In this document: positions 1-64,000 of the stretch, one piece after another | Numbering within the stretch: the first letter of the stretch is position 1 | Layout: each line of letters opens with the position of its first letter | Source: Streptomyces sp. CG4 | GTDB lineage: Bacteria; Actinomycetota; Actinomycetes; Streptomycetales; Streptomycetaceae | NCBI RefSeq assembly: GCF_041080655.1 | Contig: NZ_CP163525.1 | Span: forward strand, 6,820,001-6,884,000 | Length of the DNA stretch: 64,000 bases | Reading direction: 5' to 3' | Made by a program: the position numbers and the translations under genes | The notes under the pieces: generated by a model | What the model was told of the DNA's origin: nothing | The model's input: only the letters and a program-made list of their open reading frames with translations | Databases searched by the model: none

Positions 1-506
1 GAGGCGAACAGCGCGGACAGGCCCACGGTCGCGAACAGGCCCGCCCAGTGGTGGATGCGGAACCCGACGCACACGGCGACGACCATCAGGATGACCGTGG
101 CGAACAGCATCCGCCCCAGCTCGACGGCGATCTTCGCGAACAGCACGGAGCCGCGGCCGATCGGCAGCGTGCGGAACCGGTCCATGACCCCGCTGTTGAA
201 GTCCTGGCTGAACCCGGTACCGACACCCTGCGACAGCGTCATGCTCATCATCGCGATCATGCCGGGGATGACGTACTGCACGTACTGGCCCTGGCCGCCG
301 CCCAGCGCCTGGCCGATCGAACCGCCGAAGACGTACACGAACAGCAGGGTGAAGACGACCGGCATGAACAGCGCGTCGAACATCGACTCCGGGTCCTGGC
401 GGATCCAGAGCAGGTTGCGGCGGATGAGCGCGCCGGTGTGCCGCAGATGCCCGCGCAGCGGGATCCGGACGTCGACGTCGGTGAGTGGGGTCGTGGCGGC
501 GCTCAT
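1..506 (-). CDS. ABC-2 type transporter permease, DrrB-like (3' end cut by window)
   Basis: This is the membrane half of an ABC exporter of the drug-resistance DrrAB type. It reads leftward from an ATG at 504-506 and runs off the window, leaving 168 codons. A short cytoplasmic N-terminus is followed by an IRRNLLWIRQDPE segment and hydrophobic stretches near residues 45-65, 80-95 and 130-150, as expected for the ABC-2 membrane domain. Its ATG overlaps the stop of the ATPase gene (ATGA), so the two are translationally coupled. The substrate cannot be told from the sequence. Confidence 0.9.
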   Translation of the reverse strand, partial: MSAATTPLTDVDVRIPLRGHLRHTGALIRRNLLWIRQDPESMFDALFMPVVFTLLFVYVFGGSIGQALGGGQGQYVQYVIPGMIAMMSMTLSQGVGTGFSQDFNSGVMDRFRTLPIGRGSVLFAKIAVELGRMLFATVILMVVAVCVGFRIHHWAGLFATVGLSALFA

Positions 507-1525
507 ACGGCGACCTCCTCGCGGGAGTCGGCGGGCGTGGGCTCCTGCGGAGCACCGGCGCGGTGGCCGGTGAGGGACAGGAACACCTCGTCCAGGCTGG
601 GCAGTTCGGTGGTGATGGAGGAGATCGTGATGCCGCGCGCGGTGACCGCGCCGACCACGGCGGTCAGCTGCTCGTCGCTGAGGACCGGCACCAGCAGCGT
701 CCCGGACTCGGGGTCCACGGTGGTGCTCGCGAGCCCGGTGATGCCCAGGTCGTCCAGCGTGGCGGCGAGCGGGCGCAGCTGCAGCGGATCGACGGGACGG
801 ACACGGAGCGTACGACCGCCGACGCGGGCCTTCAGCTCCTCGATCCCGCCGGTCGCGATGACCTTGCCGCGGTCCACGACGGTCAGCTCGGAGGCGAGCT
901 GCTCGGCCTCCTCCATGTACTGGGTGGTCAGCAGCACGGTGACGCCGTCGCCGACCATCGCCTGCACCTCGTCCCAGACCTCGTTGCGGGTACGGGGGTC
1001 GAGGCCGGTCGTCGGCTCGTCCAGGTACAGCACGGCGGGCCGCCCGATCATCGACGCGGCGAGGTCCAGCCGCCGCCGCATGCCGCCGGAGTACGTGCTC
1101 GCGGGGCGCCGCGCCGCCTCCGTCAGCGAGAACCGCTCCAGCAGCTCGTCGGCGCGGGCGCGGGCGGCCTTGCGGGACAGGTCCAGCAGCCGCCCGATCA
1201 TGTACAGGTTCTCCCAGCCGGGCAGCTTCTCGTCCACCGAGGCGTACTGTCCGGTCAGCCCGATCACCCGGCGCAGCTGCCGGGGCTGGCGTACGACGTC
1301 GTAGCCGGCCACGGTGGCCTGTCCGGCGTCCGGGGTGATCAGGGTGGACAGGATGCGTACGAGGGTGGTCTTGCCGGCGCCGTTCGGACCGAGCACACCC
1401 ATCACGGTGCCCTCGCGTACCTCCAGGTCGACACCGTCCAGCGCCTTGGTCTCGCCGTAGTGCTTGACCAGTCCCCGTACGTGCACGGCGTGGCTTGCGC
1501 CGGCGGGGTTGTCGATGCGTGTCAT
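503..1525 (-). CDS. ABC transporter ATP-binding protein, DrrA-like
   Basis: ATPase subunit of a daunorubicin-type exporter, 340 residues, partner of the DrrB-like permease that follows with an ATGA overlap. Walker A GPNGAGKTT lies at residues 46-54. The signature SGGMRRRLD and Walker B VLYLDEPTTGLDP follow, and the switch loop reads TTQYMEEAEQL with Gln in place of His, as is common in DrrA proteins. The C-terminal third matches the extension typical of this family. I chose the ATG at 1525 (MTRIDNPAG) because the 19 codons upstream look non-coding. The substrate is unknown. Confidence 0.92.
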   Translation of the reverse strand: MTRIDNPAGASHAVHVRGLVKHYGETKALDGVDLEVREGTVMGVLGPNGAGKTTLVRILSTLITPDAGQATVAGYDVVRQPRQLRRVIGLTGQYASVDEKLPGWENLYMIGRLLDLSRKAARARADELLERFSLTEAARRPASTYSGGMRRRLDLAASMIGRPAVLYLDEPTTGLDPRTRNEVWDEVQAMVGDGVTVLLTTQYMEEAEQLASELTVVDRGKVIATGGIEELKARVGGRTLRVRPVDPLQLRPLAATLDDLGITGLASTTVDPESGTLLVPVLSDEQLTAVVGAVTARGITISSITTELPSLDEVFLSLTGHRAGAPQEPTPADSREEVAV

Positions 1526-1734
1526 GCCAGAGACGGTGCCAGGGTCTGCCGACAGCCCACCGACAAGCCACCGACAGCCCACCTACACCCCCGGTGGACC
1601 CGCGGCCCATGCCCACCCACCACCCGACTCGCTTGGCTGAATGGGTGCCCATTCGGCCGACCCGGACGGGTGGGCGGCTGGGCGAAACGGGGGGCTGGGA
1701 GCGGAGCCCCCAGGGACACCAGCCCCGACAAGGC

Positions 1735-1770
1735 GGCAGCCCGCCGACGGGGGAAGATCGGCGGGCTGCC
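1735..1770 (-). terminator. Hairpin terminator downstream of panB
   Basis: A perfect 13-bp inverted repeat (arms 1735-1747 and 1758-1770, 10-nt loop) begins 31 bases past the panB stop. It separates panB from the ABC exporter operon. No U-tract follows, which is usual for Streptomyces terminators. Confidence 0.7.
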
Positions 1771-1801
1771 CGGTGTTTCCGCAGTGGCTCAGTGGCAACG
1801 C

Positions 1802-2686
1802 CTAGTGGACGGAGTGCTCCTCCAGCGGGAACGCGCCGGCGACGACGTCCTGCGCGAACGACCTCGCCGCGTCGCCCATGACCTCACGCAGGTTCGCGTA
1901 CTTCTTGACGAACTTCGGGACCCGGCCGGAGGTCAGCCCGAGCATGTCCGTCCAGACCAGGACCTGCGCGTCCGTCTCGGGACCGGCGCCGATACCGACC
2001 GTGGGGATGTGCAGCACCCGCGTCACCTCGGCCGCCAGCTCCGTCGGGACGAGTTCCAGCACGACCGCGAACGCGCCCGCGTCCTGCACGGCCTTCGCAT
2101 CGCGCAGCAGCTGCTGCGCCGCCTCCTCGCCGCGCCCCTGGACCCGATAGCCCATCGCGTTGACGGACTGCGGGGTCAGCCCGATGTGGGCCATGACCGG
2201 GATGCCGGCCTCCACCAGCAGCCGGATCTGCTCGTGCGAGCGCTCGCCGCCCTCCAGCTTGACCGCCCCGACCCCGGCCTCCTTCACCAGCCGGGTCGCC
2301 GAGCGCAGCGCCTGCACCGGACCCTCCTGGTAGGAGCCGAAGGGGAGGTCGCCGACGATCAGGGCGCGCTGCGTGCCGCGCACCACGGCCGCCGACAGCA
2401 TCGTCATCTCGTCGAGGGTGACGGGCACGGTCGTCTCGTACCCGAGGTGACAGTTGCCCGCCGAGTCGCCGACCAGGATCACGGGGATCCCGGACTCGTC
2501 GAAGACGGACGCGGTCATCGCGTCGTAGGCGGTGAGCATGGGCCACTTCTCGCCGCGTTCCTTGGCGAGGGTGATGTCGCGGACGGTGATGCGCCGGGTG
2601 CTCTTGCCTCCGTACAGCGCCTTGCTGCCGTCGGAGGATGTCGTCTGCGTGGTCTGCGCATTCCGGGCAGCCGAAAGCTGCGTCAT
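1802..2686 (-). CDS. panB: 3-methyl-2-oxobutanoate hydroxymethyltransferase (ketopantoate hydroxymethyltransferase)
   Basis: PanB transfers a one-carbon unit from methylenetetrahydrofolate to 2-oxoisovalerate, giving ketopantoate, the first committed step to pantothenate and CoA. The 294-residue product has the metal-binding VGDSAGNCHLGYETT segment, the KLEGG loop, the AHIGLTPQ motif and the LVPTELA catalytic-glutamate region of a PanB TIM barrel. It is slightly longer than the usual ~265-280 because of a Thr/Ser-rich N-terminus of about 25 residues. The start at 2686 has AAGGAG a few bases upstream; an in-frame ATG seven codons earlier (2707) lacks one. It stands alone, divergent from the MFS exporter gene. 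Confidence 0.95.
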   Translation of the reverse strand: MTQLSAARNAQTTQTTSSDGSKALYGGKSTRRITVRDITLAKERGEKWPMLTAYDAMTASVFDESGIPVILVGDSAGNCHLGYETTVPVTLDEMTMLSAAVVRGTQRALIVGDLPFGSYQEGPVQALRSATRLVKEAGVGAVKLEGGERSHEQIRLLVEAGIPVMAHIGLTPQSVNAMGYRVQGRGEEAAQQLLRDAKAVQDAGAFAVVLELVPTELAAEVTRVLHIPTVGIGAGPETDAQVLVWTDMLGLTSGRVPKFVKKYANLREVMGDAARSFAQDVVAGAFPLEEHSVH

Positions 2687-2747
2687 GGCAACGGCTCCTT
2701 CAGTCATCTCGAGGCGCCCTGACGGCGTCCCCGGATCGCTTCCATGG

Positions 2748-2786
2748 TGGCACCTCGTGCCAGTCAGGAACAGGGGGACCCCCTGT
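2748..2786. promoter_or_regulatory. Two palindromes in the panB upstream region
   Basis: A 15-bp dyad TGGCACCTCGTGCCA (2748-2762) is followed eight bases later by a perfect 17-bp dyad ACAGGGGGACCCCCTGT (2770-2786). Both lie between divergent panB and the MFS gene, 62-100 bases upstream of the panB start. They could be protein operators or 5'-UTR hairpins of the panB mRNA. The regulator is not identifiable here. Confidence 0.4.
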
Positions 2787-2840
2787 GATCCCTGTCCATG
2801 GCCGGAAACCGAGCCATGTAAGGCCTTGGTAAAGAAATGA

Positions 2841-2861
2841 GATACGAGACCGTTCCGTATC
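2841..2861. promoter_or_regulatory. Inverted repeat, likely TetR operator for the MFS exporter
   Basis: Six-base arms GATACG (2841-2846) and CGTATC (2856-2861) flank a 9-bp spacer, ending 23 bases before the exporter start. A TetR-family gene follows the exporter in the same direction, so it is the natural candidate ligand. That assignment is inference. Confidence 0.45.
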
Positions 2862-2884
2862 GAAATGATCGTACGCTCGAACAC

Positions 2885-4471
2885 ATGACAAGTCCCGTCC
2901 CTGCCTCCCGAATACCGGAAGCGGTGCACCGGCGCCGGTGGGCGATCCTCGGCGTACTGATGCTGAGCCTGCTCATCGTGGTGCTCGACAACTCGATCCT
3001 GAACGTCGCCATCAAGACGATCTCGACCCCCGCGCCGACCGGCCTCGGCGCCTCCCAGGGCCAGATCGAGTGGGCGATCAACGCCTACACCCTCGTCTTC
3101 GCCGGCCTGCTGTTCACCGCCGGCCTCGTCGGCGACCGCCTCGGCCGCAAGAAGGTGCTGCTCGGCGGCATCGCCGTGTTCGGCATCGGCTCCGCCCTGG
3201 CCGCCGAGTCCGGCTCGCCCGGCCAGCTGATCGCCTACCGCGCGCTGATGGCCCTCGGTGCCGCCTTCGTGATGCCGGCCACCCTCGCCGTCCTGATGAA
3301 CGTCTTCGAGCGCGAGGAGCAGCCGAAGGCCATCGGTATCTGGGCGGGCGGTGTCGGCCTCGCCATCGCCATCGGGCCGATCACCGGCGGCGCTCTCCTC
3401 GACCACTTCTGGTGGGGCTCGGTCTTCTTCGTCAACGTGCCGATCGTGATCGTCGCGCTGATCCTCATGACCTGGCTGGTGCCCGACTCCCGCGACCCGA
3501 AGCCGGGCCGCCTCGACCCCGTCGGCGTCGTCCTGTCCGTCGTCGGCCTCGTCCTGCTCGTCTACGGCATCATCAAGGGCGGCGAGCTGGCCGACTTCAC
3601 CGACGCGAAGGTGCTGGCGACCATCATCGCCGGTCTCCTCGTCCTCGTCGGCTTCGTCGTCTTCGAGCGGCACAGCGACCACCCGTCGCTCGACGTCACC
3701 TACTTCAAGAACAAGGTCTTCTCGGCCGCCATGGGCGCCATCGCGCTGGTCTTCTTCGCGCTCATGGGCGTCACGTTCTTCGGTGTCTTCTACACCCAGA
3801 GCGTGCGCGGCTACTCGCCGCTGGAGTCCGGTGTGCTGATGCTGCCGCTCGCCCTCGCCCAGCTGATCTTCGCGCCGCGCGCCCGGCTGCTGGTCGACCG
3901 GTTCGGCAACAAGGCCACGACCACGGCGGGCCTGGTGCTGATCGCCGCGACGCTGGCCGCCTTCGCCGGCTTCGAGGCCGACACGCCGATCTGGATCCTG
4001 GAGGTCGTCTTCTTCCTCATGGGCACCGGCATGGCGCACATCATGACGCCGACCTCGGTCGTCATCATGCAGGCGCTGCCGCGTGAGAAGGCCGGCTCGG
4101 CCTCCGCGCTCAGCAACACCTTCCGCCAGGTCGGCGGCGCGCTCGGCATCGCCGTCCTCGGCTCGGTGCTCGCCACCTCGTACCGCAACGGCATCGAGGG
4201 CAAGCTCGGCGTGCTGCCGCCCGCCCTGCGCGACAAGGCCGCCGAGTCCATCGAGGCCACCCTCGGCATCGCAGGCAGGCTCGGCCCGCAGGGCAAGGCC
4301 CTGGTCACGCCCGCCGACGACGCGTTCCTGCACGCCATGCACGTCACCGCGCTGTGCGGAGTGGGCGTCGCGCTGATCGGCGCCGTGGTGACGGCCCTGT
4401 TCCTGCCGGGCAGGCCGCCGGCCGCTCAGCAGGGCGAGAAGGAGACGGAGTTGGTCGCGGCCGCGGAGTGA
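2885..4471 (+). CDS. MFS multidrug exporter, DHA2 (EmrB/QacA) family
   Basis: A 528-residue integral membrane protein with about 14 hydrophobic segments, the size of DHA2 proton-driven drug exporters. Family features include the N-terminal [17 protein letters not shown] helix, the loop-2 motif [11 protein letters not shown], and the helix-5 motif C around [17 protein letters not shown]. It probably extrudes amphipathic compounds or an antibiotic; the substrate is not predictable. The ATG at 2885 was preferred over one 16 codons upstream, which would lie on the operator-like dyad. A TetR gene follows after 78 bases and likely controls this gene. Confidence 0.92.
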
Positions 4472-4549
4472 CGCGAAACGCACGGGCTTTCACGGGGGAA
4501 GGAGGCGGCTGCGGGACAATACCGCAGCGCAGTGAGAGGACGGATCGAC

Positions 4550-5179
4550 GTGAGCCTTGCCGAAAGCCGGCCGCGGCCGGACGGGCCCGCGCGGGGACGC
4601 CCCCGCAGCGAGGCCGTGGAACGGGCCATTCTGGAAGGCGTGATGAAGCTCCTGGAGGACGGCGTACCGCTCGCCGAACTCTCCATCGAGCGCGTCGCGC
4701 GCACGGCCGGCGTCGGCAAGGCCACCATCTACCGCCGCTGGAGCGGCAAGGAGGAACTGTTCCTCGACGTCGTACGCGCCGCCGAGCCCCCCGACCCCGA
4801 ACTCCCCGGGACCTGCCTGCGCGACGACCTCGTCGTGCTGCTGGAGTCGCTGCGCCAACGCGGCCTCGCCACCCGCTCCTCGGCGATCCTGCACAACGTG
4901 TACGCGCAGATCAAGCACACCCCCCGGCTCTGGCGGGAGTACTACGACAGCGTCATAGCGCCCCGCCGCCGGCTCTCCATGGAGGTGTTGCGCCGGGCCC
5001 GGGACAGCGGCGAGCTGCGGGCGGACGTCGACCTGGAACTGGCCAACGACATGTTCGTCGGCCCCATGCTCGTCCGCAGCATCATGCGCCCCGACAGCGA
5101 CCTGCCCGAGGACCTGGCGGAACAGATCGTCGACGCGGTCCTGGAAGGCCTACGGCCCGTCAGCTCGACAGCCTCGTAG
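4550..5179 (+). CDS. TetR family transcriptional regulator
   Basis: A 209-residue TetR repressor. The N-terminal helix-turn-helix is clear (LSIERVARTAGVGKATIYRRW, about residues 43-63), preceded by an RGRPRSEAVERAILEG arm. The C-terminal domain resembles the TetR_C ligand-binding type. The GTG at 4550 was chosen because GAGAGGA lies about 10 bases upstream; a GTG six codons earlier is possible. It lies 78 bases after the MFS exporter on the same strand and probably represses it through the dyad at 2841-2861. Confidence 0.88.
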   Translation: MSLAESRPRPDGPARGRPRSEAVERAILEGVMKLLEDGVPLAELSIERVARTAGVGKATIYRRWSGKEELFLDVVRAAEPPDPELPGTCLRDDLVVLLESLRQRGLATRSSAILHNVYAQIKHTPRLWREYYDSVIAPRRRLSMEVLRRARDSGELRADVDLELANDMFVGPMLVRSIMRPDSDLPEDLAEQIVDAVLEGLRPVSSTAS

Positions 5180-5368
5180 CACCCATGTGCGCATTTCGTC
5201 ACAGACCCTGCGCGTCCCGGGGGCAGCCGGAACTCGCCGCCCCGCCTCCTCGTCCTCGTCTTCCGTACGGCCGTCATGGGACGGCGGGACCGGAGCCGAT
5301 CATCCCCTAGGGTCGGAAGAACACACGGGGGAACGACGGTGTGTACGGCAGGCAGTGAGGCAGACGGT

Positions 5369-6418
5369 ATGGCGCAGCAGGCGTACGTGACGAAGACGGT
5401 GGGCGGCGGCTCGGGGCCCGAGCATCCAGGAACCCGGCTTCGGCGCCTGATGCACCGCCTCTTCTCCGGCTGGCGCGGCGATCCACGCATCTGGCGCCGC
5501 GGCATCGTCCTCGCGGTGCTGGCCCTGCTCCTCGCCCTGGTGATGCTGCTGCACTCGCACATCCCGAACAACGTGGGCAACCTCGGCAGCCTGACCGAGA
5601 CGTTTCTGCCCTGGCTGGGCCTCGCCGTCCCGGTGCTGCTGCTCCTCGGCCTGATCCGGAAGTCGGCGACCGCGCTGATCGCCGTGCTGCTCCCGGCGAT
5701 CGTGTGGCTGAACCTCTTCGGCGGTCTGCTCACCGACAAGTCGGGCTCGGGCGGCGACCTGATGGTGGCGACCCACAACGTCAACGCCGAGAACCCCGAC
5801 CCCGCCGGGACCGCCCGCGACGTCGCCGCCTCCGGCGCCGAGATCCTGGCTCTGGAAGAGGTCCCCGGCACCGCCGTACCCGTCTACGAGCAGGCGCTCG
5901 CGTCGACGTACAAGCACCACGCGATGGTCGGCACGGTCGGCCTGTGGAGCAAGTACCCGATGACCGACGTCCGGGCCGTCGACATCAGGCTGGGCTGGGA
6001 GCGTGCGATGCGCGCCACCGTGACCACCCCCAAGGGCCCGATCGCGGTGTACGTCGCCCACATGCCCTCGGTCCGGGTGAAGGTGGAGGCCGGCTTCACC
6101 GCCCGGCAGCGCGACACGAGCGCCGACGCGCTCGGCGAGGCCATCGCCCACGAGCCGCTGCAGCGGGTCGTCCTGCTCGGCGATCTGAACGGCACAATGA
6201 ACGACCGCTCGCTCAACGCGGTCACCTCGCAGATGCGCTCCACGCAGGGCGCGGCGGGCAGCGGGTTCGGGTTCAGCTGGCCGGCGTCGTTCCCGATGGC
6301 GCGGATCGACCAGATCATGGTCAGGGGAGTGGAGCCGGAGAGCTCCTGGACGCTGCCGCGCACGGGCAGCGATCACCTTCCGGTGGCCGCCCGTGTGAAG
6401 CTCGACACGTCCTCGTAA
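5369..6418 (+). CDS. Membrane-anchored endonuclease/exonuclease/phosphatase family protein
   Basis: A 349-residue protein with three N-terminal membrane helices (about residues 35-115) and a C-terminal EEP (DNase I-like) phosphoesterase domain. Domain motifs are MVATHNVNAENPDP at its start, the metal-binding Glu in ILALEEVPG, GDLNGTMND, and the C-terminal catalytic SDHLPVAA. The catalytic part is probably outside the membrane and could act on nucleic acids, phospholipids or inositol phosphates. An alternative GTG start at 5339 has a GGGGGAA ribosome site; the ATG at 5369 has GTGAGG upstream. No functional link to its neighbours is visible. Confidence 0.85.
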   Translation: MAQQAYVTKTVGGGSGPEHPGTRLRRLMHRLFSGWRGDPRIWRRGIVLAVLALLLALVMLLHSHIPNNVGNLGSLTETFLPWLGLAVPVLLLLGLIRKSATALIAVLLPAIVWLNLFGGLLTDKSGSGGDLMVATHNVNAENPDPAGTARDVAASGAEILALEEVPGTAVPVYEQALASTYKHHAMVGTVGLWSKYPMTDVRAVDIRLGWERAMRATVTTPKGPIAVYVAHMPSVRVKVEAGFTARQRDTSADALGEAIAHEPLQRVVLLGDLNGTMNDRSLNAVTSQMRSTQGAAGSGFGFSWPASFPMARIDQIMVRGVEPESSWTLPRTGSDHLPVAARVKLDTSS

Positions 6419-6513
6419 CCGGTTGGAATACCGGGCCTGAGAGACTTTGTTCCGCTGCTGAACTTAGAACGCACGGAACTCCGCTCTCTGACTCGGAAAG
6501 GCACAGGCCCTTC

Positions 6514-7731
6514 ATGCCCCTGGCCCTGCTCGCTCTGGCCGTCGGCGCTTTCGGAATAGGTACGACCGAGTTCGTGATGATGGGCCTGCTGCCCGACGTC
6601 GCGGACGACCTGCACATCTCCATCCCCACGGCGGGACACCTGGTCTCGGCGTACGCGCTGGGCGTGGTGATCGGCGCCCCGCTGCTCGCCGCGCTCACGG
6701 CTCGCATGTCCCGGCGCACGGTCCTGATCGCCCTGATGGGACTGTTCGTCGCGGGCAACGCCCTGTCGGCGTTCGCCCCCGGCTACGACTCCCTGCTCGG
6801 CGCCCGCTTCCTCAGCGGCCTGCCGCACGGCGCGTTCTTCGGCGTGGGCGCGGTCGTGGCGACGTCGCTGGTCCCCCCGGAGCGCAAGGCCCGCTCCGTC
6901 TCCCTGATGTTCCTCGGCCTGACCGTCGCCAACATCGCGGGCGTGCCGGTGGCGACGCTGATGGGCCAGCACCTGGGCTGGCGCTCGACCTTCCTGGCCG
7001 TGAGCGTGATCGGCCTGGCCGCGATCGCCTCGCTGGCCCTGCTGATCCCGGAGGACAAGGGGCATGCCGCCGCGTCGACGGGCCTGCGCGGCGAACTGGC
7101 GGCGCTGCGCTCCCTGCCGGTCTGGCTGGCGCTCGGTACGACGGTGGCGGGCTTCGGCGCGCTGTTCGCCGCGTACAGCTACGTGACCCCGATGCTGACG
7201 GACACGGCGGGCTACGCCGAGTCGAACGTGACGCTGCTCCTGGCCCTCTTCGGTGTGGGCGCGACGGCGGGCAACCTGCTGGGCGGCCGTCTGGCGGACC
7301 ACTCCCTGCGCGGCACGCTGTTCGGCGGCCTGGCCGCACTGGCGGTGGTGCTGCTCCTGTTCCCGCTGCTCATGCGGGCGCAGTGGAGCGCGGCGCTGGC
7401 GGTGACCCTGCTGGGCATGGCGGCGTTCATCACGGGCTCGCCGCTGCAGCTGATGGTGATGGAGAAGGCGTCGGCGGCCCCGTCCCTGGCCTCCTCCGCC
7501 AACCAGGCCGCCTTCAACCTCGCGAACGCCGGCGGCGCCTGGATCGGCGGCCTGACCCTCGCGGCGGGCTTCGGTACGACGTCGCCCGCGCCGGCGGGAG
7601 CGGCGCTGGCGGTGCTGGGGCTGGGCGTGGCGGCGGTCGCGTATGCCGTCGACCGCCGCCATGCGACTCCCTCGGCGGGCCGGGTGATCACCTCGCATCT
7701 GCCGGAGGAGTCGGGGGCGCTGCACCACTGA
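6514..7731 (+). CDS. MFS transporter, DHA1 (AraJ/YdhP-like) family
   Basis: A 405-residue transporter with 12 predicted helices. It begins directly in helix 1 (LALAVGAFGIGTTEFVMMGLLP), the hallmark start of the AraJ/YdhP/NepI branch of DHA1 transporters. Other features are the helix 2-3 loop around ALTARMSRRTVL and GAFFGVGAVVA in helix 4. It is likely an efflux pump for small metabolites or drugs; the substrate is unknown. The ATG at 6514 has only a weak GGAAAGG upstream. A strong hairpin terminator follows the gene. Confidence 0.9.
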   Translation: MPLALLALAVGAFGIGTTEFVMMGLLPDVADDLHISIPTAGHLVSAYALGVVIGAPLLAALTARMSRRTVLIALMGLFVAGNALSAFAPGYDSLLGARFLSGLPHGAFFGVGAVVATSLVPPERKARSVSLMFLGLTVANIAGVPVATLMGQHLGWRSTFLAVSVIGLAAIASLALLIPEDKGHAAASTGLRGELAALRSLPVWLALGTTVAGFGALFAAYSYVTPMLTDTAGYAESNVTLLLALFGVGATAGNLLGGRLADHSLRGTLFGGLAALAVVLLLFPLLMRAQWSAALAVTLLGMAAFITGSPLQLMVMEKASAAPSLASSANQAAFNLANAGGAWIGGLTLAAGFGTTSPAPAGAALAVLGLGVAAVAYAVDRRHATPSAGRVITSHLPEESGALHH

Positions 7732-7747
7732 CCCAGGGGGCTCCGCC

Positions 7748-7780
7748 GGGGGTCCAGGGGGCTCCGCCCTCTGGACCCCC
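7748..7780 (+). terminator. Hairpin terminator after the MFS transporter gene
   Basis: Ten-bp perfect arms GGGGGTCCAG (7748-7757) and CTGGACCCCC (7771-7780) close a 13-nt loop, 16 bases past the stop. It lies between convergent genes and could serve both. Confidence 0.65.
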
Positions 7781-7820
7781 GTTCTGCCTCGGGCCCACCC
7801 GGCACGGCCAGTAGTGGTGG

Positions 7821-8288
7821 TCAGTAGTGGTACGCGCCGTGCAGCACGCGTGGGCCGTAACCGGCTGTCATCGCGGCCGGACGGAATCTGCGGCTGAAGT
7901 CCAGCGGGATGTCCAGGGCCAGGAACTTCTTTCCGTTGCCCGTCCGTGCGCGCAGGCGGATCCGGTGCTGTGCCACCGGGACCGTCTCGGGAAGCCGAAG
8001 GTTCCACGCCTGCTTCCAGGGCCCGGCGGGCAGCATCGGTTCACCCGTGAGCCTCGATCCCATGCGCGCCAGCAGATCGGGCAGCCGGTAGCTCCTGTCC
8101 AGTATCTTCACCGGACCGAACTTCATGATCACATTGCAGGTGACCCGGGTCAGGTCGACGGTTTCCTTGAGGTGTCCGTTCATCTCCCAGCGGACCTGGT
8201 GCCCGAGCCACGGCAATGCGGGGGTCAACGTGATATCGAGGATGTCCAGGACATAGGAGTCGTCGCTCGCGTCCTCCACCAGACGCAT
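7821..8288 (-). CDS. ML-domain-like (MD-2-related lipid-recognition fold) protein, cytosolic
   Basis: A 155-residue protein without signal peptide or membrane segment. Its order of features resembles the ML lipid-binding domain (MD-2/NPC2 type): an N-terminal strand LDITLTPALPW, a central VTCNVIMKFGPVKILDRSYRL strand pair, a PAGPWKQAWNLRLPETVPVAQHRIRLRART hairpin region and a terminal LALDIPLDF strand. The secreted-type disulfides are missing (one Cys visible). If correct it would bind a lipid or hydrophobic metabolite in the cytosol. The ATG at 8288 follows GAGGTG closely. The family call rests on pattern only and could be wrong; no neighbour suggests a function. Confidence 0.55.
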   Translation of the reverse strand: MRLVEDASDDSYVLDILDITLTPALPWLGHQVRWEMNGHLKETVDLTRVTCNVIMKFGPVKILDRSYRLPDLLARMGSRLTGEPMLPAGPWKQAWNLRLPETVPVAQHRIRLRARTGNGKKFLALDIPLDFSRRFRPAAMTAGYGPRVLHGAYHY

Positions 8289-8763
8289 ACTCACCTCACT
8301 CACCCCGCGGTGTCGCGGATACGAATGGTGCCGCCGTGGCACGTGCCCGACCCGGCGGCGAAGCGTCACTCAGGGCCCCGAACCATCCGGGCACGACAGC
8401 GGTCGCGCACAGGCGGTCGCCTCAGTCGCCCTTGTCCAGCAGGCGAGGAGGCCTGGGACGACCGCGGCGCCGAGCACGCCGCCGGAATGCCGCTCGCACC
8501 CTTGTCTCACCCGTTCGGGCGTGGAGGGAACGCCGGAAGGAAGCCGGCGGCCACGCCACCGGGACATGCGCCAACGGGAGGCGTTCGCACGGAAATCACC
8601 GGGCGGATCGGCCGGTGAGGGCCCGGACGGCCGCCCGGACGCCAGGCCGCGGCGCCTGGCGTCCGGCTCGGGCGGGGTGTCTGAGGCGCGAGGTTGTCGG
8701 ACAATGGTCGGGACCGGAGCCCCGGCCCGATTGCGGCGGGCCGGGGCTCCACATCAACCAGGA
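8289..8763. other. 475-bp non-coding gap with two hairpins
   Basis: I see no credible gene here; open frames have poor codon positions and no ribosome sites. The stretch holds a perfect 12-bp hairpin at 8635-8666 (8-nt loop) with no assigned gene, and the 14-bp terminator at 8716-8750. Confidence 0.5.
8716..8750 (-). terminator. Hairpin terminator of the small secreted-protein gene
   Basis: A perfect 14-bp stem (8716-8729 with 8737-8750) with a 7-nt loop begins 14 bases past the stop of the leftward gene at 8764-9333. Confidence 0.7.
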
Positions 8764-9333
8764 TCAGTCGTCCCAGTTGTCGTGGTCGCCGCGGTCGTCG
8801 CCGCGGTCGTCGCCGCGGTCCTCGTGGTCGTGGTGCCGGACCACGCGGAAGCTGGCCACCACTCCGTTTTCGACCTCGATGCCTTCGGTGGCGCGGGGGT
8901 GCACGCCGTTGCTTTCGCTGTGGGGCCCGACGGTGGCGATGGGGGCGCCGTTGTCGCAGACCGCCCCACGGAACACCTCGACGGTCGAGTGGCTGTCGTT
9001 GCGGATGTTCAGGGTGTTGGCGCCCAGGCCGCTGACGACGGTGATGCAGTCGCCCGGGTGGCTGGAGTAGGACCGCTCGTTGACCTGGATGCGGCCTTCG
9101 TGCCGGCGGTGGTGGTGCTCCTCACCCCCTTCGTTGCCCTTGCTCCAACCCTCGTCGCCCTTGCTCGTTTGTCCGGAGCCACCGTCCCGGGGTGCGGGCG
9201 CGCCGGCGGCGGCCGTCGGGGCTGCCTGGGGCTCCGGGGCGGAGGCGGCCGAGGCGTAGGTGATGCCAGTCGCGGCAAGCGCGGCGGCGGCTGACACGGA
9301 TGCGGTCACCAACGTGGAACGGGCGAGCTTCAT
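8764..9333 (-). CDS. Secreted small protein with Arg-Gly-Asp-Asp repeat tail
   Basis: A 189-residue exported protein of unknown function. A Sec signal peptide spans about residues 1-30 (basic MKLARS, hydrophobic core, ASA). A low-complexity Pro/Ala/Gly/His-rich linker follows, then a compact domain from about residue 85 with two cysteines (GDCITVV and GAVCDNG) that may pair. The C-terminus is highly charged, with three RGDD/RGDH units encoded by a 12-bp tandem repeat. AGGAGAAG precedes the ATG. The charged, possibly Ca-binding tail suggests a cell-surface or extracellular role, but this is inference. Confidence 0.8.
   Translation of the reverse strand: MKLARSTLVTASVSAAAALAATGITYASAASAPEPQAAPTAAAGAPAPRDGGSGQTSKGDEGWSKGNEGGEEHHHRRHEGRIQVNERSYSSHPGDCITVVSGLGANTLNIRNDSHSTVEVFRGAVCDNGAPIATVGPHSESNGVHPRATEGIEVENGVVASFRVVRHHDHEDRGDDRGDDRGDHDNWDD
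8782..8817. repeat. 12-bp tandem repeat, three copies, inside a coding region
   Basis: Units at 8782-8793, 8794-8805 and 8806-8817 share GTCGTCGCCGCG (first copy one base different). They encode the Asp-Asp-Arg-Gly repeats at the C-terminus of the secreted protein and could vary in copy number between strains. Confidence 0.75.
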
Positions 9334-9794
9334 GTCGCTTCTCCTGTCTCGTGTATCGGAGAGGCCGGCCCGTCAGCCGGCTCGAGATCAAAGCTACGCA
9401 CAGCTCGCATATCGGCAATACCGGAGATTTGGCGACATAGTGCCGATTGGGGCATTTTTCGCTCCGAGCGCCCCGCTCCTGAGGGGTCGACAGCGGATCA
9501 AGTGGCCATAAAAAAGGTAGGATTGACATACTATTAGGCCGTTAGGGCGATCTCCCGGCTCCTGCTCACCCGTCAGCCGCGCGTGTCGGTGCGGATGTGA
9601 CGATTTGAGTCGTGTTAAAGGGCCCGGCCCGTCGGCGGGGATCACATCCGTCCAGCGGGGTCCCGGCCCCGCCCGGACTCCTCCGCCGCCGTGACGGACA
9701 GCGGGGCGGGCCACGCGCGCGCTCGATGCCGCGCCCCTCGCGTACACGCTGCCAACAGCCGTGGCTGCACCGCGAGTTACCGGGGCTGCAACGC
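9334..9794. other. Non-coding gap upstream of the small secreted protein, partly AT-rich
   Basis: About 460 bases between two leftward genes with no supportable gene. Around 9500-9560 the composition drops well below the local GC, with AAAAAAGG and ATTGACATACTATTAGG, where TTGACA could be a -35 element on the + strand without a good -10. The part next to 9334 should hold the promoter of the secreted protein. Confidence 0.4.
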
Positions 9795-9838
9795 AAAAAA
9801 AAGGGGGGGCGTGCGGTCCCCAGGACCCCACGCCCCCC
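9795..9838 (-). terminator. Rho-independent terminator of the sedolisin gene
   Basis: Ten-bp arms (9804-9813 and 9829-9838) form a GC-rich hairpin and, on the minus strand, eight consecutive U residues follow (9795-9802). A true U-tract is unusual in this window, making this the most canonical intrinsic terminator here. Confidence 0.85.
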
Positions 9839-9873
9839 AGCTCCTCAGCGGAGCTTCAGTGCGTCAGTTTGCG

Positions 9874-11820
9874 TCAGTGCTTCTTCGCCGCGTACGACTG
9901 CACATAACCGTCCGCGGGCGAGCCCACACCGGTCACGTCGTCGTAGCCCTTCGTCGCGGACAGGGAGCTGTCCTTGCCGAGGCTGCGGACCGAGTACAGC
10001 AGGCCGCCCTTGGCGTCCAGGCCGTTGGCGAAGTCCACGCGGGCCACCGCCAGGCCGGAGCCCGTCGGGTTGTCCGTGACGTCGTGGAAGACACCCTTCT
10101 TGCCGTACTTGGCGTAGATCGACGGGTTGGCGAAGCCGATCGCCTTGCCGCCGTTCGCCTCCTGGGCCAGCGCCTGGACCGCCGCGATCACCGGAGCGGC
10201 GAGCGAGGTGCCGCCGATGCGGTACTCGCTGTACTGCTGCGAGCCGTCCGGGAAGGTCTGGGTCTGGCCGACCAGGAAGCCGGTGTTCGGGTCGGCGATG
10301 GCCGCGATGTCCGGGACGACACGGTTGCCGGTGGCGCTGTTGGCCTTGGCGAGCGCGTCGGGAACCACGCCCTTCTGGTAGTACGGCTCGGCGACCGTCT
10401 TGCTGGTGCCGCCGCCCGCGCCCGAGGTGAAGGCGCCGGGGAAGCCCGTCCAGCTCTTGCCGTCGGCCGACAGGGTCGCCTTCTCGGTGCCCCAGCCGGT
10501 CTCCCACTGGTACGTGTCGCCCTTGCCGACGGCCAGCGACGTACCGCCGACCGCGGTCACCCATGCCGAGTTGGCCGGGGTGTCGACCTGCTTCACCTTG
10601 GTGTGGGCGACCTCGTCGCCGTTGTCACCGGAGGAGAAGTAGAAGCCGATGCCCTGCACCGCGCCCAGCTGGAAGACCTGGTCGTAGGCGGCCGCGAGGT
10701 CCGGGGTCTGGTTGGCCTCGACGTCGCCCCAGGAGTTGGAGACGATGTCGGCCAGGTGGTTGTCGACGACCTTGCTGAGCGAGCCGAGCAGGTCCTCGTC
10801 GTAGCAGGAGGCCGCACCGACATAGGTGATGTCGGCGTTGGGCGCGACGGCGTGCGCGGCCTCGACGTCGAGGGTCTCCTCGCCGTACCAGCCGGCCGCC
10901 TTGCACTCGGCGGTCTTGGTGTAGGCGGCCGGCAGCGACTGGTGCAGCTGGCCGGTCGTCCAGGCCTGGTCGCCGTTCTTCGCGGCGTACGTGCCGGCGT
11001 CGAAGGCGATGGTCGGGGAGGCGTAGGCGTCGGTGATGGCGATGCGGACGCCCTTGCCGGTGTACGTGCCGGCGCCGTAGGCGGCGCGCAGCTGCTTGCC
11101 GGTGTAGCCCTTGATCGCGTACGGGATCTTCTGGCCGTACGCGTCCGGCAGCGTGCTCGCGATCTTCGAACCGTAGTACGAGGATGACGGTCCGGCGTTC
11201 TTGAACACGGCGTCCGGCGGCGGCAGCGTGTCGTCGTGGCTCGCCATGTGCGGGGCGTTGTCCAGGCCGGTGACGGTCAGGACGGCGCCCTGGAGGGCGG
11301 CCGGGACGGAGGCCGGCTGCGCGGGGGCGCGGTAGATCGCCGAGCCCTTGGCGTAGTTGTGCAGCTGGGTGCCGAAGGCCTTCTCGGTGGTGGCCACGTC
11401 ACCGGAGACGGCGACGTAGTGCTGGGTGACCTCGGTGACCTGCAGGCCGGACGACGTTAGCCAGGACTTGACGGCGGCCACCTGGGCCTTGGTGGCCCCG
11501 AAGCGGGCCTGCGTCTTCTTGGCGCTCAGGTACTTGCCGTACAGCGGCGAGCTGGGGTCGGACACGGCCTTGGCGTAGGCGGCGAGTCCGGCCGCGTCCT
11601 TTCCGGCGAAGTAGACCCGGGCGTTGACCTTGGCGCTGTTCGAGGTCGCGCCCTTGTCCGCCTTGGCCGTGGCCCAGAGAGGCTTGGTGCCCTTCAGTGC
11701 GTTACGAGCGGGGCTGTCCGCGGCGTGCGCCGCGGGTATGCCCAGCGCCAGCGCGCCGGCGACCATGGGCAGTGTCGCTGCCATGCTCATGGCGCGCAGT
11801 TTGGCGCGGTTGGATCTCAT
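9874..11820 (-). CDS. Secreted S53 family peptidase (sedolisin/kumamolisin-like) with activation propeptide
   Basis: A 648-residue exported acid serine-carboxyl protease. A signal peptide (about residues 1-33, ending AAHAAD) leads into a pro-kumamolisin activation domain (about 40-190), then the S53 catalytic domain. Visible catalytic residues are Glu314 and Asp318 in GEETLDVEAAH, Asp399 in SSGDNGD (oxyanion hole) and Ser539 in GGTSLAAP. The C-terminal GYDDVTGVGSPADGY is the family's calcium-binding end. It probably degrades extracellular protein at acidic pH after self-removal of the propeptide. AGGGGG precedes the ATG at 11820. It is monocistronic with its own terminator and a dyad-rich upstream region. 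Confidence 0.93.
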   Translation of the reverse strand: MRSNRAKLRAMSMAATLPMVAGALALGIPAAHAADSPARNALKGTKPLWATAKADKGATSNSAKVNARVYFAGKDAAGLAAYAKAVSDPSSPLYGKYLSAKKTQARFGATKAQVAAVKSWLTSSGLQVTEVTQHYVAVSGDVATTEKAFGTQLHNYAKGSAIYRAPAQPASVPAALQGAVLTVTGLDNAPHMASHDDTLPPPDAVFKNAGPSSSYYGSKIASTLPDAYGQKIPYAIKGYTGKQLRAAYGAGTYTGKGVRIAITDAYASPTIAFDAGTYAAKNGDQAWTTGQLHQSLPAAYTKTAECKAAGWYGEETLDVEAAHAVAPNADITYVGAASCYDEDLLGSLSKVVDNHLADIVSNSWGDVEANQTPDLAAAYDQVFQLGAVQGIGFYFSSGDNGDEVAHTKVKQVDTPANSAWVTAVGGTSLAVGKGDTYQWETGWGTEKATLSADGKSWTGFPGAFTSGAGGGTSKTVAEPYYQKGVVPDALAKANSATGNRVVPDIAAIADPNTGFLVGQTQTFPDGSQQYSEYRIGGTSLAAPVIAAVQALAQEANGGKAIGFANPSIYAKYGKKGVFHDVTDNPTGSGLAVARVDFANGLDAKGGLLYSVRSLGKDSSLSATKGYDDVTGVGSPADGYVQSYAAKKH

Positions 11821-11937
11821 AGAACCCCCTGCGATGCGGTTCGCATGCATGTAGTGGTCGGTACGCCATGCGTTCCGCGCACCGGCCCGCGGCGGTTCGG
11901 CCGGTGATTGGATCACATGATGGGGGTCACTCTTTCG

Positions 11938-11965
11938 ATGAACTGTTCATGCCAGGGGAATGAAC
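11938..11965. promoter_or_regulatory. Cluster of ATGAAC/GTTCAT half-sites upstream of the sedolisin gene
   Basis: A 13-bp dyad ATGAAC-T-GTTCAT (11938-11950) is followed by a third ATGAAC (11960-11965), so the second and third half-sites also form an inverted repeat. It lies about 120 bases upstream of the sedolisin start, where an activator or repressor would bind. The factor is unknown. Confidence 0.4.
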
Positions 11966-12053
11966 AGGTCAAGACAAGCCCAAGTGGCCGTCAGGTGGGG
12001 AGATTTGGGGCTTTTATCCTTACAGCTGTGTAACGAATGGGGTTGTTCGCTGT

Positions 12054-12689
12054 TCAAGAACGCGGTTTCGCTCCCCGCGCCTTGAGCATCTGGGCCATCA
12101 CCTGAAGCTCCGACTGCTGCGCGTCGACCATGCCCTGCGCAAGCCGCTTCTCCACGTCGACGGTGCACTTGGCCGCGCAGCCCTCGGCCATGTGGATGCC
12201 GCCCTTGTGATGGTCCGTCATCAGCTGCAGATACAGGACCTCGGCCTGCCTGCCGTTCAGCGACTGGAGCTTCTTCAGCTCCGTGTCGGTCGCCATGCCC
12301 GGCATCAGCGAGCCGTCCCCGCGCTCGGGCATGTCACCCATGCCCATCCAGCTCATCGGCGGCTCGGCCGACACCTTCGGCAGCTGCCACAGATCCAGCC
12401 AACCCAGCAGCATCCCGCGCTGGTTGGCCTGCGTCTGCGCGATGTCGTAGGCGAGGCGCCGCACTTCCTCGTTCTGCGTGTGGTCCCGGACGATGTACGA
12501 CATCTCGACAGCCTGCTGATGGTGCACGGCCATGTCCCGGGCGAACCCGGCGTCGGCCGACTCCGCCCCCGGCACCGTCGGCTGCGAGGAAGCGCCGGAG
12601 TCCTCGGCCACCGCGTAGGTGATCGCGCCGGCCGCGACGAGCACCGCCGCCGCGGCCCCCGCGAGCCAGCCGATGTGCCGGCGCCGCAC
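12054..12689 (-). CDS. DUF305 membrane-anchored/exported protein
   Basis: A 211-residue protein with one N-terminal hydrophobic helix (about residues 8-28) and a DUF305 ferritin-like four-helix domain. Its characteristic pattern is visible: DMAVHHQQAVEMSYIV (first His-rich helix) and LMTDHHKGGIHMAEGC (second). DUF305 proteins are extracytoplasmic and often sit with copper or metal-resistance genes; Met/His richness (MSWMGMGDMPERG) suggests metal handling, unproven here. It starts at a GTG (12689) overlapping the upstream gene's stop as TAGTG, so it is coupled to the DUF3105 gene. Confidence 0.88.
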   Translation of the reverse strand: MRRRHIGWLAGAAAAVLVAAGAITYAVAEDSGASSQPTVPGAESADAGFARDMAVHHQQAVEMSYIVRDHTQNEEVRRLAYDIAQTQANQRGMLLGWLDLWQLPKVSAEPPMSWMGMGDMPERGDGSLMPGMATDTELKKLQSLNGRQAEVLYLQLMTDHHKGGIHMAEGCAAKCTVDVEKRLAQGMVDAQQSELQVMAQMLKARGAKPRS

Positions 12690-13360
12690 TACATCGCCCC
12701 GTTGGTGCAGGCGGCGCCCGGCTCCGGAGTCTGCGGGCCCTGGACGTAGGCGGCGAAGAACTTGTTCACCTCGGGATCGGTCGCGCTCTTGACCGTCACC
12801 TGGTGGCCCCACGCCGACAGGACCAGCGGCGCCGCCTGGTTCTCGTACGGGCTCATCAGCGAGTACGGCGTCTTCTTCACCTTCGCCGCGAGCGCGTCCA
12901 CGTCGGCCTTGCTCGCCTTGTCGGTGTACGTCACCCAGACCGCGCCGTGCTCCAGCGAGTGCACCGCGTTCTCGTCCTGCAGCGCCTTGGTGTAGACGGT
13001 GCCGTTGCAGGTCGCCCAGATCTGGTTGTGGTTGCCGCCGACCGGCGGGTGCATCGGGTACGACACCTTGTTCGGCACATGGGTCCGCGCCAGCTTGCCG
13101 CTCCAGGCCTGCACACCGTCCTTGCCGGTGGTCCAGTGGCCGGAGTCGCCGGAGGAGCCGCCCTTGGTGTCGCTCGCGGTGTCCTTCTTGCCGGACTGGG
13201 AGTTCACGAGGACCACACCGCCGACGACGAGGCCGGCGACGATCACCACGCTCGCGCCGATGGTGAGTATGCGGCCGCGGCGCTCGCGCGCCCGCTCGGC
13301 GCGGCGCATCTCCTCTATGCGCGCCTTGCGCGCCGCGCTGCTGTTCTTGGCGGAACCCAT
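12689..13360 (-). CDS. DUF3105 single-pass membrane protein
   Basis: A 223-residue protein: basic cytoplasmic N-terminus (RRAERARERRGR), one membrane helix (about residues 31-53), then an extracytoplasmic DUF3105 domain with PMHPPVGGNHNQIWATCNG and the HSLEHGAVWVTY motif. DUF3105 proteins are commonly encoded next to DUF305 proteins in actinobacteria, as here. The biochemical role is unknown; the conserved His/Cys residues could bind metal. AAGGA precedes the ATG at 13360. It forms a two-gene operon with the DUF305 gene (one-base overlap). Confidence 0.88.
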   Translation of the reverse strand: MGSAKNSSAARKARIEEMRRAERARERRGRILTIGASVVIVAGLVVGGVVLVNSQSGKKDTASDTKGGSSGDSGHWTTGKDGVQAWSGKLARTHVPNKVSYPMHPPVGGNHNQIWATCNGTVYTKALQDENAVHSLEHGAVWVTYTDKASKADVDALAAKVKKTPYSLMSPYENQAAPLVLSAWGHQVTVKSATDPEVNKFFAAYVQGPQTPEPGAACTNGAM

Positions 13361-13534
13361 GAGGTGTCCTTCTGGGGAAAGGGACGGCAACGGGAAGGGT
13401 GGAGCCCGCTGATCGTAGTAGGGGAGGGGACGGCTTCCGTAGGGAGGGCGGGGCAAAGGAACGGCCGAGGGATGCGCAAAGCGGATGAAGGCGGGCGACG
13501 GTGGATGAAGACAGGCGACGGTGGACGACGCCGG

Positions 13535-13561
13535 GATAATTTGAACCGCGGATGCGTATTA
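13535..13561 (+). promoter_or_regulatory. nsrR promoter with predicted NsrR autoregulatory operator
   Basis: A GATAAT -10-like hexamer (13535-13540) is followed by a site at 13541-13561 whose bases match the hmp operator (15337-15357) at 14 of 21 positions in the same register. The core (13541-13557) reads TTGAACCGCGGATGCGT. Placed around the likely transcription start, 15 bases before the nsrR ATG, it suits autorepression. Confidence 0.55.
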
Positions 13562-13575
13562 CCTACGCTCGCGGT

Positions 13576-14019
13576 ATGCGGCTCCTGCGCTCCACCGACC
13601 TGGCCCTGCGCGTCCTGATGCGACTGGCCGTGGCCGCCGACGCCACACCCACGACCCGCCAGGTCGCGGCGGACATGGACGTGCCCTACACGCACGCCGC
13701 GAAGGTCGTCGCCGAACTCCAGCACCTGGGCCTCGTCGACGCCCGCCGCGGCCGCGGCGGCGGCCTCGCGCTGACCGGGAGGGGCCGTACGGCGTCGGTC
13801 GGCGCGGTGGTGCGGATCTTCGAGGGCGACGGCGACGTGGTCGACTGCGAGGGCGCGACCCCCTGCCCCCTGAACTCCGGCTGCCGGCTGCGCGGCGCCC
13901 TGCGGCGGGCCCAGGAGGCGTTCTTCGTGGCCCTGGACCCGGTCACGGTCGCCGACATCGTCGCCGACCCCACCGGCCCGCTGCTGCTGGGCATCTCCCG
14001 CGGACCGCAGGCCGGTTGA
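13576..14019 (+). CDS. nsrR: Nitric-oxide-sensing Rrf2-family repressor NsrR
   Basis: A 147-residue Rrf2 regulator. The winged-helix part holds TRQVAADMDVPYTHAAKVVAEL (about residues 27-48). The iron-sulfur ligand loop shows three cysteines, Cys91, Cys97 and Cys103, spaced C-x5-C-x5-C, the NsrR arrangement that holds a [4Fe-4S] cluster destroyed by NO. Its partner is the convergent flavohaemoglobin gene hmp, and similar operators precede both genes. The ATG at 13576 has no obvious ribosome site and lies close to the -10, so the leader is very short. It likely represses hmp and itself until NO appears. Confidence 0.92.
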   Translation: MRLLRSTDLALRVLMRLAVAADATPTTRQVAADMDVPYTHAAKVVAELQHLGLVDARRGRGGGLALTGRGRTASVGAVVRIFEGDGDVVDCEGATPCPLNSGCRLRGALRRAQEAFFVALDPVTVADIVADPTGPLLLGISRGPQAG

Positions 14020-14058
14020 CGGGGGAGCGACCAGCCACGACGGCGCCGCAGGCGAACG

Positions 14059-14100
14059 ACGGACATCGCGGCAATTCCAACGGACATCGCGGCAATTCCA
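14059..14100. repeat. Perfect 21-bp tandem duplication between nsrR and hmp
   Basis: Two identical adjacent 21-base units (14059-14079 and 14080-14100), each beginning ACGGACATCGC, lie between the convergent stops of nsrR and hmp. It is probably a replication-slippage duplication of part of the shared 3' region. Confidence 0.85.
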
Positions 14101-14109
14101 GCGGAGCGC

Positions 14110-15294
14110 TCAGCCCTGGGCCGGCCACAGGTCCGGGCCGAAGACCTCGTAGTGGATGTCGGCCGGGGGCACGCCCTTCTCGATCAGCTGGGTGCGCAGC
14201 GCGCGCATGAAGGGCAGCGGTCCGCACAGGTACGCGTGCGTGCCGGGGTGTACCGGGATGCCGGCGAGGTCGACCAGGCCGGTGCGGGTGCCCGGCGCCG
14301 CGTCCCGCTCGTAGCAGAAGTGCACGGAGGCGGCCGCGAGCTTTCCGGCGTACGACTCGTGGTCGGTGCGCAGGGCGTGGTCGGCGGGGGAGCGGTCGCC
14401 GTGCAGGACGGTGACCGGGGCGCGGTGGCCGGTGGCCGCGAGGTCGGCCAGCATGGCGATCATCGGGGTCACGCCGATGCCCGCGGAGGCGAGCAGTAAG
14501 GGGGTGTCCGGGCCGGCGGCCAGGACCAGGTCGCCGTACGGCTCGGACAGTTCGAGGACGTCGCCGGGGCGCACGCGCGCGTGGAGGTGGTGGGAGACCT
14601 CGCCGTCCGGGGTCGTACCGCCGTGCACCCGCTTGACGCTGAACTGCCGTACCGTCCCGCCCGGCGCCCCGGACAGGCTGTACTGCCGTATCTGCCGGGC
14701 CCCGTCGGGCAGGGGCACGCGCACCGAGACGTACTGGCCGGCCCGGAAGTCCCGCACCGCGCCGCCGTCGGCCGGCCGCAGCCGGAAGGTGACGACGTCC
14801 GCGGTCTCCGCGACCCGCTCGACGACCTCCCACTCCCGCCATCCCCGGCCGCCGCTCTCCTCGTACAGCCGCTTCTCGACCGCGACGAGCGCGTTCGCCA
14901 TCAGCCAGTAGACCTCGTCCCAGGCGGCGGCGACCGCGGGCGTGACGGCGTCGCCGAGGACCTCGGCGATGGCGGCGAAGAGGTGCTCGTGGACGACCGC
15001 GTACTGCTCGGGCGCGACGCCGAGCGAGGCGTGCTTGTGGGCGATGCGGCCGAGCATCGCGTCGGGCCGGGTGTCCGGGTGCTCCAGCAGATGCGTGGCG
15101 AAGGCGGCGATGGCGCCGGCGAGGGCCTGCTTCTGGGCGCCGGAGGCCTGGTTGCCGCGGTTGAACAGGTCCCGCAGCAGTTCGGGGCGGGCGGCGAAGA
15201 GGCGGGCGTAGAAACGCTCGGTGATCTCGCCGATGGCCGCGCCGACTGCGGGAAGCGTGGCGCGGACGGTGGCTGCGGACGACTCGGACAGCAT
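14110..15294 (-). CDS. hmp: Flavohaemoprotein, nitric oxide dioxygenase
   Basis: A 394-residue flavohaemoglobin converting NO to nitrate with O2 and NAD(P)H. The N-terminal globin domain (about residues 1-140) carries the proximal haem His88 in IAHKHASLGV and TERFYARLFAARPELL. A ferredoxin-reductase domain follows with FAD-binding RQYSLSG and NAD-binding GIGVTPMIAML and YLCGPLPFM. GAGGAG precedes the ATG. A 17-bp perfect dyad upstream (15337-15353) is a predicted NsrR operator. Codon 266 is TTA (14497-14499), the only in-frame TTA I found in the window, implying dependence on the bldA tRNA for full expression. Confidence 0.95.
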   Translation of the reverse strand: MLSESSAATVRATLPAVGAAIGEITERFYARLFAARPELLRDLFNRGNQASGAQKQALAGAIAAFATHLLEHPDTRPDAMLGRIAHKHASLGVAPEQYAVVHEHLFAAIAEVLGDAVTPAVAAAWDEVYWLMANALVAVEKRLYEESGGRGWREWEVVERVAETADVVTFRLRPADGGAVRDFRAGQYVSVRVPLPDGARQIRQYSLSGAPGGTVRQFSVKRVHGGTTPDGEVSHHLHARVRPGDVLELSEPYGDLVLAAGPDTPLLLASAGIGVTPMIAMLADLAATGHRAPVTVLHGDRSPADHALRTDHESYAGKLAAASVHFCYERDAAPGTRTGLVDLAGIPVHPGTHAYLCGPLPFMRALRTQLIEKGVPPADIHYEVFGPDLWPAQG

Positions 15295-15336
15295 CGGGAC
15301 TCCTCACGACTCGGCTGAGCGGCACGCTATGAAAAC

Positions 15337-15353
15337 TTGCATCTGAGATGCAA
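15337..15353 (-). promoter_or_regulatory. Predicted NsrR operator upstream of hmp
   Basis: A perfect 17-bp dyad, TTGCATCT-G-AGATGCAA, 42 bases upstream of the hmp start in a locally AT-rich segment. NsrR sites in Streptomyces are AT-rich ~11-bp inverted repeats of this style, and a related site precedes nsrR in this window. Confidence 0.75.
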
Positions 15354-15601
15354 ATTAAACGGACATGGCTTCGCTCACTCGTCGCACGGGTTCGGCCATT
15401 ACGGATGTCGGTCCAAGCAGGCAAGATGGGCGACAGAGCAGTACACCTGCCGTACGAGAGGCGTTCAGACCGAGGACGCTCGGGCGATCAAGGTCGGCAA
15501 CGCGCACGAAACGGTGGTGTGGTGTGATGCTCAGGTGCCCGACCGCCTGCCGGTGGCACCCGGGAAAGGCGGCCTGACCAGCAAGGATGGGGAAGCGGAA
15601 G

Positions 15602-16963
15602 ATGGACAAGCAGCAGGAGTTCGTGCTCCGGACGTTGGAAGAGCGCGACATCCGGTTCGTGCGCCTGTGGTTCACCGACGTGCTGGGCTTCCTCAAGTCC
15701 GTCGCCGTGGCCCCCGCCGAGCTGGAGCAGGCCTTCGACGAGGGCATCGGATTCGACGGATCCGCCATCGAGGGCTTCGCCCGGGTCTACGAGTCCGACA
15801 TGATCGCCAAGCCGGACCCCTCCACCTTCCAGGTCCTGCCCTGGCGCGCGGAGACCCCCGGCACCGCCCGCATGTTCTGCGACATCCTCATGCCGGACGG
15901 CTCGCCGTCCTTCGCGGACCCGCGCTATGTCCTGAAGCGCGCCCTGGCCCGCACCTCCGACCTGGGCTTCACCTTCTACACCCACCCCGAGATCGAGTTC
16001 TTCCTGCTGAAGGACCGCCCGCTGGACGGCTCCCGCCCCACCCCGGCCGACAACTCGGGCTACTTCGACCACACCCCGACCAACGTCGGCATGGACTTCC
16101 GCCGCCAGGCGATCACCATGCTGGAGTCGATGGGGATCTCGGTGGAGTTCTCCCACCACGAGGGCGCCCCGGGCCAGCAGGAGATCGACCTGCGCTACGC
16201 CGACGCGCTCTCCACCGCGGACAACATCATGACGTTCCGCCTGGTCATGAAGCAGGTCGCGCTGGAGCAGGGCGTCCAGGCGACCTTCATGCCGAAGCCC
16301 TTCTCCGAGCACCCGGGCAGCGGCATGCACACCCACCTCTCCCTCTTCGAGGGCGACCGCAACGCGTTCTACGAGTCGGGCTCCGAGTACCAGCTCTCCA
16401 AGGTCGGCCGCTCCTTCATCGCCGGCCTGCTCAAGCACGCGGCGGAGATCTCCGCGGTCACCAACCAGTGGGTGAACTCGTACAAGCGCATCTGGGGCGG
16501 CTCCGAGCGCACCGCGGGCGCCGGCGGCGAGGCTCCGTCGTACATCTGCTGGGGCCACAACAACCGCAGCGCCCTGGTCCGCGTCCCGATGTACAAGCCC
16601 GGCAAGACCGGCTCCGCCCGGGTCGAGGTCCGCTCCATCGACTCCGGCGCCAACCCGTACCTGGCCTACGCCGTCCTGCTGGCCGCCGGCCTGAAGGGCA
16701 TCGAGGAGGGCTACGAGCTCCCGCCGGGCGCCGAGGACGACGTCTGGGCCCTCTCCGACGCCGAGCGCCGCGCGATGGGCATCGAACCCCTCCCGCAGAA
16801 CCTCGGCGAGGCCCTCGCCCTGATGGAACGCAGCGACCTGGTCGCCGAGACCCTCGGCGAGCACGTCTTCGACTTCTTCCTGCGCAACAAGCAGGCCGAG
16901 TGGCACGAGTACCGCAGCGAGGTCACGGCCTTCGAGCTGCGGAAGAATCTGCCGGTGCTGTAG
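15602..16963 (+). CDS. glnA2: Glutamine synthetase-like ligase GlnA2 (type I fold; gamma-glutamylpolyamine synthetase in S. coelicolor)
   Basis: A 453-residue GSI-fold ligase. Beta-grasp motif GFDGSAIEGF (about 50-59), catalytic/metal motifs HPEIEFFL, HHEGAPGQQEIDLRYADA, KPFSEHPGSGMHTHLSL and NRSALVRVP are present. The residue aligned with the adenylylated Tyr397 of GlnA is Trp382 (EDDVWAL), so GlnE cannot modify it. The S. coelicolor homologue, SCO2241 from memory, was reported to glutamylate polyamines such as putrescine rather than ammonia. The ATG at 15602 follows GGGGAAGCGGAAG; an ATG five codons upstream has no ribosome site. Monocistronic with a strong terminator. Confidence 0.9.
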   Translation: MDKQQEFVLRTLEERDIRFVRLWFTDVLGFLKSVAVAPAELEQAFDEGIGFDGSAIEGFARVYESDMIAKPDPSTFQVLPWRAETPGTARMFCDILMPDGSPSFADPRYVLKRALARTSDLGFTFYTHPEIEFFLLKDRPLDGSRPTPADNSGYFDHTPTNVGMDFRRQAITMLESMGISVEFSHHEGAPGQQEIDLRYADALSTADNIMTFRLVMKQVALEQGVQATFMPKPFSEHPGSGMHTHLSLFEGDRNAFYESGSEYQLSKVGRSFIAGLLKHAAEISAVTNQWVNSYKRIWGGSERTAGAGGEAPSYICWGHNNRSALVRVPMYKPGKTGSARVEVRSIDSGANPYLAYAVLLAAGLKGIEEGYELPPGAEDDVWALSDAERRAMGIEPLPQNLGEALALMERSDLVAETLGEHVFDFFLRNKQAEWHEYRSEVTAFELRKNLPVL

Positions 16964-17000
16964 GCGCAGGTCGGGCGGGTTTCCGCCGAAATGATCCCTT

Positions 17001-17029
17001 GGGGCCGACGGTCGTGGACCGTCGGCCCC
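17001..17029 (+). terminator. glnA2 terminator
   Basis: A perfect 13-bp stem (17001-17013 with 17017-17029) and 3-nt GTG loop, 37 bases after the glnA2 stop. A second GC hairpin (arms 17068-17075 and 17090-17097) lies nearer the convergent gene at 17102 and may terminate that one. Confidence 0.75.
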
Positions 17030-17101
17030 GTCGCGTCCCACTCCCTCTGGGCCGTCGTGGGTGTTCTCGGCCCGGCAGGTCCTTCTCGGCCGGGCCGGGC
17101 G

Positions 17102-17389
17102 TCACCCCGCGTCGGCTTCGGAGTTGGTCTCCTGGTACTGCTGCACGTGACCGGGCCGGGGCTTCACCTGACCGCCGTGGTCGCGGTTGTTGCAGGCGTC
17201 GTACACCGGCTGGCTGGTCCCGGGCACGACGAAGGGAACCAGTCCGAGGGCCTGCTGGCAGATCTTGTTCCCGGACAGGGTCCGGCCGGCGATGTTGATA
17301 CGGCCGTGGTCGCCGTCGTGGGCGTGGGCCGGAGCGGCGAACCCGAGACCGGCCGCGGTGAGCGCGGCAAGAGCGGTGATCTTCTTCAT
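17102..17389 (-). CDS. Small secreted protein of unknown function
   Basis: A 95-residue exported protein: signal peptide MKKITALAALTAAGLGFAAPAHA (about 23 residues), then a short His/Asp/Gly-rich segment, RTLSGNKICQQALGLVPFVV, and a second Cys in VYDACNN. The two cysteines flank a hydrophobic stretch, loosely recalling small Streptomyces surface proteins (chaplins, rodlins), but neither signature is complete. The C-terminus is hydrophilic (PRPGHVQQYQETNSEADAG). The ribosome site before the ATG at 17389 is weak. It is probably a surface or extracellular protein; the function is unassigned. Confidence 0.7.
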   Translation of the reverse strand: MKKITALAALTAAGLGFAAPAHAHDGDHGRINIAGRTLSGNKICQQALGLVPFVVPGTSQPVYDACNNRDHGGQVKPRPGHVQQYQETNSEADAG

Positions 17390-17443
17390 AGCCTGGTCAA
17401 CGACACCGGATCCGCCCAGGTCACGCGGCCGCGGCCGGTATGG

Positions 17444-18463
17444 CTATCCGACGTACGCCGGTGACACGGCGGCCTCGGTGATCCGCCGCGGCGCCCCCGA
17501 CCCGTCGGCCGGAGCCTGGTACAGATCGGCGCCGTAGTCCCCCGGCAGCGCGTACACGACCGTACGGGCGTCCCGCCACACCGCCTGGTCGTCCACGCTC
17601 CTCCGCTCGGCCAGCGGGGTCTCCCGCATGGTGCGCAGGTCGAGGACGTACAGATGCCAAGGAGCGTCCTTCGGCAGCCCCTTGACCCGCTTCTTGTAGG
17701 CGATCCGCGTCCCGTCGGGCGAGAGCGAGGGACACTCGACATCGGCGTGCAGGGTCGTGACGGTACGGGCGCGCAGATCGCCCTGCACCAGATAGGTGCT
17801 GCCCTTGGTCGCGAGCGTCGCGTAGAAGGTGCGGTCGTCGCGGGCGAAGGTCACGCCCCAGAAGTTGGCGTCCGGCGCCCGGTACGGATGCCCGTCCTTG
17901 ACGATCCGGAAGTCCTCCAGCGACGGGATCAGCCGGCCGCTCCGGGTGTCCACGATCGCCGTACGCGTCGAGAAGTTCGTACCGGCGTAACTGTCACCGC
18001 CCACGAACGCCGTCCAGGCGGCGAAGTGCCCGGTGGGGGAGACCCGGGCACGCGACGGAATCCCCGGTACGTCGTACGTGTGCACGGTCCGCAGCCGAGC
18101 GTCCAGAATCAGCGCCCGGTACGTGTCCGAAACCGCCCCATGCACCGCTTGCAGGCACACACCCGTCCCCGAAGCGGCGTAGAACCGCAGGCACTTGACG
18201 CCCGACGCGGTGCGCGCCCCCGACGGATCGCCCGCCGGAACGCTGACGACCTCGTCCCTATGCGGCCCCCACGCCATGTTCCGGAAGAGCAGCGACCCCT
18301 GCCCGGTCAGCGTCACCGCCCCCGGCGTGACCCGCGGACCGCCCGCCTGGGTGTGGTCGCGCCGGTCGGCCCGGGCCGAGGCATGCAGCACCGACGCGAC
18401 CCCGATCGCCGCCAGCACGGCGACGGCCGAGACCAGGATCAGGACGCGGTTGCGTACGGTCAT
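17444..18463 (-). CDS. Exported WD40/TolB-like beta-propeller protein
   Basis: A 339-residue protein with an N-terminal signal anchor (about residues 7-28) and several propeller-like repeats: VSPTGHFAAWTAFVGGDSYAG, FARDDRTFYATL, CPSLSPDGTRIAYKKR and DDQAVWRDARTVVYAL, the last two typical of WD40-like/PD40 blades. Such proteins often act in periplasmic scaffolding or sensing; no catalytic residues are evident. It is the last gene of a three-gene operon and overlaps the MFS gene's stop by ATGA. Confidence 0.8.
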   Translation of the reverse strand: MTVRNRVLILVSAVAVLAAIGVASVLHASARADRRDHTQAGGPRVTPGAVTLTGQGSLLFRNMAWGPHRDEVVSVPAGDPSGARTASGVKCLRFYAASGTGVCLQAVHGAVSDTYRALILDARLRTVHTYDVPGIPSRARVSPTGHFAAWTAFVGGDSYAGTNFSTRTAIVDTRSGRLIPSLEDFRIVKDGHPYRAPDANFWGVTFARDDRTFYATLATKGSTYLVQGDLRARTVTTLHADVECPSLSPDGTRIAYKKRVKGLPKDAPWHLYVLDLRTMRETPLAERRSVDDQAVWRDARTVVYALPGDYGADLYQAPADGSGAPRRITEAAVSPAYVG

Positions 18464-19719
18464 GCGGGCACCGTCCCCTTCGGGCGCAGGGTGAGGGAGA
18501 ACAGGGCACAAGCGGCCAGCGCCACGGCCGCCCCCGCCAGCGCCGCGCGGTCGCCCCACACCGTCCAGGCCGCACCGAACAGCAGCGAGCAGGCGAACCG
18601 GGCCATGGCCTGCCCGGTCTGCACGAGGGCCAGCCCGGACGAGCGCAGCGCCTCCGGCACCCCGTCCGAGGCCGCCGCCATCAGCACCCCGTCGGTGGCC
18701 GCGTAGAAGGCGCCGTGCAGGGCGAGGACGACATACGGCAGCGCCGAGCCGCGCCACGCCGTGAGCAGCAACGCGTATGCGACCAGCAGACCACCGTGCC
18801 CGGCCACGAACACGGCCCACCGGCCCACCCGGTCCGCGAGCCGCCCGAGCACCACCGCGAGCAGCAGGAACGAGGCGGCCGTCCCGAGCGGCAGCAGGGC
18901 GAACCACCGGTCCGGCACACCCAGCCGGCGCTGCAGCAGCAGATAGACGAACGAGTCACTCACCGTGGCAAGCCCCAGCAGCAGCGCGCACACGGTGATC
19001 CGCCGCAGCTCACGCCGCCGCAACAACCCCACCGCACCCCGCAGGGTGGGCCGCTCGACCGGGACCGCGTCACCCCGCCCGCCCGGCACGAAGAGCACCA
19101 GCACCAGCACACCGACGACCGCGACACAGAAGCTGACGGTGAACACCGCGTCGTACCCGTCGACGGTCGCCCGCAGGATCAGAAAGGCGACCAGCGGCCC
19201 GAGCAGCGCCCCGGCCGTGTCCATCGCCCGGTGCACCCCGAAGGCACGCCCCCGGGTCTCGGCCGTACTCGACAACGAGATGAGCGCATCGCGCGGAGCG
19301 GTCCGCAACCCCTTCCCCGTGCGGTCGGCGGCCAGAACCAGCCCGATCGGCGTCAGCGAATGAGCGACCAGCAGCAACGGCTTGCACACGGCGGAGATGC
19401 CGTACCCCACCCCGGCGACCCACTTGTGCCGCCCGCCGCCGCGGTCCGCGAGATGCCCGCCCACCAGCCGCACGAGGGCCGAGAACCCGTTGTAGACGCC
19501 GTCGAGCAGCCCGAACCCCAAGGGCGACAGACCGAGCCCGGTGACCAGGTACAACGGCAGAACGGCGGTGACCATCTCGCTCGACACATCGGTCACCAGA
19601 CTGACCGTTCCGAGCGCGAACACGGTTGGGGCGATCGCGGCACGGCGCCGCCCGGCCACGGGCCGGACGGCACCGTCCGCGGACGCCGGCGCGCTTGCGC
19701 GGCTGTCCGCTACGTACAC
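18460..19719 (-). CDS. MFS transporter
   Basis: A 419-residue protein with about 12 membrane helices. Notable parts are TDVSSEMVTAVLPLYLV (helix 1), VGGHLADRGGGRHKWV (motif A-like loop) and ADRTGKGLRTAPRDALISLSS, an arrangement characteristic of the MFS branch with GKGLRTAPRDA between helices 4 and 5. The substrate is unknown. It starts at GTG 19719, one base after the stop of the phosphoesterase gene, and overlaps the following propeller gene. Context suggests uptake or export of a product released by the secreted phosphoesterase, which is inference. Confidence 0.88.
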   Translation of the reverse strand: MYVADSRASAPASADGAVRPVAGRRRAAIAPTVFALGTVSLVTDVSSEMVTAVLPLYLVTGLGLSPLGFGLLDGVYNGFSALVRLVGGHLADRGGGRHKWVAGVGYGISAVCKPLLLVAHSLTPIGLVLAADRTGKGLRTAPRDALISLSSTAETRGRAFGVHRAMDTAGALLGPLVAFLILRATVDGYDAVFTVSFCVAVVGVLVLVLFVPGGRGDAVPVERPTLRGAVGLLRRRELRRITVCALLLGLATVSDSFVYLLLQRRLGVPDRWFALLPLGTAASFLLLAVVLGRLADRVGRWAVFVAGHGGLLVAYALLLTAWRGSALPYVVLALHGAFYAATDGVLMAAASDGVPEALRSSGLALVQTGQAMARFACSLLFGAAWTVWGDRAALAGAAVALAACALFSLTLRPKGTVPA

Positions 19720-19720
19720 G

Positions 19721-20608
19721 TCACGAGGCCCAGATGCCGGTGATGTCGTTGGCGGAGTCCGCGTTGCCCGCGTGCGAGGTCAGCCCCTGGCTGTCCTCCA
19801 GGGTGCGCAGCAGGTCGTAGTGGTTGTACGTCGTGGAACTGGACGACCCGGCAGCGACCGGCTGCCCGTACAGCACGGTCGGGATCCGGTTCCCGCTCAG
19901 CCGGTTGTCCTCGTCGAAGGTGACGACGAGCAGGCTGTTGTGGGTCTTGGCCCAACTCGCGTAGCCGCCCAGGTTGTCCTTCAGCCAGGTGTCACCGGTG
20001 GACACCGAGCAGTCGTGCATGTCGCTGCACAGATTCGGGGTCACGAACGACACCTGCGGCAACGTGGAGTAGTCCGTCGGGAACTCGTCGAACGTCTTCG
20101 CGCTCGACGTGGGCACATTGCCGAACCCGAACCACGGGTTGTGCTTCTGCGCGTAGTCGCCGCTGCTGCAATCCGTCGCACCGTCGCTGGGCAGCGACTC
20201 GTTGTAGCTGGCCCAGGTACGGCCGGCGTCGATCACCTCGGACGCCAGGTTCGGGGCCGACGAGAAGCCCGGATCGACACAACTGTCGTCCGTGACTCCC
20301 TGCGTCGAACCGGAGAACAGGGCGTAGTAGTTGGGCTGGCTCGGGTGGGTCTCGGCGTACGACTGCGTCAGGCTGGCACCTCCCGAGACCAGCGAGTTGA
20401 TGTACGGGGCTTTGGAGGAGCCGATGACCTGGCTGTACGCGTGGTTCTCCATGACCACGACGACCACGTGATCCGGAGTCGGCACGGCGCCCGCGGCGTG
20501 CGCGGACCCTTCGCCGACCCCGGTCCACAGCCCGACCGCGGCCGCGGCGAGGGCCGCTGAGGACGCCACGACGGTACGGGCACGGCGGTACACGGAACTG
20601 CCGGACAC
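19721..20608 (-). CDS. Secreted phosphoesterase (acid phosphatase/phospholipase C superfamily)
   Basis: A 295-residue exported protein. A signal peptide (about residues 1-38, ending SAHAAG) precedes a phosphoesterase-family domain (PF04185 type) with DHVVVVVMENHAYSQVIG at its start, THPSQPNYYALFSGS holding the likely catalytic/metal region, and LLVVTFDEDN near the C-terminus. It probably releases phosphate from organic phosphates or phospholipid head groups outside the cell. The GTG at 20608 has GGAGG five bases upstream. It heads a three-gene operon and is preceded by a PHO-box-like direct repeat. Confidence 0.88.
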   Translation of the reverse strand: MSGSSVYRRARTVVASSAALAAAAVGLWTGVGEGSAHAAGAVPTPDHVVVVVMENHAYSQVIGSSKAPYINSLVSGGASLTQSYAETHPSQPNYYALFSGSTQGVTDDSCVDPGFSSAPNLASEVIDAGRTWASYNESLPSDGATDCSSGDYAQKHNPWFGFGNVPTSSAKTFDEFPTDYSTLPQVSFVTPNLCSDMHDCSVSTGDTWLKDNLGGYASWAKTHNSLLVVTFDEDNRLSGNRIPTVLYGQPVAAGSSSSTTYNHYDLLRTLEDSQGLTSHAGNADSANDITGIWAS

Positions 20609-21172
20609 ATCAACCTCCGGGGTGGGGGATGGGGTTGGTGATGCGGACAGAGCATGCACACGCCAATATTCCCCTGCCTCACGGCACCCAACCGAAAAGG
20701 TGAAGACCAGATGAACTGCTGCCTCAAGCCGCGTACGGCGGGAAGGGGACGTGGCGGGTGGTGTCCGCCCGCAGCGGCCGGCGAAAACCCCGGACACCCC
20801 ATCAAGCAACTGCCCGCCGGACCGAGGACGGACGCCACCCGCCGCGGCACCGACACACAGCGGACCGCAGGCACATGACCACGCACCTGCAGGCACCCAC
20901 GACGAGACGCGCGCACCCACAGGAACCACGGCCACCCATATGCGGACCGCAGCCACTCACGACGACGCACCCGCACCCACCCACGACACGCACCCGCACC
21001 CACAAGGCCCGCAGCCACCCACGACCACGCCCCCGCAGGCCGCAGGCCCCGCAATCCACCCCCCACCCGCACCCCCCACCCCCCCAAGGCCCGCCGCAGG
21101 CGTCCGCAGTCACCTCCGCCCGTTCCGGTTAGGCTCTGGCCAGGAAGACCGATATCGCAGGGGAGGCCGAGC
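20609..21172. other. 564-bp divergent region between the phosphoesterase operon and glnE
   Basis: No credible gene. From about 20878 to 21115 the + strand is strikingly C/A-rich and G-poor, with repeated CACCC and CCCAC words. At 21059-21085 four C-runs give a strong G-quadruplex pattern on the minus strand. The phosphoesterase end holds a PHO-box-like site at 20695-20716. Confidence 0.55.
20695..20716 (-). promoter_or_regulatory. PHO-box-like direct repeat upstream of the phosphoesterase operon
   Basis: On the minus strand two adjacent 11-base units read GTTCATCTGGT and CTTCACCTTTT. The first fits the Streptomyces PhoP unit G(G/T)TCAYYYR(G/C)G at 10 of 11 positions, the second at 7. The site is about 90-110 bases upstream of a secreted phosphoesterase, a typical PhoP target. 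Confidence 0.5.
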
Positions 21173-24100
21173 ATGACGCCGGGCCGCAGGAGCAGCACCT
21201 TCACCCGCCTGCTCCGACACGGCTTCACCGACCCCTCCGCCGCAGAGCGCCTCCTGGACGGCCCGGAACTCGCCCCCGTCCGCGACGACCCGTTCCTCCT
21301 GGAAGCCCTGGGCGCCACCGCCGACCCCGACCTCGCCCTGCACGGCCTGGTCCGCCTCCTGGAGGCCCAGGACGGCCCCACGGCCCACCGCGAACTGCTG
21401 GACACCCTCATCGCGGCCAAGCCCCTCCGCGACCGACTCCTCGGCGTCCTCGGCGCCTCCGCCGCCCTCACCGACCACCTGGCCCGCCACCCCGCCGACT
21501 GGCAGGCCCTGGTCATGTACGAGCCGCAGGACCTGCACCCGGGCCTCATGGAGTTCGAACGCGGCCTGGCCGGCGCCACCGACCCCGTCTCCCTGCGCGT
21601 GGCCTACCGCCGCTGCCTCCTCTCCATCGCGGCCCGCGACGTCTGCGGCACCACGGACCTCGCCGAGACGGCCGCAGAACTGGCGGACCTCGCCACCGCC
21701 ACCCTCCGCACGGCCCTGGCCATAGCGCAGGCGCACGCCCCCGAGGACGCCGCCGCCTGCCGCCTCGCGGTGATCGCGATGGGCAAGTGCGGCGGCCACG
21801 AACTGAACTACGTCTCCGACGTGGACGTGATCTTCGTAGCGGAAGCGACCGAAGCCACCACCGAGGCCAAGGCCCTCACCTCCGCCACCCGCCTCGCCTC
21901 GCACCTGATGCGGATCTGCTCGGAGACGACCGTCGAGGGCTCCATCTGGCCGGTGGACGCCAACCTCCGCCCCGAGGGCCGCAACGGCCCCCTCGTCCGC
22001 ACCCTCTCCTCCCACCTCGCCTACTACCAACGCTGGGCGAAAACCTGGGAGTTCCAGGCCCTGCTCAAGGCCCGCCCGGTGGCCGGCGACGCGGACCTGG
22101 GCCAGGCGTACGTCGACGCACTGGAACCGATGGTCTGGACGGCGGCGGAGCGCGACAACTTCGTCGCGGACGTCCAGAAAATGCGCCGCAGGGTCGTGGA
22201 GAACATCCCGGCGTCCGAGATCGAAAGAGAACTCAAACTCGGCCCGGGCGGCCTCCGCGACGTCGAATTCGCCGTCCAGCTGCTCCAGTTGGTCCACGGC
22301 CGCACCGACCCCGCCCTGCGCAGCGGCACCACCCTGGACGCCCTCCAGGCCCTGGCCGCCGGAGGCTACGTGGGCCGCGAGGACGCCGCCCGCCTCGACG
22401 AGGCGTACCGTTTCCTGCGCAGTATGGAACACCGCATCCAGCTCTACCGCCTGCGCCGCACCCACCTGGTCCCCGTCGAGCAGGAGGACCAGCGGCGTCT
22501 GGGCCGCTCGCTCGGCCTGCGCACGGACCCGGCGGCGGAGCTGATCCGGGAGTGGAAGCGGCACACGGGCGTCGTACGCCGGCTCCACGAGAAGCTCTTC
22601 TACCGCCCGCTCCTCGACGCGGTGGCCCAACTCGCCCCCGGCGAGGCCCGCCTGAGCGCCGAAGCGGCCCGCGCACGCCTGATCGCCCTCGGCTACGCCG
22701 ACCCGGCGGCGGCCCTGCGCCACCTGGAGGCCCTGGCTTCGGGCGTGACCCGCAAGGCGGCCATCCAGCGCACCCTCCTGCCCGTCCTCCTCGGCTGGTT
22801 CGCCGACTCCGCGGACCCGGACGCGGGCCTGCTGAACTTCCGCAAGGTCTCCGACGCGCTCGGCAAGACCCCCTGGTACCTGCGCCTGCTGCGCGACGAG
22901 GGCGCCGCGGCGGAGAACCTGGCCCGCGTCCTGTCGGCGGGCCGCCTCGCCCCCGACCTCCTCATGCGCGCCCCCGAGGCGGTGGCCCTGCTGGGCGACG
23001 GCGACGGCGGCGGCGGACTGGAGCCCCGCGAGCGCGCGCCGCTGGAGCAGGAGATCCTGGCCGCGGTGGGCCGCGCGGAGAACGCCGAGCAGGGGGTCAC
23101 CGCGGCCCGCGGGGTACGCCGCCGCGAACTGTTCCGCACCGCCGCCGGCGACATCGTCGACTCCTACGGCACGGAGAACAACCACGCCGAGGCCGACCAG
23201 GGCGCCCTCGTGGACCGGGTCGGCGCGGCGGTCTCCGACCTCACGGCCGCGACCCTCGCGGGCACCCTGCGCGCGGTGGTCCGGGACGGCTGGGGCGACA
23301 CGCTCCCCACCCGCTTCGCGATCATAGGGATGGGCCGGTTCGGCGGCCACGAGCTGGGCTACGGCTCCGACGCGGACGTCGTCTTCGTACACGAACCGCA
23401 GGACGGCGTGGACGAGCATGAGGCGGCGGCCGCCGCGAACAAGGTCGTGGCCGAGATGCGCCGCCTGCTCCAGCTGCCCAGCGCCGACCCGGCGCTGCTC
23501 ATCGACGCCGACCTGCGCCCGGAGGGCAAGTCGGGCCCGCTGGTGCGCACCCTGAAGGCGTACGAGGCGTACTACCGCCGCTGGTCCCTGGTCTGGGAGT
23601 CCCAGGCGCTGCTGCGGGCGGAACCGGTGGCCGGGGACGAGGACCTGGGCCGGCGCTTCACGGAACTGATCGACCCGCTGCGCTACCCACGGCACGGCCT
23701 CGCGGAGGAGGCCGTCCGCGAGATCCGCCGGCTGAAGGCCCGTATGGAGTCCGAGCGCCTGCCGCGCGGCGCCGACCCCAAGCTGCACACCAAGCTGGGC
23801 CCGGGCGGCCTGTCCGACGTCGAGTGGACCGTGCAGCTGTTCCAGCTCCGGCACGGCTGGGACCACCCCGGCCTGCGCACCACCCGCACCCGCGGGGCGC
23901 TGGCCGCGGCCCGCGAGGCCGGGCTGCTGTCGGCCGAGGAGGCGGAGATCCTGGACGAGGCCTGGGTGCTGGCCACGCGGGTGCGCAACGCGGTGATGCT
24001 GGTACGCGGCCGCGCCGGGGACACCTTCCCCACCGAGCCCCGGGAGCTGGCGGCCGTGGGCCGCTACCTGGGCTACGGCGCCGGTCACGCGGGAGACATG

Positions 24101-24175
24101 CTGGACGCGTACCGCCGTACGACGCGACGGGCACGCACGGTGGTGGAGGAACTGTTCTACGGCGACTCGACGTGA
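21173..24175 (+). CDS. glnE: Bifunctional glutamine synthetase adenylyltransferase/adenylyl-removing enzyme
   Basis: A 1000-residue GlnE that adds AMP to, and removes it from, GlnA Tyr397. Two nucleotidyltransferase domains are visible: the N-terminal removase GKCGGHELNYVSDVDVIFV (about 203-221) and the C-terminal adenylylase GMGRFGGHELGYGSDADVVF (about 716-735), each followed by its helical domain with repeated KLGPGGLRDVEF / KLGPGGLSDVEW. GGGGAGG lies about seven bases before the ATG. The target glnA is in the same window but about 38 kb away, and glnA2 and glnII lack the modified tyrosine. It is transcribed alone, with no obvious terminator in the 54 bases to the convergent PAP2 gene. Confidence 0.97.
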   Translation: MTPGRRSSTFTRLLRHGFTDPSAAERLLDGPELAPVRDDPFLLEALGATADPDLALHGLVRLLEAQDGPTAHRELLDTLIAAKPLRDRLLGVLGASAALTDHLARHPADWQALVMYEPQDLHPGLMEFERGLAGATDPVSLRVAYRRCLLSIAARDVCGTTDLAETAAELADLATATLRTALAIAQAHAPEDAAACRLAVIAMGKCGGHELNYVSDVDVIFVAEATEATTEAKALTSATRLASHLMRICSETTVEGSIWPVDANLRPEGRNGPLVRTLSSHLAYYQRWAKTWEFQALLKARPVAGDADLGQAYVDALEPMVWTAAERDNFVADVQKMRRRVVENIPASEIERELKLGPGGLRDVEFAVQLLQLVHGRTDPALRSGTTLDALQALAAGGYVGREDAARLDEAYRFLRSMEHRIQLYRLRRTHLVPVEQEDQRRLGRSLGLRTDPAAELIREWKRHTGVVRRLHEKLFYRPLLDAVAQLAPGEARLSAEAARARLIALGYADPAAALRHLEALASGVTRKAAIQRTLLPVLLGWFADSADPDAGLLNFRKVSDALGKTPWYLRLLRDEGAAAENLARVLSAGRLAPDLLMRAPEAVALLGDGDGGGGLEPRERAPLEQEILAAVGRAENAEQGVTAARGVRRRELFRTAAGDIVDSYGTENNHAEADQGALVDRVGAAVSDLTAATLAGTLRAVVRDGWGDTLPTRFAIIGMGRFGGHELGYGSDADVVFVHEPQDGVDEHEAAAAANKVVAEMRRLLQLPSADPALLIDADLRPEGKSGPLVRTLKAYEAYYRRWSLVWESQALLRAEPVAGDEDLGRRFTELIDPLRYPRHGLAEEAVREIRRLKARMESERLPRGADPKLHTKLGPGGLSDVEWTVQLFQLRHGWDHPGLRTTRTRGALAAAREAGLLSAEEAEILDEAWVLATRVRNAVMLVRGRAGDTFPTEPRELAAVGRYLGYGAGHAGDMLDAYRRTTRRARTVVEELFYGDST

Positions 24176-24229
24176 CGACGACACGCAGCGCGACCACCGG
24201 CAGGCACCACGAGGACACAAACCGATCCG

Positions 24230-25117
24230 CTAAGCCCGAGCCACCTCGGGCTCAGGTTCAGGCTCGGCCGTCGCCCCCCACCGCCGCACGACCCGAGGCA
24301 GCGCATACGGCACGGCCCCGTACCACGCCCGCGCCACCGTGAACCCGAACGCCAGGCACAGCACACCCCCCACCGCGTCCAGCCAGAAGTGGTTGGCGGT
24401 GGCAACGATCACCAGCAGGGTGGCCGTCGGATACAGCAGCCCCAGCACCCGCGCCCACGGCACCGACGCCAGCGCGAAGATCGTCAGCCCGCACCACAGC
24501 GACCAGCCGATGTGCATCGACGGCATCGCCGCGTACTGGTTCGACATGTGCTTCAGATCGCCGGAGGCCATCGAGCCCCAGGTGTGGTGCACCACCACCG
24601 TGTCCACGAACTGCCCGTCGCGCATCAGCCGGGGCGGAGCCAGCGGAAACAGGTAGTAACCGAGCAGGGCCACACCCGTCGTCGCGAACAGCACCAGCCG
24701 GGCCGCCGCATAGCGGCCGGGATGCCATCGGTACAGCCACACCAGGACACCGATCGTGACGATGAAGTGCAGTGTGGCGTAGTAGTAGTTCATCCCGATG
24801 ATCAACCAAGTCACCGAGTTCAGCGCGTGGTTGACCGACTGCTCGACGGCGATGCCCAGATGGTGCTCGGCCCGCCAGATCCAGTCCGCGTTGCGCAGCG
24901 CCTCGGCCTTCTGCTCCGGGACCGCGTTGCGGATCAGCGAGTACGTCCAGTAACTCACCGCGATCAGAAGGATCTCGAACCACAGCCGGGGCCGCCGCGG
25001 AGACCGCAGCCGGCCCAGCACACCCGGCAGCCCCCCTGGGCCACGCTCATCCGTGACGGGCCGCGGAACGGCCACTTCCTCGCGACCTTCCAGCTCTGTC
25101 ACGGACGAGTCACTCAT
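24230..25117 (-). CDS. PAP2-family membrane protein (Aur1/Ipt1-like inositolphosphotransferase type)
   Basis: A 295-residue integral membrane protein with about six helices. It carries GYYLFPLAPPRLMRDGQFVDT, YAAMPSMHIGWSLW (PAP2 motif with catalytic His) and ANHFWLDAVGG (second catalytic His region), the pattern of the PAP2_3 group that includes inositol-phosphoceramide synthase-like enzymes. In Streptomyces such proteins may transfer phospho-groups in phosphatidylinositol or glycolipid metabolism. The ATG at 25117 (MSDSSVTE) is chosen; an in-frame GTG two codons earlier is also possible. It lies next to malR with no visible link. Confidence 0.85.
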   Translation of the reverse strand: MSDSSVTELEGREEVAVPRPVTDERGPGGLPGVLGRLRSPRRPRLWFEILLIAVSYWTYSLIRNAVPEQKAEALRNADWIWRAEHHLGIAVEQSVNHALNSVTWLIIGMNYYYATLHFIVTIGVLVWLYRWHPGRYAAARLVLFATTGVALLGYYLFPLAPPRLMRDGQFVDTVVVHHTWGSMASGDLKHMSNQYAAMPSMHIGWSLWCGLTIFALASVPWARVLGLLYPTATLLVIVATANHFWLDAVGGVLCLAFGFTVARAWYGAVPYALPRVVRRWGATAEPEPEPEVARA

Positions 25118-25185
25118 AGGCACAGAGTCTGCCAGAAAAGCCTTCCTCGCCAGATCATCCCAAGGTTGGGTCCGCCCCGCACGTT

Positions 25186-26220
25186 CTACGACGTACGAAC
25201 GACATTCGGTGCCGAAGCGGTCGAACCGCGCACCACCAGCTCCGGCATGAACACGAACTCACTGTGCGGCGCGGGCGTCCCGCCGATCTCCTCCAGCAGC
25301 GTACGCACCGCGGCCTGCCCCATCGCCGGCACCGGCTTGCGGACGGTGGTCAGCGGCGGATCGGTGAAGGCGATCAGCGGGGAGTCGTCGAAGCCGACCA
25401 CCGACACGTCCCGCGGCACCTCCAGCCCCCGCTGCCGGGCTGCCCTTATCGCCCCGAGCGCCATCATGTCGCTGGCGCACACCACGGCCGTACAGTTCCG
25501 CTCGATCAGCGCCGTGGCCGCCGCCTGGCCGCCCTCCAGCGTGTACAGCGAGTGCTGGATCAGCTCGGTCTCGATCACCTCGGCGGCGAGCCCCAGCAGC
25601 TCCTGCATCGCCCGCACGAAACCCTCGATCTTGCGCTGCACCGGCACGAACCGCTTCGGCCCGAGCGCGAGCCCGATCCGGGTGTGCCCCAGCGACACCA
25701 GATGGGTCACCGCGAGCGTCATCGCGGCCCGGTCGTCGGGGGAGATGAACGGCGCCTGCACCTTCGGCGAGAAACCGTCCACCAGCACGAACGGCACGCC
25801 CTGCGCCCGCAGCCGCTCATAGCGCTGCATGTCGGCGGTGGTGTCCGCGTGCAGCCCGGAGACATAGATGATCCCGGCGACCCCGCGGTCCACGAGCATC
25901 TCGGTCAGCTCGTCCTCGGTCGACCCGCCCGGCGTCTGCGTGGCGAGCACCGGCGTATAGCCCTGGCGGGTCAGCGCCTGGCCGATGACCTGGGCCAACG
26001 CCGGGAATATCGGGTTCTCCAGCTCCGGCGTGATCAGCCCGACCAGTCCCTCGCTGCGCTGCCGCAGCCGGACCGGGCGCTCGTAGCCGAGGACGTCCAG
26101 CGCGGCCAGCACGGACTGACGGGTGGTGGCGGCGACGCCCGGCTTCCCGTTGAGGACCCGGCTGACGGTCGCTTCGCTCACCCCCGCCTGCGCAGCGATG
26201 TCGGCAAGCCGTGTGGTCAC
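25186..26220 (-). CDS. malR: LacI-family maltose/maltodextrin regulator MalR
   Basis: A 344-residue LacI/GalR repressor. The N-terminal DNA-binding helix set reads RLADIAAQAGVSEATVSRVLNG, followed by the hinge and a sugar-binding domain (LVGLITPELENPIF, VSVVGFDDSPLIAFTDPPLTTV). Divergent from malEFG, it is the expected repressor of maltodextrin uptake and amylase genes, lifted by maltooligosaccharides. The GTG at 26220 gives the usual family length but has no ribosome site; an ATG at 26313 with AGGGAG upstream would add 31 low-complexity residues. Putative operators in the malR-malE gap suit divergent control. Confidence 0.93.
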   Translation of the reverse strand: MTTRLADIAAQAGVSEATVSRVLNGKPGVAATTRQSVLAALDVLGYERPVRLRQRSEGLVGLITPELENPIFPALAQVIGQALTRQGYTPVLATQTPGGSTEDELTEMLVDRGVAGIIYVSGLHADTTADMQRYERLRAQGVPFVLVDGFSPKVQAPFISPDDRAAMTLAVTHLVSLGHTRIGLALGPKRFVPVQRKIEGFVRAMQELLGLAAEVIETELIQHSLYTLEGGQAAATALIERNCTAVVCASDMMALGAIRAARQRGLEVPRDVSVVGFDDSPLIAFTDPPLTTVRKPVPAMGQAAVRTLLEEIGGTPAPHSEFVFMPELVVRGSTASAPNVVRTS

Positions 26221-26343
26221 GGCACTGGACTGTACCGGTCGTATGACGCCTTGCACACCGGCCGAACGCCGGGCCCGGCCGGCCGGGCGGCCCGCCGTGG
26301 GTTGCTGCCTCATCGCGCTCCCTCGAAAATCTGGTGGCAAGAG

Positions 26344-26468
26344 CTTGCAGAGTCTTGCACAAGTGCCGTCCGTACCGCCCCATCGGCTTCAATGCGCGGT
26401 TGCGCGGGGGTCGATGACGGGTCACGGCGGGGTAACCATCGTGTTCCCTTGCACTTTTTTTCTGCAAG
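26344..26468. promoter_or_regulatory. Predicted MalR operators in the malR-malE intergenic region
   Basis: Two direct half-sites CTTGCAG (26344-26350) and CTTGCAC (26354-26360) lie 10 bp apart near malR. An inverted repeat CTTGCA-N9-TGCAAG (26448-26468) lies 135 bases before the malE start. Their shared CTTGCA word and position between malR and malE make MalR the likely ligand. Confidence 0.65.
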
Positions 26469-26602
26469 GTCTTTCGGAACGCTTACATCGCTGTTACGTT
26501 CCCTGTCGCCCGGCCGCCGCAACGGCGCAGTCGGCAAGACCGCGGGGACGGTGGACGGGACCGCCCCTGCCTCACTCGGGCTTAACCCCTCAAGGAGAAC
26601 TC

Positions 26603-27877
26603 ATGCGGCGTGGCATAGCGGCCTCCGCGCTGGTGGCGTCCCTCGCCCTGGCGGCGACGGCCTGCGGCGGCGGGACCAGCGACAGCGGCAAGTCGGACGG
26701 ACCGGTCACCCTCACCTGGTGGGACACCTCCAACGGCACGAATGAGGCGCCGACGTACCAGGCCCTGGTCAAGCAGTTCGAGGCCGCCAACAAGAACATC
26801 AAGGTCAACTACGTCGACGTGCCCTTCGACCAGGCGCAGAACAAGTTCGACACCGCGGCCGGCTCCAAGGGCGCCCCGGACATCCTGCGCTCCGAGGTCG
26901 GCTGGACCCCGGCCTTCGCGAAGAAGGGCTACTTCCTGCCGCTGGACGGCACCGAGGCCCTCGCCGACCAGGCCAAGTTCCAGCCCAACCTGATCAAGCA
27001 GGCCCAGTACCAGGGCAAGACCTACGGTGTCCCGCTGGTCACCGACACTCTCGCCCTCGTCTACAACAAGGCCCTCTTCAAGAAGGCCGGCATCACCGAC
27101 GCCCCCAAGACCTGGGACGAGCTGAAGTCGGATGCCGCCAAGGTCAAGGACAAGACCGGCGCCGACGGCTACTGGGGCTCCACCCAGGCCTACTACGCCC
27201 AGAGCTTCCTCTACGGCGAGGGCACCGACACCGTCGACGCCACCGCCAAGAAGATCACCGTCGACTCGGCCGCCGCCAAGAAGGCCTACGGCACCTGGCT
27301 GAGCACCTTCTCCGGCAAGGGCCTGCACAAGGCCGACACCACCGCCGACGCCTACGCCCACATCCAGGACGCGTTCGTCAACGGCAAGGTCGCCGCGATC
27401 GTCCAGGGACCCTGGGAGATCACGAACATCTACAAGGGCAGCGCCTTCAAGGACAAGTCCAACCTCGGCATCGCCGTCGTCCCGGCCGGTTCCAGCGGCA
27501 AGGCGGGCGCCCCGACCGGCGGCCACAACCTGTCCGTCTACGCCGGCTCCGACAAGGCCCACCAGGACGCGGCCCTGAAGTTCCTGAAGTTCATGACCTC
27601 GGCGACCTCCCAGGAGACCATCGCCCTGAAGAACTCCACCCTGCCCACCCGCTCCGACGCCTACACCGCGAAGGTCACGGCCGACCCCGGCATCGCCGGC
27701 TTCCAGGGCGTCCTCGGCGCCGCCCAGCCCCGCCCGGCCCTGCCCGAGTACAGCTCCCTGTGGGGTCCGCTGGACATCGAGCTGCCCAAGGTCGCCGGCG
27801 GCAAGGAGTCCCTCGACCAGGGTCTGAGCAACGCCGAGGTGGCCATCGCCAAGCTGGTCCCCGACTTCAGCAAGTGA
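26603..27877 (+). CDS. malE: Maltose/maltodextrin ABC transporter, substrate-binding lipoprotein
   Basis: A 424-residue extracytoplasmic solute-binding protein. A lipoprotein signal ends at Cys21 (LAATAC). The mature part has the family-1 fold signatures VTLTWWDTSNG, NKALFKKAGITDAPKTWDELKSDA, NGKVAAIVQGPWEI and KAGAPTGGHNLSVYAGSDK. It delivers maltose/maltodextrins to MalFG. AAGGAG sits eight bases before the ATG. It is the first gene of malEFG, under MalR-type operators, with a large hairpin between it and malF. No ATPase gene is present; in Streptomyces the shared ATPase MsiK, encoded elsewhere, energises this importer. Confidence 0.95.
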   Translation: MRRGIAASALVASLALAATACGGGTSDSGKSDGPVTLTWWDTSNGTNEAPTYQALVKQFEAANKNIKVNYVDVPFDQAQNKFDTAAGSKGAPDILRSEVGWTPAFAKKGYFLPLDGTEALADQAKFQPNLIKQAQYQGKTYGVPLVTDTLALVYNKALFKKAGITDAPKTWDELKSDAAKVKDKTGADGYWGSTQAYYAQSFLYGEGTDTVDATAKKITVDSAAAKKAYGTWLSTFSGKGLHKADTTADAYAHIQDAFVNGKVAAIVQGPWEITNIYKGSAFKDKSNLGIAVVPAGSSGKAGAPTGGHNLSVYAGSDKAHQDAALKFLKFMTSATSQETIALKNSTLPTRSDAYTAKVTADPGIAGFQGVLGAAQPRPALPEYSSLWGPLDIELPKVAGGKESLDQGLSNAEVAIAKLVPDFSK

Positions 27878-27883
27878 GCCCGC

Positions 27884-27928
27884 GTGGCCGTCGGATCCTC
27901 TCTGAGGGGGGAAGGATCCGACGGCCAC
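27884..27928 (+). other. Intercistronic malE-malF hairpin (mRNA stability/attenuation element)
   Basis: A perfect 15-bp inverted repeat (27884-27898 and 27914-27928, 15-nt loop) starts seven bases after malE and ends 46 bases before malF. Such a stem can protect the upstream malE message and reduce read-through, giving an excess of binding protein over permease. Confidence 0.75.
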
Positions 27929-27974
27929 CGGCCTGTGCCCAGGCCCGCCCCCTGAACCTCCGAAGGTGTCGAAC

Positions 27975-28979
27975 ATGACAGTCGCCATCGACCGCGCCAC
28001 CGGCAACCGCCGCGGTGACCGCGCGCCGCGGCCCGGCCTGGGCCAGCGCATCAGACACGGACTCCAGAAGCACTGGTACGCCTACGCGATGATCGCGCCG
28101 GTCGTCATCGTGCTCGGCGTCATCGTCGGCTACCCGCTGCTGCGCGGTTTCTATCTGACCCTCACCGACGCCAACAGCCTCAACTCGGCGCGCACGATCG
28201 GCGTCAACCACATCGACGCCACGTACAAGTTCATCGGGATCGGCAACTACAAGGACATCCTGTTCGGCCCGCTGTCCTACGACCGGTTCTGGTCGCACTT
28301 CCTGTGGACCGTCTTCTGGACGGCCGCCTGCGTGGCCCTGCACTACACCATCGGCCTGGGCCTCGCGCTCATGCTCAACCAGAAGGTGCGCGGCCGCACC
28401 TTCTACCGCCTGCTGCTGGTCCTGCCCTGGGCCGTGCCGACCTTCGTCACCGTCTTCTCCTGGCGGATCATGCTCGCCGACTCCGGCGCGCTCAACCAGT
28501 TCCTCGGCGCGCTCCACCTGCCCCAGCCGCAGTGGCTGGAGGACACCTTCTGGCAGCGATCCGCCGCGATCATGGTCAACACCTGGTGCGGTGTGCCGTT
28601 CATGATGCTCTCGCTGCTCGGCGGCCTGCAGTCCATCGACTCCACCCTCTACGAGGCCGCGGAGATGGACGGCGCCAGCGCCTGGCAGCAGTTCCGGCAC
28701 GTCACCCTGCCCGGCCTGCGCTCGGTCAGCTCCACCGTCGTCCTGCTTGGCATCATCTGGACCTTCAACCAGTTCGCCATCATCTTCCTGCTGTTCGGCC
28801 CCACCGGTGCGCCCGACGCCCAGATCCTCGTCACCTGGGCCTACTACCTGGGCTTCGGACAGCAGCCGCGTGACTTCGCCCAGTCCGCCGCGTACGGCGT
28901 CCTGCTGCTGTCGATCCTGACCGTCTTCACCTCCTTCTACTTCCGCTGGCTGAAGCGCAATGACCAGCTCGCCGTCTGA
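27975..28979 (+). CDS. malF: Maltodextrin ABC transporter permease MalF
   Basis: A 334-residue inner-membrane permease with about six helices. The first helix is AYAMIAPVVIVLGVIVGYPLL. The EAA loop that contacts the ATPase reads YEAAEMDGASAWQQFRHVTLPGL, the consensus for binding-protein-dependent sugar permeases. It pairs with MalG to form the membrane channel of the maltodextrin importer. The ATG at 27975 (MTVAID) has GAAGG upstream. It follows malE after a hairpin and runs into malG 19 bases later. Confidence 0.94.
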   Translation: MTVAIDRATGNRRGDRAPRPGLGQRIRHGLQKHWYAYAMIAPVVIVLGVIVGYPLLRGFYLTLTDANSLNSARTIGVNHIDATYKFIGIGNYKDILFGPLSYDRFWSHFLWTVFWTAACVALHYTIGLGLALMLNQKVRGRTFYRLLLVLPWAVPTFVTVFSWRIMLADSGALNQFLGALHLPQPQWLEDTFWQRSAAIMVNTWCGVPFMMLSLLGGLQSIDSTLYEAAEMDGASAWQQFRHVTLPGLRSVSSTVVLLGIIWTFNQFAIIFLLFGPTGAPDAQILVTWAYYLGFGQQPRDFAQSAAYGVLLLSILTVFTSFYFRWLKRNDQLAV

Positions 28980-28998
28980 CGCCGCAGGAGCCGCCGCC

Positions 28999-29910
28999 AT
29001 GAGCACCACGACCCTTGAGAAGACCGGCACCGGGCCCGCCCCCGCCCCCACCGCCGAGCCCCGCCGCCGCACCCGCCGGCGCGGCGAACGCGGCCCGCTC
29101 GGCGCCACCCTGCTGCACGGCGGCCTCGCCCTCGCGAGCCTCATCGCGCTGGCCCCGGTGGCCTGGCTGATCTTCCTGTCCCTCGGCCCGGACAAGGACG
29201 ACTACCTGCACCCCGGCAAGATCCTGGGCAAGCTCACCTTCTCCAACTACGGCTTCGTGCTGCAGCACACCGCCTTCTTCGACTGGTTCAAGTCGACGAT
29301 GATCGTGGCCCTCGGCACCACCCTCATCGGTGTCTTCGTCGCGGCCACCACCGGCTACGCCGTCTCGCGCATGCGCTTTCCCGGCTACAAGTCGCTGATG
29401 TGGGTCCTCCTGCTCACCCAGGCCTTCCCGATCGCCATCCTGATCGTGCCGATGTACGAGATCTTCAGCGAGCTCGACCTCATCGACACCTACTGGTCGC
29501 TGATCGTCATCAACTGCACCACGGCCGTGCCGTACAGCGCCTGGCTGCTCAAGGGGTACTTCGACACCATCCCCTTCGAGATAGACGAGGCGGGTCGGGT
29601 GGACGGACTGACCCCCTTCGGCACCTTCTTCCGGCTGATCCTGCCGCTGGCCCGCCCGGGCCTGGCCGTGGCCGCCTTCTACAACTTCATCACCGCGGTC
29701 GGCGAGGTCGCCTTCGCGACGACCTTCATGCTGGACGACTCGAAGTACACCTTCGCCGTCGGTCTGCAGACCTTCGTCAGCGAGCACGACGCCCAGTGGA
29801 ACTACATGGCCGCCACCGCGGTGCTGATCGCGATACCCGTGTCGGTGTTCTTCTACCTCGTGCAGAAGAACCTCGTCACCGGCCTGACCGCGGGCGGCAC
29901 GAAGGGCTGA
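28999..29910 (+). CDS. malG: Maltodextrin ABC transporter permease MalG
   Basis: A 303-residue permease partner of MalF with about six helices and the EAA motif DEAGRVDGLTPFGTFFRLILPLARPG. A Pro/Arg-rich cytoplasmic N-terminus (about 35 residues) precedes the first helix. I chose the ATG at 28999 because GCAGGAGCC precedes it; an ATG at 28960 would overlap the end of malF. Downstream, hairpin-forming sequence (CCCGCGCG with CGCGCGGG at 29933-29953, and a second imperfect stem at about 29955-29998) separates malG from the glucosidase gene. Confidence 0.94.
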   Translation: MSTTTLEKTGTGPAPAPTAEPRRRTRRRGERGPLGATLLHGGLALASLIALAPVAWLIFLSLGPDKDDYLHPGKILGKLTFSNYGFVLQHTAFFDWFKSTMIVALGTTLIGVFVAATTGYAVSRMRFPGYKSLMWVLLLTQAFPIAILIVPMYEIFSELDLIDTYWSLIVINCTTAVPYSAWLLKGYFDTIPFEIDEAGRVDGLTPFGTFFRLILPLARPGLAVAAFYNFITAVGEVAFATTFMLDDSKYTFAVGLQTFVSEHDAQWNYMAATAVLIAIPVSVFFYLVQKNLVTGLTAGGTKG

Positions 29911-29932
29911 CGCCCGCATCGCAAGAGAGGCT

Positions 29933-29953
29933 CCCGCGCGAACTCCGCGCGGG
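29933..29953 (+). terminator. Hairpin between malG and the alpha-glucosidase gene
   Basis: Eight-bp GC arms (29933-29940 and 29946-29953) around a 5-nt loop, followed by a larger imperfect stem to about 29998. It may be a partial terminator at the end of malEFG. Confidence 0.5.
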
Positions 29954-30077
29954 TAGGCGGCCGTGGTATCCATCCGACCCCGCTGACACCGCGGCCGCCT
30001 CGCACACCCCCGGTCCCCGGCATCCACCGCCGTACCCACGCGCCCATGCCCGAATTCCCTTACGCATCAAGGACGCC

Positions 30078-31763
30078 ATGAGCCAGCAGCACCCTGCCGC
30101 ACCGGCCCCCCACTCCGCCACAGCCGCCGTAGCCGACCGCCGCCGCGACTGGTGGCGGGACGCGGTCATCTACCAGGTCTATCCGCGCAGCTTCGCCGAC
30201 AGCAACGGCGACGGCATGGGCGACCTGGAAGGCGTTCGCTCCCGCCTGCCCTACCTGCGCGACCTCGGCGTCGACGCCGTGTGGCTCAGCCCCTTCTACG
30301 CCTCCCCGCAGGCCGACGCCGGCTACGACGTCGCCGACTACCGCGCCGTCGACCCGATGTTCGGCAACCTGCTGGACGCCGACGCGCTGATCCGCGACGC
30401 CCACGACCACGGCCTGCGCGTCATCGTCGACCTGGTGCCCAACCACTCCTCCGACCAGCACGAGTGGTTCAAGCGCGCCCTCGCCGAGGGCCCCGGCTCC
30501 CCGCTGCGCGAGCGCTACCACTTCCGCCCCGGCAAGGGGAAGAACGGCGAACTGCCGCCCAACGACTGGGAGTCCATCTTCGGCGGCCCCGCCTGGACGC
30601 GCGTCACGGAGCCCGATGGCTCGGCCGGAGAGTGGTACCTGCACCTCTTCGCGCCCGAGCAGCCCGACTTCAACTGGGAACACCCGGCCGTGGGCGACGA
30701 GTTCCGCTCGATCCTGCGCTTCTGGCTGGACATGGGCGTGGACGGCTTCCGCATCGACGTGGCCCACGGCCTGGTGAAGGCCGACGGCCTGCCCGACCTC
30801 GGCTCGCACGAGCAGCTCAAACTGCTGGGCAACGATGTCATGCCGTTCTTCGACCAGGACGGCGTCCACGCGATCTACCGCCAGTGGCGCGGGATCCTCG
30901 ACGAGTACGCGGGTGAGCGCATCTTCGTGGCGGAGGCCTGGACCCCGACCGTCGAGCGCACCGCCCACTACGTCCGCCCGGACGAACTCCACCAGGCCTT
31001 CAACTTCCAGTACCTGTCGACGGAATGGGACGCGAAGGAACTCCGTACGGTCATCGACCGCACCCTGGAGGCGATGCGCCCGGTAGGCGCCCCGGCCACC
31101 TGGGTCCTCTCCAACCACGACGTCACCCGCCACGCCACCCGCTTCGCCAACCCGCCCGGCCTGGGCACCCAGATCCGCACGGCCGGCGACCGCGACCTGG
31201 GCCTGCGCAGGGCGCGGGCGGCCACCCTCCTCATGCTCGCGCTGCCCGGCTCGGCCTACATCTACCAGGGCGAGGAACTGGGCCTCCCGGACGTGGTGGA
31301 CCTCCCCGACGAGGTGCGTCAGGACCCGGCGTACTTCCGCGGCGCCGGCCAGGACGGCTTCCGCGACGGCTGCCGCGTCCCGATCCCCTGGACCCGTACG
31401 GGCTCCTCGTACGGGTTCGGCACCGGCGGCAGCTGGCTCCCGCAGCCGGAGAGCTGGTCCGAACTGAGCGTGGAGGCCCAGACCGGCGCCCCCGGCTCGA
31501 CCCTGGAGCTGTACCGCACGGCCCTGACCACCCGCCGAACCCACCCCGGCCTCGGCGCCGGCGACACCGTGCAGTGGCTGCGCGCCCCCGAGGGCGTCCT
31601 GGCCTTCCGGCGCGGCGAGTTCGTGTGCGTGGCGAACACCACGGGGGAGCCGGTGACGACCCCGGCGTACGGCCGCGTCCTGCTGGCGAGCGGTGAGGTG
31701 ACCGAGGCCGACGGCGAGACGAAGGTGCCGGCCGACACGACGGTGTGGTTCACCACGAGCTGA
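30078..31763 (+). CDS. aglA: Cytoplasmic alpha-glucosidase, GH13 family
   Basis: A 561-residue GH13 enzyme with no signal peptide. The conserved regions are clear: I (DLVPNHSS), II (GFRIDVAHG, nucleophile Asp227), III (IFVAEAWTP, acid/base Glu286) and IV (VLSNHDVTRH, Asp348). Close similarity to oligo-1,6-glucosidase/alpha-glucosidases (GDGMGDLEGVRSRLPYLRDLGVDAVWLSPFY) suggests it splits imported maltose and maltodextrins to glucose. AAGGA precedes the ATG. It lies 167 bases after malG, and I know the S. coelicolor counterpart as aglA. Its own terminator follows. Confidence 0.93.
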   Translation: MSQQHPAAPAPHSATAAVADRRRDWWRDAVIYQVYPRSFADSNGDGMGDLEGVRSRLPYLRDLGVDAVWLSPFYASPQADAGYDVADYRAVDPMFGNLLDADALIRDAHDHGLRVIVDLVPNHSSDQHEWFKRALAEGPGSPLRERYHFRPGKGKNGELPPNDWESIFGGPAWTRVTEPDGSAGEWYLHLFAPEQPDFNWEHPAVGDEFRSILRFWLDMGVDGFRIDVAHGLVKADGLPDLGSHEQLKLLGNDVMPFFDQDGVHAIYRQWRGILDEYAGERIFVAEAWTPTVERTAHYVRPDELHQAFNFQYLSTEWDAKELRTVIDRTLEAMRPVGAPATWVLSNHDVTRHATRFANPPGLGTQIRTAGDRDLGLRRARAATLLMLALPGSAYIYQGEELGLPDVVDLPDEVRQDPAYFRGAGQDGFRDGCRVPIPWTRTGSSYGFGTGGSWLPQPESWSELSVEAQTGAPGSTLELYRTALTTRRTHPGLGAGDTVQWLRAPEGVLAFRRGEFVCVANTTGEPVTTPAYGRVLLASGEVTEADGETKVPADTTVWFTTS

Positions 31764-31799
31764 CGACCCGTCCAGAAGTTTTTGCATCAACTTCACAAC

Positions 31800-31826
31800 G
31801 GCCCGCTGTCTTTCAGGCAGCGGGCC
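31800..31826 (+). terminator. Terminator of the alpha-glucosidase gene
   Basis: A 9-bp perfect stem (31800-31808 with 31818-31826) and a 9-nt loop followed by TTTA, 36 bases after the stop. Confidence 0.75.
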
Positions 31827-31850
31827 TTTAACATCTGCGTCACCGCAAGT

Positions 31851-31870
31851 TTGCTGAAATATTTCAGCAA
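31851..31870. promoter_or_regulatory. Perfect 20-bp palindrome, predicted MalR-type operator of the amylase gene
   Basis: TTGCTGAAATATTTCAGCAA, a perfect dyad, lies 49 bases before the alpha-amylase start in a locally AT-rich stretch and 24 bases after the upstream terminator. Its TTGC ends resemble the CTTGC half-sites of the malE and other amylase promoters. Confidence 0.75.
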
Positions 31871-31918
31871 GCGCCTTCAGCGGGCTCCCCAAGCCTTCAA
31901 CGTCGAAGGAACCCCCAC

Positions 31919-33292
31919 ATGGCACGCAGAACCCTCTCCGGGGCGGTCGCCCTCACGGCCGCCGTCCTTGTCATGACCCCAACCACCGCGGATGCCTCGC
32001 CACCCGGGCCCAAGGACGTCACCGCCGTCCTCTTCGAGTGGAACTACGCCTCGGTGGCCCGCGAGTGCACCAGCACCCTCGGCCCCGCGGGCTACGGCTA
32101 TGTCCAGGTCTCCCCGCCCGCCGAGCACATACAGGGCCCGCAGTGGTGGACCTCGTACCAGCCGGTGTCGTACAAGATCGCGGGCAGGCTCGGTGACCGC
32201 ACCGCCTTCAAGAACATGATCGACACCTGCCACGCGGCCGGCCTGAAGGTCGTCGTCGACACCGTCGTCAACCACATGTCCGCGGGCAGCGGCACCGGCA
32301 CCGGCGGCTCCACGTATACGAAGTACGACTACCCGGGCCTGTACTCGTACCCCGACTTCGACGACTGCACCTCCCCGGTCAGCAACTACCAGGACCGCTG
32401 GAACGTCCAGCACTGCGAACTCGTCGGCCTGGCCGACCTGGACACCGGCGAGGAGCACGTCCGCAAGACGATCGCCGGCTACATGAACGACCTGCTGTCG
32501 CTGGGCGCGGACGGCTTCCGCATCGACGCGGCCAAGCACATCCCGGCGGAGGACCTGGCCAACATCAAGAGCCGCCTGACGAACCCTTCCGTCTACTGGA
32601 AGCAGGAGGTCATCTACGGCGCGAACGAGGCCGTCCAGCCCTCCGAGTACACCGGCAACGGAGACGTCCAGGAGTTCCGCTACGCCTACGACCTCAAGCG
32701 CGTCTTCAACAGCGAGAAGCTGGCCTACCTCACCAACTTCGGCGAGGGCTGGGGCTATCTGAAGAGCTCGGTCGCGGGTGTCTTCGTCGACAACCACGAC
32801 ACCGAACGCAACGGCAGCACCCTGAACTACAAGGACGGCGCCAACTACACCCTGGCCAACGTCTTCATGCTCGCCTGGCCCTACGGCGCGCCCGACATCA
32901 ACTCCGGCTACGAATGGTCCGACGCGGACGCCGGTCCGCCCGACAACGGCCAGGTGAGCGCCTGCTGGCAGAACGGCTGGAAGTGCCAGCACGCCTGGCC
33001 GGAGATCAAGTCCATGGTCGCCTTCCGCAACACGACCCACGGCCAGGCCGTCTCGAACTGGTGGGACAACGGGAACAACGCGATCGCCTTCGGGCGGGGC
33101 GACAAGGGCTACGTGGCGATCAACCACGAGACCGGCAGCCTGACCAGGACCTATCAGACGTCGCTGTCCGCCGGCACGTACTGCGACGTCCAGAACGGCA
33201 CGACGGTGACGGTGAACTCCAGTGGGCAGTTCACCGCCACCTTGGGTGCCAACACGGCACTGGCGATCTATTCGGGGAAGTCCGGCTGCTGA
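31919..33292 (+). CDS. aml: Secreted alpha-amylase (GH13)
   Basis: A 457-residue exported endo-amylase, the typical size of Streptomyces alpha-amylases without a starch-binding domain. The signal peptide covers about residues 1-26. GH13 regions: DTVVNHM (I), GFRIDAAKH with nucleophile Asp203 (II), WKQEVI with Glu230 (III), FVDNHD with Asp294 (IV). It hydrolyses starch outside the cell, feeding malEFG. GAAGGA precedes the ATG, and a 20-bp operator-like palindrome lies just upstream. Its stop is one base from that of the convergent amylase gene, so no terminator fits between. Confidence 0.94.
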
Positions 33293-33293
33293 G

Positions 33294-35363
33294 CTACTTC
33301 CACGTGTCACTCGTCGTGTAGCCGGACGAACTGCCCGTCGTGTACGAGCGGTTCGCCCCGGACTCCCAGGTCACGTTCCCGGAGCCGTCCTTCTTGACGT
33401 ACTTGTACGCGAAGGACGTGCTCTTGGGGACGATGGCGAGCCTGCGCCAGTCCGGGTACGACGCCGAGGACAGCGGGACGGCGTCGGCCGTGTTCCAGGA
33501 GCCCAGGGACGGGATCGAGCCCGTGACGTAGACGTTGGTGCCCCAGTCCGTCGTCGCGTTCTCGCTGAAGGTGACGTCGGTGGCGTCGGTGTCCGCCACG
33601 TTCCAGGAGTCGTTCAGCGTCAGTGCGGACGTGGTCGTCGTCGCCGATCTGTTGGCGTTCGACTCCCAGGTGACGTTGCCCGAGCCGTCCTTCTTGAGGT
33701 ACTTGAAGGCGAAGGACGTGTTCACCGGCACGCTCACCTCGCCCGACCAGACCGGGTACCCGGACGGGGACAGCTGGATCGCCTTCGACGTGTCCCAGCT
33801 GCCCAGTGCCGCGAGGGAGCCGACCACGTACACGTTCGTGCCGGACGTCGTGGGCGCGTACGCGTCGAACGTGGCGTTCACCGTGCCGCCCGAGCCGCCG
33901 CCCGCGCCGGAGCAGCCCACCGCGCAGGTGTAGGACGAGTTGTAGAAGGCGACCGCGCCCTTCGCCGGGACGGTGATCGACGCGCTGCCGCCGGAGACGG
34001 TCACCGTCGTCCTTCCGCCGTCGATCACGTTCGTGTACGTGCCGTCCGCCATGCCCGTGGCGAAGGTGTACGTCGCCGGCGAAGTCCCGTTGTTCAGGGC
34101 GAAGAAGCCCTTGCCGCTGCGGCCGAAGCCGATCACGTCGGACGACTTGGTCTGCCAGTCGGAGACCGCGGCGGTGTCGGTCGCGTTGTGCCAGGCCACC
34201 ATGCCGACCACACCGGTGTCCCGGTCCAGGCAGTACCAGGCGCCGCCGGAGCAGTCCGTGCCGGTGACGAAGCCCGAGGAGTTCGGCGGGGCCTGGTCGC
34301 TCTGCGTCCACTCCCAACTGGCGTACACCGTCGGCGTCGACCACTTGTAGGCCAGCTGGAAGAGGTTCGCCAGCTTGTAGGTGTCGCCGTCCTTGTACGA
34401 CAGGTGCAGGCCGTTGCGTTCCGTGTCGTGGTTCGTCACGAACGACACCGAGTTCGCGGCCGGCAGGATGCCGCTGCTCTCGATCGAGGACAGGTCGGAG
34501 ACGTTGCCCTGGAAGGCCGACTTGAGCTTGGACGCGTAGGTGAAGTCCAGGACGTCACCGGTGCCGTAGTAGTCGCTCGGCCGGGGAGTCGCGCCCGGGT
34601 AGATCTCCTGGAAGACGTACGGTGCCGAGCCCGACGTGGTGTTCGTCAGCTTGCCCTCGATCGCCGCGATGTCGGTCTCGGGGATGTGCTTGGCCGCGTC
34701 GATCCGGAAGCCGTCGACGCCCAGGGCCAGCTGGGAGTTGAGGTAGTTCGCGAGCCCGGCGCGGACCGTGTCCGATCCCGTCCTGAGGTCGGGCAGGCCG
34801 AGGAGTTCGCAGTTCTGGACCTGGGTGAGGTTGGAGTAGTCCTGGATGGTGAGGTCGGAGGTGGGGCAGTCGGACGCGTCGTGGTAGTCGGAGCGGGTCC
34901 AGTCGGGGGTCTCGTACTTGTTGGTGATCGTGCTGCCGTCGTAGCCGGTGCCGGTCTGCGCGGCGGTGTGGTTGATCACCGCGTCCGTGTAGACCTTCAC
35001 CCCCGCCTTGTGGCACGCGGTGATCATGGCGCTGAATTTCGCCTGGTTGCCGAAACGGCTGTTCAGGCGGTACGAGTACGGCTGGTAGACGTCCCACCAG
35101 TAGTACGACGACTGCTTCAGGGACTCCGCCGGCGGTGCCACCTGGACCGCGCCGTAACCGGCCGGGCCCAGGATGTTCGTGCACTCGTTCGCGACCGAGT
35201 CCCAGTTCCACTCCCACAGGTTGGCGATCACATCGCCCTTGGCGGTGGTGTCCGCCTGCGCGGCCGGCGCGGGAAGTGCCATGGCTCCGGCCAGTGCGAG
35301 GGCGCCCGCGGCCGCGGCGGTCGCGGTGCGGCGGAGGACACCCGGGGGTCGGTGTCTGCTCAT
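33294..35363 (-). CDS. Secreted alpha-amylase (GH13) with two C-terminal CBM20 starch-binding domains
   Basis: A 689-residue exported amylase. Signal peptide about residues 1-37; GH13 catalytic domain to about 480 with [16 protein letters not shown] (Asp222), FQEIYPG (Glu253) and [11 protein letters not shown] (Asp313); a Gly-rich linker near 484-493; then two CBM20 modules, about 494-588 and 595-689, each with YVVGSLAALGSW/YVTGSIPSLGSW and a KYLKKDGSGNVTWES / KYVKKDGSGNVTWES binding-site segment. Two CBM20s in tandem suggest attack on raw starch granules. GGAGCC precedes the ATG. It is divergent from the large amylase/pullulanase gene and convergent with aml. Confidence 0.94.
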   Translation of the reverse strand: MSRHRPPGVLRRTATAAAAGALALAGAMALPAPAAQADTTAKGDVIANLWEWNWDSVANECTNILGPAGYGAVQVAPPAESLKQSSYYWWDVYQPYSYRLNSRFGNQAKFSAMITACHKAGVKVYTDAVINHTAAQTGTGYDGSTITNKYETPDWTRSDYHDASDCPTSDLTIQDYSNLTQVQNCELLGLPDLRTGSDTVRAGLANYLNSQLALGVDGFRIDAAKHIPETDIAAIEGKLTNTTSGSAPYVFQEIYPGATPRPSDYYGTGDVLDFTYASKLKSAFQGNVSDLSSIESSGILPAANSVSFVTNHDTERNGLHLSYKDGDTYKLANLFQLAYKWSTPTVYASWEWTQSDQAPPNSSGFVTGTDCSGGAWYCLDRDTGVVGMVAWHNATDTAAVSDWQTKSSDVIGFGRSGKGFFALNNGTSPATYTFATGMADGTYTNVIDGGRTTVTVSGGSASITVPAKGAVAFYNSSYTCAVGCSGAGGGSGGTVNATFDAYAPTTSGTNVYVVGSLAALGSWDTSKAIQLSPSGYPVWSGEVSVPVNTSFAFKYLKKDGSGNVTWESNANRSATTTTSALTLNDSWNVADTDATDVTFSENATTDWGTNVYVTGSIPSLGSWNTADAVPLSSASYPDWRRLAIVPKSTSFAYKYVKKDGSGNVTWESGANRSYTTGSSSGYTTSDTWK

Positions 35364-35461
35364 GTGCGGCTCCGAAGGATCATGTGCGGCTCCAAAAGAA
35401 GGGACAGCCTTCAACAACCGGTGAGCGTGCGGCAGTTGAGAAGGGCACGTCAAGGTTGACG

Positions 35462-35497
35462 TTGAAACTTCTTGCTATGAGTTTCAAGACTCTTGCT
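35462..35497. promoter_or_regulatory. Operator-like repeats between the divergent amylase genes
   Basis: Two direct CTTGCT half-sites at 35471-35476 and 35492-35497 are spaced 21 bp, two helix turns. An inverted pair TTGAAAC (35462-35468)/GTTTCAA (35481-35487) overlaps them. Located about 100 bases from each divergent start, they could let MalR or a related regulator control both genes. Confidence 0.55.
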
Positions 35498-35569
35498 GTA
35501 AAGCTTTCGTCGGGGATACGGTCACGCGGGGTCGGACCCAAGAGAGCCGCATTCGCTAGGAGTTACCGC

Positions 35570-40945
<5,376 letters not shown>

Positions 40946-40952
40946 GCGTCCT

Positions 40953-41642
40953 TCAGAGACCGAGGGAGATGAGCCGGCCGATGAGGTCCGCCAAGTGGCC
41001 GTCGGCCGGCTCGTCCTTGACCATCTTCTTCAGCAGGGTCGCCATGTCCTGGTCGTAGGCGGCGCTGACCGCGGCCAGCGCCGCGAAGTCGTGCACCAGC
41101 TGGATCTCCAGCTCCCTGCGCGGAATACGCCGGCCGTCCAGCCAGATCAGTGCCGTGGACTCGGCGAGGGAGATCCAGGAGCGGACGACCAGTTCCAGGC
41201 GCGGGGGAACGTCGGTGACGCCGAGGTGCGACAGCATCTGTTCGTACGCGGCCTGCCGAACGGAGTCGATGAGCGCGTTCGTGGCCGAGGAGCCCACGGC
41301 CGGTCCGCCCCGCATCAACGCCGAGAAGCCGGGTCCGTGTTCCTCCACGAAGTCGAAGTAGCGACGCATCACACGCAGCAGCCGGGCGCCCAGCGGGCCC
41401 TCGTGGGGCTCGCCGAAACGGTCCGCCAGATCCTGTGCGGCACGCCTCAGCGCGGCTTCGTACAGGCTGAGTTTGCCCGGGAAGTAGTGGTACACCAGCG
41501 GGCGTGAGATGCCCGCCGCCGACGCTATCTCGTCAATGGAGACCTCGTCGGGCGAGCGCCTGCTGAACAGGTCGAGGGCGACGCCGATCAACTGCTGCCG
41601 CCGCTCCTCGACGCCCATCCTGCGGCGAACCCCGGTACTCAT
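40953..41642 (-). CDS. TetR family transcriptional regulator
   Basis: A 229-residue TetR repressor: N-terminal helix-turn-helix VSIDEIASAAGISRPLVYHYFPGKLSLYEA (about residues 34-63) and a helical C-terminal ligand domain. AAGGTG precedes the ATG. It lies immediately downstream of the di-iron/reductase gene pair on the same strand, and a 19-bp dyad sits in the 48-base gap between them (41658-41676), so it probably represses itself and perhaps the pair. The ligand is unknown; related regulators often sense lipids or aromatic compounds. Confidence 0.9.
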   Translation of the reverse strand: MSTGVRRRMGVEERRQQLIGVALDLFSRRSPDEVSIDEIASAAGISRPLVYHYFPGKLSLYEAALRRAAQDLADRFGEPHEGPLGARLLRVMRRYFDFVEEHGPGFSALMRGGPAVGSSATNALIDSVRQAAYEQMLSHLGVTDVPPRLELVVRSWISLAESTALIWLDGRRIPRRELEIQLVHDFAALAAVSAAYDQDMATLLKKMVKDEPADGHLADLIGRLISLGL

Positions 41643-41657
41643 GCGAACACCTTACCG

Positions 41658-41676
41658 ATCGGATTGCCGATCCGAT
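41658..41676 (-). promoter_or_regulatory. Predicted TetR operator
   Basis: Seven-bp arms ATCGGAT (41658-41664) and ATCCGAT (41670-41676) with a 5-bp spacer, 16 bases upstream of the tetR start. A third partial copy (CGATTCGG) adjoins it. Confidence 0.6.
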
Positions 41677-41690
41677 TCGGCCACGGGTGA

Positions 41691-42713
41691 TCACATGTCG
41701 AGGACCAGACGATCGCCCCGGGCCCGCGACACACAGATCAGCATCGAATCGGCGCGCTCCTCGTCCGTCAGCAGCTCGTCCCGGTGATCGATCTCTCCTT
41801 CCAGCACCCGCTGTTGACAGGTCCCGCAGAACCCCTGCTCACAGGAGTAGGCGGTGCCCGGCAGTGCCCGGCGTACGGCGGTGAGCACGGTGGAGTCGGC
41901 CGGCACGGTCAAGGTCCGCCCGCTGCGCCGGAGTTCGACCTCGAACTCCGTGTTGCCGTCGGACGACGCACGGGGCGCGAACCGTTCGAGACGGACCTCC
42001 GGGAAGCGTGCCGCGACGGCCGCCATGAGCCCTTCGGGGCCGCAGGCGTAGACGGCAGTCCCCTCGCTCACCTCCAGCGCGTCGAGGTCCGGCCGGCCCT
42101 CCACGACGGTGACCTGGTCGCGGCCCAGTTTCTCGACCTCCTCCAGGAACGGCATCGAGGCCCTCTCGCGCCCCGCGTACAGCAGCCGCCACCCGGCGTT
42201 CTCCGGGAGCGCCCGCAGCATCGGCAGCAGCGGGGTGATCCCGATCCCGCCGGCGACGAAGACGTACGACTCCGCCTCGACCAGCGGAAAGCGGTTCCGC
42301 GGCCCCCGTACCTCCAGTTCCATGCCCTCCGTCACCTGCTCGTGCACCTCGCGCGAGCCGCCCCGCCCGTCCTCGACCAGCCGGGTCGCGACGGTGTACG
42401 AGGAGGTGTCCTCGGGGTCACCGCACAGCGAGTACTGCCGGACGAGCCCCGACGGCAGGACGAGGTCGAGATGCGCGCCGGGCTCCCAGCGGGGCAGGTC
42501 CCGCCCTTCCAGCCGGAGTTGCACGACCCCGTCGGCCACGATCTCGCGCGAGGTCACCAGCAGCCGCAGGGCCCGCGAGCGCGGACGGCCCGACGTGGGC
42601 TCCTCCAGCGCGGGCATCGGCCACAGCGGCGAGACCTGGATACGGCGGCGCAGGGCCTGCCGGGTCAGCAGGACGGCGCCCGCGACGAGCGCGACGGTAC
42701 GCAGCTTCGGCAT
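41691..42713 (-). CDS. Oxidoreductase with FAD/NAD(P) and C-terminal [2Fe-2S] ferredoxin domain
   Basis: A 340-residue electron-transfer protein of the phthalate-dioxygenase-reductase type: short hydrophobic N-terminus, FMN/FAD-binding domain with VRQYSLCGDP, NAD-binding GGIGITPLLPML and VYACGPEGLM, and a C-terminal plant-type ferredoxin with Cys-x4-Cys-x2-Cys (SCEQGFCGTCQQ) and the fourth Cys in MLICVSRA. It should shuttle electrons from NAD(P)H to an oxygenase. The partner is very likely the ferritin-like di-iron protein encoded just upstream, whose stop overlaps this ATG as TGATG. Confidence 0.92.
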   Translation of the reverse strand: MPKLRTVALVAGAVLLTRQALRRRIQVSPLWPMPALEEPTSGRPRSRALRLLVTSREIVADGVVQLRLEGRDLPRWEPGAHLDLVLPSGLVRQYSLCGDPEDTSSYTVATRLVEDGRGGSREVHEQVTEGMELEVRGPRNRFPLVEAESYVFVAGGIGITPLLPMLRALPENAGWRLLYAGRERASMPFLEEVEKLGRDQVTVVEGRPDLDALEVSEGTAVYACGPEGLMAAVAARFPEVRLERFAPRASSDGNTEFEVELRRSGRTLTVPADSTVLTAVRRALPGTAYSCEQGFCGTCQQRVLEGEIDHRDELLTDEERADSMLICVSRARGDRLVLDM

Positions 42714-43591
42714 CAGGCGGCCCTCTTCTCCGCCGCCGTCGCCGCGGGGGAGGAGGCCAGATAGGCGACGGCCTGCTCGGTGTCGCCCTCCTGCGAGGGG
42801 TGGTAGTCGCGGCTCAGATAGCGGGGGATGGACCGGACCATGTCCCCGGTCGAGGGGAGCAGCCCCCGCCGGCCACGGTCGTACAAGTCCTTGAAGCTCG
42901 CCCTGCCGTCGATGAGGGTCGGGTCGTTCGCCATGAAGAACCGCGTCCCGCGCTGCCACAGGAACACCATCGCCGAGAAGGCCGTGGCCCAGGTCCGCAC
43001 CCGGCGGCTGTAGCTGCCGTCGACGTGCATGAACAGCTCGAAGGCGACGGAGCGGTGCTCGACCTCCTCCGCGCCGTGCCAGCGCAGCAGGTCCAGCATG
43101 GTCGGGTCGGCACCGCGCCGGTCGAGCTCGTCGGCGTTGAGCACCCAGTTGCCGAGGAACGCGGTGTAGTGCTCGATCGCGGCGATGAGCGCGACCCGCT
43201 CCATCAGCCACCACCGGCGCGCCCGGCCCGGCGGCAGCGTCCGGTCCCCGAGTAGCTTCTCGAAGAACCAGTCGACCTGCGCGGTGTACGGTGTCGGGTC
43301 GAGGCCCTGCTCGCGCAGGTGCGGCAGCACCTCGTCATGGGCCTGGGAGTGCATCGCCTCCTGGCCGATGAACCCGATGACGTCCTCGCGGAGCCGCTCG
43401 TCGCGTATGTACGGCAGCACCTGCTTGTACACGTGCACGAACCACCGCTCACCGGCGGGCAGCAGCAGGTGCAGCACATTGATGGTGTGCGTGGTGAAGG
43501 GATCCCCCGGCACCCAGTGCAGCGGCGTGCCGTCCCAGGAGAAGGACACCTTGCGTGCCTTGAGCGGCACCCGGGCCTGCGTATTAGACAT
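42713..43591 (-). CDS. Ferritin-like di-iron protein (PF10118 'metal-dependent hydrolase' family)
   Basis: A 292-residue protein of the family annotated as predicted metal-dependent hydrolase. It shows a full ferritin-type di-iron ligand pattern: Glu48, Glu78-x-x-His81 (IGQEAMHSQAH), Glu140 (AAIEHYTA) and Glu176-x-x-His179 (HGAEEVEHRS). This arrangement is that of carboxylate-bridged di-iron oxygenases rather than hydrolases. Coupled translation to a [2Fe-2S] reductase supports an oxygenase role (desaturation, hydroxylation or demethylation); the substrate is unknown. No strong ribosome site precedes the ATG at 43591. A TetR gene follows the pair. Confidence 0.85.
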   Translation of the reverse strand: MSNTQARVPLKARKVSFSWDGTPLHWVPGDPFTTHTINVLHLLLPAGERWFVHVYKQVLPYIRDERLREDVIGFIGQEAMHSQAHDEVLPHLREQGLDPTPYTAQVDWFFEKLLGDRTLPPGRARRWWLMERVALIAAIEHYTAFLGNWVLNADELDRRGADPTMLDLLRWHGAEEVEHRSVAFELFMHVDGSYSRRVRTWATAFSAMVFLWQRGTRFFMANDPTLIDGRASFKDLYDRGRRGLLPSTGDMVRSIPRYLSRDYHPSQEGDTEQAVAYLASSPAATAAEKRAA

Positions 43592-43667
43592 GGCGTCAAT
43601 GTACTGGCGGGTAGGCCCGCTGAGAACCCCTGCGGCAGGGCTTGTTTACGCGGGTGTCAGCAACGGC

Positions 43668-45587
43668 TCACTGCAAGCCGCTGATCTCCCGCCCGTCCGT
43701 CAGTGTGCCCTGCAGCCGGGCCCGAGCCCCCTGCTTGGCGCGGGCCACCAGGAACTGGCCCTGCCCGGCGCCGGTGACCCCGCCGCCCGCCCGGATCGAC
43801 GCCGTGTCCTTGTCGCCCGCCGCCAGCAGGTACCAGTGCCCGGCCGCGGACTTCCACAGCACCCCGGCGAGCGCGTGCGGATCACGCGCCCCGCAGGACC
43901 GCGCATCCGTGCCCTTGGCGACCACCGACGCCGTCCGCCCGCCCGGCGTACGGAACAGGGCCAGCGCGCCCGTACCGTCCCCGCGCCAGGTCTCGGCCCT
44001 GGTGCACACCCATTGCGCCGCCCCGCTGCCGTCGGGCAGCGGCTGGTCGGCGTACGCCCAGGCGTTGACGCTGCGCACCCCGGCGGAGCGCGCCGCCGCC
44101 AGCGAGCAGGCGAACGGCGCCCAGGCCGCCCGCCCGGCCGCGTCGGACACCTCGTCGGGCGAGCCGGGCTTGCCGACGGTGAGGTGGGCGGGGGTCAACT
44201 CGCCCAGGTCGGTGGCGAGTTGGGTGCCGGTGGCGTCGGTCAGCTGGAGCGCCGTCCAGGAGGTGCAGCTGCCGGGGCGCAGCGCGGCGCTGGCCAGCGG
44301 CGCGGTGACGCCCTTGGTGAGCGTCAGCGGGGTCGCGGCCGCGTCCGGCTTCATCAGGTCCCGCGAGGCCGCCTTCGTCACCCAGGGCGCGGTCAGGTAC
44401 TGCACGTTGCCGTCGGAGCGGCCCAGCACCAGCGCGCTCGCCTCGGCGCCGGTCGCACCGTCGGCACGGGCGAAGTCGAGGGCCGCGCCCTGGGTGCCGT
44501 CGACCGGCTCGGCGTACCGGGTGATGCGCAGGCCGTCGTAGAACACCACCACGCGGGCGTTGTCCACCTGGCCCGCGTACAGCAGCTGGGGCGGGCCGGC
44601 CGGGCCGCCGGTCTCGGTGCCGGGGGTCGCCGAGACATGGACCGTCGCGCCGGGGCGGGCCCATACCGCGAGGGCGCGGTGCAGCAGGTCGGAGTCGCCG
44701 GTGAGCGGGCCGCGCGCGGGCCACGCCGAGAAGTCGGTGCGGGCGGCGGACTCCCAGGCGGAGGGGGAGACCCGGATCAGCCGGCCCGGGTCGAGGGCGG
44801 CCTCGGCGGCCGGGTTCCCGGCGTAGACGGGCGCGGCGGCGCCGTCGGGGCCCCAGCCGTCACCGGGCAGGGCGATCAGGGCCCCGCACACCGCGAGCGC
44901 CGCGGCGGCGGCGAGCGCGGCCTTGCCGTGCTGGCGGCGGCGCATCAGATCGGTGGGCCGGGCCTGCAGCAGGCAGGGGTCGAACTCGGCGGAGGCGAGC
45001 AGCTCGGGCTGGGTGGGCACGCCGTTCGCCGAGGCCAGCGCGCCGCCCGGGTCGTCCACCCCGGCGGCCGTCAGCAGCTCCCGGATCTCGGCGTCGGACA
45101 GCTGCTCCAGGCCGCGCAGCACATAGGCGGCGCGGGCCGGGCCGGACAGGGCGGACAGCCGCTGGTCCAGGGCGAGCTCGTCGGCGCCGCCCGAGCGCGG
45201 GAACAGCTTGAGGCCCCACACCTGGGGCAGCAGCGGCGGCAGCTGGGAGAGCCGGGGCAGGCCCTTGCGGGGCAGGGCCGCCTCCAGGGCCGTGGTCAGG
45301 ACGCGCTCGCGCAGGAAGGCGTACCCGGGGTCGCCCTCCTCGCCCGAGGCCTGCGCCGGGATGACGGGCTGCTGCCCGCGGCCCTTGGGCAGGGAGCGTT
45401 GGGCGAGGGAGTGTGCGGTCAGCACCCGGCGGCTGCGGCCGAGTCCGGGTGGCAGTACCAGGTAGGCGATCCGGACCAGCCGTGGATAGTGCTCGACGAG
45501 CGCGGCCTCGGCCTGCTCGAGATCGACCGGTGCGGGCTGTCCGGCGGAGGCGGGGGCGTGACGCTGGGCTACATCCTGTGACTGCAC
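43668..45587 (-). CDS. Large Streptomyces membrane protein with a sigma-factor-like N-terminal region
   Basis: A 639-residue protein I recognise only as a streptomycete-specific conserved type. The N-terminal ~215 residues look like a degenerate sigma-70 region-4 segment (LDQRLSALSGPARAAYVLRGLEQLSDAEIRELL), then RRRQHGKAALAAAAALAVCGALIAL forms one membrane helix (about 219-236). The rest is an extracytoplasmic domain with several cysteines (RPGSCTSW, FACSLAAARS, VCTRAETW, ARSCGARD). The layout suggests a transmembrane regulator linking cell-surface signals to transcription, but no function is proven. The GTG at 45587 lacks a clear ribosome site. Confidence 0.75.
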   Translation of the reverse strand: MQSQDVAQRHAPASAGQPAPVDLEQAEAALVEHYPRLVRIAYLVLPPGLGRSRRVLTAHSLAQRSLPKGRGQQPVIPAQASGEEGDPGYAFLRERVLTTALEAALPRKGLPRLSQLPPLLPQVWGLKLFPRSGGADELALDQRLSALSGPARAAYVLRGLEQLSDAEIRELLTAAGVDDPGGALASANGVPTQPELLASAEFDPCLLQARPTDLMRRRQHGKAALAAAAALAVCGALIALPGDGWGPDGAAAPVYAGNPAAEAALDPGRLIRVSPSAWESAARTDFSAWPARGPLTGDSDLLHRALAVWARPGATVHVSATPGTETGGPAGPPQLLYAGQVDNARVVVFYDGLRITRYAEPVDGTQGAALDFARADGATGAEASALVLGRSDGNVQYLTAPWVTKAASRDLMKPDAAATPLTLTKGVTAPLASAALRPGSCTSWTALQLTDATGTQLATDLGELTPAHLTVGKPGSPDEVSDAAGRAAWAPFACSLAAARSAGVRSVNAWAYADQPLPDGSGAAQWVCTRAETWRGDGTGALALFRTPGGRTASVVAKGTDARSCGARDPHALAGVLWKSAAGHWYLLAAGDKDTASIRAGGGVTGAGQGQFLVARAKQGARARLQGTLTDGREISGLQ

Positions 45588-45750
45588 GTCAGGGAAAACG
45601 AGCGAGGGGGAGGTTGGTCACCACCGGATGGGTGATTCGGCCATCCCTCGCCACGCGTAGCCGGGCGTATGCGGCCGCCATTGAGCGCGCGGCGGCCGGG
45701 AGCCGTATCCGAAGGAGCTGAGGCATGGGCCCCGAGGACCGGAGGAACTG

Positions 45751-46164
45751 ATGAGGGTGACACGACTGCTGCCGGCCGCCGCGGCCGTACTGGCGCTGGC
45801 GGGCTGCGGCGCGGGTGGGGAGACCAAGGCGGTCCCGGCCACCGCGACCGGCAGCCTGGAGAGCCTGGCCGCCGAGGTGAAGTGCAAGCCGAACATGCAG
45901 ACCGACGCCGATGAACTGCGGCAGGCCATCTGCACGAACGGCGACGGCAAGTTCATTCTCGCCACCTTCGCCACCGACCGCGGCCAGCGCGAGTGGATCA
46001 ACGACGCGAAGGACTACGGCGGTTACTACCTGGTCGGCCGCAAGTGGGTCGCGGTCGGCGGCGACGGCGTCGTCAAGGCGCTGCGCGGCACACTGGGCGG
46101 GGACCTGGAGATGGGTACGAACCACTCCTCCCACCACTCCTCCCATGCCGTGCAGGGTGGCTGA
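45751..46164 (+). CDS. Small lipoprotein
   Basis: A 137-residue secreted lipoprotein: signal with lipobox LAGC, lipidated Cys19, then an Ala/Thr-rich linker and a compact domain containing two cysteines (VKCKPNMQTDADELRQAICTNGDGKF, probably a disulfide) and ending in a Ser/His-rich tail (NHSSHHSSH). GGAGGAACTG precedes the ATG. The domain resembles small streptomycete lipoproteins of unknown role. It is convergent with the DUF1996 gene, sharing a bidirectional terminator. Confidence 0.82.
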   Translation: MRVTRLLPAAAAVLALAGCGAGGETKAVPATATGSLESLAAEVKCKPNMQTDADELRQAICTNGDGKFILATFATDRGQREWINDAKDYGGYYLVGRKWVAVGGDGVVKALRGTLGGDLEMGTNHSSHHSSHAVQGG

Positions 46165-46175
46165 AACACACGGGA

Positions 46176-46210
46176 AGGCCGGTGACGGGAGGGGGGTCCG
46201 TCACCGGCCT
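46176..46210. terminator. Bidirectional hairpin terminator
   Basis: A perfect 13-bp stem (46176-46188 with 46198-46210) and 9-nt loop lies between the convergent lipoprotein and DUF1996 genes, suited to both. Confidence 0.75.
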
Positions 46211-46234
46211 CGTCCTGTGGCCCGCGTCAGGTGA

Positions 46235-47764
46235 TCAGGCGCACCTGCGGCCGCTGTTGATGCAGTTCGCGATCTTGTTGGCCAGACCGCCGGTCGTGAC
46301 GCTGATGAAGTCGTCGTGGTCGGTGATCGGCTTGTGCAGCTCCTCCGGGAAGCCGTCCACCGCGTAGGCGTTCTTCACCGTGCCGTCCGCCTGGACGACG
46401 GGCTGCGGCACGTTGTACACCAGGCGCATCGTCAGCTGCGGGATCGCCTTGAAGCCGTTCGGGCAGACCCCGCTTGCCGGGTCGGCGAAGGCCACGTGCG
46501 TGCGGTGGTTGGCGCTGTCGATGTTCACGCCGTCCCAGCAGCTCTGGAAGGCGAACGAGCGCACCACGTTGCTGCCCTGCGGACAGATCGGGTACTTGTC
46601 CGTCAGCTGCACCTTGTTCTCGAAGCCGGTGCAGCTCCAGTGCGCGTTGGCGTTGGCCGTGCCGTTGACGAAGGCCTTGGCGTCACCGGTGATGATCCGC
46701 AGGAACTGCGGCATCGCGACGACCTTGCTCGCCGGGCTGCCGACGTACTTGATCTGCGCCTGCTGGGCGACCAGGATCTTGCCGACGTTGAGGTCCTTGC
46801 CACCGCCGTCCGCGTTCGCGTCCTTCTCCTGGGTGCCGTCCTGCTCGCGGATGACCGGCCAGTAGTACGCCGACAGGTCGTTGCGGTTCTGGCAGCTGGT
46901 GCCGCCCTGCAGGAACGTCTGGTTGCTGGAGAACGCGTTGACCTTCTGGTTGCCGACGTAGTCGTGCACGTGGTGGGCACCGTTGGTCACACCGGGGGCG
47001 ACGATCACGTTGTCGCTGTTGTGGTTCTGGTTCGCGTTCACGCCGCAGCGCGTGATGAACTGGCCGGTCGAGGCGTTCTGCTGATTCTGCGGCTTGCCCT
47101 GGACGTTCGGGGCGACCTTCGTGATGTCCACGAAGTCCGCCGCGGCCGGGCCGTCACCGCCCTGGCCGCCGTTGTTGCCCTGCTGCTGGCCACCCTGCTG
47201 CTGACCGCCGTTGTTCTGCTGCTGGCCACCATTGTTCTGCTGTTGACCGCCGTTGTTCTGCTGCTGGCCGCCGGCGGTGGTCTGGTTGGCGGTCTGTGTC
47301 GTACAGGCGGCGAGCTGGGCCAGCGAGCTGTTGAACGCCCCGCCGACCCGCTGGACGTCGATCCGGATCCGGTCGATCGTCGCGGCCCGCTTGTCCTTGA
47401 GAGGGCCGACGATCGCGTTCTGCACGAAGCTCGGATCCTTGGACTGCGCGTCCCGGGTGGAGGCGAGCCGGGTGTAGGCCTCGGTGATCTGCTTGTCGAG
47501 GTTGGCCAGCTCGGTCGCCACGCCCTGGCGGGCCCGCCAGGGCACGTTGGTCAGCTTCTGCTGGACGTCCGGGCAGGAGATCGTCGCGACCTGCGCCGTC
47601 GCGGCCTTCGTCTGGTTGCCTCCCCACATCTGGTTGTTCGACTCGTGCGCGGAGGCATAGAAGTTCGCCCAGATCAGCCCGCCCCCACCGAGCGCTAGGG
47701 CCGCCGATGCGGCTATGGCCTTGGTGGCCAGCGGCGTACGGCGTTTTCGTGTGTTGCGTCCCAT
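46235..47764 (-). CDS. Secreted DUF1996 protein with Gln/Asn-rich repeats
   Basis: A 509-residue exported protein. A basic, hydrophobic N-terminus (about residues 1-33) acts as signal. A helical segment with single Cys ([32 protein letters not shown]) is followed by seven-residue GGQQQNN repeats (about residues 165-200) and a DUF1996 domain ([63 protein letters not shown]). DUF1996 occurs in fungal and streptomycete extracellular proteins; the activity is unknown. GAGGAG precedes the ATG. Repeats are encoded by a 21-bp tandem unit. It lies downstream of a two-component system. Confidence 0.88.
47205..47267. repeat. 21-bp tandem repeat, three units, in the DUF1996 gene
   Basis: Units at 47205-47225, 47226-47246 and 47247-47267 encode the QQQNNGG repeats; units 1 and 3 are identical and unit 2 differs at a few bases. 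Length variation between strains is likely. Confidence 0.8.
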
Positions 47765-47918
47765 GGAACTCCTCTGACTTCCTTGCGAGCGGGGCAGCAT
47801 CGGGGCGCCCGACAGGAGTGAAGCGGCGTCCTTCCATACGGACGCCGCCCCAGAGATGTTCACCGGTCTCACAAATTCCTCGCAGGAACAGGCGAGTTGG
47901 CAGGTCACGCCGATTCGG

Positions 47919-48572
47919 TCAGCGGTCCCGGTCGAGATGGGCGAGGACCGCCAGGACGCGACGGTTGTCGTCGTCCGACACCTGAAGGCCCAGCTTGGTG
48001 AAGATGTTGGAGGTGTGCTTGGCGATGGCCCGTTCCGTCACCACCAGCTGGGCCGCGATGCCCGCGTTCGACCGGCCCTGCGCCATCAGTTCCAGCACCT
48101 CCAGCTCGCGCGGGGTGAGGCTCGCGAGCGGCCGGTCGTCGGCCGCGCGCCGGGACAGCAGCTGCTGGATGACCTGCGGATCCATCGCCGTACCACCGGC
48201 CGCGACCCGGCGTACGGAGTCGATGAACTGCTCGGCGTCGAAGACCCGGTCCTTGAGCAGATAGCCGACCCCGCCGTTGCCGTCCGCGAGCAGCTCGCGC
48301 GCGTACAGCTGCTCCACGTGCTGGGAGAGCACCAGCACCGGCAGTCCCGGCCGCGCCCTGCGGGCCGCGAGCGCGCACTGCAGGCCCTCGTCGGTGTGCG
48401 TGGGCGGCAGCCGTACGTCGACCACGGCCACGTCCGGCTCCAACTCGGCGAGCGCGCGGGCGAGTTCGGGACCGGACTCGACGGCGGCGGCGATCTCGAA
48501 GCCGAAGGCCGACAGCATCCGGACCAGCCCGTCGCGCAGCAGGAAGAGGTCTTCGGCTAGGACAACGCGCAC
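47919..48572 (-). CDS. Response regulator, NarL/LuxR family
   Basis: A 217-residue response regulator: receiver domain (Glu7-Asp8 acidic pair, phospho-acceptor Asp52 in [10 protein letters not shown]) and a C-terminal LuxR helix-turn-helix ([45 protein letters not shown]). The GTG at 48572 has GGAG six bases upstream and lies 16 bases inside the kinase gene, so the two are co-translated. Signals and targets are unknown; the neighbouring DUF1996 gene on the same strand is a possible target. Confidence 0.92.
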
Positions 48573-49831
48573 GGGATCTCCATCGTCACCAGGGTGGGGC
48601 CGCCCGCGGGGCTGCTGACGGCCAGGACGCCGTCGAATGTACCGAGCCGGCGCTCGACCCCGGCGAGCCCCGACCCGCCGCCGATCACCGCGCCGCCCTT
48701 GCCGTTGTCGGTGACCGTGATCCGCAGCCGCCCGTCGGCGTGGTGCACGTCCACCCAGATCCGGTCGGCGCCGGAGTGCTTGACGGCGTTGGTGAGCACC
48801 TCGCTGACCGCGAAGTAGGCCGCCGACTCGACCGGCGCGTCCGCACGGCCCGCCGGCTCCACGCTCACCTCGGTCGGCAGCGGGAGCCGCAGCGCGAGTG
48901 CCCGTACGGCGTCGCCGAGCCCCCGTTCGGCGAGGACCGGCGGATGGATGCCGCGCACCAGGTCGCGCAGCTCCTCCAGGGCCTCGGCGGAGTTCCGGCG
49001 GGCCTGGGCGAGCAGCCGCTTCGCCTGGGCCGGGTCGTGTTCCACCAGCATTTCGATGGTGCCGAGGTCCATGCCCATGGCGACCAGCCGGGCCTGCGCC
49101 CCGTCGTGCAGGTCCCGCTCGATGCGGCGCAGCTCGGCGGCCGAGGTGTCGACCGCGTCCCGCCGGGTCTCGGTCAGCACCCGGACGCGCTCGGCGAGTT
49201 CCGCGTCGCCGCCGAGCACGGCCCGGGTGAGCCGGAAGTGCGTGGTCAGCAGGCGCGGGGTGCGGCGCCAGGAGACGGCGAGGATCACGGCGCCGAGCGC
49301 GGCCGCGCCGAAGGCACTCGCCTGGCCGCTCACCGGCACGAAGGCGTACCAGTAGGTGTCGCCCGGACCGTGCACGTACGCCCGCCACAGCCCGGCCGCC
49401 AGCAGGAACCCCTCGACCGGGAAGAACACCAGCACCGCGGGCAGCAGCGCGGTGGCGAAGCCCGCGGTCATGTCCACCGGCAGCCAGACCAGGTCCCGCC
49501 GCACCTGCGGGTCCCGGAGCAGGGCGGCCGTGCGCGTCCACGGGTTGGCGGACTTCGGGAGCGGCTGGTACACCGCCGGGATCCGGATCCCGCACCACTC
49601 CGCCGCGAGCCTCCTGCGGGCGTCCGCGAGAGCCCGTACGCCGGTGAGGATCGCCGGAGTGGTGACGAGCCCGACGCCGAGCGGGACGAGCGCGACGGAG
49701 ACGAGGGTCAGGACGAGAAACGCCGCACCGGTCGGCAGCACCACAAGGGCCAGCACCAGCCCCTGCACGGCGGCCAGCAGTGCCTCCCTGGCCAGGGCGC
49801 GGAAGTCGTTTCTCTTCGGGTCGGTGTTCAT
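48557..49831 (-). CDS. Sensor histidine kinase, HisKA_3 type
   Basis: A 424-residue membrane kinase. Two hydrophobic regions (about residues 20-65 and 118-190) form a sensor domain typical of actinobacterial NarL-system kinases. The dimerisation motif RRIERDLHDGAQARLVAMGM carries phospho-acceptor His242; the ATPase part has NAVKHSGA and VTDNGKGGAVIGGGSGL. It should phosphorylate the overlapping response regulator. The ATG at 49831 (MNTDPKRN) was chosen; the ribosome site is weak. The signal is unknown. Confidence 0.92.
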   Translation of the reverse strand: MNTDPKRNDFRALAREALLAAVQGLVLALVVLPTGAAFLVLTLVSVALVPLGVGLVTTPAILTGVRALADARRRLAAEWCGIRIPAVYQPLPKSANPWTRTAALLRDPQVRRDLVWLPVDMTAGFATALLPAVLVFFPVEGFLLAAGLWRAYVHGPGDTYWYAFVPVSGQASAFGAAALGAVILAVSWRRTPRLLTTHFRLTRAVLGGDAELAERVRVLTETRRDAVDTSAAELRRIERDLHDGAQARLVAMGMDLGTIEMLVEHDPAQAKRLLAQARRNSAEALEELRDLVRGIHPPVLAERGLGDAVRALALRLPLPTEVSVEPAGRADAPVESAAYFAVSEVLTNAVKHSGADRIWVDVHHADGRLRITVTDNGKGGAVIGGGSGLAGVERRLGTFDGVLAVSSPAGGPTLVTMEIPCALS

Positions 49832-49862
49832 GCCGTCAGTCTCGCCGACGGCTCCGCGCGCG

Positions 49863-50915
49863 TCAGTCGTCCGAAGTCGCCTCTTGCGGGGTGGTGCCAG
49901 GTACACCCCCCGCCCCGGCCAGCACCTTCGCCTCCGCCTCGGGGCCGAGGCCGACGGGCGGGCGGTCCGGGCGGCGGGGTGCCTCGCCGCCGATCCGGGT
50001 CAGCCAGCGCCAGGTGTCCGCGACGGTCTCCGCGGCCGGCCGGCACACCAGACCGGTGGCGAGCGCCCGCGACACGTCGGCGCGGTGCAGGGCCGCGTGC
50101 AGCTCGCTCTCCGGCGGCACCCACACCGGCAGCTCGGTCCACGGTTCGATCCCGGCGGCCAGGATCACCTCCGGGTCGGTCCAGCGCAGCTCCGCGTCCG
50201 CGCCGGTGACCCGCACACAGAGGTCGAGCAGCTCGCCCATGGTGCTGTGCCCCGGCGGTCCGACCAGGTCGTACGGCCCGCTCAGCGAGCGCTCGACCGC
50301 TCCGAGCAGCCAGCCGGCCAGATCGCGGGCGTCGATGAACTGCACCGGCAGCTCGCGCGGCCCGGGGGCCAGTACCGGGCCGCCGCGGGCGATCCGGGTC
50401 AGCCACCAGGGCAGCCGGCCGATGTTCTCGTACGGGCCGAGGATCAGCCCGGCCCGTACCAGCAGCGAGCCCTCCGCACCGAAGGTCTCGACGGCGGCCA
50501 GTTCGCCGCCCCGCTTGTCCCGTGCGTAGTCCGTCGGCCCGGCGTCGGCGGCGGCGCCCTCGACCACCGGACCCGTCTCGCCCGCCCCGCCCGGCGCGGG
50601 CCGGGGCCAGGCGTACACGGACCGGCTGGAGACGTACGCGTACCGCGCGGCACGGCCCCGCAGCAGCCGTGCCGCCGCGAGCACGGCACGCGGCTCGGCC
50701 GACCAGGTGTCGACCACGGCGTCCCAGCCGCCCGGGTCGGCGGCGAGCGCGGCCAGCCCGTCCGGGGCGGTGCGGTCGCCGTGCAACGACCGCACCCCGG
50801 GCGGGGGTTGGTGCCGTCCCCGGTGGAAGACGGTCACCTCCCAGCCGCGCGCCACCGCGGCCTCGGCGACCGCCCGCCCCACGAACTCCGTACCGCCCAG
50901 CACCAGAAGTCTCAT
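49863..50915 (-). CDS. NAD-dependent epimerase/reductase family protein
   Basis: A 350-residue extended short-chain dehydrogenase/epimerase. The N-terminal nucleotide motif is MRLLVLGGTEFVG, the catalytic Tyr-x3-Lys appears as DYARDK (with AYVSSRSVYAW before it), and ARDLAGWL is the typical following helix. The substrate could be a nucleotide sugar or isoprenoid-type compound. It is related to RNA-binding/epimerase-like proteins of actinobacteria. The start at 50915 fits the Rossmann fold beginning immediately; no good ribosome site is visible. Confidence 0.87.
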   Translation of the reverse strand: MRLLVLGGTEFVGRAVAEAAVARGWEVTVFHRGRHQPPPGVRSLHGDRTAPDGLAALAADPGGWDAVVDTWSAEPRAVLAAARLLRGRAARYAYVSSRSVYAWPRPAPGGAGETGPVVEGAAADAGPTDYARDKRGGELAAVETFGAEGSLLVRAGLILGPYENIGRLPWWLTRIARGGPVLAPGPRELPVQFIDARDLAGWLLGAVERSLSGPYDLVGPPGHSTMGELLDLCVRVTGADAELRWTDPEVILAAGIEPWTELPVWVPPESELHAALHRADVSRALATGLVCRPAAETVADTWRWLTRIGGEAPRRPDRPPVGLGPEAEAKVLAGAGGVPGTTPQEATSDD

Positions 50916-50983
50916 ACCGGTGATCGTGCCCGCTCCGGGCGCGTCGCGGTACGCGACTCTGCCGAGGGCAGAGCGGGGGAGGG

Positions 50984-51574
50984 TCAGCGGCCGGTCGGCG
51001 GCGTGTACTTGTAGCCGACCCGGCGCACCGTCTGGATCGCCTTGCGGTGCTCGGCGCCCAGCTTGCGGCGCAGCCGGGCGACGTGCACGTCGACGGTGCG
51101 GCCGTCGCCGACATGGCCGTAGCCCCACACCGTGGTGACCAGCTGGTCGCGGGTGTGCACCCGGTGCGGATGCGCCACCAGGTGCGCGAGCAGCTCGAAC
51201 TCCAGGTAGGTGAGGTCGAGTTCACGGCCGTCGACGGCGGCGGTGCGCCGTTCGGTGTCCAACCGCACCAGCGGCTCGGCGGCCGGGCCGCTGCCCGTGC
51301 CGGCGTCGGTGACCGGGGCCGTCCCCGGCTGGTCCGGCACCGCGACCGGCAGGAACGGCGGCCGCTGGTCGGCAGGGACCAGCACCAGATAGCCGACCAT
51401 CGGCGGCTGGCCGGGGAGGGTGGGCAGGGTGTGCTGCGGCGCGGGCAGCCAGGTGGCGCCCGGCGGCAGGAAGTCCGCGACGTCGACCACCTCGTCCCGG
51501 TCCACGGCGCGCAGCCGGTGCCGGGCGGGGGCGGTCAGAGTGGAGGCGGAGGAGAGAGAACGAGAGGTCGCCAT
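50984..51574 (-). CDS. glnRII: Winged-helix regulator lacking a receiver domain, GlnRII-like
   Basis: A 196-residue protein ending in an OmpR-type DNA-binding domain (LTYLEFELLAHLVAHPHRVHTRDQLVTTVWGYGHVGDGRTVDVHVARLRRKLG, about 123-175, with VRRVGYKY). The first ~105 residues hold no receiver aspartate pocket but a Pro-rich region (LPPGATWLPAPQHTLPTLPGQPPMVGYLVLVP). Its place beside glnII and the OmpR domain match what I recall of S. coelicolor GlnRII, reported to bind nitrogen-gene promoters alongside GlnR; identity from memory, not a search. It could be an orphan regulator responding to a non-phosphate signal. Confidence 0.7.
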   Translation of the reverse strand: MATSRSLSSASTLTAPARHRLRAVDRDEVVDVADFLPPGATWLPAPQHTLPTLPGQPPMVGYLVLVPADQRPPFLPVAVPDQPGTAPVTDAGTGSGPAAEPLVRLDTERRTAAVDGRELDLTYLEFELLAHLVAHPHRVHTRDQLVTTVWGYGHVGDGRTVDVHVARLRRKLGAEHRKAIQTVRRVGYKYTPPTGR

Positions 51575-51694
51575 GAGAGGTCAGCTCTTTCGCGCGAGAA
51601 GTTTCGTCGGACGAGGCGACGGCCGCGATTCGTGGTCGGGGCGCGCCGGAGGACGTACATCGCTTCGCGCTGGCCGAAGGCCGGGGTTACGGCT

Positions 51695-51817
51695 TTAGAG
51701 GGCCCGCGCGTTCGTCGCGCGGCAACACACCCGGTCGAAGTCGTGATGCTGACGGGAAGGCCAGAAGGGCTCGAGGTCATGGCGACCCGTCGCGGTGATC
51801 TTCTGGAAGCTGGCCAT
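51695..51817 (-). CDS. Possible leader peptide (uORF) with Cys-Cys pair
   Basis: A 40-codon open frame, ATG at 51817 to TAA at 51695, about 120 bases upstream of the winged-helix gene on the same strand. The peptide begins MASFQKITATGRHDLEPFW and ends with SRQHHDFDRVCCRATNARAL, resembling the R-x-H-x-D-x-x-R-V leaders that actinobacteria place before sulfur and cysteine genes. The adjacent cysteines could make ribosomes stall when Cys-tRNA is scarce. No ribosome site is visible, and the downstream gene is not an obvious cysteine gene, so translation is uncertain. Confidence 0.4.
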   Translation of the reverse strand: MASFQKITATGRHDLEPFWPSRQHHDFDRVCCRATNARAL

Positions 51818-52007
51818 GAGCCCATTGAAGCAGACAGCGGCGCCGGGCAGGACCCTCCTCTCACTGCTTGGACGCTTCCTTGGCGTGAAGTTGACGTGGC
51901 GAGTCCGTCGCGGGCGCGCATCAGGGCCTGATCAGCGGCTTCCCTCCCGCCGTGCGGTCCGTGACGCCGTCTCGGCATCCGGACGGGTGACCGTACGACA
52001 TGCGGAA

Positions 52008-52038
52008 GGGGGCGCCCACCGCGACGGTGGACGCCCCC
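52008..52038 (-). terminator. glnII terminator
   Basis: An imperfect 13-bp stem with one mismatch (arms 52008-52021 and 52025-52038, 3-nt loop) begins 14 bases past the glnII stop. Confidence 0.7.
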
Positions 52039-52052
52039 TCCGGGAGCCGGGA

Positions 52053-53084
52053 TCAGACCTGGCCGGCCTTCTCCAGCGCGGTGCAGCAGGTGTCCACCAG
52101 CAGGCGGGTCACCACGTACGGGTCGACGTTGGCGTTCGGACGGCGGTCCTCGATGTAGCCCTTGCCGTCCTTCTCGACCTGCCACGGGATACGGACCGAG
52201 GCACCGCGGTCGGAGACGCCGTAGGAGAACTTGTCCCACGGGGCGGTCTCGTGCAGGCCGGTCAGCCGCTCGTCGATGCCGGCGCCGTAGTTCTTGACGT
52301 GGTCGAGCGGCTTGGAGCCCTCGCCGAGCGACTCGCAGGCGGTGATGATCGCGTCGTAGCCCTCACGCATCGCCTTGGTGGAGAAGTTGGTGTGCGCGCC
52401 CGCGCCGTTCCAGTCGCCCTTGACCGGCTTCGGGTCGAGGGTCGCGGAGACGCCGAAGTCCTCGGCGGTGCGGTACAGCAGCCAGCGGGCCACCCACATC
52501 TGGTCGGAGACCTCCAGCGGGGCGAGCGGGCCGACCTGGAACTCCCACTGGCCGGGCATGACCTCGGCGTTGATGCCGGAGAGGCCGAGACCGGCCTTGA
52601 GGCAATTGTCCAGGTGGGCCTCGACGATGTCACGGCCGAAGATCTCGTCGGCGCCGACACCGCAGTAGTAGCCGCCCTGCGGGGCCGGGAAGCCGCCCTC
52701 GGGGAAGCCGAGCGGACGGGTGCCGTCGAAGAAGGTGTACTCCTGCTCGATGCCGAAGATCGGCTCCTGCGCGGCGAACCGCTCGGCGACCTCGGCCAGC
52801 GCGGCACGGGTGTTGGACACGTGCGGCGTCATGTCGATGTCGAGGACCTCGCACAGGACGAGGACGTCGTCGCCGCCGCGGATCGGGTCCGGGCAGGTGA
52901 AGACCGGCTTGAGCACGCGGTCCGAGGCGTGGCCCTCGGCCTGGTTGGTGGAGGAGCCGTCGAAGCCCCAGATCGGCAGCGCGTCGAGACCGGCCGGGGC
53001 ACCCGTGATGATCTTCGTCTTGGAACGGAGCTTGGCCGTCGGCGCGGTGCCGTCGATCCAGATGTACTCGGCCTTGAAGGTCAC
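52053..53084 (-). CDS. glnII: Glutamine synthetase type II (eukaryotic-type GSII)
   Basis: A 343-residue GSII, shorter than the ~470-residue type I enzymes, converting glutamate, ammonia and ATP to glutamine. Signatures: EYIWIDG start, WGFDGSSTNQAEG (beta-grasp), IFGIEQEYTFFD, INAEVMPGQWEFQ, NGAGAHTNFSTKAMREG and DRGASVRIPWQ. It has no adenylylation tyrosine loop, so GlnE does not control it. GTG start at 53084 with GAAGGAAG upstream. Four phased GlnR half-sites (53200-53237) lie about 115-155 bases upstream, consistent with activation under nitrogen limitation. Confidence 0.97.
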   Translation of the reverse strand: MTFKAEYIWIDGTAPTAKLRSKTKIITGAPAGLDALPIWGFDGSSTNQAEGHASDRVLKPVFTCPDPIRGGDDVLVLCEVLDIDMTPHVSNTRAALAEVAERFAAQEPIFGIEQEYTFFDGTRPLGFPEGGFPAPQGGYYCGVGADEIFGRDIVEAHLDNCLKAGLGLSGINAEVMPGQWEFQVGPLAPLEVSDQMWVARWLLYRTAEDFGVSATLDPKPVKGDWNGAGAHTNFSTKAMREGYDAIITACESLGEGSKPLDHVKNYGAGIDERLTGLHETAPWDKFSYGVSDRGASVRIPWQVEKDGKGYIEDRRPNANVDPYVVTRLLVDTCCTALEKAGQV

Positions 53085-53187
53085 GGGGGCACTTCCTTCG
53101 GGGGTGTGTCGGGCGCACGTCGGTGCGGGTGCTGCGGATGCTGCGGCGCCACGGCACCGGGGCGCCGCGTCGATCTGCCCGGCAGCC

Positions 53188-53237
53188 TGTCAACGGGCGA
53201 TTTCCCGACCGTTGCTCGTATGTGAACCCCGTGTTAC
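53188..53237 (-). promoter_or_regulatory. glnII promoter region with predicted GlnR boxes
   Basis: Reading toward glnII on the minus strand: GTAAC (53237-53233), TTCAC (53226-53222), GCAAC (53215-53211), GAAAT (53204-53200), each separated by exactly six bases. This matches the GlnR a/b-box layout gTnAc-n6-GaAAc repeated twice. A TTGACA -35-like element (53193-53188) follows; no clear -10 is seen. Confidence 0.65.
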
Positions 53238-53251
53238 CTGGTGGTTCTGTG

Positions 53252-53728
53252 TCACGACTCACCTTGTGAGGTGCCAGGGGGCGGGGTATGGGCGCTCTCC
53301 GTCGCGGCCTCCCGCACCCCGTCGAGGAAGTCCCGGACGGCGGCTCGCTGGTGGTCGTCGTAGCCGCGCAGCAGCTCCACCGACCGCTCGATCAGCGGCC
53401 CGAAGAAGGACGTGCCGAGGTCCACGGCGCCGTCCGTCACCTCCACGACGACCTTCCGCCGGTCGCTCTCCGCGCGCACCCGCCGCACATGTCCCGCCCG
53501 CTCCAGCCGGTCCAGCAACGCCGTGGTGCCCGCCGAGTTGAGCCCGAGCCCGGCCCCGAGCCGCCCGGCGCTCATCTCCTCGTCCGCCCGCCGCGCGTCC
53601 ATCAGCGCGATCAGCGCGCGTACGTCCGTGGGGTGCATGCCGTTCCGCTGCGCGAACCGGGCGCTGTGCAGGCCGAGTTCGACGGCGACGGCACGCAGCA
53701 GATGGACGATCTCCATTTCGGGCTGCAC
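53252..53728 (-). CDS. MarR family transcriptional regulator
   Basis: A 158-residue MarR-type winged-helix protein: HPTDVRALIALMDARRADEEMSAGRLGAGLGLNSAGTTALLDRLERAGHVRRVRAESDRRKVVVEVTD covers the DNA-binding core (about residues 32-98), including the DRR wing. It is divergent from an alpha/beta hydrolase gene, with an inverted repeat between, so it likely represses both. GTG at 53728 has GGAAG upstream; an ATG at 53716 is an alternative. The inducer is unknown. Confidence 0.88.
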   Translation of the reverse strand: MQPEMEIVHLLRAVAVELGLHSARFAQRNGMHPTDVRALIALMDARRADEEMSAGRLGAGLGLNSAGTTALLDRLERAGHVRRVRAESDRRKVVVEVTDGAVDLGTSFFGPLIERSVELLRGYDDHQRAAVRDFLDGVREAATESAHTPPPGTSQGES

Positions 53729-53743
53729 GCGGGGCTTCCGAAG

Positions 53744-53786
53744 CTATTGTCTCGTTCAGCGAATATCTTGTTGAGCGAGATAATAG
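53744..53786. promoter_or_regulatory. Inverted repeat between MarR and hydrolase genes
   Basis: Arms CTATTGTCTCG (53744-53754) and CGAGATAATAG (53776-53786) pair at 10 of 11 positions and enclose two further related CTTGTTGAGCGA/TCGTTCAGCGA words. The AT-rich patch holds both divergent promoters and is the probable MarR operator region. Confidence 0.6.
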
Positions 53787-53797
53787 GGGGCGGTTCC

Positions 53798-54655
53798 ATG
53801 GCCGGGTACGACGACGAGGTCTTCCGGGTTGCGTACGACAAGGTCCTGGCGAAGTGGCCTGCCGAGCGGGAGGCGCTGACGGTCCGTACCCCCTTCGGCG
53901 CCACCCGCGTCAACGCCTGCGGCCCCCGGGAAGCGCCCCCGCTGCTCCTGCTGCCGGGCGGCGGCGGAGCCACCTCCGTCTCCTGGTACGCCCAGGTCGC
54001 GGAACTGGCCCGGATCCGCCGGGTCTACGCCGTCGATGTGATCGGCGCCCCGGGGCTGAGCGAGCCGGCCGGCGACCTCCACCCCCGCACCGTCGCCGAC
54101 CTGACGCGCTGGCTGGACGCGGTCCTCGACGGTCTGGGCGCCGACTCGGCCGACCTGGGCGGCCACTCGTACGGCGGCTGGATCGCCCTGCACTACGCTC
54201 TGCGCGCCCCGGACCGGATGCGCCGCCTGTTCCTCCTGGACCCGACCCAGTGCTTCGCCGGGTTCAAGGCGGCGTATCTGCTCCGCGCCCTGCCGATGCT
54301 GCTGCGGCCCTCGCCCCGCCGGGTCCGCGCCTTCCTGGAGTGGGAGACCGGGGGAGTACCGCTGGACCCGGACTGGCTCGCCCTCCAGGAGGCGGCGGCC
54401 GGGTTCCCGGCCGCCAAGCCGGTGACGAGCCCGCGCCCGGCGCCGGACGCGCTGCGGGCCCTGAACGCACAGGTCCTGCTGCTCGTGGCGGCGAACAGCA
54501 GGACCCATGACCCCCGCGAGGTGGTGACCAGGGCGACGGCACTGGTGCCGCACGTCGAGACCGCCGTACTGCCGGGCATGTCCCATCACGCGCTGCCGCA
54601 CGCGGCACCCGCCGTCCTGGCCCGCCGCCTCACCGCCTTCCTGTCGGGCCGGTGA
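53798..54655 (+). CDS. Alpha/beta hydrolase
   Basis: A 285-residue alpha/beta hydrolase fold protein. The nucleophile elbow is GGHSYGGW (Ser at about residue 126), an oxyanion-loop LLLLPGGGGATS precedes it, and the catalytic His lies in GMSHHALP near the C-terminus. No signal peptide. Likely a cytoplasmic esterase or lactonase whose substrate may be the MarR inducer. AGGGGG lies eight bases before the ATG. It ends three bases from the convergent Gln-rich protein gene. Confidence 0.88.
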   Translation: MAGYDDEVFRVAYDKVLAKWPAEREALTVRTPFGATRVNACGPREAPPLLLLPGGGGATSVSWYAQVAELARIRRVYAVDVIGAPGLSEPAGDLHPRTVADLTRWLDAVLDGLGADSADLGGHSYGGWIALHYALRAPDRMRRLFLLDPTQCFAGFKAAYLLRALPMLLRPSPRRVRAFLEWETGGVPLDPDWLALQEAAAGFPAAKPVTSPRPAPDALRALNAQVLLLVAANSRTHDPREVVTRATALVPHVETAVLPGMSHHALPHAAPAVLARRLTAFLSGR

Positions 54656-54658
54656 GCC

Positions 54659-55423
54659 TCACCCCACCTTCTCGATCAGCGCGTGGCGGATGAGGAACTT
54701 GCCCGGCTCCCGGACCTGTTCGAAGGCCGCGTTGTTGAGGAGCACGCAGCTGCCGGAGACCGAGGTCACCTTCACCGTCGTGGACTTCTTGTTGTCCAGG
54801 TTGGTGACCTTCAGGGTCGTACCCGCCGGGAACTGGCCGCTGGACGCGGCCGGGGCGCCGGCCTCGCCGGAGAGGGTGACCGTGGAGCCGTTGCAGACCT
54901 GCTGCCCGGAGGCCGCCGCGCCACCACCGGCGCCCGCGGCACCGGCGGCACTCTGCGAGGGCTGCGCGCTCTGCTGACCGGCACCCTGCTGTCCGGCCTG
55001 TTGACCAGCGCCCTGCTGACCGCTCTGCTGGCCGGCGCCCTGTTGACCTGCGCCCTGCTGGCCGCCCTGCGCCTGCTGACCGGCCTGGGAGCCCTGAGCC
55101 GACTCCCCAACCGTGCAACCGGCTGCCTTCTGCTGGACCTCGATCTGTTTGATGACTGCCTGCCGGTTGGCGATCCGGGCCGCCGACTGGGCGTCCGGGT
55201 TCGCCTGCTGCCCGGCGATGAACCGCTCGTTGTTGCCCAGGGCGGTGGCGAGCCCCTGGCAGGCGGTCGACGAGTCCGCGGCGGAGAGGGTCTTCGCGTT
55301 GTTCGCCGGCTGGGCGGCGTTGGACGTGGTGGCCAGCGCGAAGGCCCCGCCGCCCGCCACCGCCGCGGCACTGACGAGAAGCGCGAGCTTCTTCTTCGTA
55401 CTGAGGGTGCGCCTGCGCGACAT
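54659..55423 (-). CDS. Secreted Gln-rich protein with C-terminal double-psi-barrel-like domain
   Basis: A 254-residue exported protein: basic signal region RRRTLSTKKKLALLVSAAAVAGGG (about residues 3-36), an alpha-helical part with two cysteines (STACQGLATALGNNERFIAGQQANP and AAGCTV), a low-complexity Gln/Gly/Ala segment with repeated GAGQQ/GQQ units (about 108-155), and a C-terminal VCNGSTVTLSG...GTTLKVTNLDNKKSTTVKVTS domain of about 80 residues that resembles a double-psi beta-barrel. GGAGG precedes the ATG. The layout parallels the DUF1996 protein in this window. Function unknown; possibly cell-wall associated. Confidence 0.82.
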   Translation of the reverse strand: MSRRRTLSTKKKLALLVSAAAVAGGGAFALATTSNAAQPANNAKTLSAADSSTACQGLATALGNNERFIAGQQANPDAQSAARIANRQAVIKQIEVQQKAAGCTVGESAQGSQAGQQAQGGQQGAGQQGAGQQSGQQGAGQQAGQQGAGQQSAQPSQSAAGAAGAGGGAAASGQQVCNGSTVTLSGEAGAPAASSGQFPAGTTLKVTNLDNKKSTTVKVTSVSGSCVLLNNAAFEQVREPGKFLIRHALIEKVG

Positions 55424-55543
55424 GCGCGCCTCCTGAAGAGGTAGGGGAGCGTACGCCGCTATGTACGAGATCCCGAACGGGGTTGCTCAGCGCTCGCAGC
55501 AGTCGGTGAAGTGGCCTGCATCACAGGGGAGTTGAGCGGCTGC

Positions 55544-55912
55544 TCAGCCCTTGTTGTGCGTGAGGGCCTCGCGTACCGCTTCCTCGGAGCGGGCCACCAG
55601 CGTCGTTCCGTCGTCGGCGGTGATGATCGGCCGCTGGATGAGCTTGGGGTGCTCGGCGAGCGCGGCGATCCACCGGTCCCGCGCACTCGCGTCCCGCGCC
55701 CATTCCTTGAGCCCCAGCTCCTTGGCCACGGCCTCCTGGGTGCGGGTGATGTCCCACGGTTCGAGGTGCAGCCGGTCGAGTACGGCCCTGATCTCGTCCT
55801 CGCTCGGGACGTCCTCCAGATAGCGGCGGACGGTGTACTCGGCCCCCTCGGCATCGAGCAGGCTGATGGCGCTGCGGCACTTGGAGCAGGCGGGATTGAT
55901 CCAGATTTCCAT
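55544..55912 (-). CDS. ArsC/Spx-like thioredoxin-fold protein
   Basis: A 122-residue protein of the arsenate-reductase-like ArsC/Spx family. The N-terminal redox motif is INPACSKCRSA with Cys9 and Cys12 (C-x-x-C), and the C-terminal part has PKLIQRPIITADDGTTLVARSEEAVREAL, the RPI segment typical of ArsC (glutaredoxin-type). It may reduce arsenate or act as a redox regulator; no arsenic genes are nearby. The ATG at 55912 fits the family; a GTG three codons upstream is possible. It is divergent from the AMP-forming ligase gene. Confidence 0.88.
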   Translation of the reverse strand: MEIWINPACSKCRSAISLLDAEGAEYTVRRYLEDVPSEDEIRAVLDRLHLEPWDITRTQEAVAKELGLKEWARDASARDRWIAALAEHPKLIQRPIITADDGTTLVARSEEAVREALTHNKG

Positions 55913-56018
55913 GCCGCACACGGTATGCGAGAACCGGCTCCCAGCCGGTGGCGACGTCGGGTGTCACCGCGCGCGGGTCCGTGTTGCACGGCGGTCGTGC
56001 CCGGCTTTCCATGGGAGT

Positions 56019-57566
56019 GTGGCGGCGATCTACGTGACCCGGCTCGTCGAGGCGCTGGAGGGGCATGCCGGCCGCCCGGTGCTGGGCGGCGCGGGCCTCG
56101 GCGGCCGGGTGCTCGACCACGGCGAATTGCTCCAAGAGGTCCACCGGATCGCCGGCGTGCTGGGCGACGCGGGGGTGTGCCGCGGCTCCGGACTGGCCTG
56201 TGTGCTGGGCGCGAACCGGGCTCAGGCACTGCTGCTGCGAACCGCCGCCCATGTCCTCGGCGCGCGGCTGACCCTGGTGGTGCGGGACGCGTCCACCCAC
56301 GGAGTGGACCACGTGCTCCGGGACTGCCGTCCCGATCTGGTGGTGCACGACGTACCGGTCCCGGACCCGGGGGTACCGCGGCTGACTCTGGCCGAGGTGC
56401 TGACGCGGGCCGCGCAGCGGCGGGCGGACGCGGTGCCGGTCGCGGCCCGCGAGGACGATGTGGCCCGGGTGGCGTACACGGGAGGCACCACCGGCCGCCC
56501 GAGAGGCGTCGCCATCACCTTCCGTGCGCTGGCGGCCCGCCCCGGCGGGCAGGACGCGCGCGGCACCGAAGGCCGCCACGGTCCGGGTACCTACGTCTCG
56601 GTGACCTCCCTGGCCGCGCGGTCCGGCGGCCGCTGCCTCGAACAGTGGCGGTCCGGCGGCCGGGTGGAGGTGCTGTCCGCGTTCGACGCGGGGCGGCTGG
56701 CGGACGCCTGCCGGAGACTGGGGCCCGCGTCGACCTATCTGATGCCGCCCATGATCTACCGGCTCCTCGAGGATCCCCGCACCGCCGACGGGATTCCGGG
56801 TCTCGAAGCGATCAGCTACGGCGCCGCGCCGATCCTGCCACAGCGGCTGCGGCAGGCGGTCGCCGCCTGGGGCTGCCGCTGGCAGCAGGGCTACGGGGCG
56901 ACCGAGACCGGTGTTGTCACCCGGCTCACTCCCGCCGATCACGCGGCGGCCGTCGCCGGCCGGCCCTGGCTGCTCGGCTCGGTGGGGCGCCCGGCGGCCG
57001 GCGTGGAGATCGAGGTACGGGAGCCGGGAGATGCCGGGCGGCCCCTGTCCGCCGGGCGGGTGGGCGAGGTGTGGGTGCGGTCGGCCGCCGGTATGTCGGG
57101 CTACTGGATGCGGCCCGACCTCACCGCGCAGGTGCTGCGGGACGGGTGGCTGCGCACCGGCGACCTCGGGCACCTCGATAGCGAGGGCTATCTCTACCTC
57201 GACGACCGGGTCAAAGACATGGTGGTGGTCGACGGGGACAACATCTACAGCCTGCCCGTCGAAGCGGCCCTCGCCCGGCACCCCGCCGTCGGTCAGGCCG
57301 CCGTGGTCGGCAGACCCAGTGCCTGGACGGGCGAGGAGGTCTGCGCCTTCCTCGTGCCGGCACCCGGCGGCACGGCAAGCCCGTCCGCCGCCGCCGAGGC
57401 ATGTGCGCTCGTGGCGGAGCGGCTCGCCCCGGCGCACCGGCCGACCACGGTCTGGTGGACGGAGCGCCTGCCGCTCACCGGGAACGGCAAGGTGGACAAG
57501 AGCGCGTTGCGGGCCACGGCCAGGGCCAGGGCCGTGGTCGCCGGCGTCGGCGCCGGCCCGGACTGA
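56019..57566 (+). CDS. AMP-forming acyl-CoA synthetase/ligase family protein
   Basis: A 515-residue ANL-superfamily enzyme. Core motifs: A3 YTGGTTGRPRGV (usual Ser and Lys replaced by Gly and Arg), A5 GYGATETG, A7-A8 LRTGDLGHLDSEGYLYLDDRVKDMVVVDGDNIY and the catalytic-lysine motif TGNGKVDKSAL near the C-terminus. It should adenylate a carboxylic acid and pass it to CoA or another acceptor. The GTG at 56019 has only GGGA upstream; a GTG at 56034 is an alternative. No carrier protein or partner enzyme is adjacent, so the substrate is unknown. Confidence 0.85.
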   Translation: MAAIYVTRLVEALEGHAGRPVLGGAGLGGRVLDHGELLQEVHRIAGVLGDAGVCRGSGLACVLGANRAQALLLRTAAHVLGARLTLVVRDASTHGVDHVLRDCRPDLVVHDVPVPDPGVPRLTLAEVLTRAAQRRADAVPVAAREDDVARVAYTGGTTGRPRGVAITFRALAARPGGQDARGTEGRHGPGTYVSVTSLAARSGGRCLEQWRSGGRVEVLSAFDAGRLADACRRLGPASTYLMPPMIYRLLEDPRTADGIPGLEAISYGAAPILPQRLRQAVAAWGCRWQQGYGATETGVVTRLTPADHAAAVAGRPWLLGSVGRPAAGVEIEVREPGDAGRPLSAGRVGEVWVRSAAGMSGYWMRPDLTAQVLRDGWLRTGDLGHLDSEGYLYLDDRVKDMVVVDGDNIYSLPVEAALARHPAVGQAAVVGRPSAWTGEEVCAFLVPAPGGTASPSAAAEACALVAERLAPAHRPTTVWWTERLPLTGNGKVDKSALRATARARAVVAGVGAGPD

Positions 57567-57780
57567 GCGTCGTTGCCGCTCCCCCTTGTTCGAATTTGAC
57601 GCCGCCTCACGAGCACCACGAAGACCTACTGTGACGAGCGGTCAATTCACCTGTCCACCTGGAGGTTTCTCGGACTCTGCGGACTCCCTCGATGTCAGTG
57701 CCGGGCACTAAACTGGAGGCAGTGTTCGAGGGCATGGCCGGACTGTCCGGCCGGTGCCCGACCGCGACAGGAGGATGCCT

Positions 57781-58095
57781 GTGCCCGCTGCCGCCCTGAA
57801 GCCGAAGCCGTTGCCCACCCAGTCCACCGCCCAGCACCCGGTGCTGTTCGACTCGCCCCACGAGCCCGTGACGAAGCGTCCGCTGCCGGCCGGACGGCCG
57901 CGCGAGTGGTACGTCACCCACAACCGCCGCCTGAAGGCCATGCGCCTCGCCATAGCCCTGCTCGACTCCGGGATCTACCTGCCGGCCCAGGCCCGCGACG
58001 AGAGGATCCGCAGCAAGGCGCAGGAGATCGGGATGCGCCCGCCGTCCGGTACGACCTGCCACATGGTCCGCGCCTTCATGCGCTACAGCCGCTGA
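57781..58095 (+). CDS. Small conserved actinobacterial protein
   Basis: A 104-residue cytoplasmic protein, basic and without signal or membrane helix. Its C-terminal part (REWYVTHNRRLKAMRLAIALLDSGIYLPAQARDERIRSKAQEIGMRPPSGTTCHMVR) is predicted helical, with a single Cys, and the N-terminus is Pro-rich. I recognise it only as a type widespread in Streptomyces with no assigned role. The GTG at 57781 is preferred because GGAGG lies six bases upstream; an ATG two codons earlier overlaps that site. A hairpin terminator follows. Confidence 0.7.
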   Translation: MPAAALKPKPLPTQSTAQHPVLFDSPHEPVTKRPLPAGRPREWYVTHNRRLKAMRLAIALLDSGIYLPAQARDERIRSKAQEIGMRPPSGTTCHMVRAFMRYSR

Positions 58096-58405
58096 CACCG
58101 GCCCTGTCACCGATGCCGGGTGCCCCGCCGGGGCACCCGGCGTCCAGCAGACGGGTCGCGAACTCCCGCCGGTCCCCGCCGGCGCCGCCCGGCCCGATGG
58201 TCCGGCGCTCACTCCGCTGAGCCGTTCGCCGTCGAAGTCATGGGTGAAACCGGAGAGTTCGGCCATGGGGTCATGCACTGATGGCGGGCCGTGCCGGGTG
58301 GAAAACGGGATGCGGGTGCGGTGGTGGCCTCCCTACGCTGAACAAACGGCACGAAGCCGACACACTCCCACCCCAGCCACCCTCATCCCACGGAGGAGGT
58401 CCGTC
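58096..58405. other. 310-bp non-coding region with terminator
   Basis: Contains the hairpin at 58115-58141 and, before 58406, a GGAGGAGG ribosome site for the next gene. Nothing else supportable. Confidence 0.5.
58115..58141 (+). terminator. Hairpin terminator after the small conserved gene
   Basis: A perfect 12-bp stem (58115-58126 with 58130-58141) with a GCC loop, extended by three outer pairs including one G-T wobble, 19 bases past the stop at 58095. Confidence 0.75.
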
Positions 58406-58693
58406 ATGCGTGGCATCGTCGTGTCCGGGACCGCCGTCCTGGTGATCCTCGGAATCGGAAACCATCTGTGGTGGCTCGCCGCCGTCGCGCTGCTGTATCT
58501 GTACGCGACGCACGGTCGTGGCTCGCCCGGCACGCCACCACCCACCACCGGCACCGGCGCGGGCACCCCGCCCCCGCCCGACAGCTACCGCGCCTACCGC
58601 GAGCGCCGCGACCGGCAGGCCAAGTGGGAGCGCCGCTACCGCCGTGAGCGCCCCTTCGAGACCCGCCGGCAGGAGCGCGAGAAGAGCAGGTGA
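58406..58693 (+). CDS. Small membrane protein with Pro-rich and charged tail
   Basis: A 95-residue protein: hydrophobic N-terminal half (MRGIVVSGTAVLVILGIGNHLWWLAAVALLYLYATHGR, one long or two short helices), then a Gly/Thr/Pro-rich linker (PGTPPPTTGTGAGTPPPP) and a strongly basic/acidic C-terminus (YRERRDRQAKWERRYRRERPFE). GGAGGAGG lies eight bases before the ATG. Probably an inner-membrane protein with a cytoplasmic charged tail; the function is unknown. It converges with pspAB. Confidence 0.72.
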   Translation: MRGIVVSGTAVLVILGIGNHLWWLAAVALLYLYATHGRGSPGTPPPTTGTGAGTPPPPDSYRAYRERRDRQAKWERRYRRERPFETRRQEREKSR

Positions 58694-58709
58694 GCGACGG
58701 CGTCCCCGG

Positions 58710-59294
58710 TCACAGACCGGGGGCGCCCCACACCGGGAACCAGCGGCTCAGGTCCTCCTCGATCCGCAGGTCGTTCGCGAGCGCCGCCTTCACCTGCAGT
58801 TCCAGCGCACTGTCCCGCCGCTCGGCGCCGCCGGGCAGCGGGGCGAACGGGTAGAACGCGGCCCGCTTGTAGAGATAGACCAGCGCGAGCCTGCGGCCGC
58901 CGTCGTCCGTGAACGCGGCCAGTGAGCACAGCAGCTGCGGGCCGAACCCGTTGACCTCCAACGCGCTGTTCACCGCGTGCAGATCGTTGACCAGCTCCGG
59001 CAGCTGCTCCGGGCCGCGCTCGGAGAGCAGCCAGGAGTAGCCGTAGTCGTCCCGCCGCAGCTCCACCGGCGGGCCGCTGCGGTCCGTGTCCGCGTCCAGC
59101 AGCGCCTGCACCTCCCGGTGGGTCTGCTCGAAGGCCGCCCCCTCCACCGTGGCGAAGCACACCGCGCCCGTTCCGGTCGGTGTGAAACCGGCCGCGGCCT
59201 GGAGGGTCACGGCCGCCGAGGGCAGCGCGAAGAGCTGGTCGAGATCGGGCGCGACCGGTTTCGTACGGCCCAGCAGGATGTCCAGCAGCCCCAA
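58710..59294 (-). CDS. pspAB: PspA-associated protein PspAB
   Basis: A 194-residue cytosolic protein with the conserved start MGLLDILLGRTKPVAPDLDQLFALPSAA and internal DYGYSWLLSERGPEQLPELVNDLHAVNSAL, LYLYKRAAFYPFAPL and a C-terminal RWFPVWGAPGL, the PspAB family pattern. In actinobacteria it is encoded with HtpX and linked to membrane-stress (PspA) homeostasis. It uses a TTG start (59294) with GGAAGG about 11 bases upstream. It follows htpX by 31 bases and is probably co-transcribed. Confidence 0.88.
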   Translation of the reverse strand: MGLLDILLGRTKPVAPDLDQLFALPSAAVTLQAAAGFTPTGTGAVCFATVEGAAFEQTHREVQALLDADTDRSGPPVELRRDDYGYSWLLSERGPEQLPELVNDLHAVNSALEVNGFGPQLLCSLAAFTDDGGRRLALVYLYKRAAFYPFAPLPGGAERRDSALELQVKAALANDLRIEEDLSRWFPVWGAPGL

Positions 59295-59325
59295 GGCTCA
59301 GCCCGCCTTCCGCAGTGCCATCTGG

Positions 59326-60246
59326 TCAGCTCGCCTTCCCGGGCGTGGCGGCCTCGCCCAGCTCCGCCGAGATCCGGCCCAGCTGCTCCAGCCGCTGCTC
59401 CAGGGTCGGGTGCGTGGAGAAGTACCGCTCCATGCCGGGCTCCTTCCCCGTCGCCGGGGTGAAGTAGAAGGCGTTGAAGGCCTGGGCAGTGCGCAGGTCC
59501 TTGGTCGGGATCCGGGCGATGTCCCCGGAGACCTTGGTGAGCGCCGACGCCAGCGCCGAGGGCCGCCCGGTCAGATGCGCCGCCGCCCGGTCGGCCGCCA
59601 GCTCGCGGTACCGGGACAGCGCCCGGATCAGCAGGAAGCTGATCGCGTACACCGCCGCGGAGACGCCCAGGACGGCGGCGAAGACCGCGGCCGTGTTCTG
59701 GTCCCTGCGGCCTCCGCCGAAGACCTGTGAGTAGAAGGCGAACCGCACGATCAGGCCCGCCAGCACACCGAGGAAGGACGCGACCGTGATCACGGCGACG
59801 TCCTTGTGCGCGACGTGCGACAGTTCGTGCGCCAGCACGCCCTCCAGCTCGGCGGGCTCCAGCCGCCGTAGCAGCCCCGTGGTCACACAGACCACGGCAT
59901 GGTCGGGATTCCGGCCGGTCGCGAACGCGTTCGGCATGTCCATCTCGGACACGGCGACCACCGGCTTGGGCATGTCGGCGATCGCGCACAGCCGGTCGAT
60001 CACCGCGTGCAGCTCGGGATACTCCTCGCGCTCCACGACCCGGCCGTGCATCGCGAACATGGCGATCCGGTCGGAGAACCAGAACTGGGCCACGAACATC
60101 GCTCCGACCAGCACGACGACCAGCACCCAGGACTTCAGCAGCGTGATCAACGCGGCGATGAAGCCCACGTACAGCAGACCCAGCAGGAACAGCGTGAGTC
60201 CCATGCGCACGGTCAGCCGTCGATCGCTCCGGAAGCGGCTCTGCAT
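59326..60246 (-). CDS. htpX: Membrane zinc metalloprotease HtpX
   Basis: A 306-residue M48 membrane protease that degrades misfolded membrane proteins. Two N-terminal helices (about residues 15-55) precede the zinc site H140-E141-x-x-H144 (LAHELSHVAHKD) with third ligand Glu213 (RYRELAADRAA); two further helices lie between. RYFSTHPTLEQRLEQL is the conserved C-terminal motif. GGGGTG lies upstream of the ATG at 60246. It heads the htpX-pspAB operon, pointing to envelope-stress function. Confidence 0.94.
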   Translation of the reverse strand: MQSRFRSDRRLTVRMGLTLFLLGLLYVGFIAALITLLKSWVLVVVLVGAMFVAQFWFSDRIAMFAMHGRVVEREEYPELHAVIDRLCAIADMPKPVVAVSEMDMPNAFATGRNPDHAVVCVTTGLLRRLEPAELEGVLAHELSHVAHKDVAVITVASFLGVLAGLIVRFAFYSQVFGGGRRDQNTAAVFAAVLGVSAAVYAISFLLIRALSRYRELAADRAAAHLTGRPSALASALTKVSGDIARIPTKDLRTAQAFNAFYFTPATGKEPGMERYFSTHPTLEQRLEQLGRISAELGEAATPGKAS

Positions 60247-60410
60247 CTTGCATCACCCCGCAGTCAGGCACTCGTCCCGCTGTCCAGTGTGCACCTGCCG
60301 AGTCCCATGAAGTGGTTGCGAACGCCCCTAGGAGCAGCAAAACGTACCGGTGAGTCGCCGACCGTCGCGGTGCGTCCCCGCCGCCCGCCGCGACAGGGCC
60401 CAGCGGCGGC

Positions 60411-60665
60411 CTAGCGGGCCGAGCCGAACTGCACCACCCCGATCAGCACCATCACCGCGATCACACACCCGAAGACCATGGCCGTCGACGCCCACGACGA
60501 CCGGCGCGGCGCCGGGTCCGGGTCGGCGCGGAAGGGCGCCGGATTCGGCGGGTTCTCCTTCCAGCGCGCGGCGAGCATCCGGGCCCGGGCGGAGGGCTCC
60601 TTGTGCTCGGCGGAATTCGCCCAACGGTGATCGAATTCCCGCTCCCAGTCGTCCTGTTCCGTCAT
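60411..60665 (-). CDS. Small tail-anchored membrane protein
   Basis: An 84-residue protein: charged N-terminal half (TEQDDWEREFDHRWANSAEHKEPSARARMLAARWKENPPNP), Pro-rich linker, and one C-terminal membrane helix (SSWASTAMVFGCVIAVMVLIGVVQFG, about residues 56-81). AGAGG and GGGG lie upstream of the ATG. Streptomyces-type conserved protein of unknown function. Same strand as its neighbours, with no clear operon link. Confidence 0.72.
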   Translation of the reverse strand: MTEQDDWEREFDHRWANSAEHKEPSARARMLAARWKENPPNPAPFRADPDPAPRRSSWASTAMVFGCVIAVMVLIGVVQFGSAR

Positions 60666-60793
60666 CCCCGTTAAACCTCTCTAGTCCGGCAGGGTCAGGA
60701 GGGATGATCCCCCGAGAGTAGGAAGCCTGGGAAGCGGGAAAGGTTGCCCGCCCCGGCACCGGGGCGGGCGGATCCGGCCGAGGCCGGCGGATT

Positions 60794-61384
60794 TCAGCCG
60801 AGGGACGCCGCGGACGGGACGACGACGCCCCACAGGTCCTCGATCGTCGCGAGCGCGCCGCGGTGGAGCTGTTCGGCGGACACCTCGGCGACGGCGGCGC
60901 CCAGCGGCCGGGTCGCACAGGCGTCGGCGACGACGGTGGCCCGGTTGCCGCGCAGGAACGCGCCGTGGGCGGTGAAGGCGACGCACATGTGGGTCATGAA
61001 GCCGGCGATGATCACGTCCTTGTGCCCGGCGGCGTCCACGTGCGCGGCCAGATCGGTGTCGTGGAACGCGTTCGGGGTCTGCTTGACGACCACGGCCTCG
61101 CCCTCGGCCGGCGCGACCGCCGGGTGGATCTGCCCGATCTCCTCGCGGACGTCGTACGGCGTGCCCGCGCCGCCGTCGTTGACGACGTGCACGACCGTCG
61201 CGCCCGCGGCCCGCGCCCGGGCCAGCAGGTCGGCGCCCGCGTCGAGGGCGGCCCGCCAGCCCGTCAGCTCCATCACGCCGCGGGTGTAGGTGTTCTGGTA
61301 GTCGATGAGGATCAGGGTCGAGCCGGCGAGCGAGGCCGGGGTCTGATCGAAGCCGTTGAGGTCACGCAGAGTCGTCGTAGCCAT
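60794..61384 (-). CDS. Isochorismatase-family cysteine hydrolase
   Basis: A 196-residue isochorismatase-like hydrolase with the Asp-Lys-Cys triad: Asp28 in LILIDYQN, Lys101 in VVKQTPNAF and Cys134 in GFMTHMCVAF; a cis-peptide-type VIIAGFMTH precedes the Cys. Family members hydrolyse isochorismate, nicotinamide or other amides. The ATG at 61384 gives the usual length; an ATG two codons upstream exists. It is divergent from a GlxA-type AraC regulator, a common arrangement in which the regulator controls the hydrolase. Confidence 0.9.
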   Translation of the reverse strand: MATTTLRDLNGFDQTPASLAGSTLILIDYQNTYTRGVMELTGWRAALDAGADLLARARAAGATVVHVVNDGGAGTPYDVREEIGQIHPAVAPAEGEAVVVKQTPNAFHDTDLAAHVDAAGHKDVIIAGFMTHMCVAFTAHGAFLRGNRATVVADACATRPLGAAVAEVSAEQLHRGALATIEDLWGVVVPSAASLG

Positions 61385-61475
61385 GGTCATCACGCTATGA
61401 GCGGCCACCCCATGGCGGCAATGTCATGTAACTTGCAGATACGGACATCAGCGGGATGCGGGATCGGGAGCCCTC

Positions 61476-62465
61476 GTGAGCAGCATGGAACGGTTCGTCG
61501 TCGTCCTCCTCTTCGACGGCGTCGACCTGCTCGACGTCACCGGCCCGCCCGAGGTGTTCGCGCTGCTGCGCCGGGAGACCGACGACGCGGCCGGCTGCCG
61601 GGTCGTCCTGGCCGCCGAGACCATGGACCCCGTCACCACCTTCGCCGGGGTGCGCGTCCTGCCCGACCTCACCTTCGCCGAGGCCGCCCGGCGCACCATC
61701 GACACCCTGCTGGTGCCCGGCGCGGTCGAGGCCGACGACCGGCGCCGGGTGCGCGCCGTGACCGACGAGGGCGTGGTCCGCTGGGTACGCACGCTCGCCG
61801 GCCGCTCCCGGCGCGTCGCCTCCGTGTGCGTGGGCGCGCATCTGCTCGCCGCCGCCGGACTGCTCGACGGCAGACGCGCCACCACCCACTGGTCGACCGC
61901 GCCGCAGCTGGCCGCCGAGCACCCCGCCGTCCAGGTCGACGCCGACCCGATCTTCATCCGCGACGGCAAGGTGTGGACCGGCGCGGGCATCACCGCCTGC
62001 CTCGATCTGTCGCTCGCCCTCGTCGCCGAGGACTTCGGCGAGGCCGTCGCGCTCCGCGTGGCCCGGCAGCTGGTGATGTACCTGAAGCGACCGGGCGGCC
62101 AGAGCCAGTTCAGCGTCCCCATCGAACCCGTCTCCACCACCCGGCGCATGGACGACCTGCGCCGACACATCGCCCAGCACGTCACCGGCCGGCTCACAGT
62201 CGCCGACCTCGCCGCCCACGCCCATGTCAGCGAACGCCAGCTGACCCGGCTCTTCCGGACCGAACTGGGGACCACCCCCGCCTCGTACATCGAGTCCGCC
62301 CGGGTCGAGGTGGCCCGGGGCCGGCTGGAGACCACCGACGACACCCTCGACCGGGTGGCCTCGGCCTGCGGCTTCCACACGGTCGACACCCTGATCCGCG
62401 CCTTCCGCCGGCAGCTGGACACGACCCCGACGGAGTACCGCAGCCGCTTCCGGCACACGGCCTGA
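61476..62465 (+). CDS. GlxA-family AraC-type transcriptional regulator
   Basis: A 329-residue regulator with an N-terminal DJ-1/PfpI amidotransferase-like domain (VVLLFDGVDLLDVTGPPEVFALL; Cys in VASVCVGAHLL at the nucleophile elbow) and a C-terminal AraC helix-turn-helix pair (LTVADLAAHAHVSERQLTRLFRTELGTTPASYIESARVE and LDRVASACGFHTVDTLIRAFRRQLDTTPTEYRSRF). GTG start at 61476 with GGGAG five bases upstream. Divergent from the isochorismatase-like gene, 91 bases apart, and probably controls it. Confidence 0.92.
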   Translation: MSSMERFVVVLLFDGVDLLDVTGPPEVFALLRRETDDAAGCRVVLAAETMDPVTTFAGVRVLPDLTFAEAARRTIDTLLVPGAVEADDRRRVRAVTDEGVVRWVRTLAGRSRRVASVCVGAHLLAAAGLLDGRRATTHWSTAPQLAAEHPAVQVDADPIFIRDGKVWTGAGITACLDLSLALVAEDFGEAVALRVARQLVMYLKRPGGQSQFSVPIEPVSTTRRMDDLRRHIAQHVTGRLTVADLAAHAHVSERQLTRLFRTELGTTPASYIESARVEVARGRLETTDDTLDRVASACGFHTVDTLIRAFRRQLDTTPTEYRSRFRHTA

Positions 62466-62485
62466 CACACGGCCCCAGGACGCCG

Positions 62486-62516
62486 AAGACCCCCCGGCAC
62501 GAGCCGGGGGGCCTTC
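62486..62516. terminator. Terminator between the AraC gene and glnA (bidirectional)
   Basis: A 9-bp GC stem (62490-62498 with 62503-62511) and 4-nt loop flanked by AAG/CTT pairing, between convergent stops; probably serves glnA as well. Confidence 0.7.
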
Positions 62517-62548
62517 CGATCCCAGGGGATCCGACGGTCAGGCGCCTG

Positions 62549-63958
62549 TCACACGTCGAAGTACAGCTCGAACTCGTGCGGGTGCGGACGCAGCTGGAGC
62601 GGCGCGATCTCGTTGGTGCGCTTGAAGTCGATCCACGTCTCAATCAGGTCCGGCGTGAAGACGTCGCCCTGGAGGAGGAACTCGTGGTCGGCCTCGAGCG
62701 AGTCGAGGACGGCCGGCAGCGAGGTCGGGACCTGGGCGACGTTCGCGTGCTCCTCGGGAGCCAGCTCGTACAGGTCCTTGTCGATCGGCTCGGCCGGCTC
62801 GATCTTGTTCTTGATGCCGTCCAGACCCGCGAGCAGCAGGGCCGAGAAGGCCAGGTACGGGTTGCCGGAGGAGTCGGGCGCGCGGAACTCGACGCGCTTG
62901 GCCTTCGGGTTGGAGCCGGTGATCGGGATACGCATGGCCGCGGAGCGGTTGCGCTGCGAGTACACCAGGTTGATCGGCGCCTCGAAGCCCGGCACCAGAC
63001 GGTGGTACGAGTTCACCGTCGGGTTGGTGAAGGCCAGCAGCGACGGGGCGTGCTTGAGGATGCCGCCGATGTAGTAGCGGGCGGTGTCCGACAGACCCGC
63101 GTAACCGGCCTCGTCGTAGAACAGCGGGTCGCCGTTGCTCCACAGCGACTGGTGCACGTGCATGCCCGAGCCGTTGTCACCGAAGATCGGCTTCGGCATG
63201 AAGGTCGCGGTCTTGCCGTTGCGCCAGGCCACGTTCTTCACGATGTACTTGAAGAGCTGCAGGTCGTCGGCGGCCGCGAGCAGCGTGTTGAACTTGTAGT
63301 TGATCTCCGCCTGTCCGGCGGTGCCCACCTCGTGGTGCTGGCGCTCGACCTTCAGGCCGTTCTTCTCCAGCTCCAGGGAGATCTCGGCGCGCAGGTCGGC
63401 GAAGTGGTCGACCGGCGGGACCGGGAAGTAGCCGCCCTTGTAGCGGACCTTGTAACCACGGTTGTCCTCGATGGCGCCGGTGTTCCAGGCGCCCGCCTCG
63501 GAGTCGATGTGGTAGAAGGACTCGTTCGCCGTGGTGGCGAAGCGGACGCTGTCGAAGACGTAGAACTCGGCCTCGGGACCGAAGTACGCGGTGTCCGCGA
63601 TACCGGTCGACGCGAGGTAGGCCTCGGCCTTCTTCGCCACGTTGCGCGGGTCACGGGAGTACTGCTCGCCCGTGATCGGGTCGTGGATGAAGAAGTTGAT
63701 GTTGAGGGTCTTGTCCCGGCGGAACGGGTCCACCCGGGCGGTGGACAGGTCGGCGCGCAGCGCCATGTCGGACTCGTGGATGGCCTGGAAACCGCGGATC
63801 GACGATCCGTCGAAGGCCAGCTCGTCGTCCGGGTCGAACGCCTCAACGGGCACCGTGAAGTGCTGCATGACGCCCGGCAGGTCGCAGAACCGGACGTCGA
63901 CGAACTTGACGTCCTCGTCCGCGATGAACTTCTTGGCCTCGTCGGCGTTCTGGAACAT
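62549..63958 (-). CDS. glnA: Glutamine synthetase type I
   Basis: A 469-residue dodecameric GSI, the main ammonia-assimilating enzyme. Signatures: [77 protein letters not shown] and the adenylylation loop [11 protein letters not shown] with Tyr397, the GlnE target. GGAGGAG lies six bases before the ATG at 63958. The promoter lies beyond the window edge, so GlnR boxes cannot be seen. Of the three GS-type genes here, only this one shows the modified tyrosine in sequence. Confidence 0.98.
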
Positions 63959-64000
63959 CCAGCTCCTCCTACTCCCGACCGTCCTCGCCGGGGTGGTAGA

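Follow-up and report, generated by a model that had tools for sequence, protein, structure and literature searches.

A convergent nsrR–hmp module beside glnA in Streptomyces, with probable NsrR operators in front of both genes

The window, by which we mean the whole stretch of 64,000 nucleotides that was analysed, is part of a Streptomyces chromosome (9.94-Mb contig), as judged for the genus by the nearest relatives. It carries a gene for a nitric oxide (NO) sensor, nsrR, and a gene for a flavohemoglobin, hmp, which are convergent and flanked by a DUF3105 gene and the gene of a type I glutamine synthetase (glnA):

13576..14019, plus strand: nsrR, Rrf2-family NO sensor of 147 amino acids with Cys91, Cys97, Cys103 and Asp8
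14110..15294, minus strand: hmp, flavohemoglobin (NO dioxygenase) of 394 amino acids, with its ATG at 15294

Tandem repeats with units of 20 bp (2.2 copies) and 21 bp (2.2 copies) lie on either side of nsrR, at 13483-13525 and 14059-14105.

The C-x5-C-x5-C motif that a preliminary description of this DNA had noticed in NsrR was correctly read and corresponds to Cys91, Cys97 and Cys103; with the Rrf2 fold and Asp8, the protein has the features expected of a cluster-binding NsrR of the S. coelicolor type (ScNsrR). Its best match in the PDB is ScNsrR itself (5n07, E 9e-54), in an alignment that spans residues 1-145 and in which Asp8 and the three cysteines are retained. The protein also belongs to the ScNsrR type by its DNA-contact residues, since nine of the ten positions compared (Thr29, Tyr40, Thr41, His42, Lys45, Thr48, His52, Arg60, Gly61, Arg62) are kept, the exception being Thr48, which is replaced by Ala. 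Its score against the model for the E. coli NsrR equivalog (NF008240) is 70.8 bits and thus below the curated cut-off of 182, which places it outside the proteobacterial subfamily. Hmp is a single chain with a globin, an FAD and an NAD domain and shows full-length homology to 1cqx and 1gvh. By sequence it is a member of the Hmp family, despite a score of 359.6 bits with the NCBIfam model for NO-inducible flavohemoproteins (NF009805, nearly whole model covered) that misses the cut-off of 432.

Upstream of each gene lies a candidate binding site for NsrR:

13538..13560, plus strand: predicted NsrR operator of nsrR, AATTTGAACCGCGGATGCGTATT, 23 bp, from -38 to -16 relative to the ATG
15334..15356, minus strand: predicted NsrR operator of hmp, AATTTGCATCTCAGATGCAAGTT on the hmp strand, containing a 17-bp dyad and the predicted -35 hexamer

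Both sites are 23 bp long with an 11-1-11 architecture, AA and TT ends and a common register, and they are identical at 16 of 23 positions when the hmp site is read on the hmp strand. In the shorter frame of the preliminary description (13539-13559) the agreement is 14 of 21, as it had stated, and the perfect 17-bp dyad that it had reported ahead of hmp, TTGCATCTGAGATGCAA, is present at 15337-15353. As stand-alone proof of an operator this dyad was rejected: the window holds six perfect dyads of that length where about 2.9 are expected, and such dyads arise by chance. The significance of the site thus depends on the motif that it shares with the nsrR site and on the conservation of that motif.

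A sceptical reading would be that the nsrR site resembles the hmp site by chance and that hmp alone is controlled, given that just 16 of 23 positions match and that AT-rich stretches are frequent at promoters. However, a match of at least 16/23 within 100 bp before nsrR was found in only 5 of 20,000 Markov sequences (33 of 20,000 for at least 14/21), and the operator-specific bases are conserved genus-wide, which makes this reading extremely improbable. When the 64-kb window is ranked by similarity to the hmp site, the nsrR site takes second place, and the next match reaches 14/23. Both sites are almost certainly operators to which NsrR binds to repress nsrR and hmp.

Conservation was assessed with 110 loci from related Streptomyces, many of them from draft genomes. 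In 101 distinct upstream sequences the best site begins at -37 to -39 from the nsrR start codon, and some 80-100 Streptomyces genomes keep both operators at nearly constant places. In the clade that shares the convergent gene order of the window, columns within the nsrR site carry 1.33 bits of information on average and those of its left flank 0.38, versus 1.60 and 0.66 bits for hmp. An alignment of 56 sites from both genes and from both this clade and the tandem clade discussed below, picked by similarity, gives eight invariant columns in a perfectly symmetric arrangement, AA-N3-G-N-A-N7-T-N-C-N3-TT. In a recount made without that selection all eight bases were kept in 77 of 101 nsrR sites and in 88 of 94 hmp sites, so that about a quarter of the nsrR sites of relatives deviate at one or more of these near-invariant bases. 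Both sites of the window retain all eight.

The eight columns agree with the contacts in the crystal structure of ScNsrR with hmpA1 DNA, in which Arg60 lies at position 10, Gly61 at +11, Lys45 near -6, His42 at +4 and Thr41 near +5/+6, while the central 7 bp are uncontacted and can be changed at unchanged affinity (PMC9338935). Removal of the AA/TT ends abolished ScNsrR binding (PMC4432287). Two loci depart from the general pattern at nsrR with the hmp operator retained: in L059 the recognisable operator upstream of nsrR is lost, and in L118 it is displaced to -52.

The position of the operators relative to the transcription signals follows from the predicted promoter elements:

13541..13546, plus strand: predicted -35 hexamer of nsrR, TTGAAC, within the operator, inferred from the sequence
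13564..13569, plus strand: predicted -10 hexamer of nsrR, TACGCT, 6 nt from the ATG, no Shine-Dalgarno sequence
15324..15329, minus strand: predicted -10 hexamer of hmp, TAGCGT, from a sequence pattern in relatives
15348..15353, minus strand: predicted -35 hexamer of hmp, TTGCAT, inside the hmp operator

The nsrR site had been described as straddling the -10 and start region, which is wrong: it spans the predicted -35 box and the spacer, and 15 nt separate its end from the ATG at 13576. In all 86 nsrR promoters from outside the tandem clade the operator is followed by a TANNNT sequence, and in 83 of them this sequence lies 17 bp after a TTGAAC-like (TTGAAN-type) hexamer; this -10-like hexamer is 6-7 nt from the ATG, and a Shine-Dalgarno-like sequence before nsrR occurs in none of the 86. 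The short distance from the predicted -10 to the ATG in the window (6 nt) and the missing Shine-Dalgarno sequence lead to the prediction that the nsrR mRNA is leaderless. Among 78 relatives, 66 have TANNNT in the hmp promoter 18 bp downstream of TTGCAT, and a Shine-Dalgarno-like sequence precedes hmp in all 78. Both operators thus probably cover the -35 box and the spacer. A strict scan for consensus sigma-70 promoters and terminators called neither the nsrR nor the hmp promoter and found nothing. Failure of such strict scans to flag promoters is common in high-GC actinobacteria.

The preliminary description regarded the nsrR site as a degenerate copy of the hmp site, with weaker NsrR binding and graded autorepression of nsrR next to tight repression of hmp. 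The numbers that could suggest such decay are the symmetric pairs (6/11 in the nsrR site, 10/11 in the hmp site), the lower profile score (15.5 versus 21 bits), and the behaviour of the S. coelicolor sites, where a full shift with ScNsrR takes a dimer:DNA ratio of 1 for hmpA1, 2.5 for nsrR and 4 for hmpA2, nsrR thus being bound somewhat less tightly than hmpA1 (PMC9338935). Nevertheless, the nsrR site keeps every one of the eight near-invariant positions, and its asymmetric form recurs throughout the convergent clade, which argues against decay. Moreover, dyad symmetry is no predictor of affinity in S. coelicolor, where hmpA1 is the tightest site of ScNsrR with the same 6/11 symmetric pairs, and the nsrR promoter of that organism needs most NO and is released last (PMC4861436). 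Decay with graded autorepression is therefore rather unlikely, and the earlier claim finds no support in these data; modestly weaker binding at nsrR in this species is possible, though symmetry gives no proof of it. We infer instead that the conserved asymmetry stems from the double role of the nsrR operator as a -35 box.

The genome-wide search proposed earlier was carried out with the two-site pattern, which had been built from the two sites and related ones; without mismatch it returned only the nsrR and hmp sites in 10.2 Mb. When two mismatches were allowed in this pattern, matches over the whole genome occurred at the control rate, and the dyad with three mismatches was found at two further places, which is about the control rate. 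The eight-base skeleton alone gave 33 matches in the genome versus 31 in the control, i.e. chance. A profile search of the genome also found only the two sites, but it did not pick up the sites established in S. coelicolor, so that a divergent third site is possible. Upstream of weaker Hmp-like matches (L120-L122) no good site was seen. Within this limited search sensitivity, the genome appears to hold just these two NsrR sites. It also encodes a single full-length close Hmp. The earlier proposal of NsrR operators before nsrR and hmp, of autoregulation and of a self-contained NO-detoxification module is supported.

The regulator acting at these sites might in principle be another one, as a second clear Rrf2 protein (at 6645212) is present in the genome and could bind instead of, or together with, NsrR. 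Its stretch as read for the tree is without the three-cysteine cluster motif, whereas the sites match the operator of ScNsrR and accompany this nsrR at a fixed distance genus-wide. A role of the second protein is thus very improbable, if slightly less so than chance resemblance of the nsrR site.

We have very little doubt that the module in the window is the Streptomyces NsrR-Hmp circuit for NO detoxification. In cells without NO, an NsrR dimer with [4Fe-4S] clusters would occupy one 23-bp operator per promoter and, since the operators cover the predicted -35 box and the spacer, would exclude RNA polymerase. Nitrosylation of the clusters by NO would release NsrR and allow expression of nsrR and hmp, after which Hmp would destroy the NO and newly made NsrR would reset the system (negative autoregulation). 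The present sequence analysis provides the sites with their register and conservation, the homology of NsrR together with its ligands, and the domain composition of Hmp. The cluster, DNA binding and release by NO were demonstrated in S. coelicolor (PMC4432287, PMC4861436), and by analogy the NsrR of the window probably behaves like ScNsrR in all three respects.

NsrR control of hmp in Streptomyces was already predicted in 2005 (PMC1274295), and six Streptomyces nsrR promoters have been shown to contain the site (PMC4432287). The present comparison extends the published six-species inference of general NsrR autoregulation in Streptomyces to roughly 100 genomes, with a recognition code, AA-N3-G-N-A-N7-T-N-C-N3-TT, that is simple and in agreement with the crystal contacts.

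The genus has two arrangements of these genes, the convergent order DUF3105-nsrR-hmp-glnA and a tandem nsrR-hmp. The tandem set comprises L023, L025-L038 and L136-L165, as opposed to the clade of the window, which is convergent beside glnA. In every bootstrap tree of the NsrR sequences one branch separates those from tandem loci from all others; in the tree as drawn the support for this branch is mixed (46/99), and the rooting is not reliable. Relative to the convergent clade, the symmetry of the operators is swapped in part of the tandem set: the hmp operator is the more symmetric one in 77 of 78 genomes of the convergent clade, versus the nsrR operator in 11 of 14 genomes of the first tandem set. 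No Streptomyces with convergent nsrR and hmp came up in a search of the literature. The new detail is a convergent nsrR-hmp pair beside glnA, distinct from the tandem type of S. coelicolor and with operator symmetry exchanged between the two genes.

Several loci show variations. L085, L087, L116 and L117 have no hmp between nsrR and glnA; each of these genomes carries an unlinked hmp with an NsrR-like operator (loci L175, L170, L174 and L173), about 60% identical. In L018 hmp lies beyond the end of the short stretch that was fetched, and L011, L043, L044, L048, L049, L093 and L118 have about 1 to 3 kb of extra DNA between nsrR and hmp. L039 and L112 have nsrR with an intact operator and no detectable full Hmp, and possibly represent an orphan autoregulated NsrR, or incomplete drafts.

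NsrR promoters differ in their sensitivity to NO, and the two clades offer a natural comparison for finding out why; structural data on this point were lacking according to PMC9338935. It is conceivable, although we consider it quite unlikely, that the convergent clade differs from the tandem clade in how strongly nsrR and hmp are repressed or in the NO threshold of the two genes, these having been retuned, or even reversed, because the symmetric operator is the one at hmp rather than at nsrR and because the nsrR operator is fused to the -35 box. If so, NO would release nsrR and hmp in a different order in the two naturally occurring versions of the circuit.

Among the known systems, RsrR of Streptomyces venezuelae also belongs to the Rrf2 superfamily, but it is a distant match to NsrR of the window (6hsd, E 4e-4, versus 9e-54 for ScNsrR), and its cluster, signal and operator all differ from those of NsrR (PMC9338935, PMC5015018). 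The NsrR proteins of Escherichia coli and Bacillus subtilis are likewise NO-sensing Rrf2 repressors acting on hmp, but they have larger regulons, use half-sites and recognise a different operator sequence; ScNsrR binds their sites weakly (PMC4432287). The closest system is that of S. coelicolor, with ScNsrR, nsrR, hmpA1 and hmpA2 (SCO7427, SCO7428, SCO7094), a circuit established by ChIP-seq, footprinting and crystallography (PMC4432287, PMC4861436, PMC9338935). ChIP-seq located NsrR only at nsrR, hmpA1 and hmpA2, and DNase I footprints cover all three sites (PMC4432287). Two of the sampled genomes encode an NsrR that is 98% identical to ScNsrR; in both, the exact crystallised operator, AACACGAATATCATCTACCAATT, is found at -34 relative to hmpA1, and nsrR has its site at -38. 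Both also carry another, unlinked hmp, whose site at -33 is AACAAGCATCTGAGATCCCAGTT. The module of the window shares with S. coelicolor an orthologous NsrR, the 23-bp 11-1-11 operator with AA/TT ends, the nsrR site at -38, predicted autoregulation and an apparently small regulon of nsrR and hmp (PMC4432287). It differs in that nsrR and hmp are convergent beside glnA instead of tandem, in having a single hmp where S. coelicolor has two, and in that the near-perfect dyad is found at hmp and not at nsrR. The module is best regarded as a further member of a known circuit.
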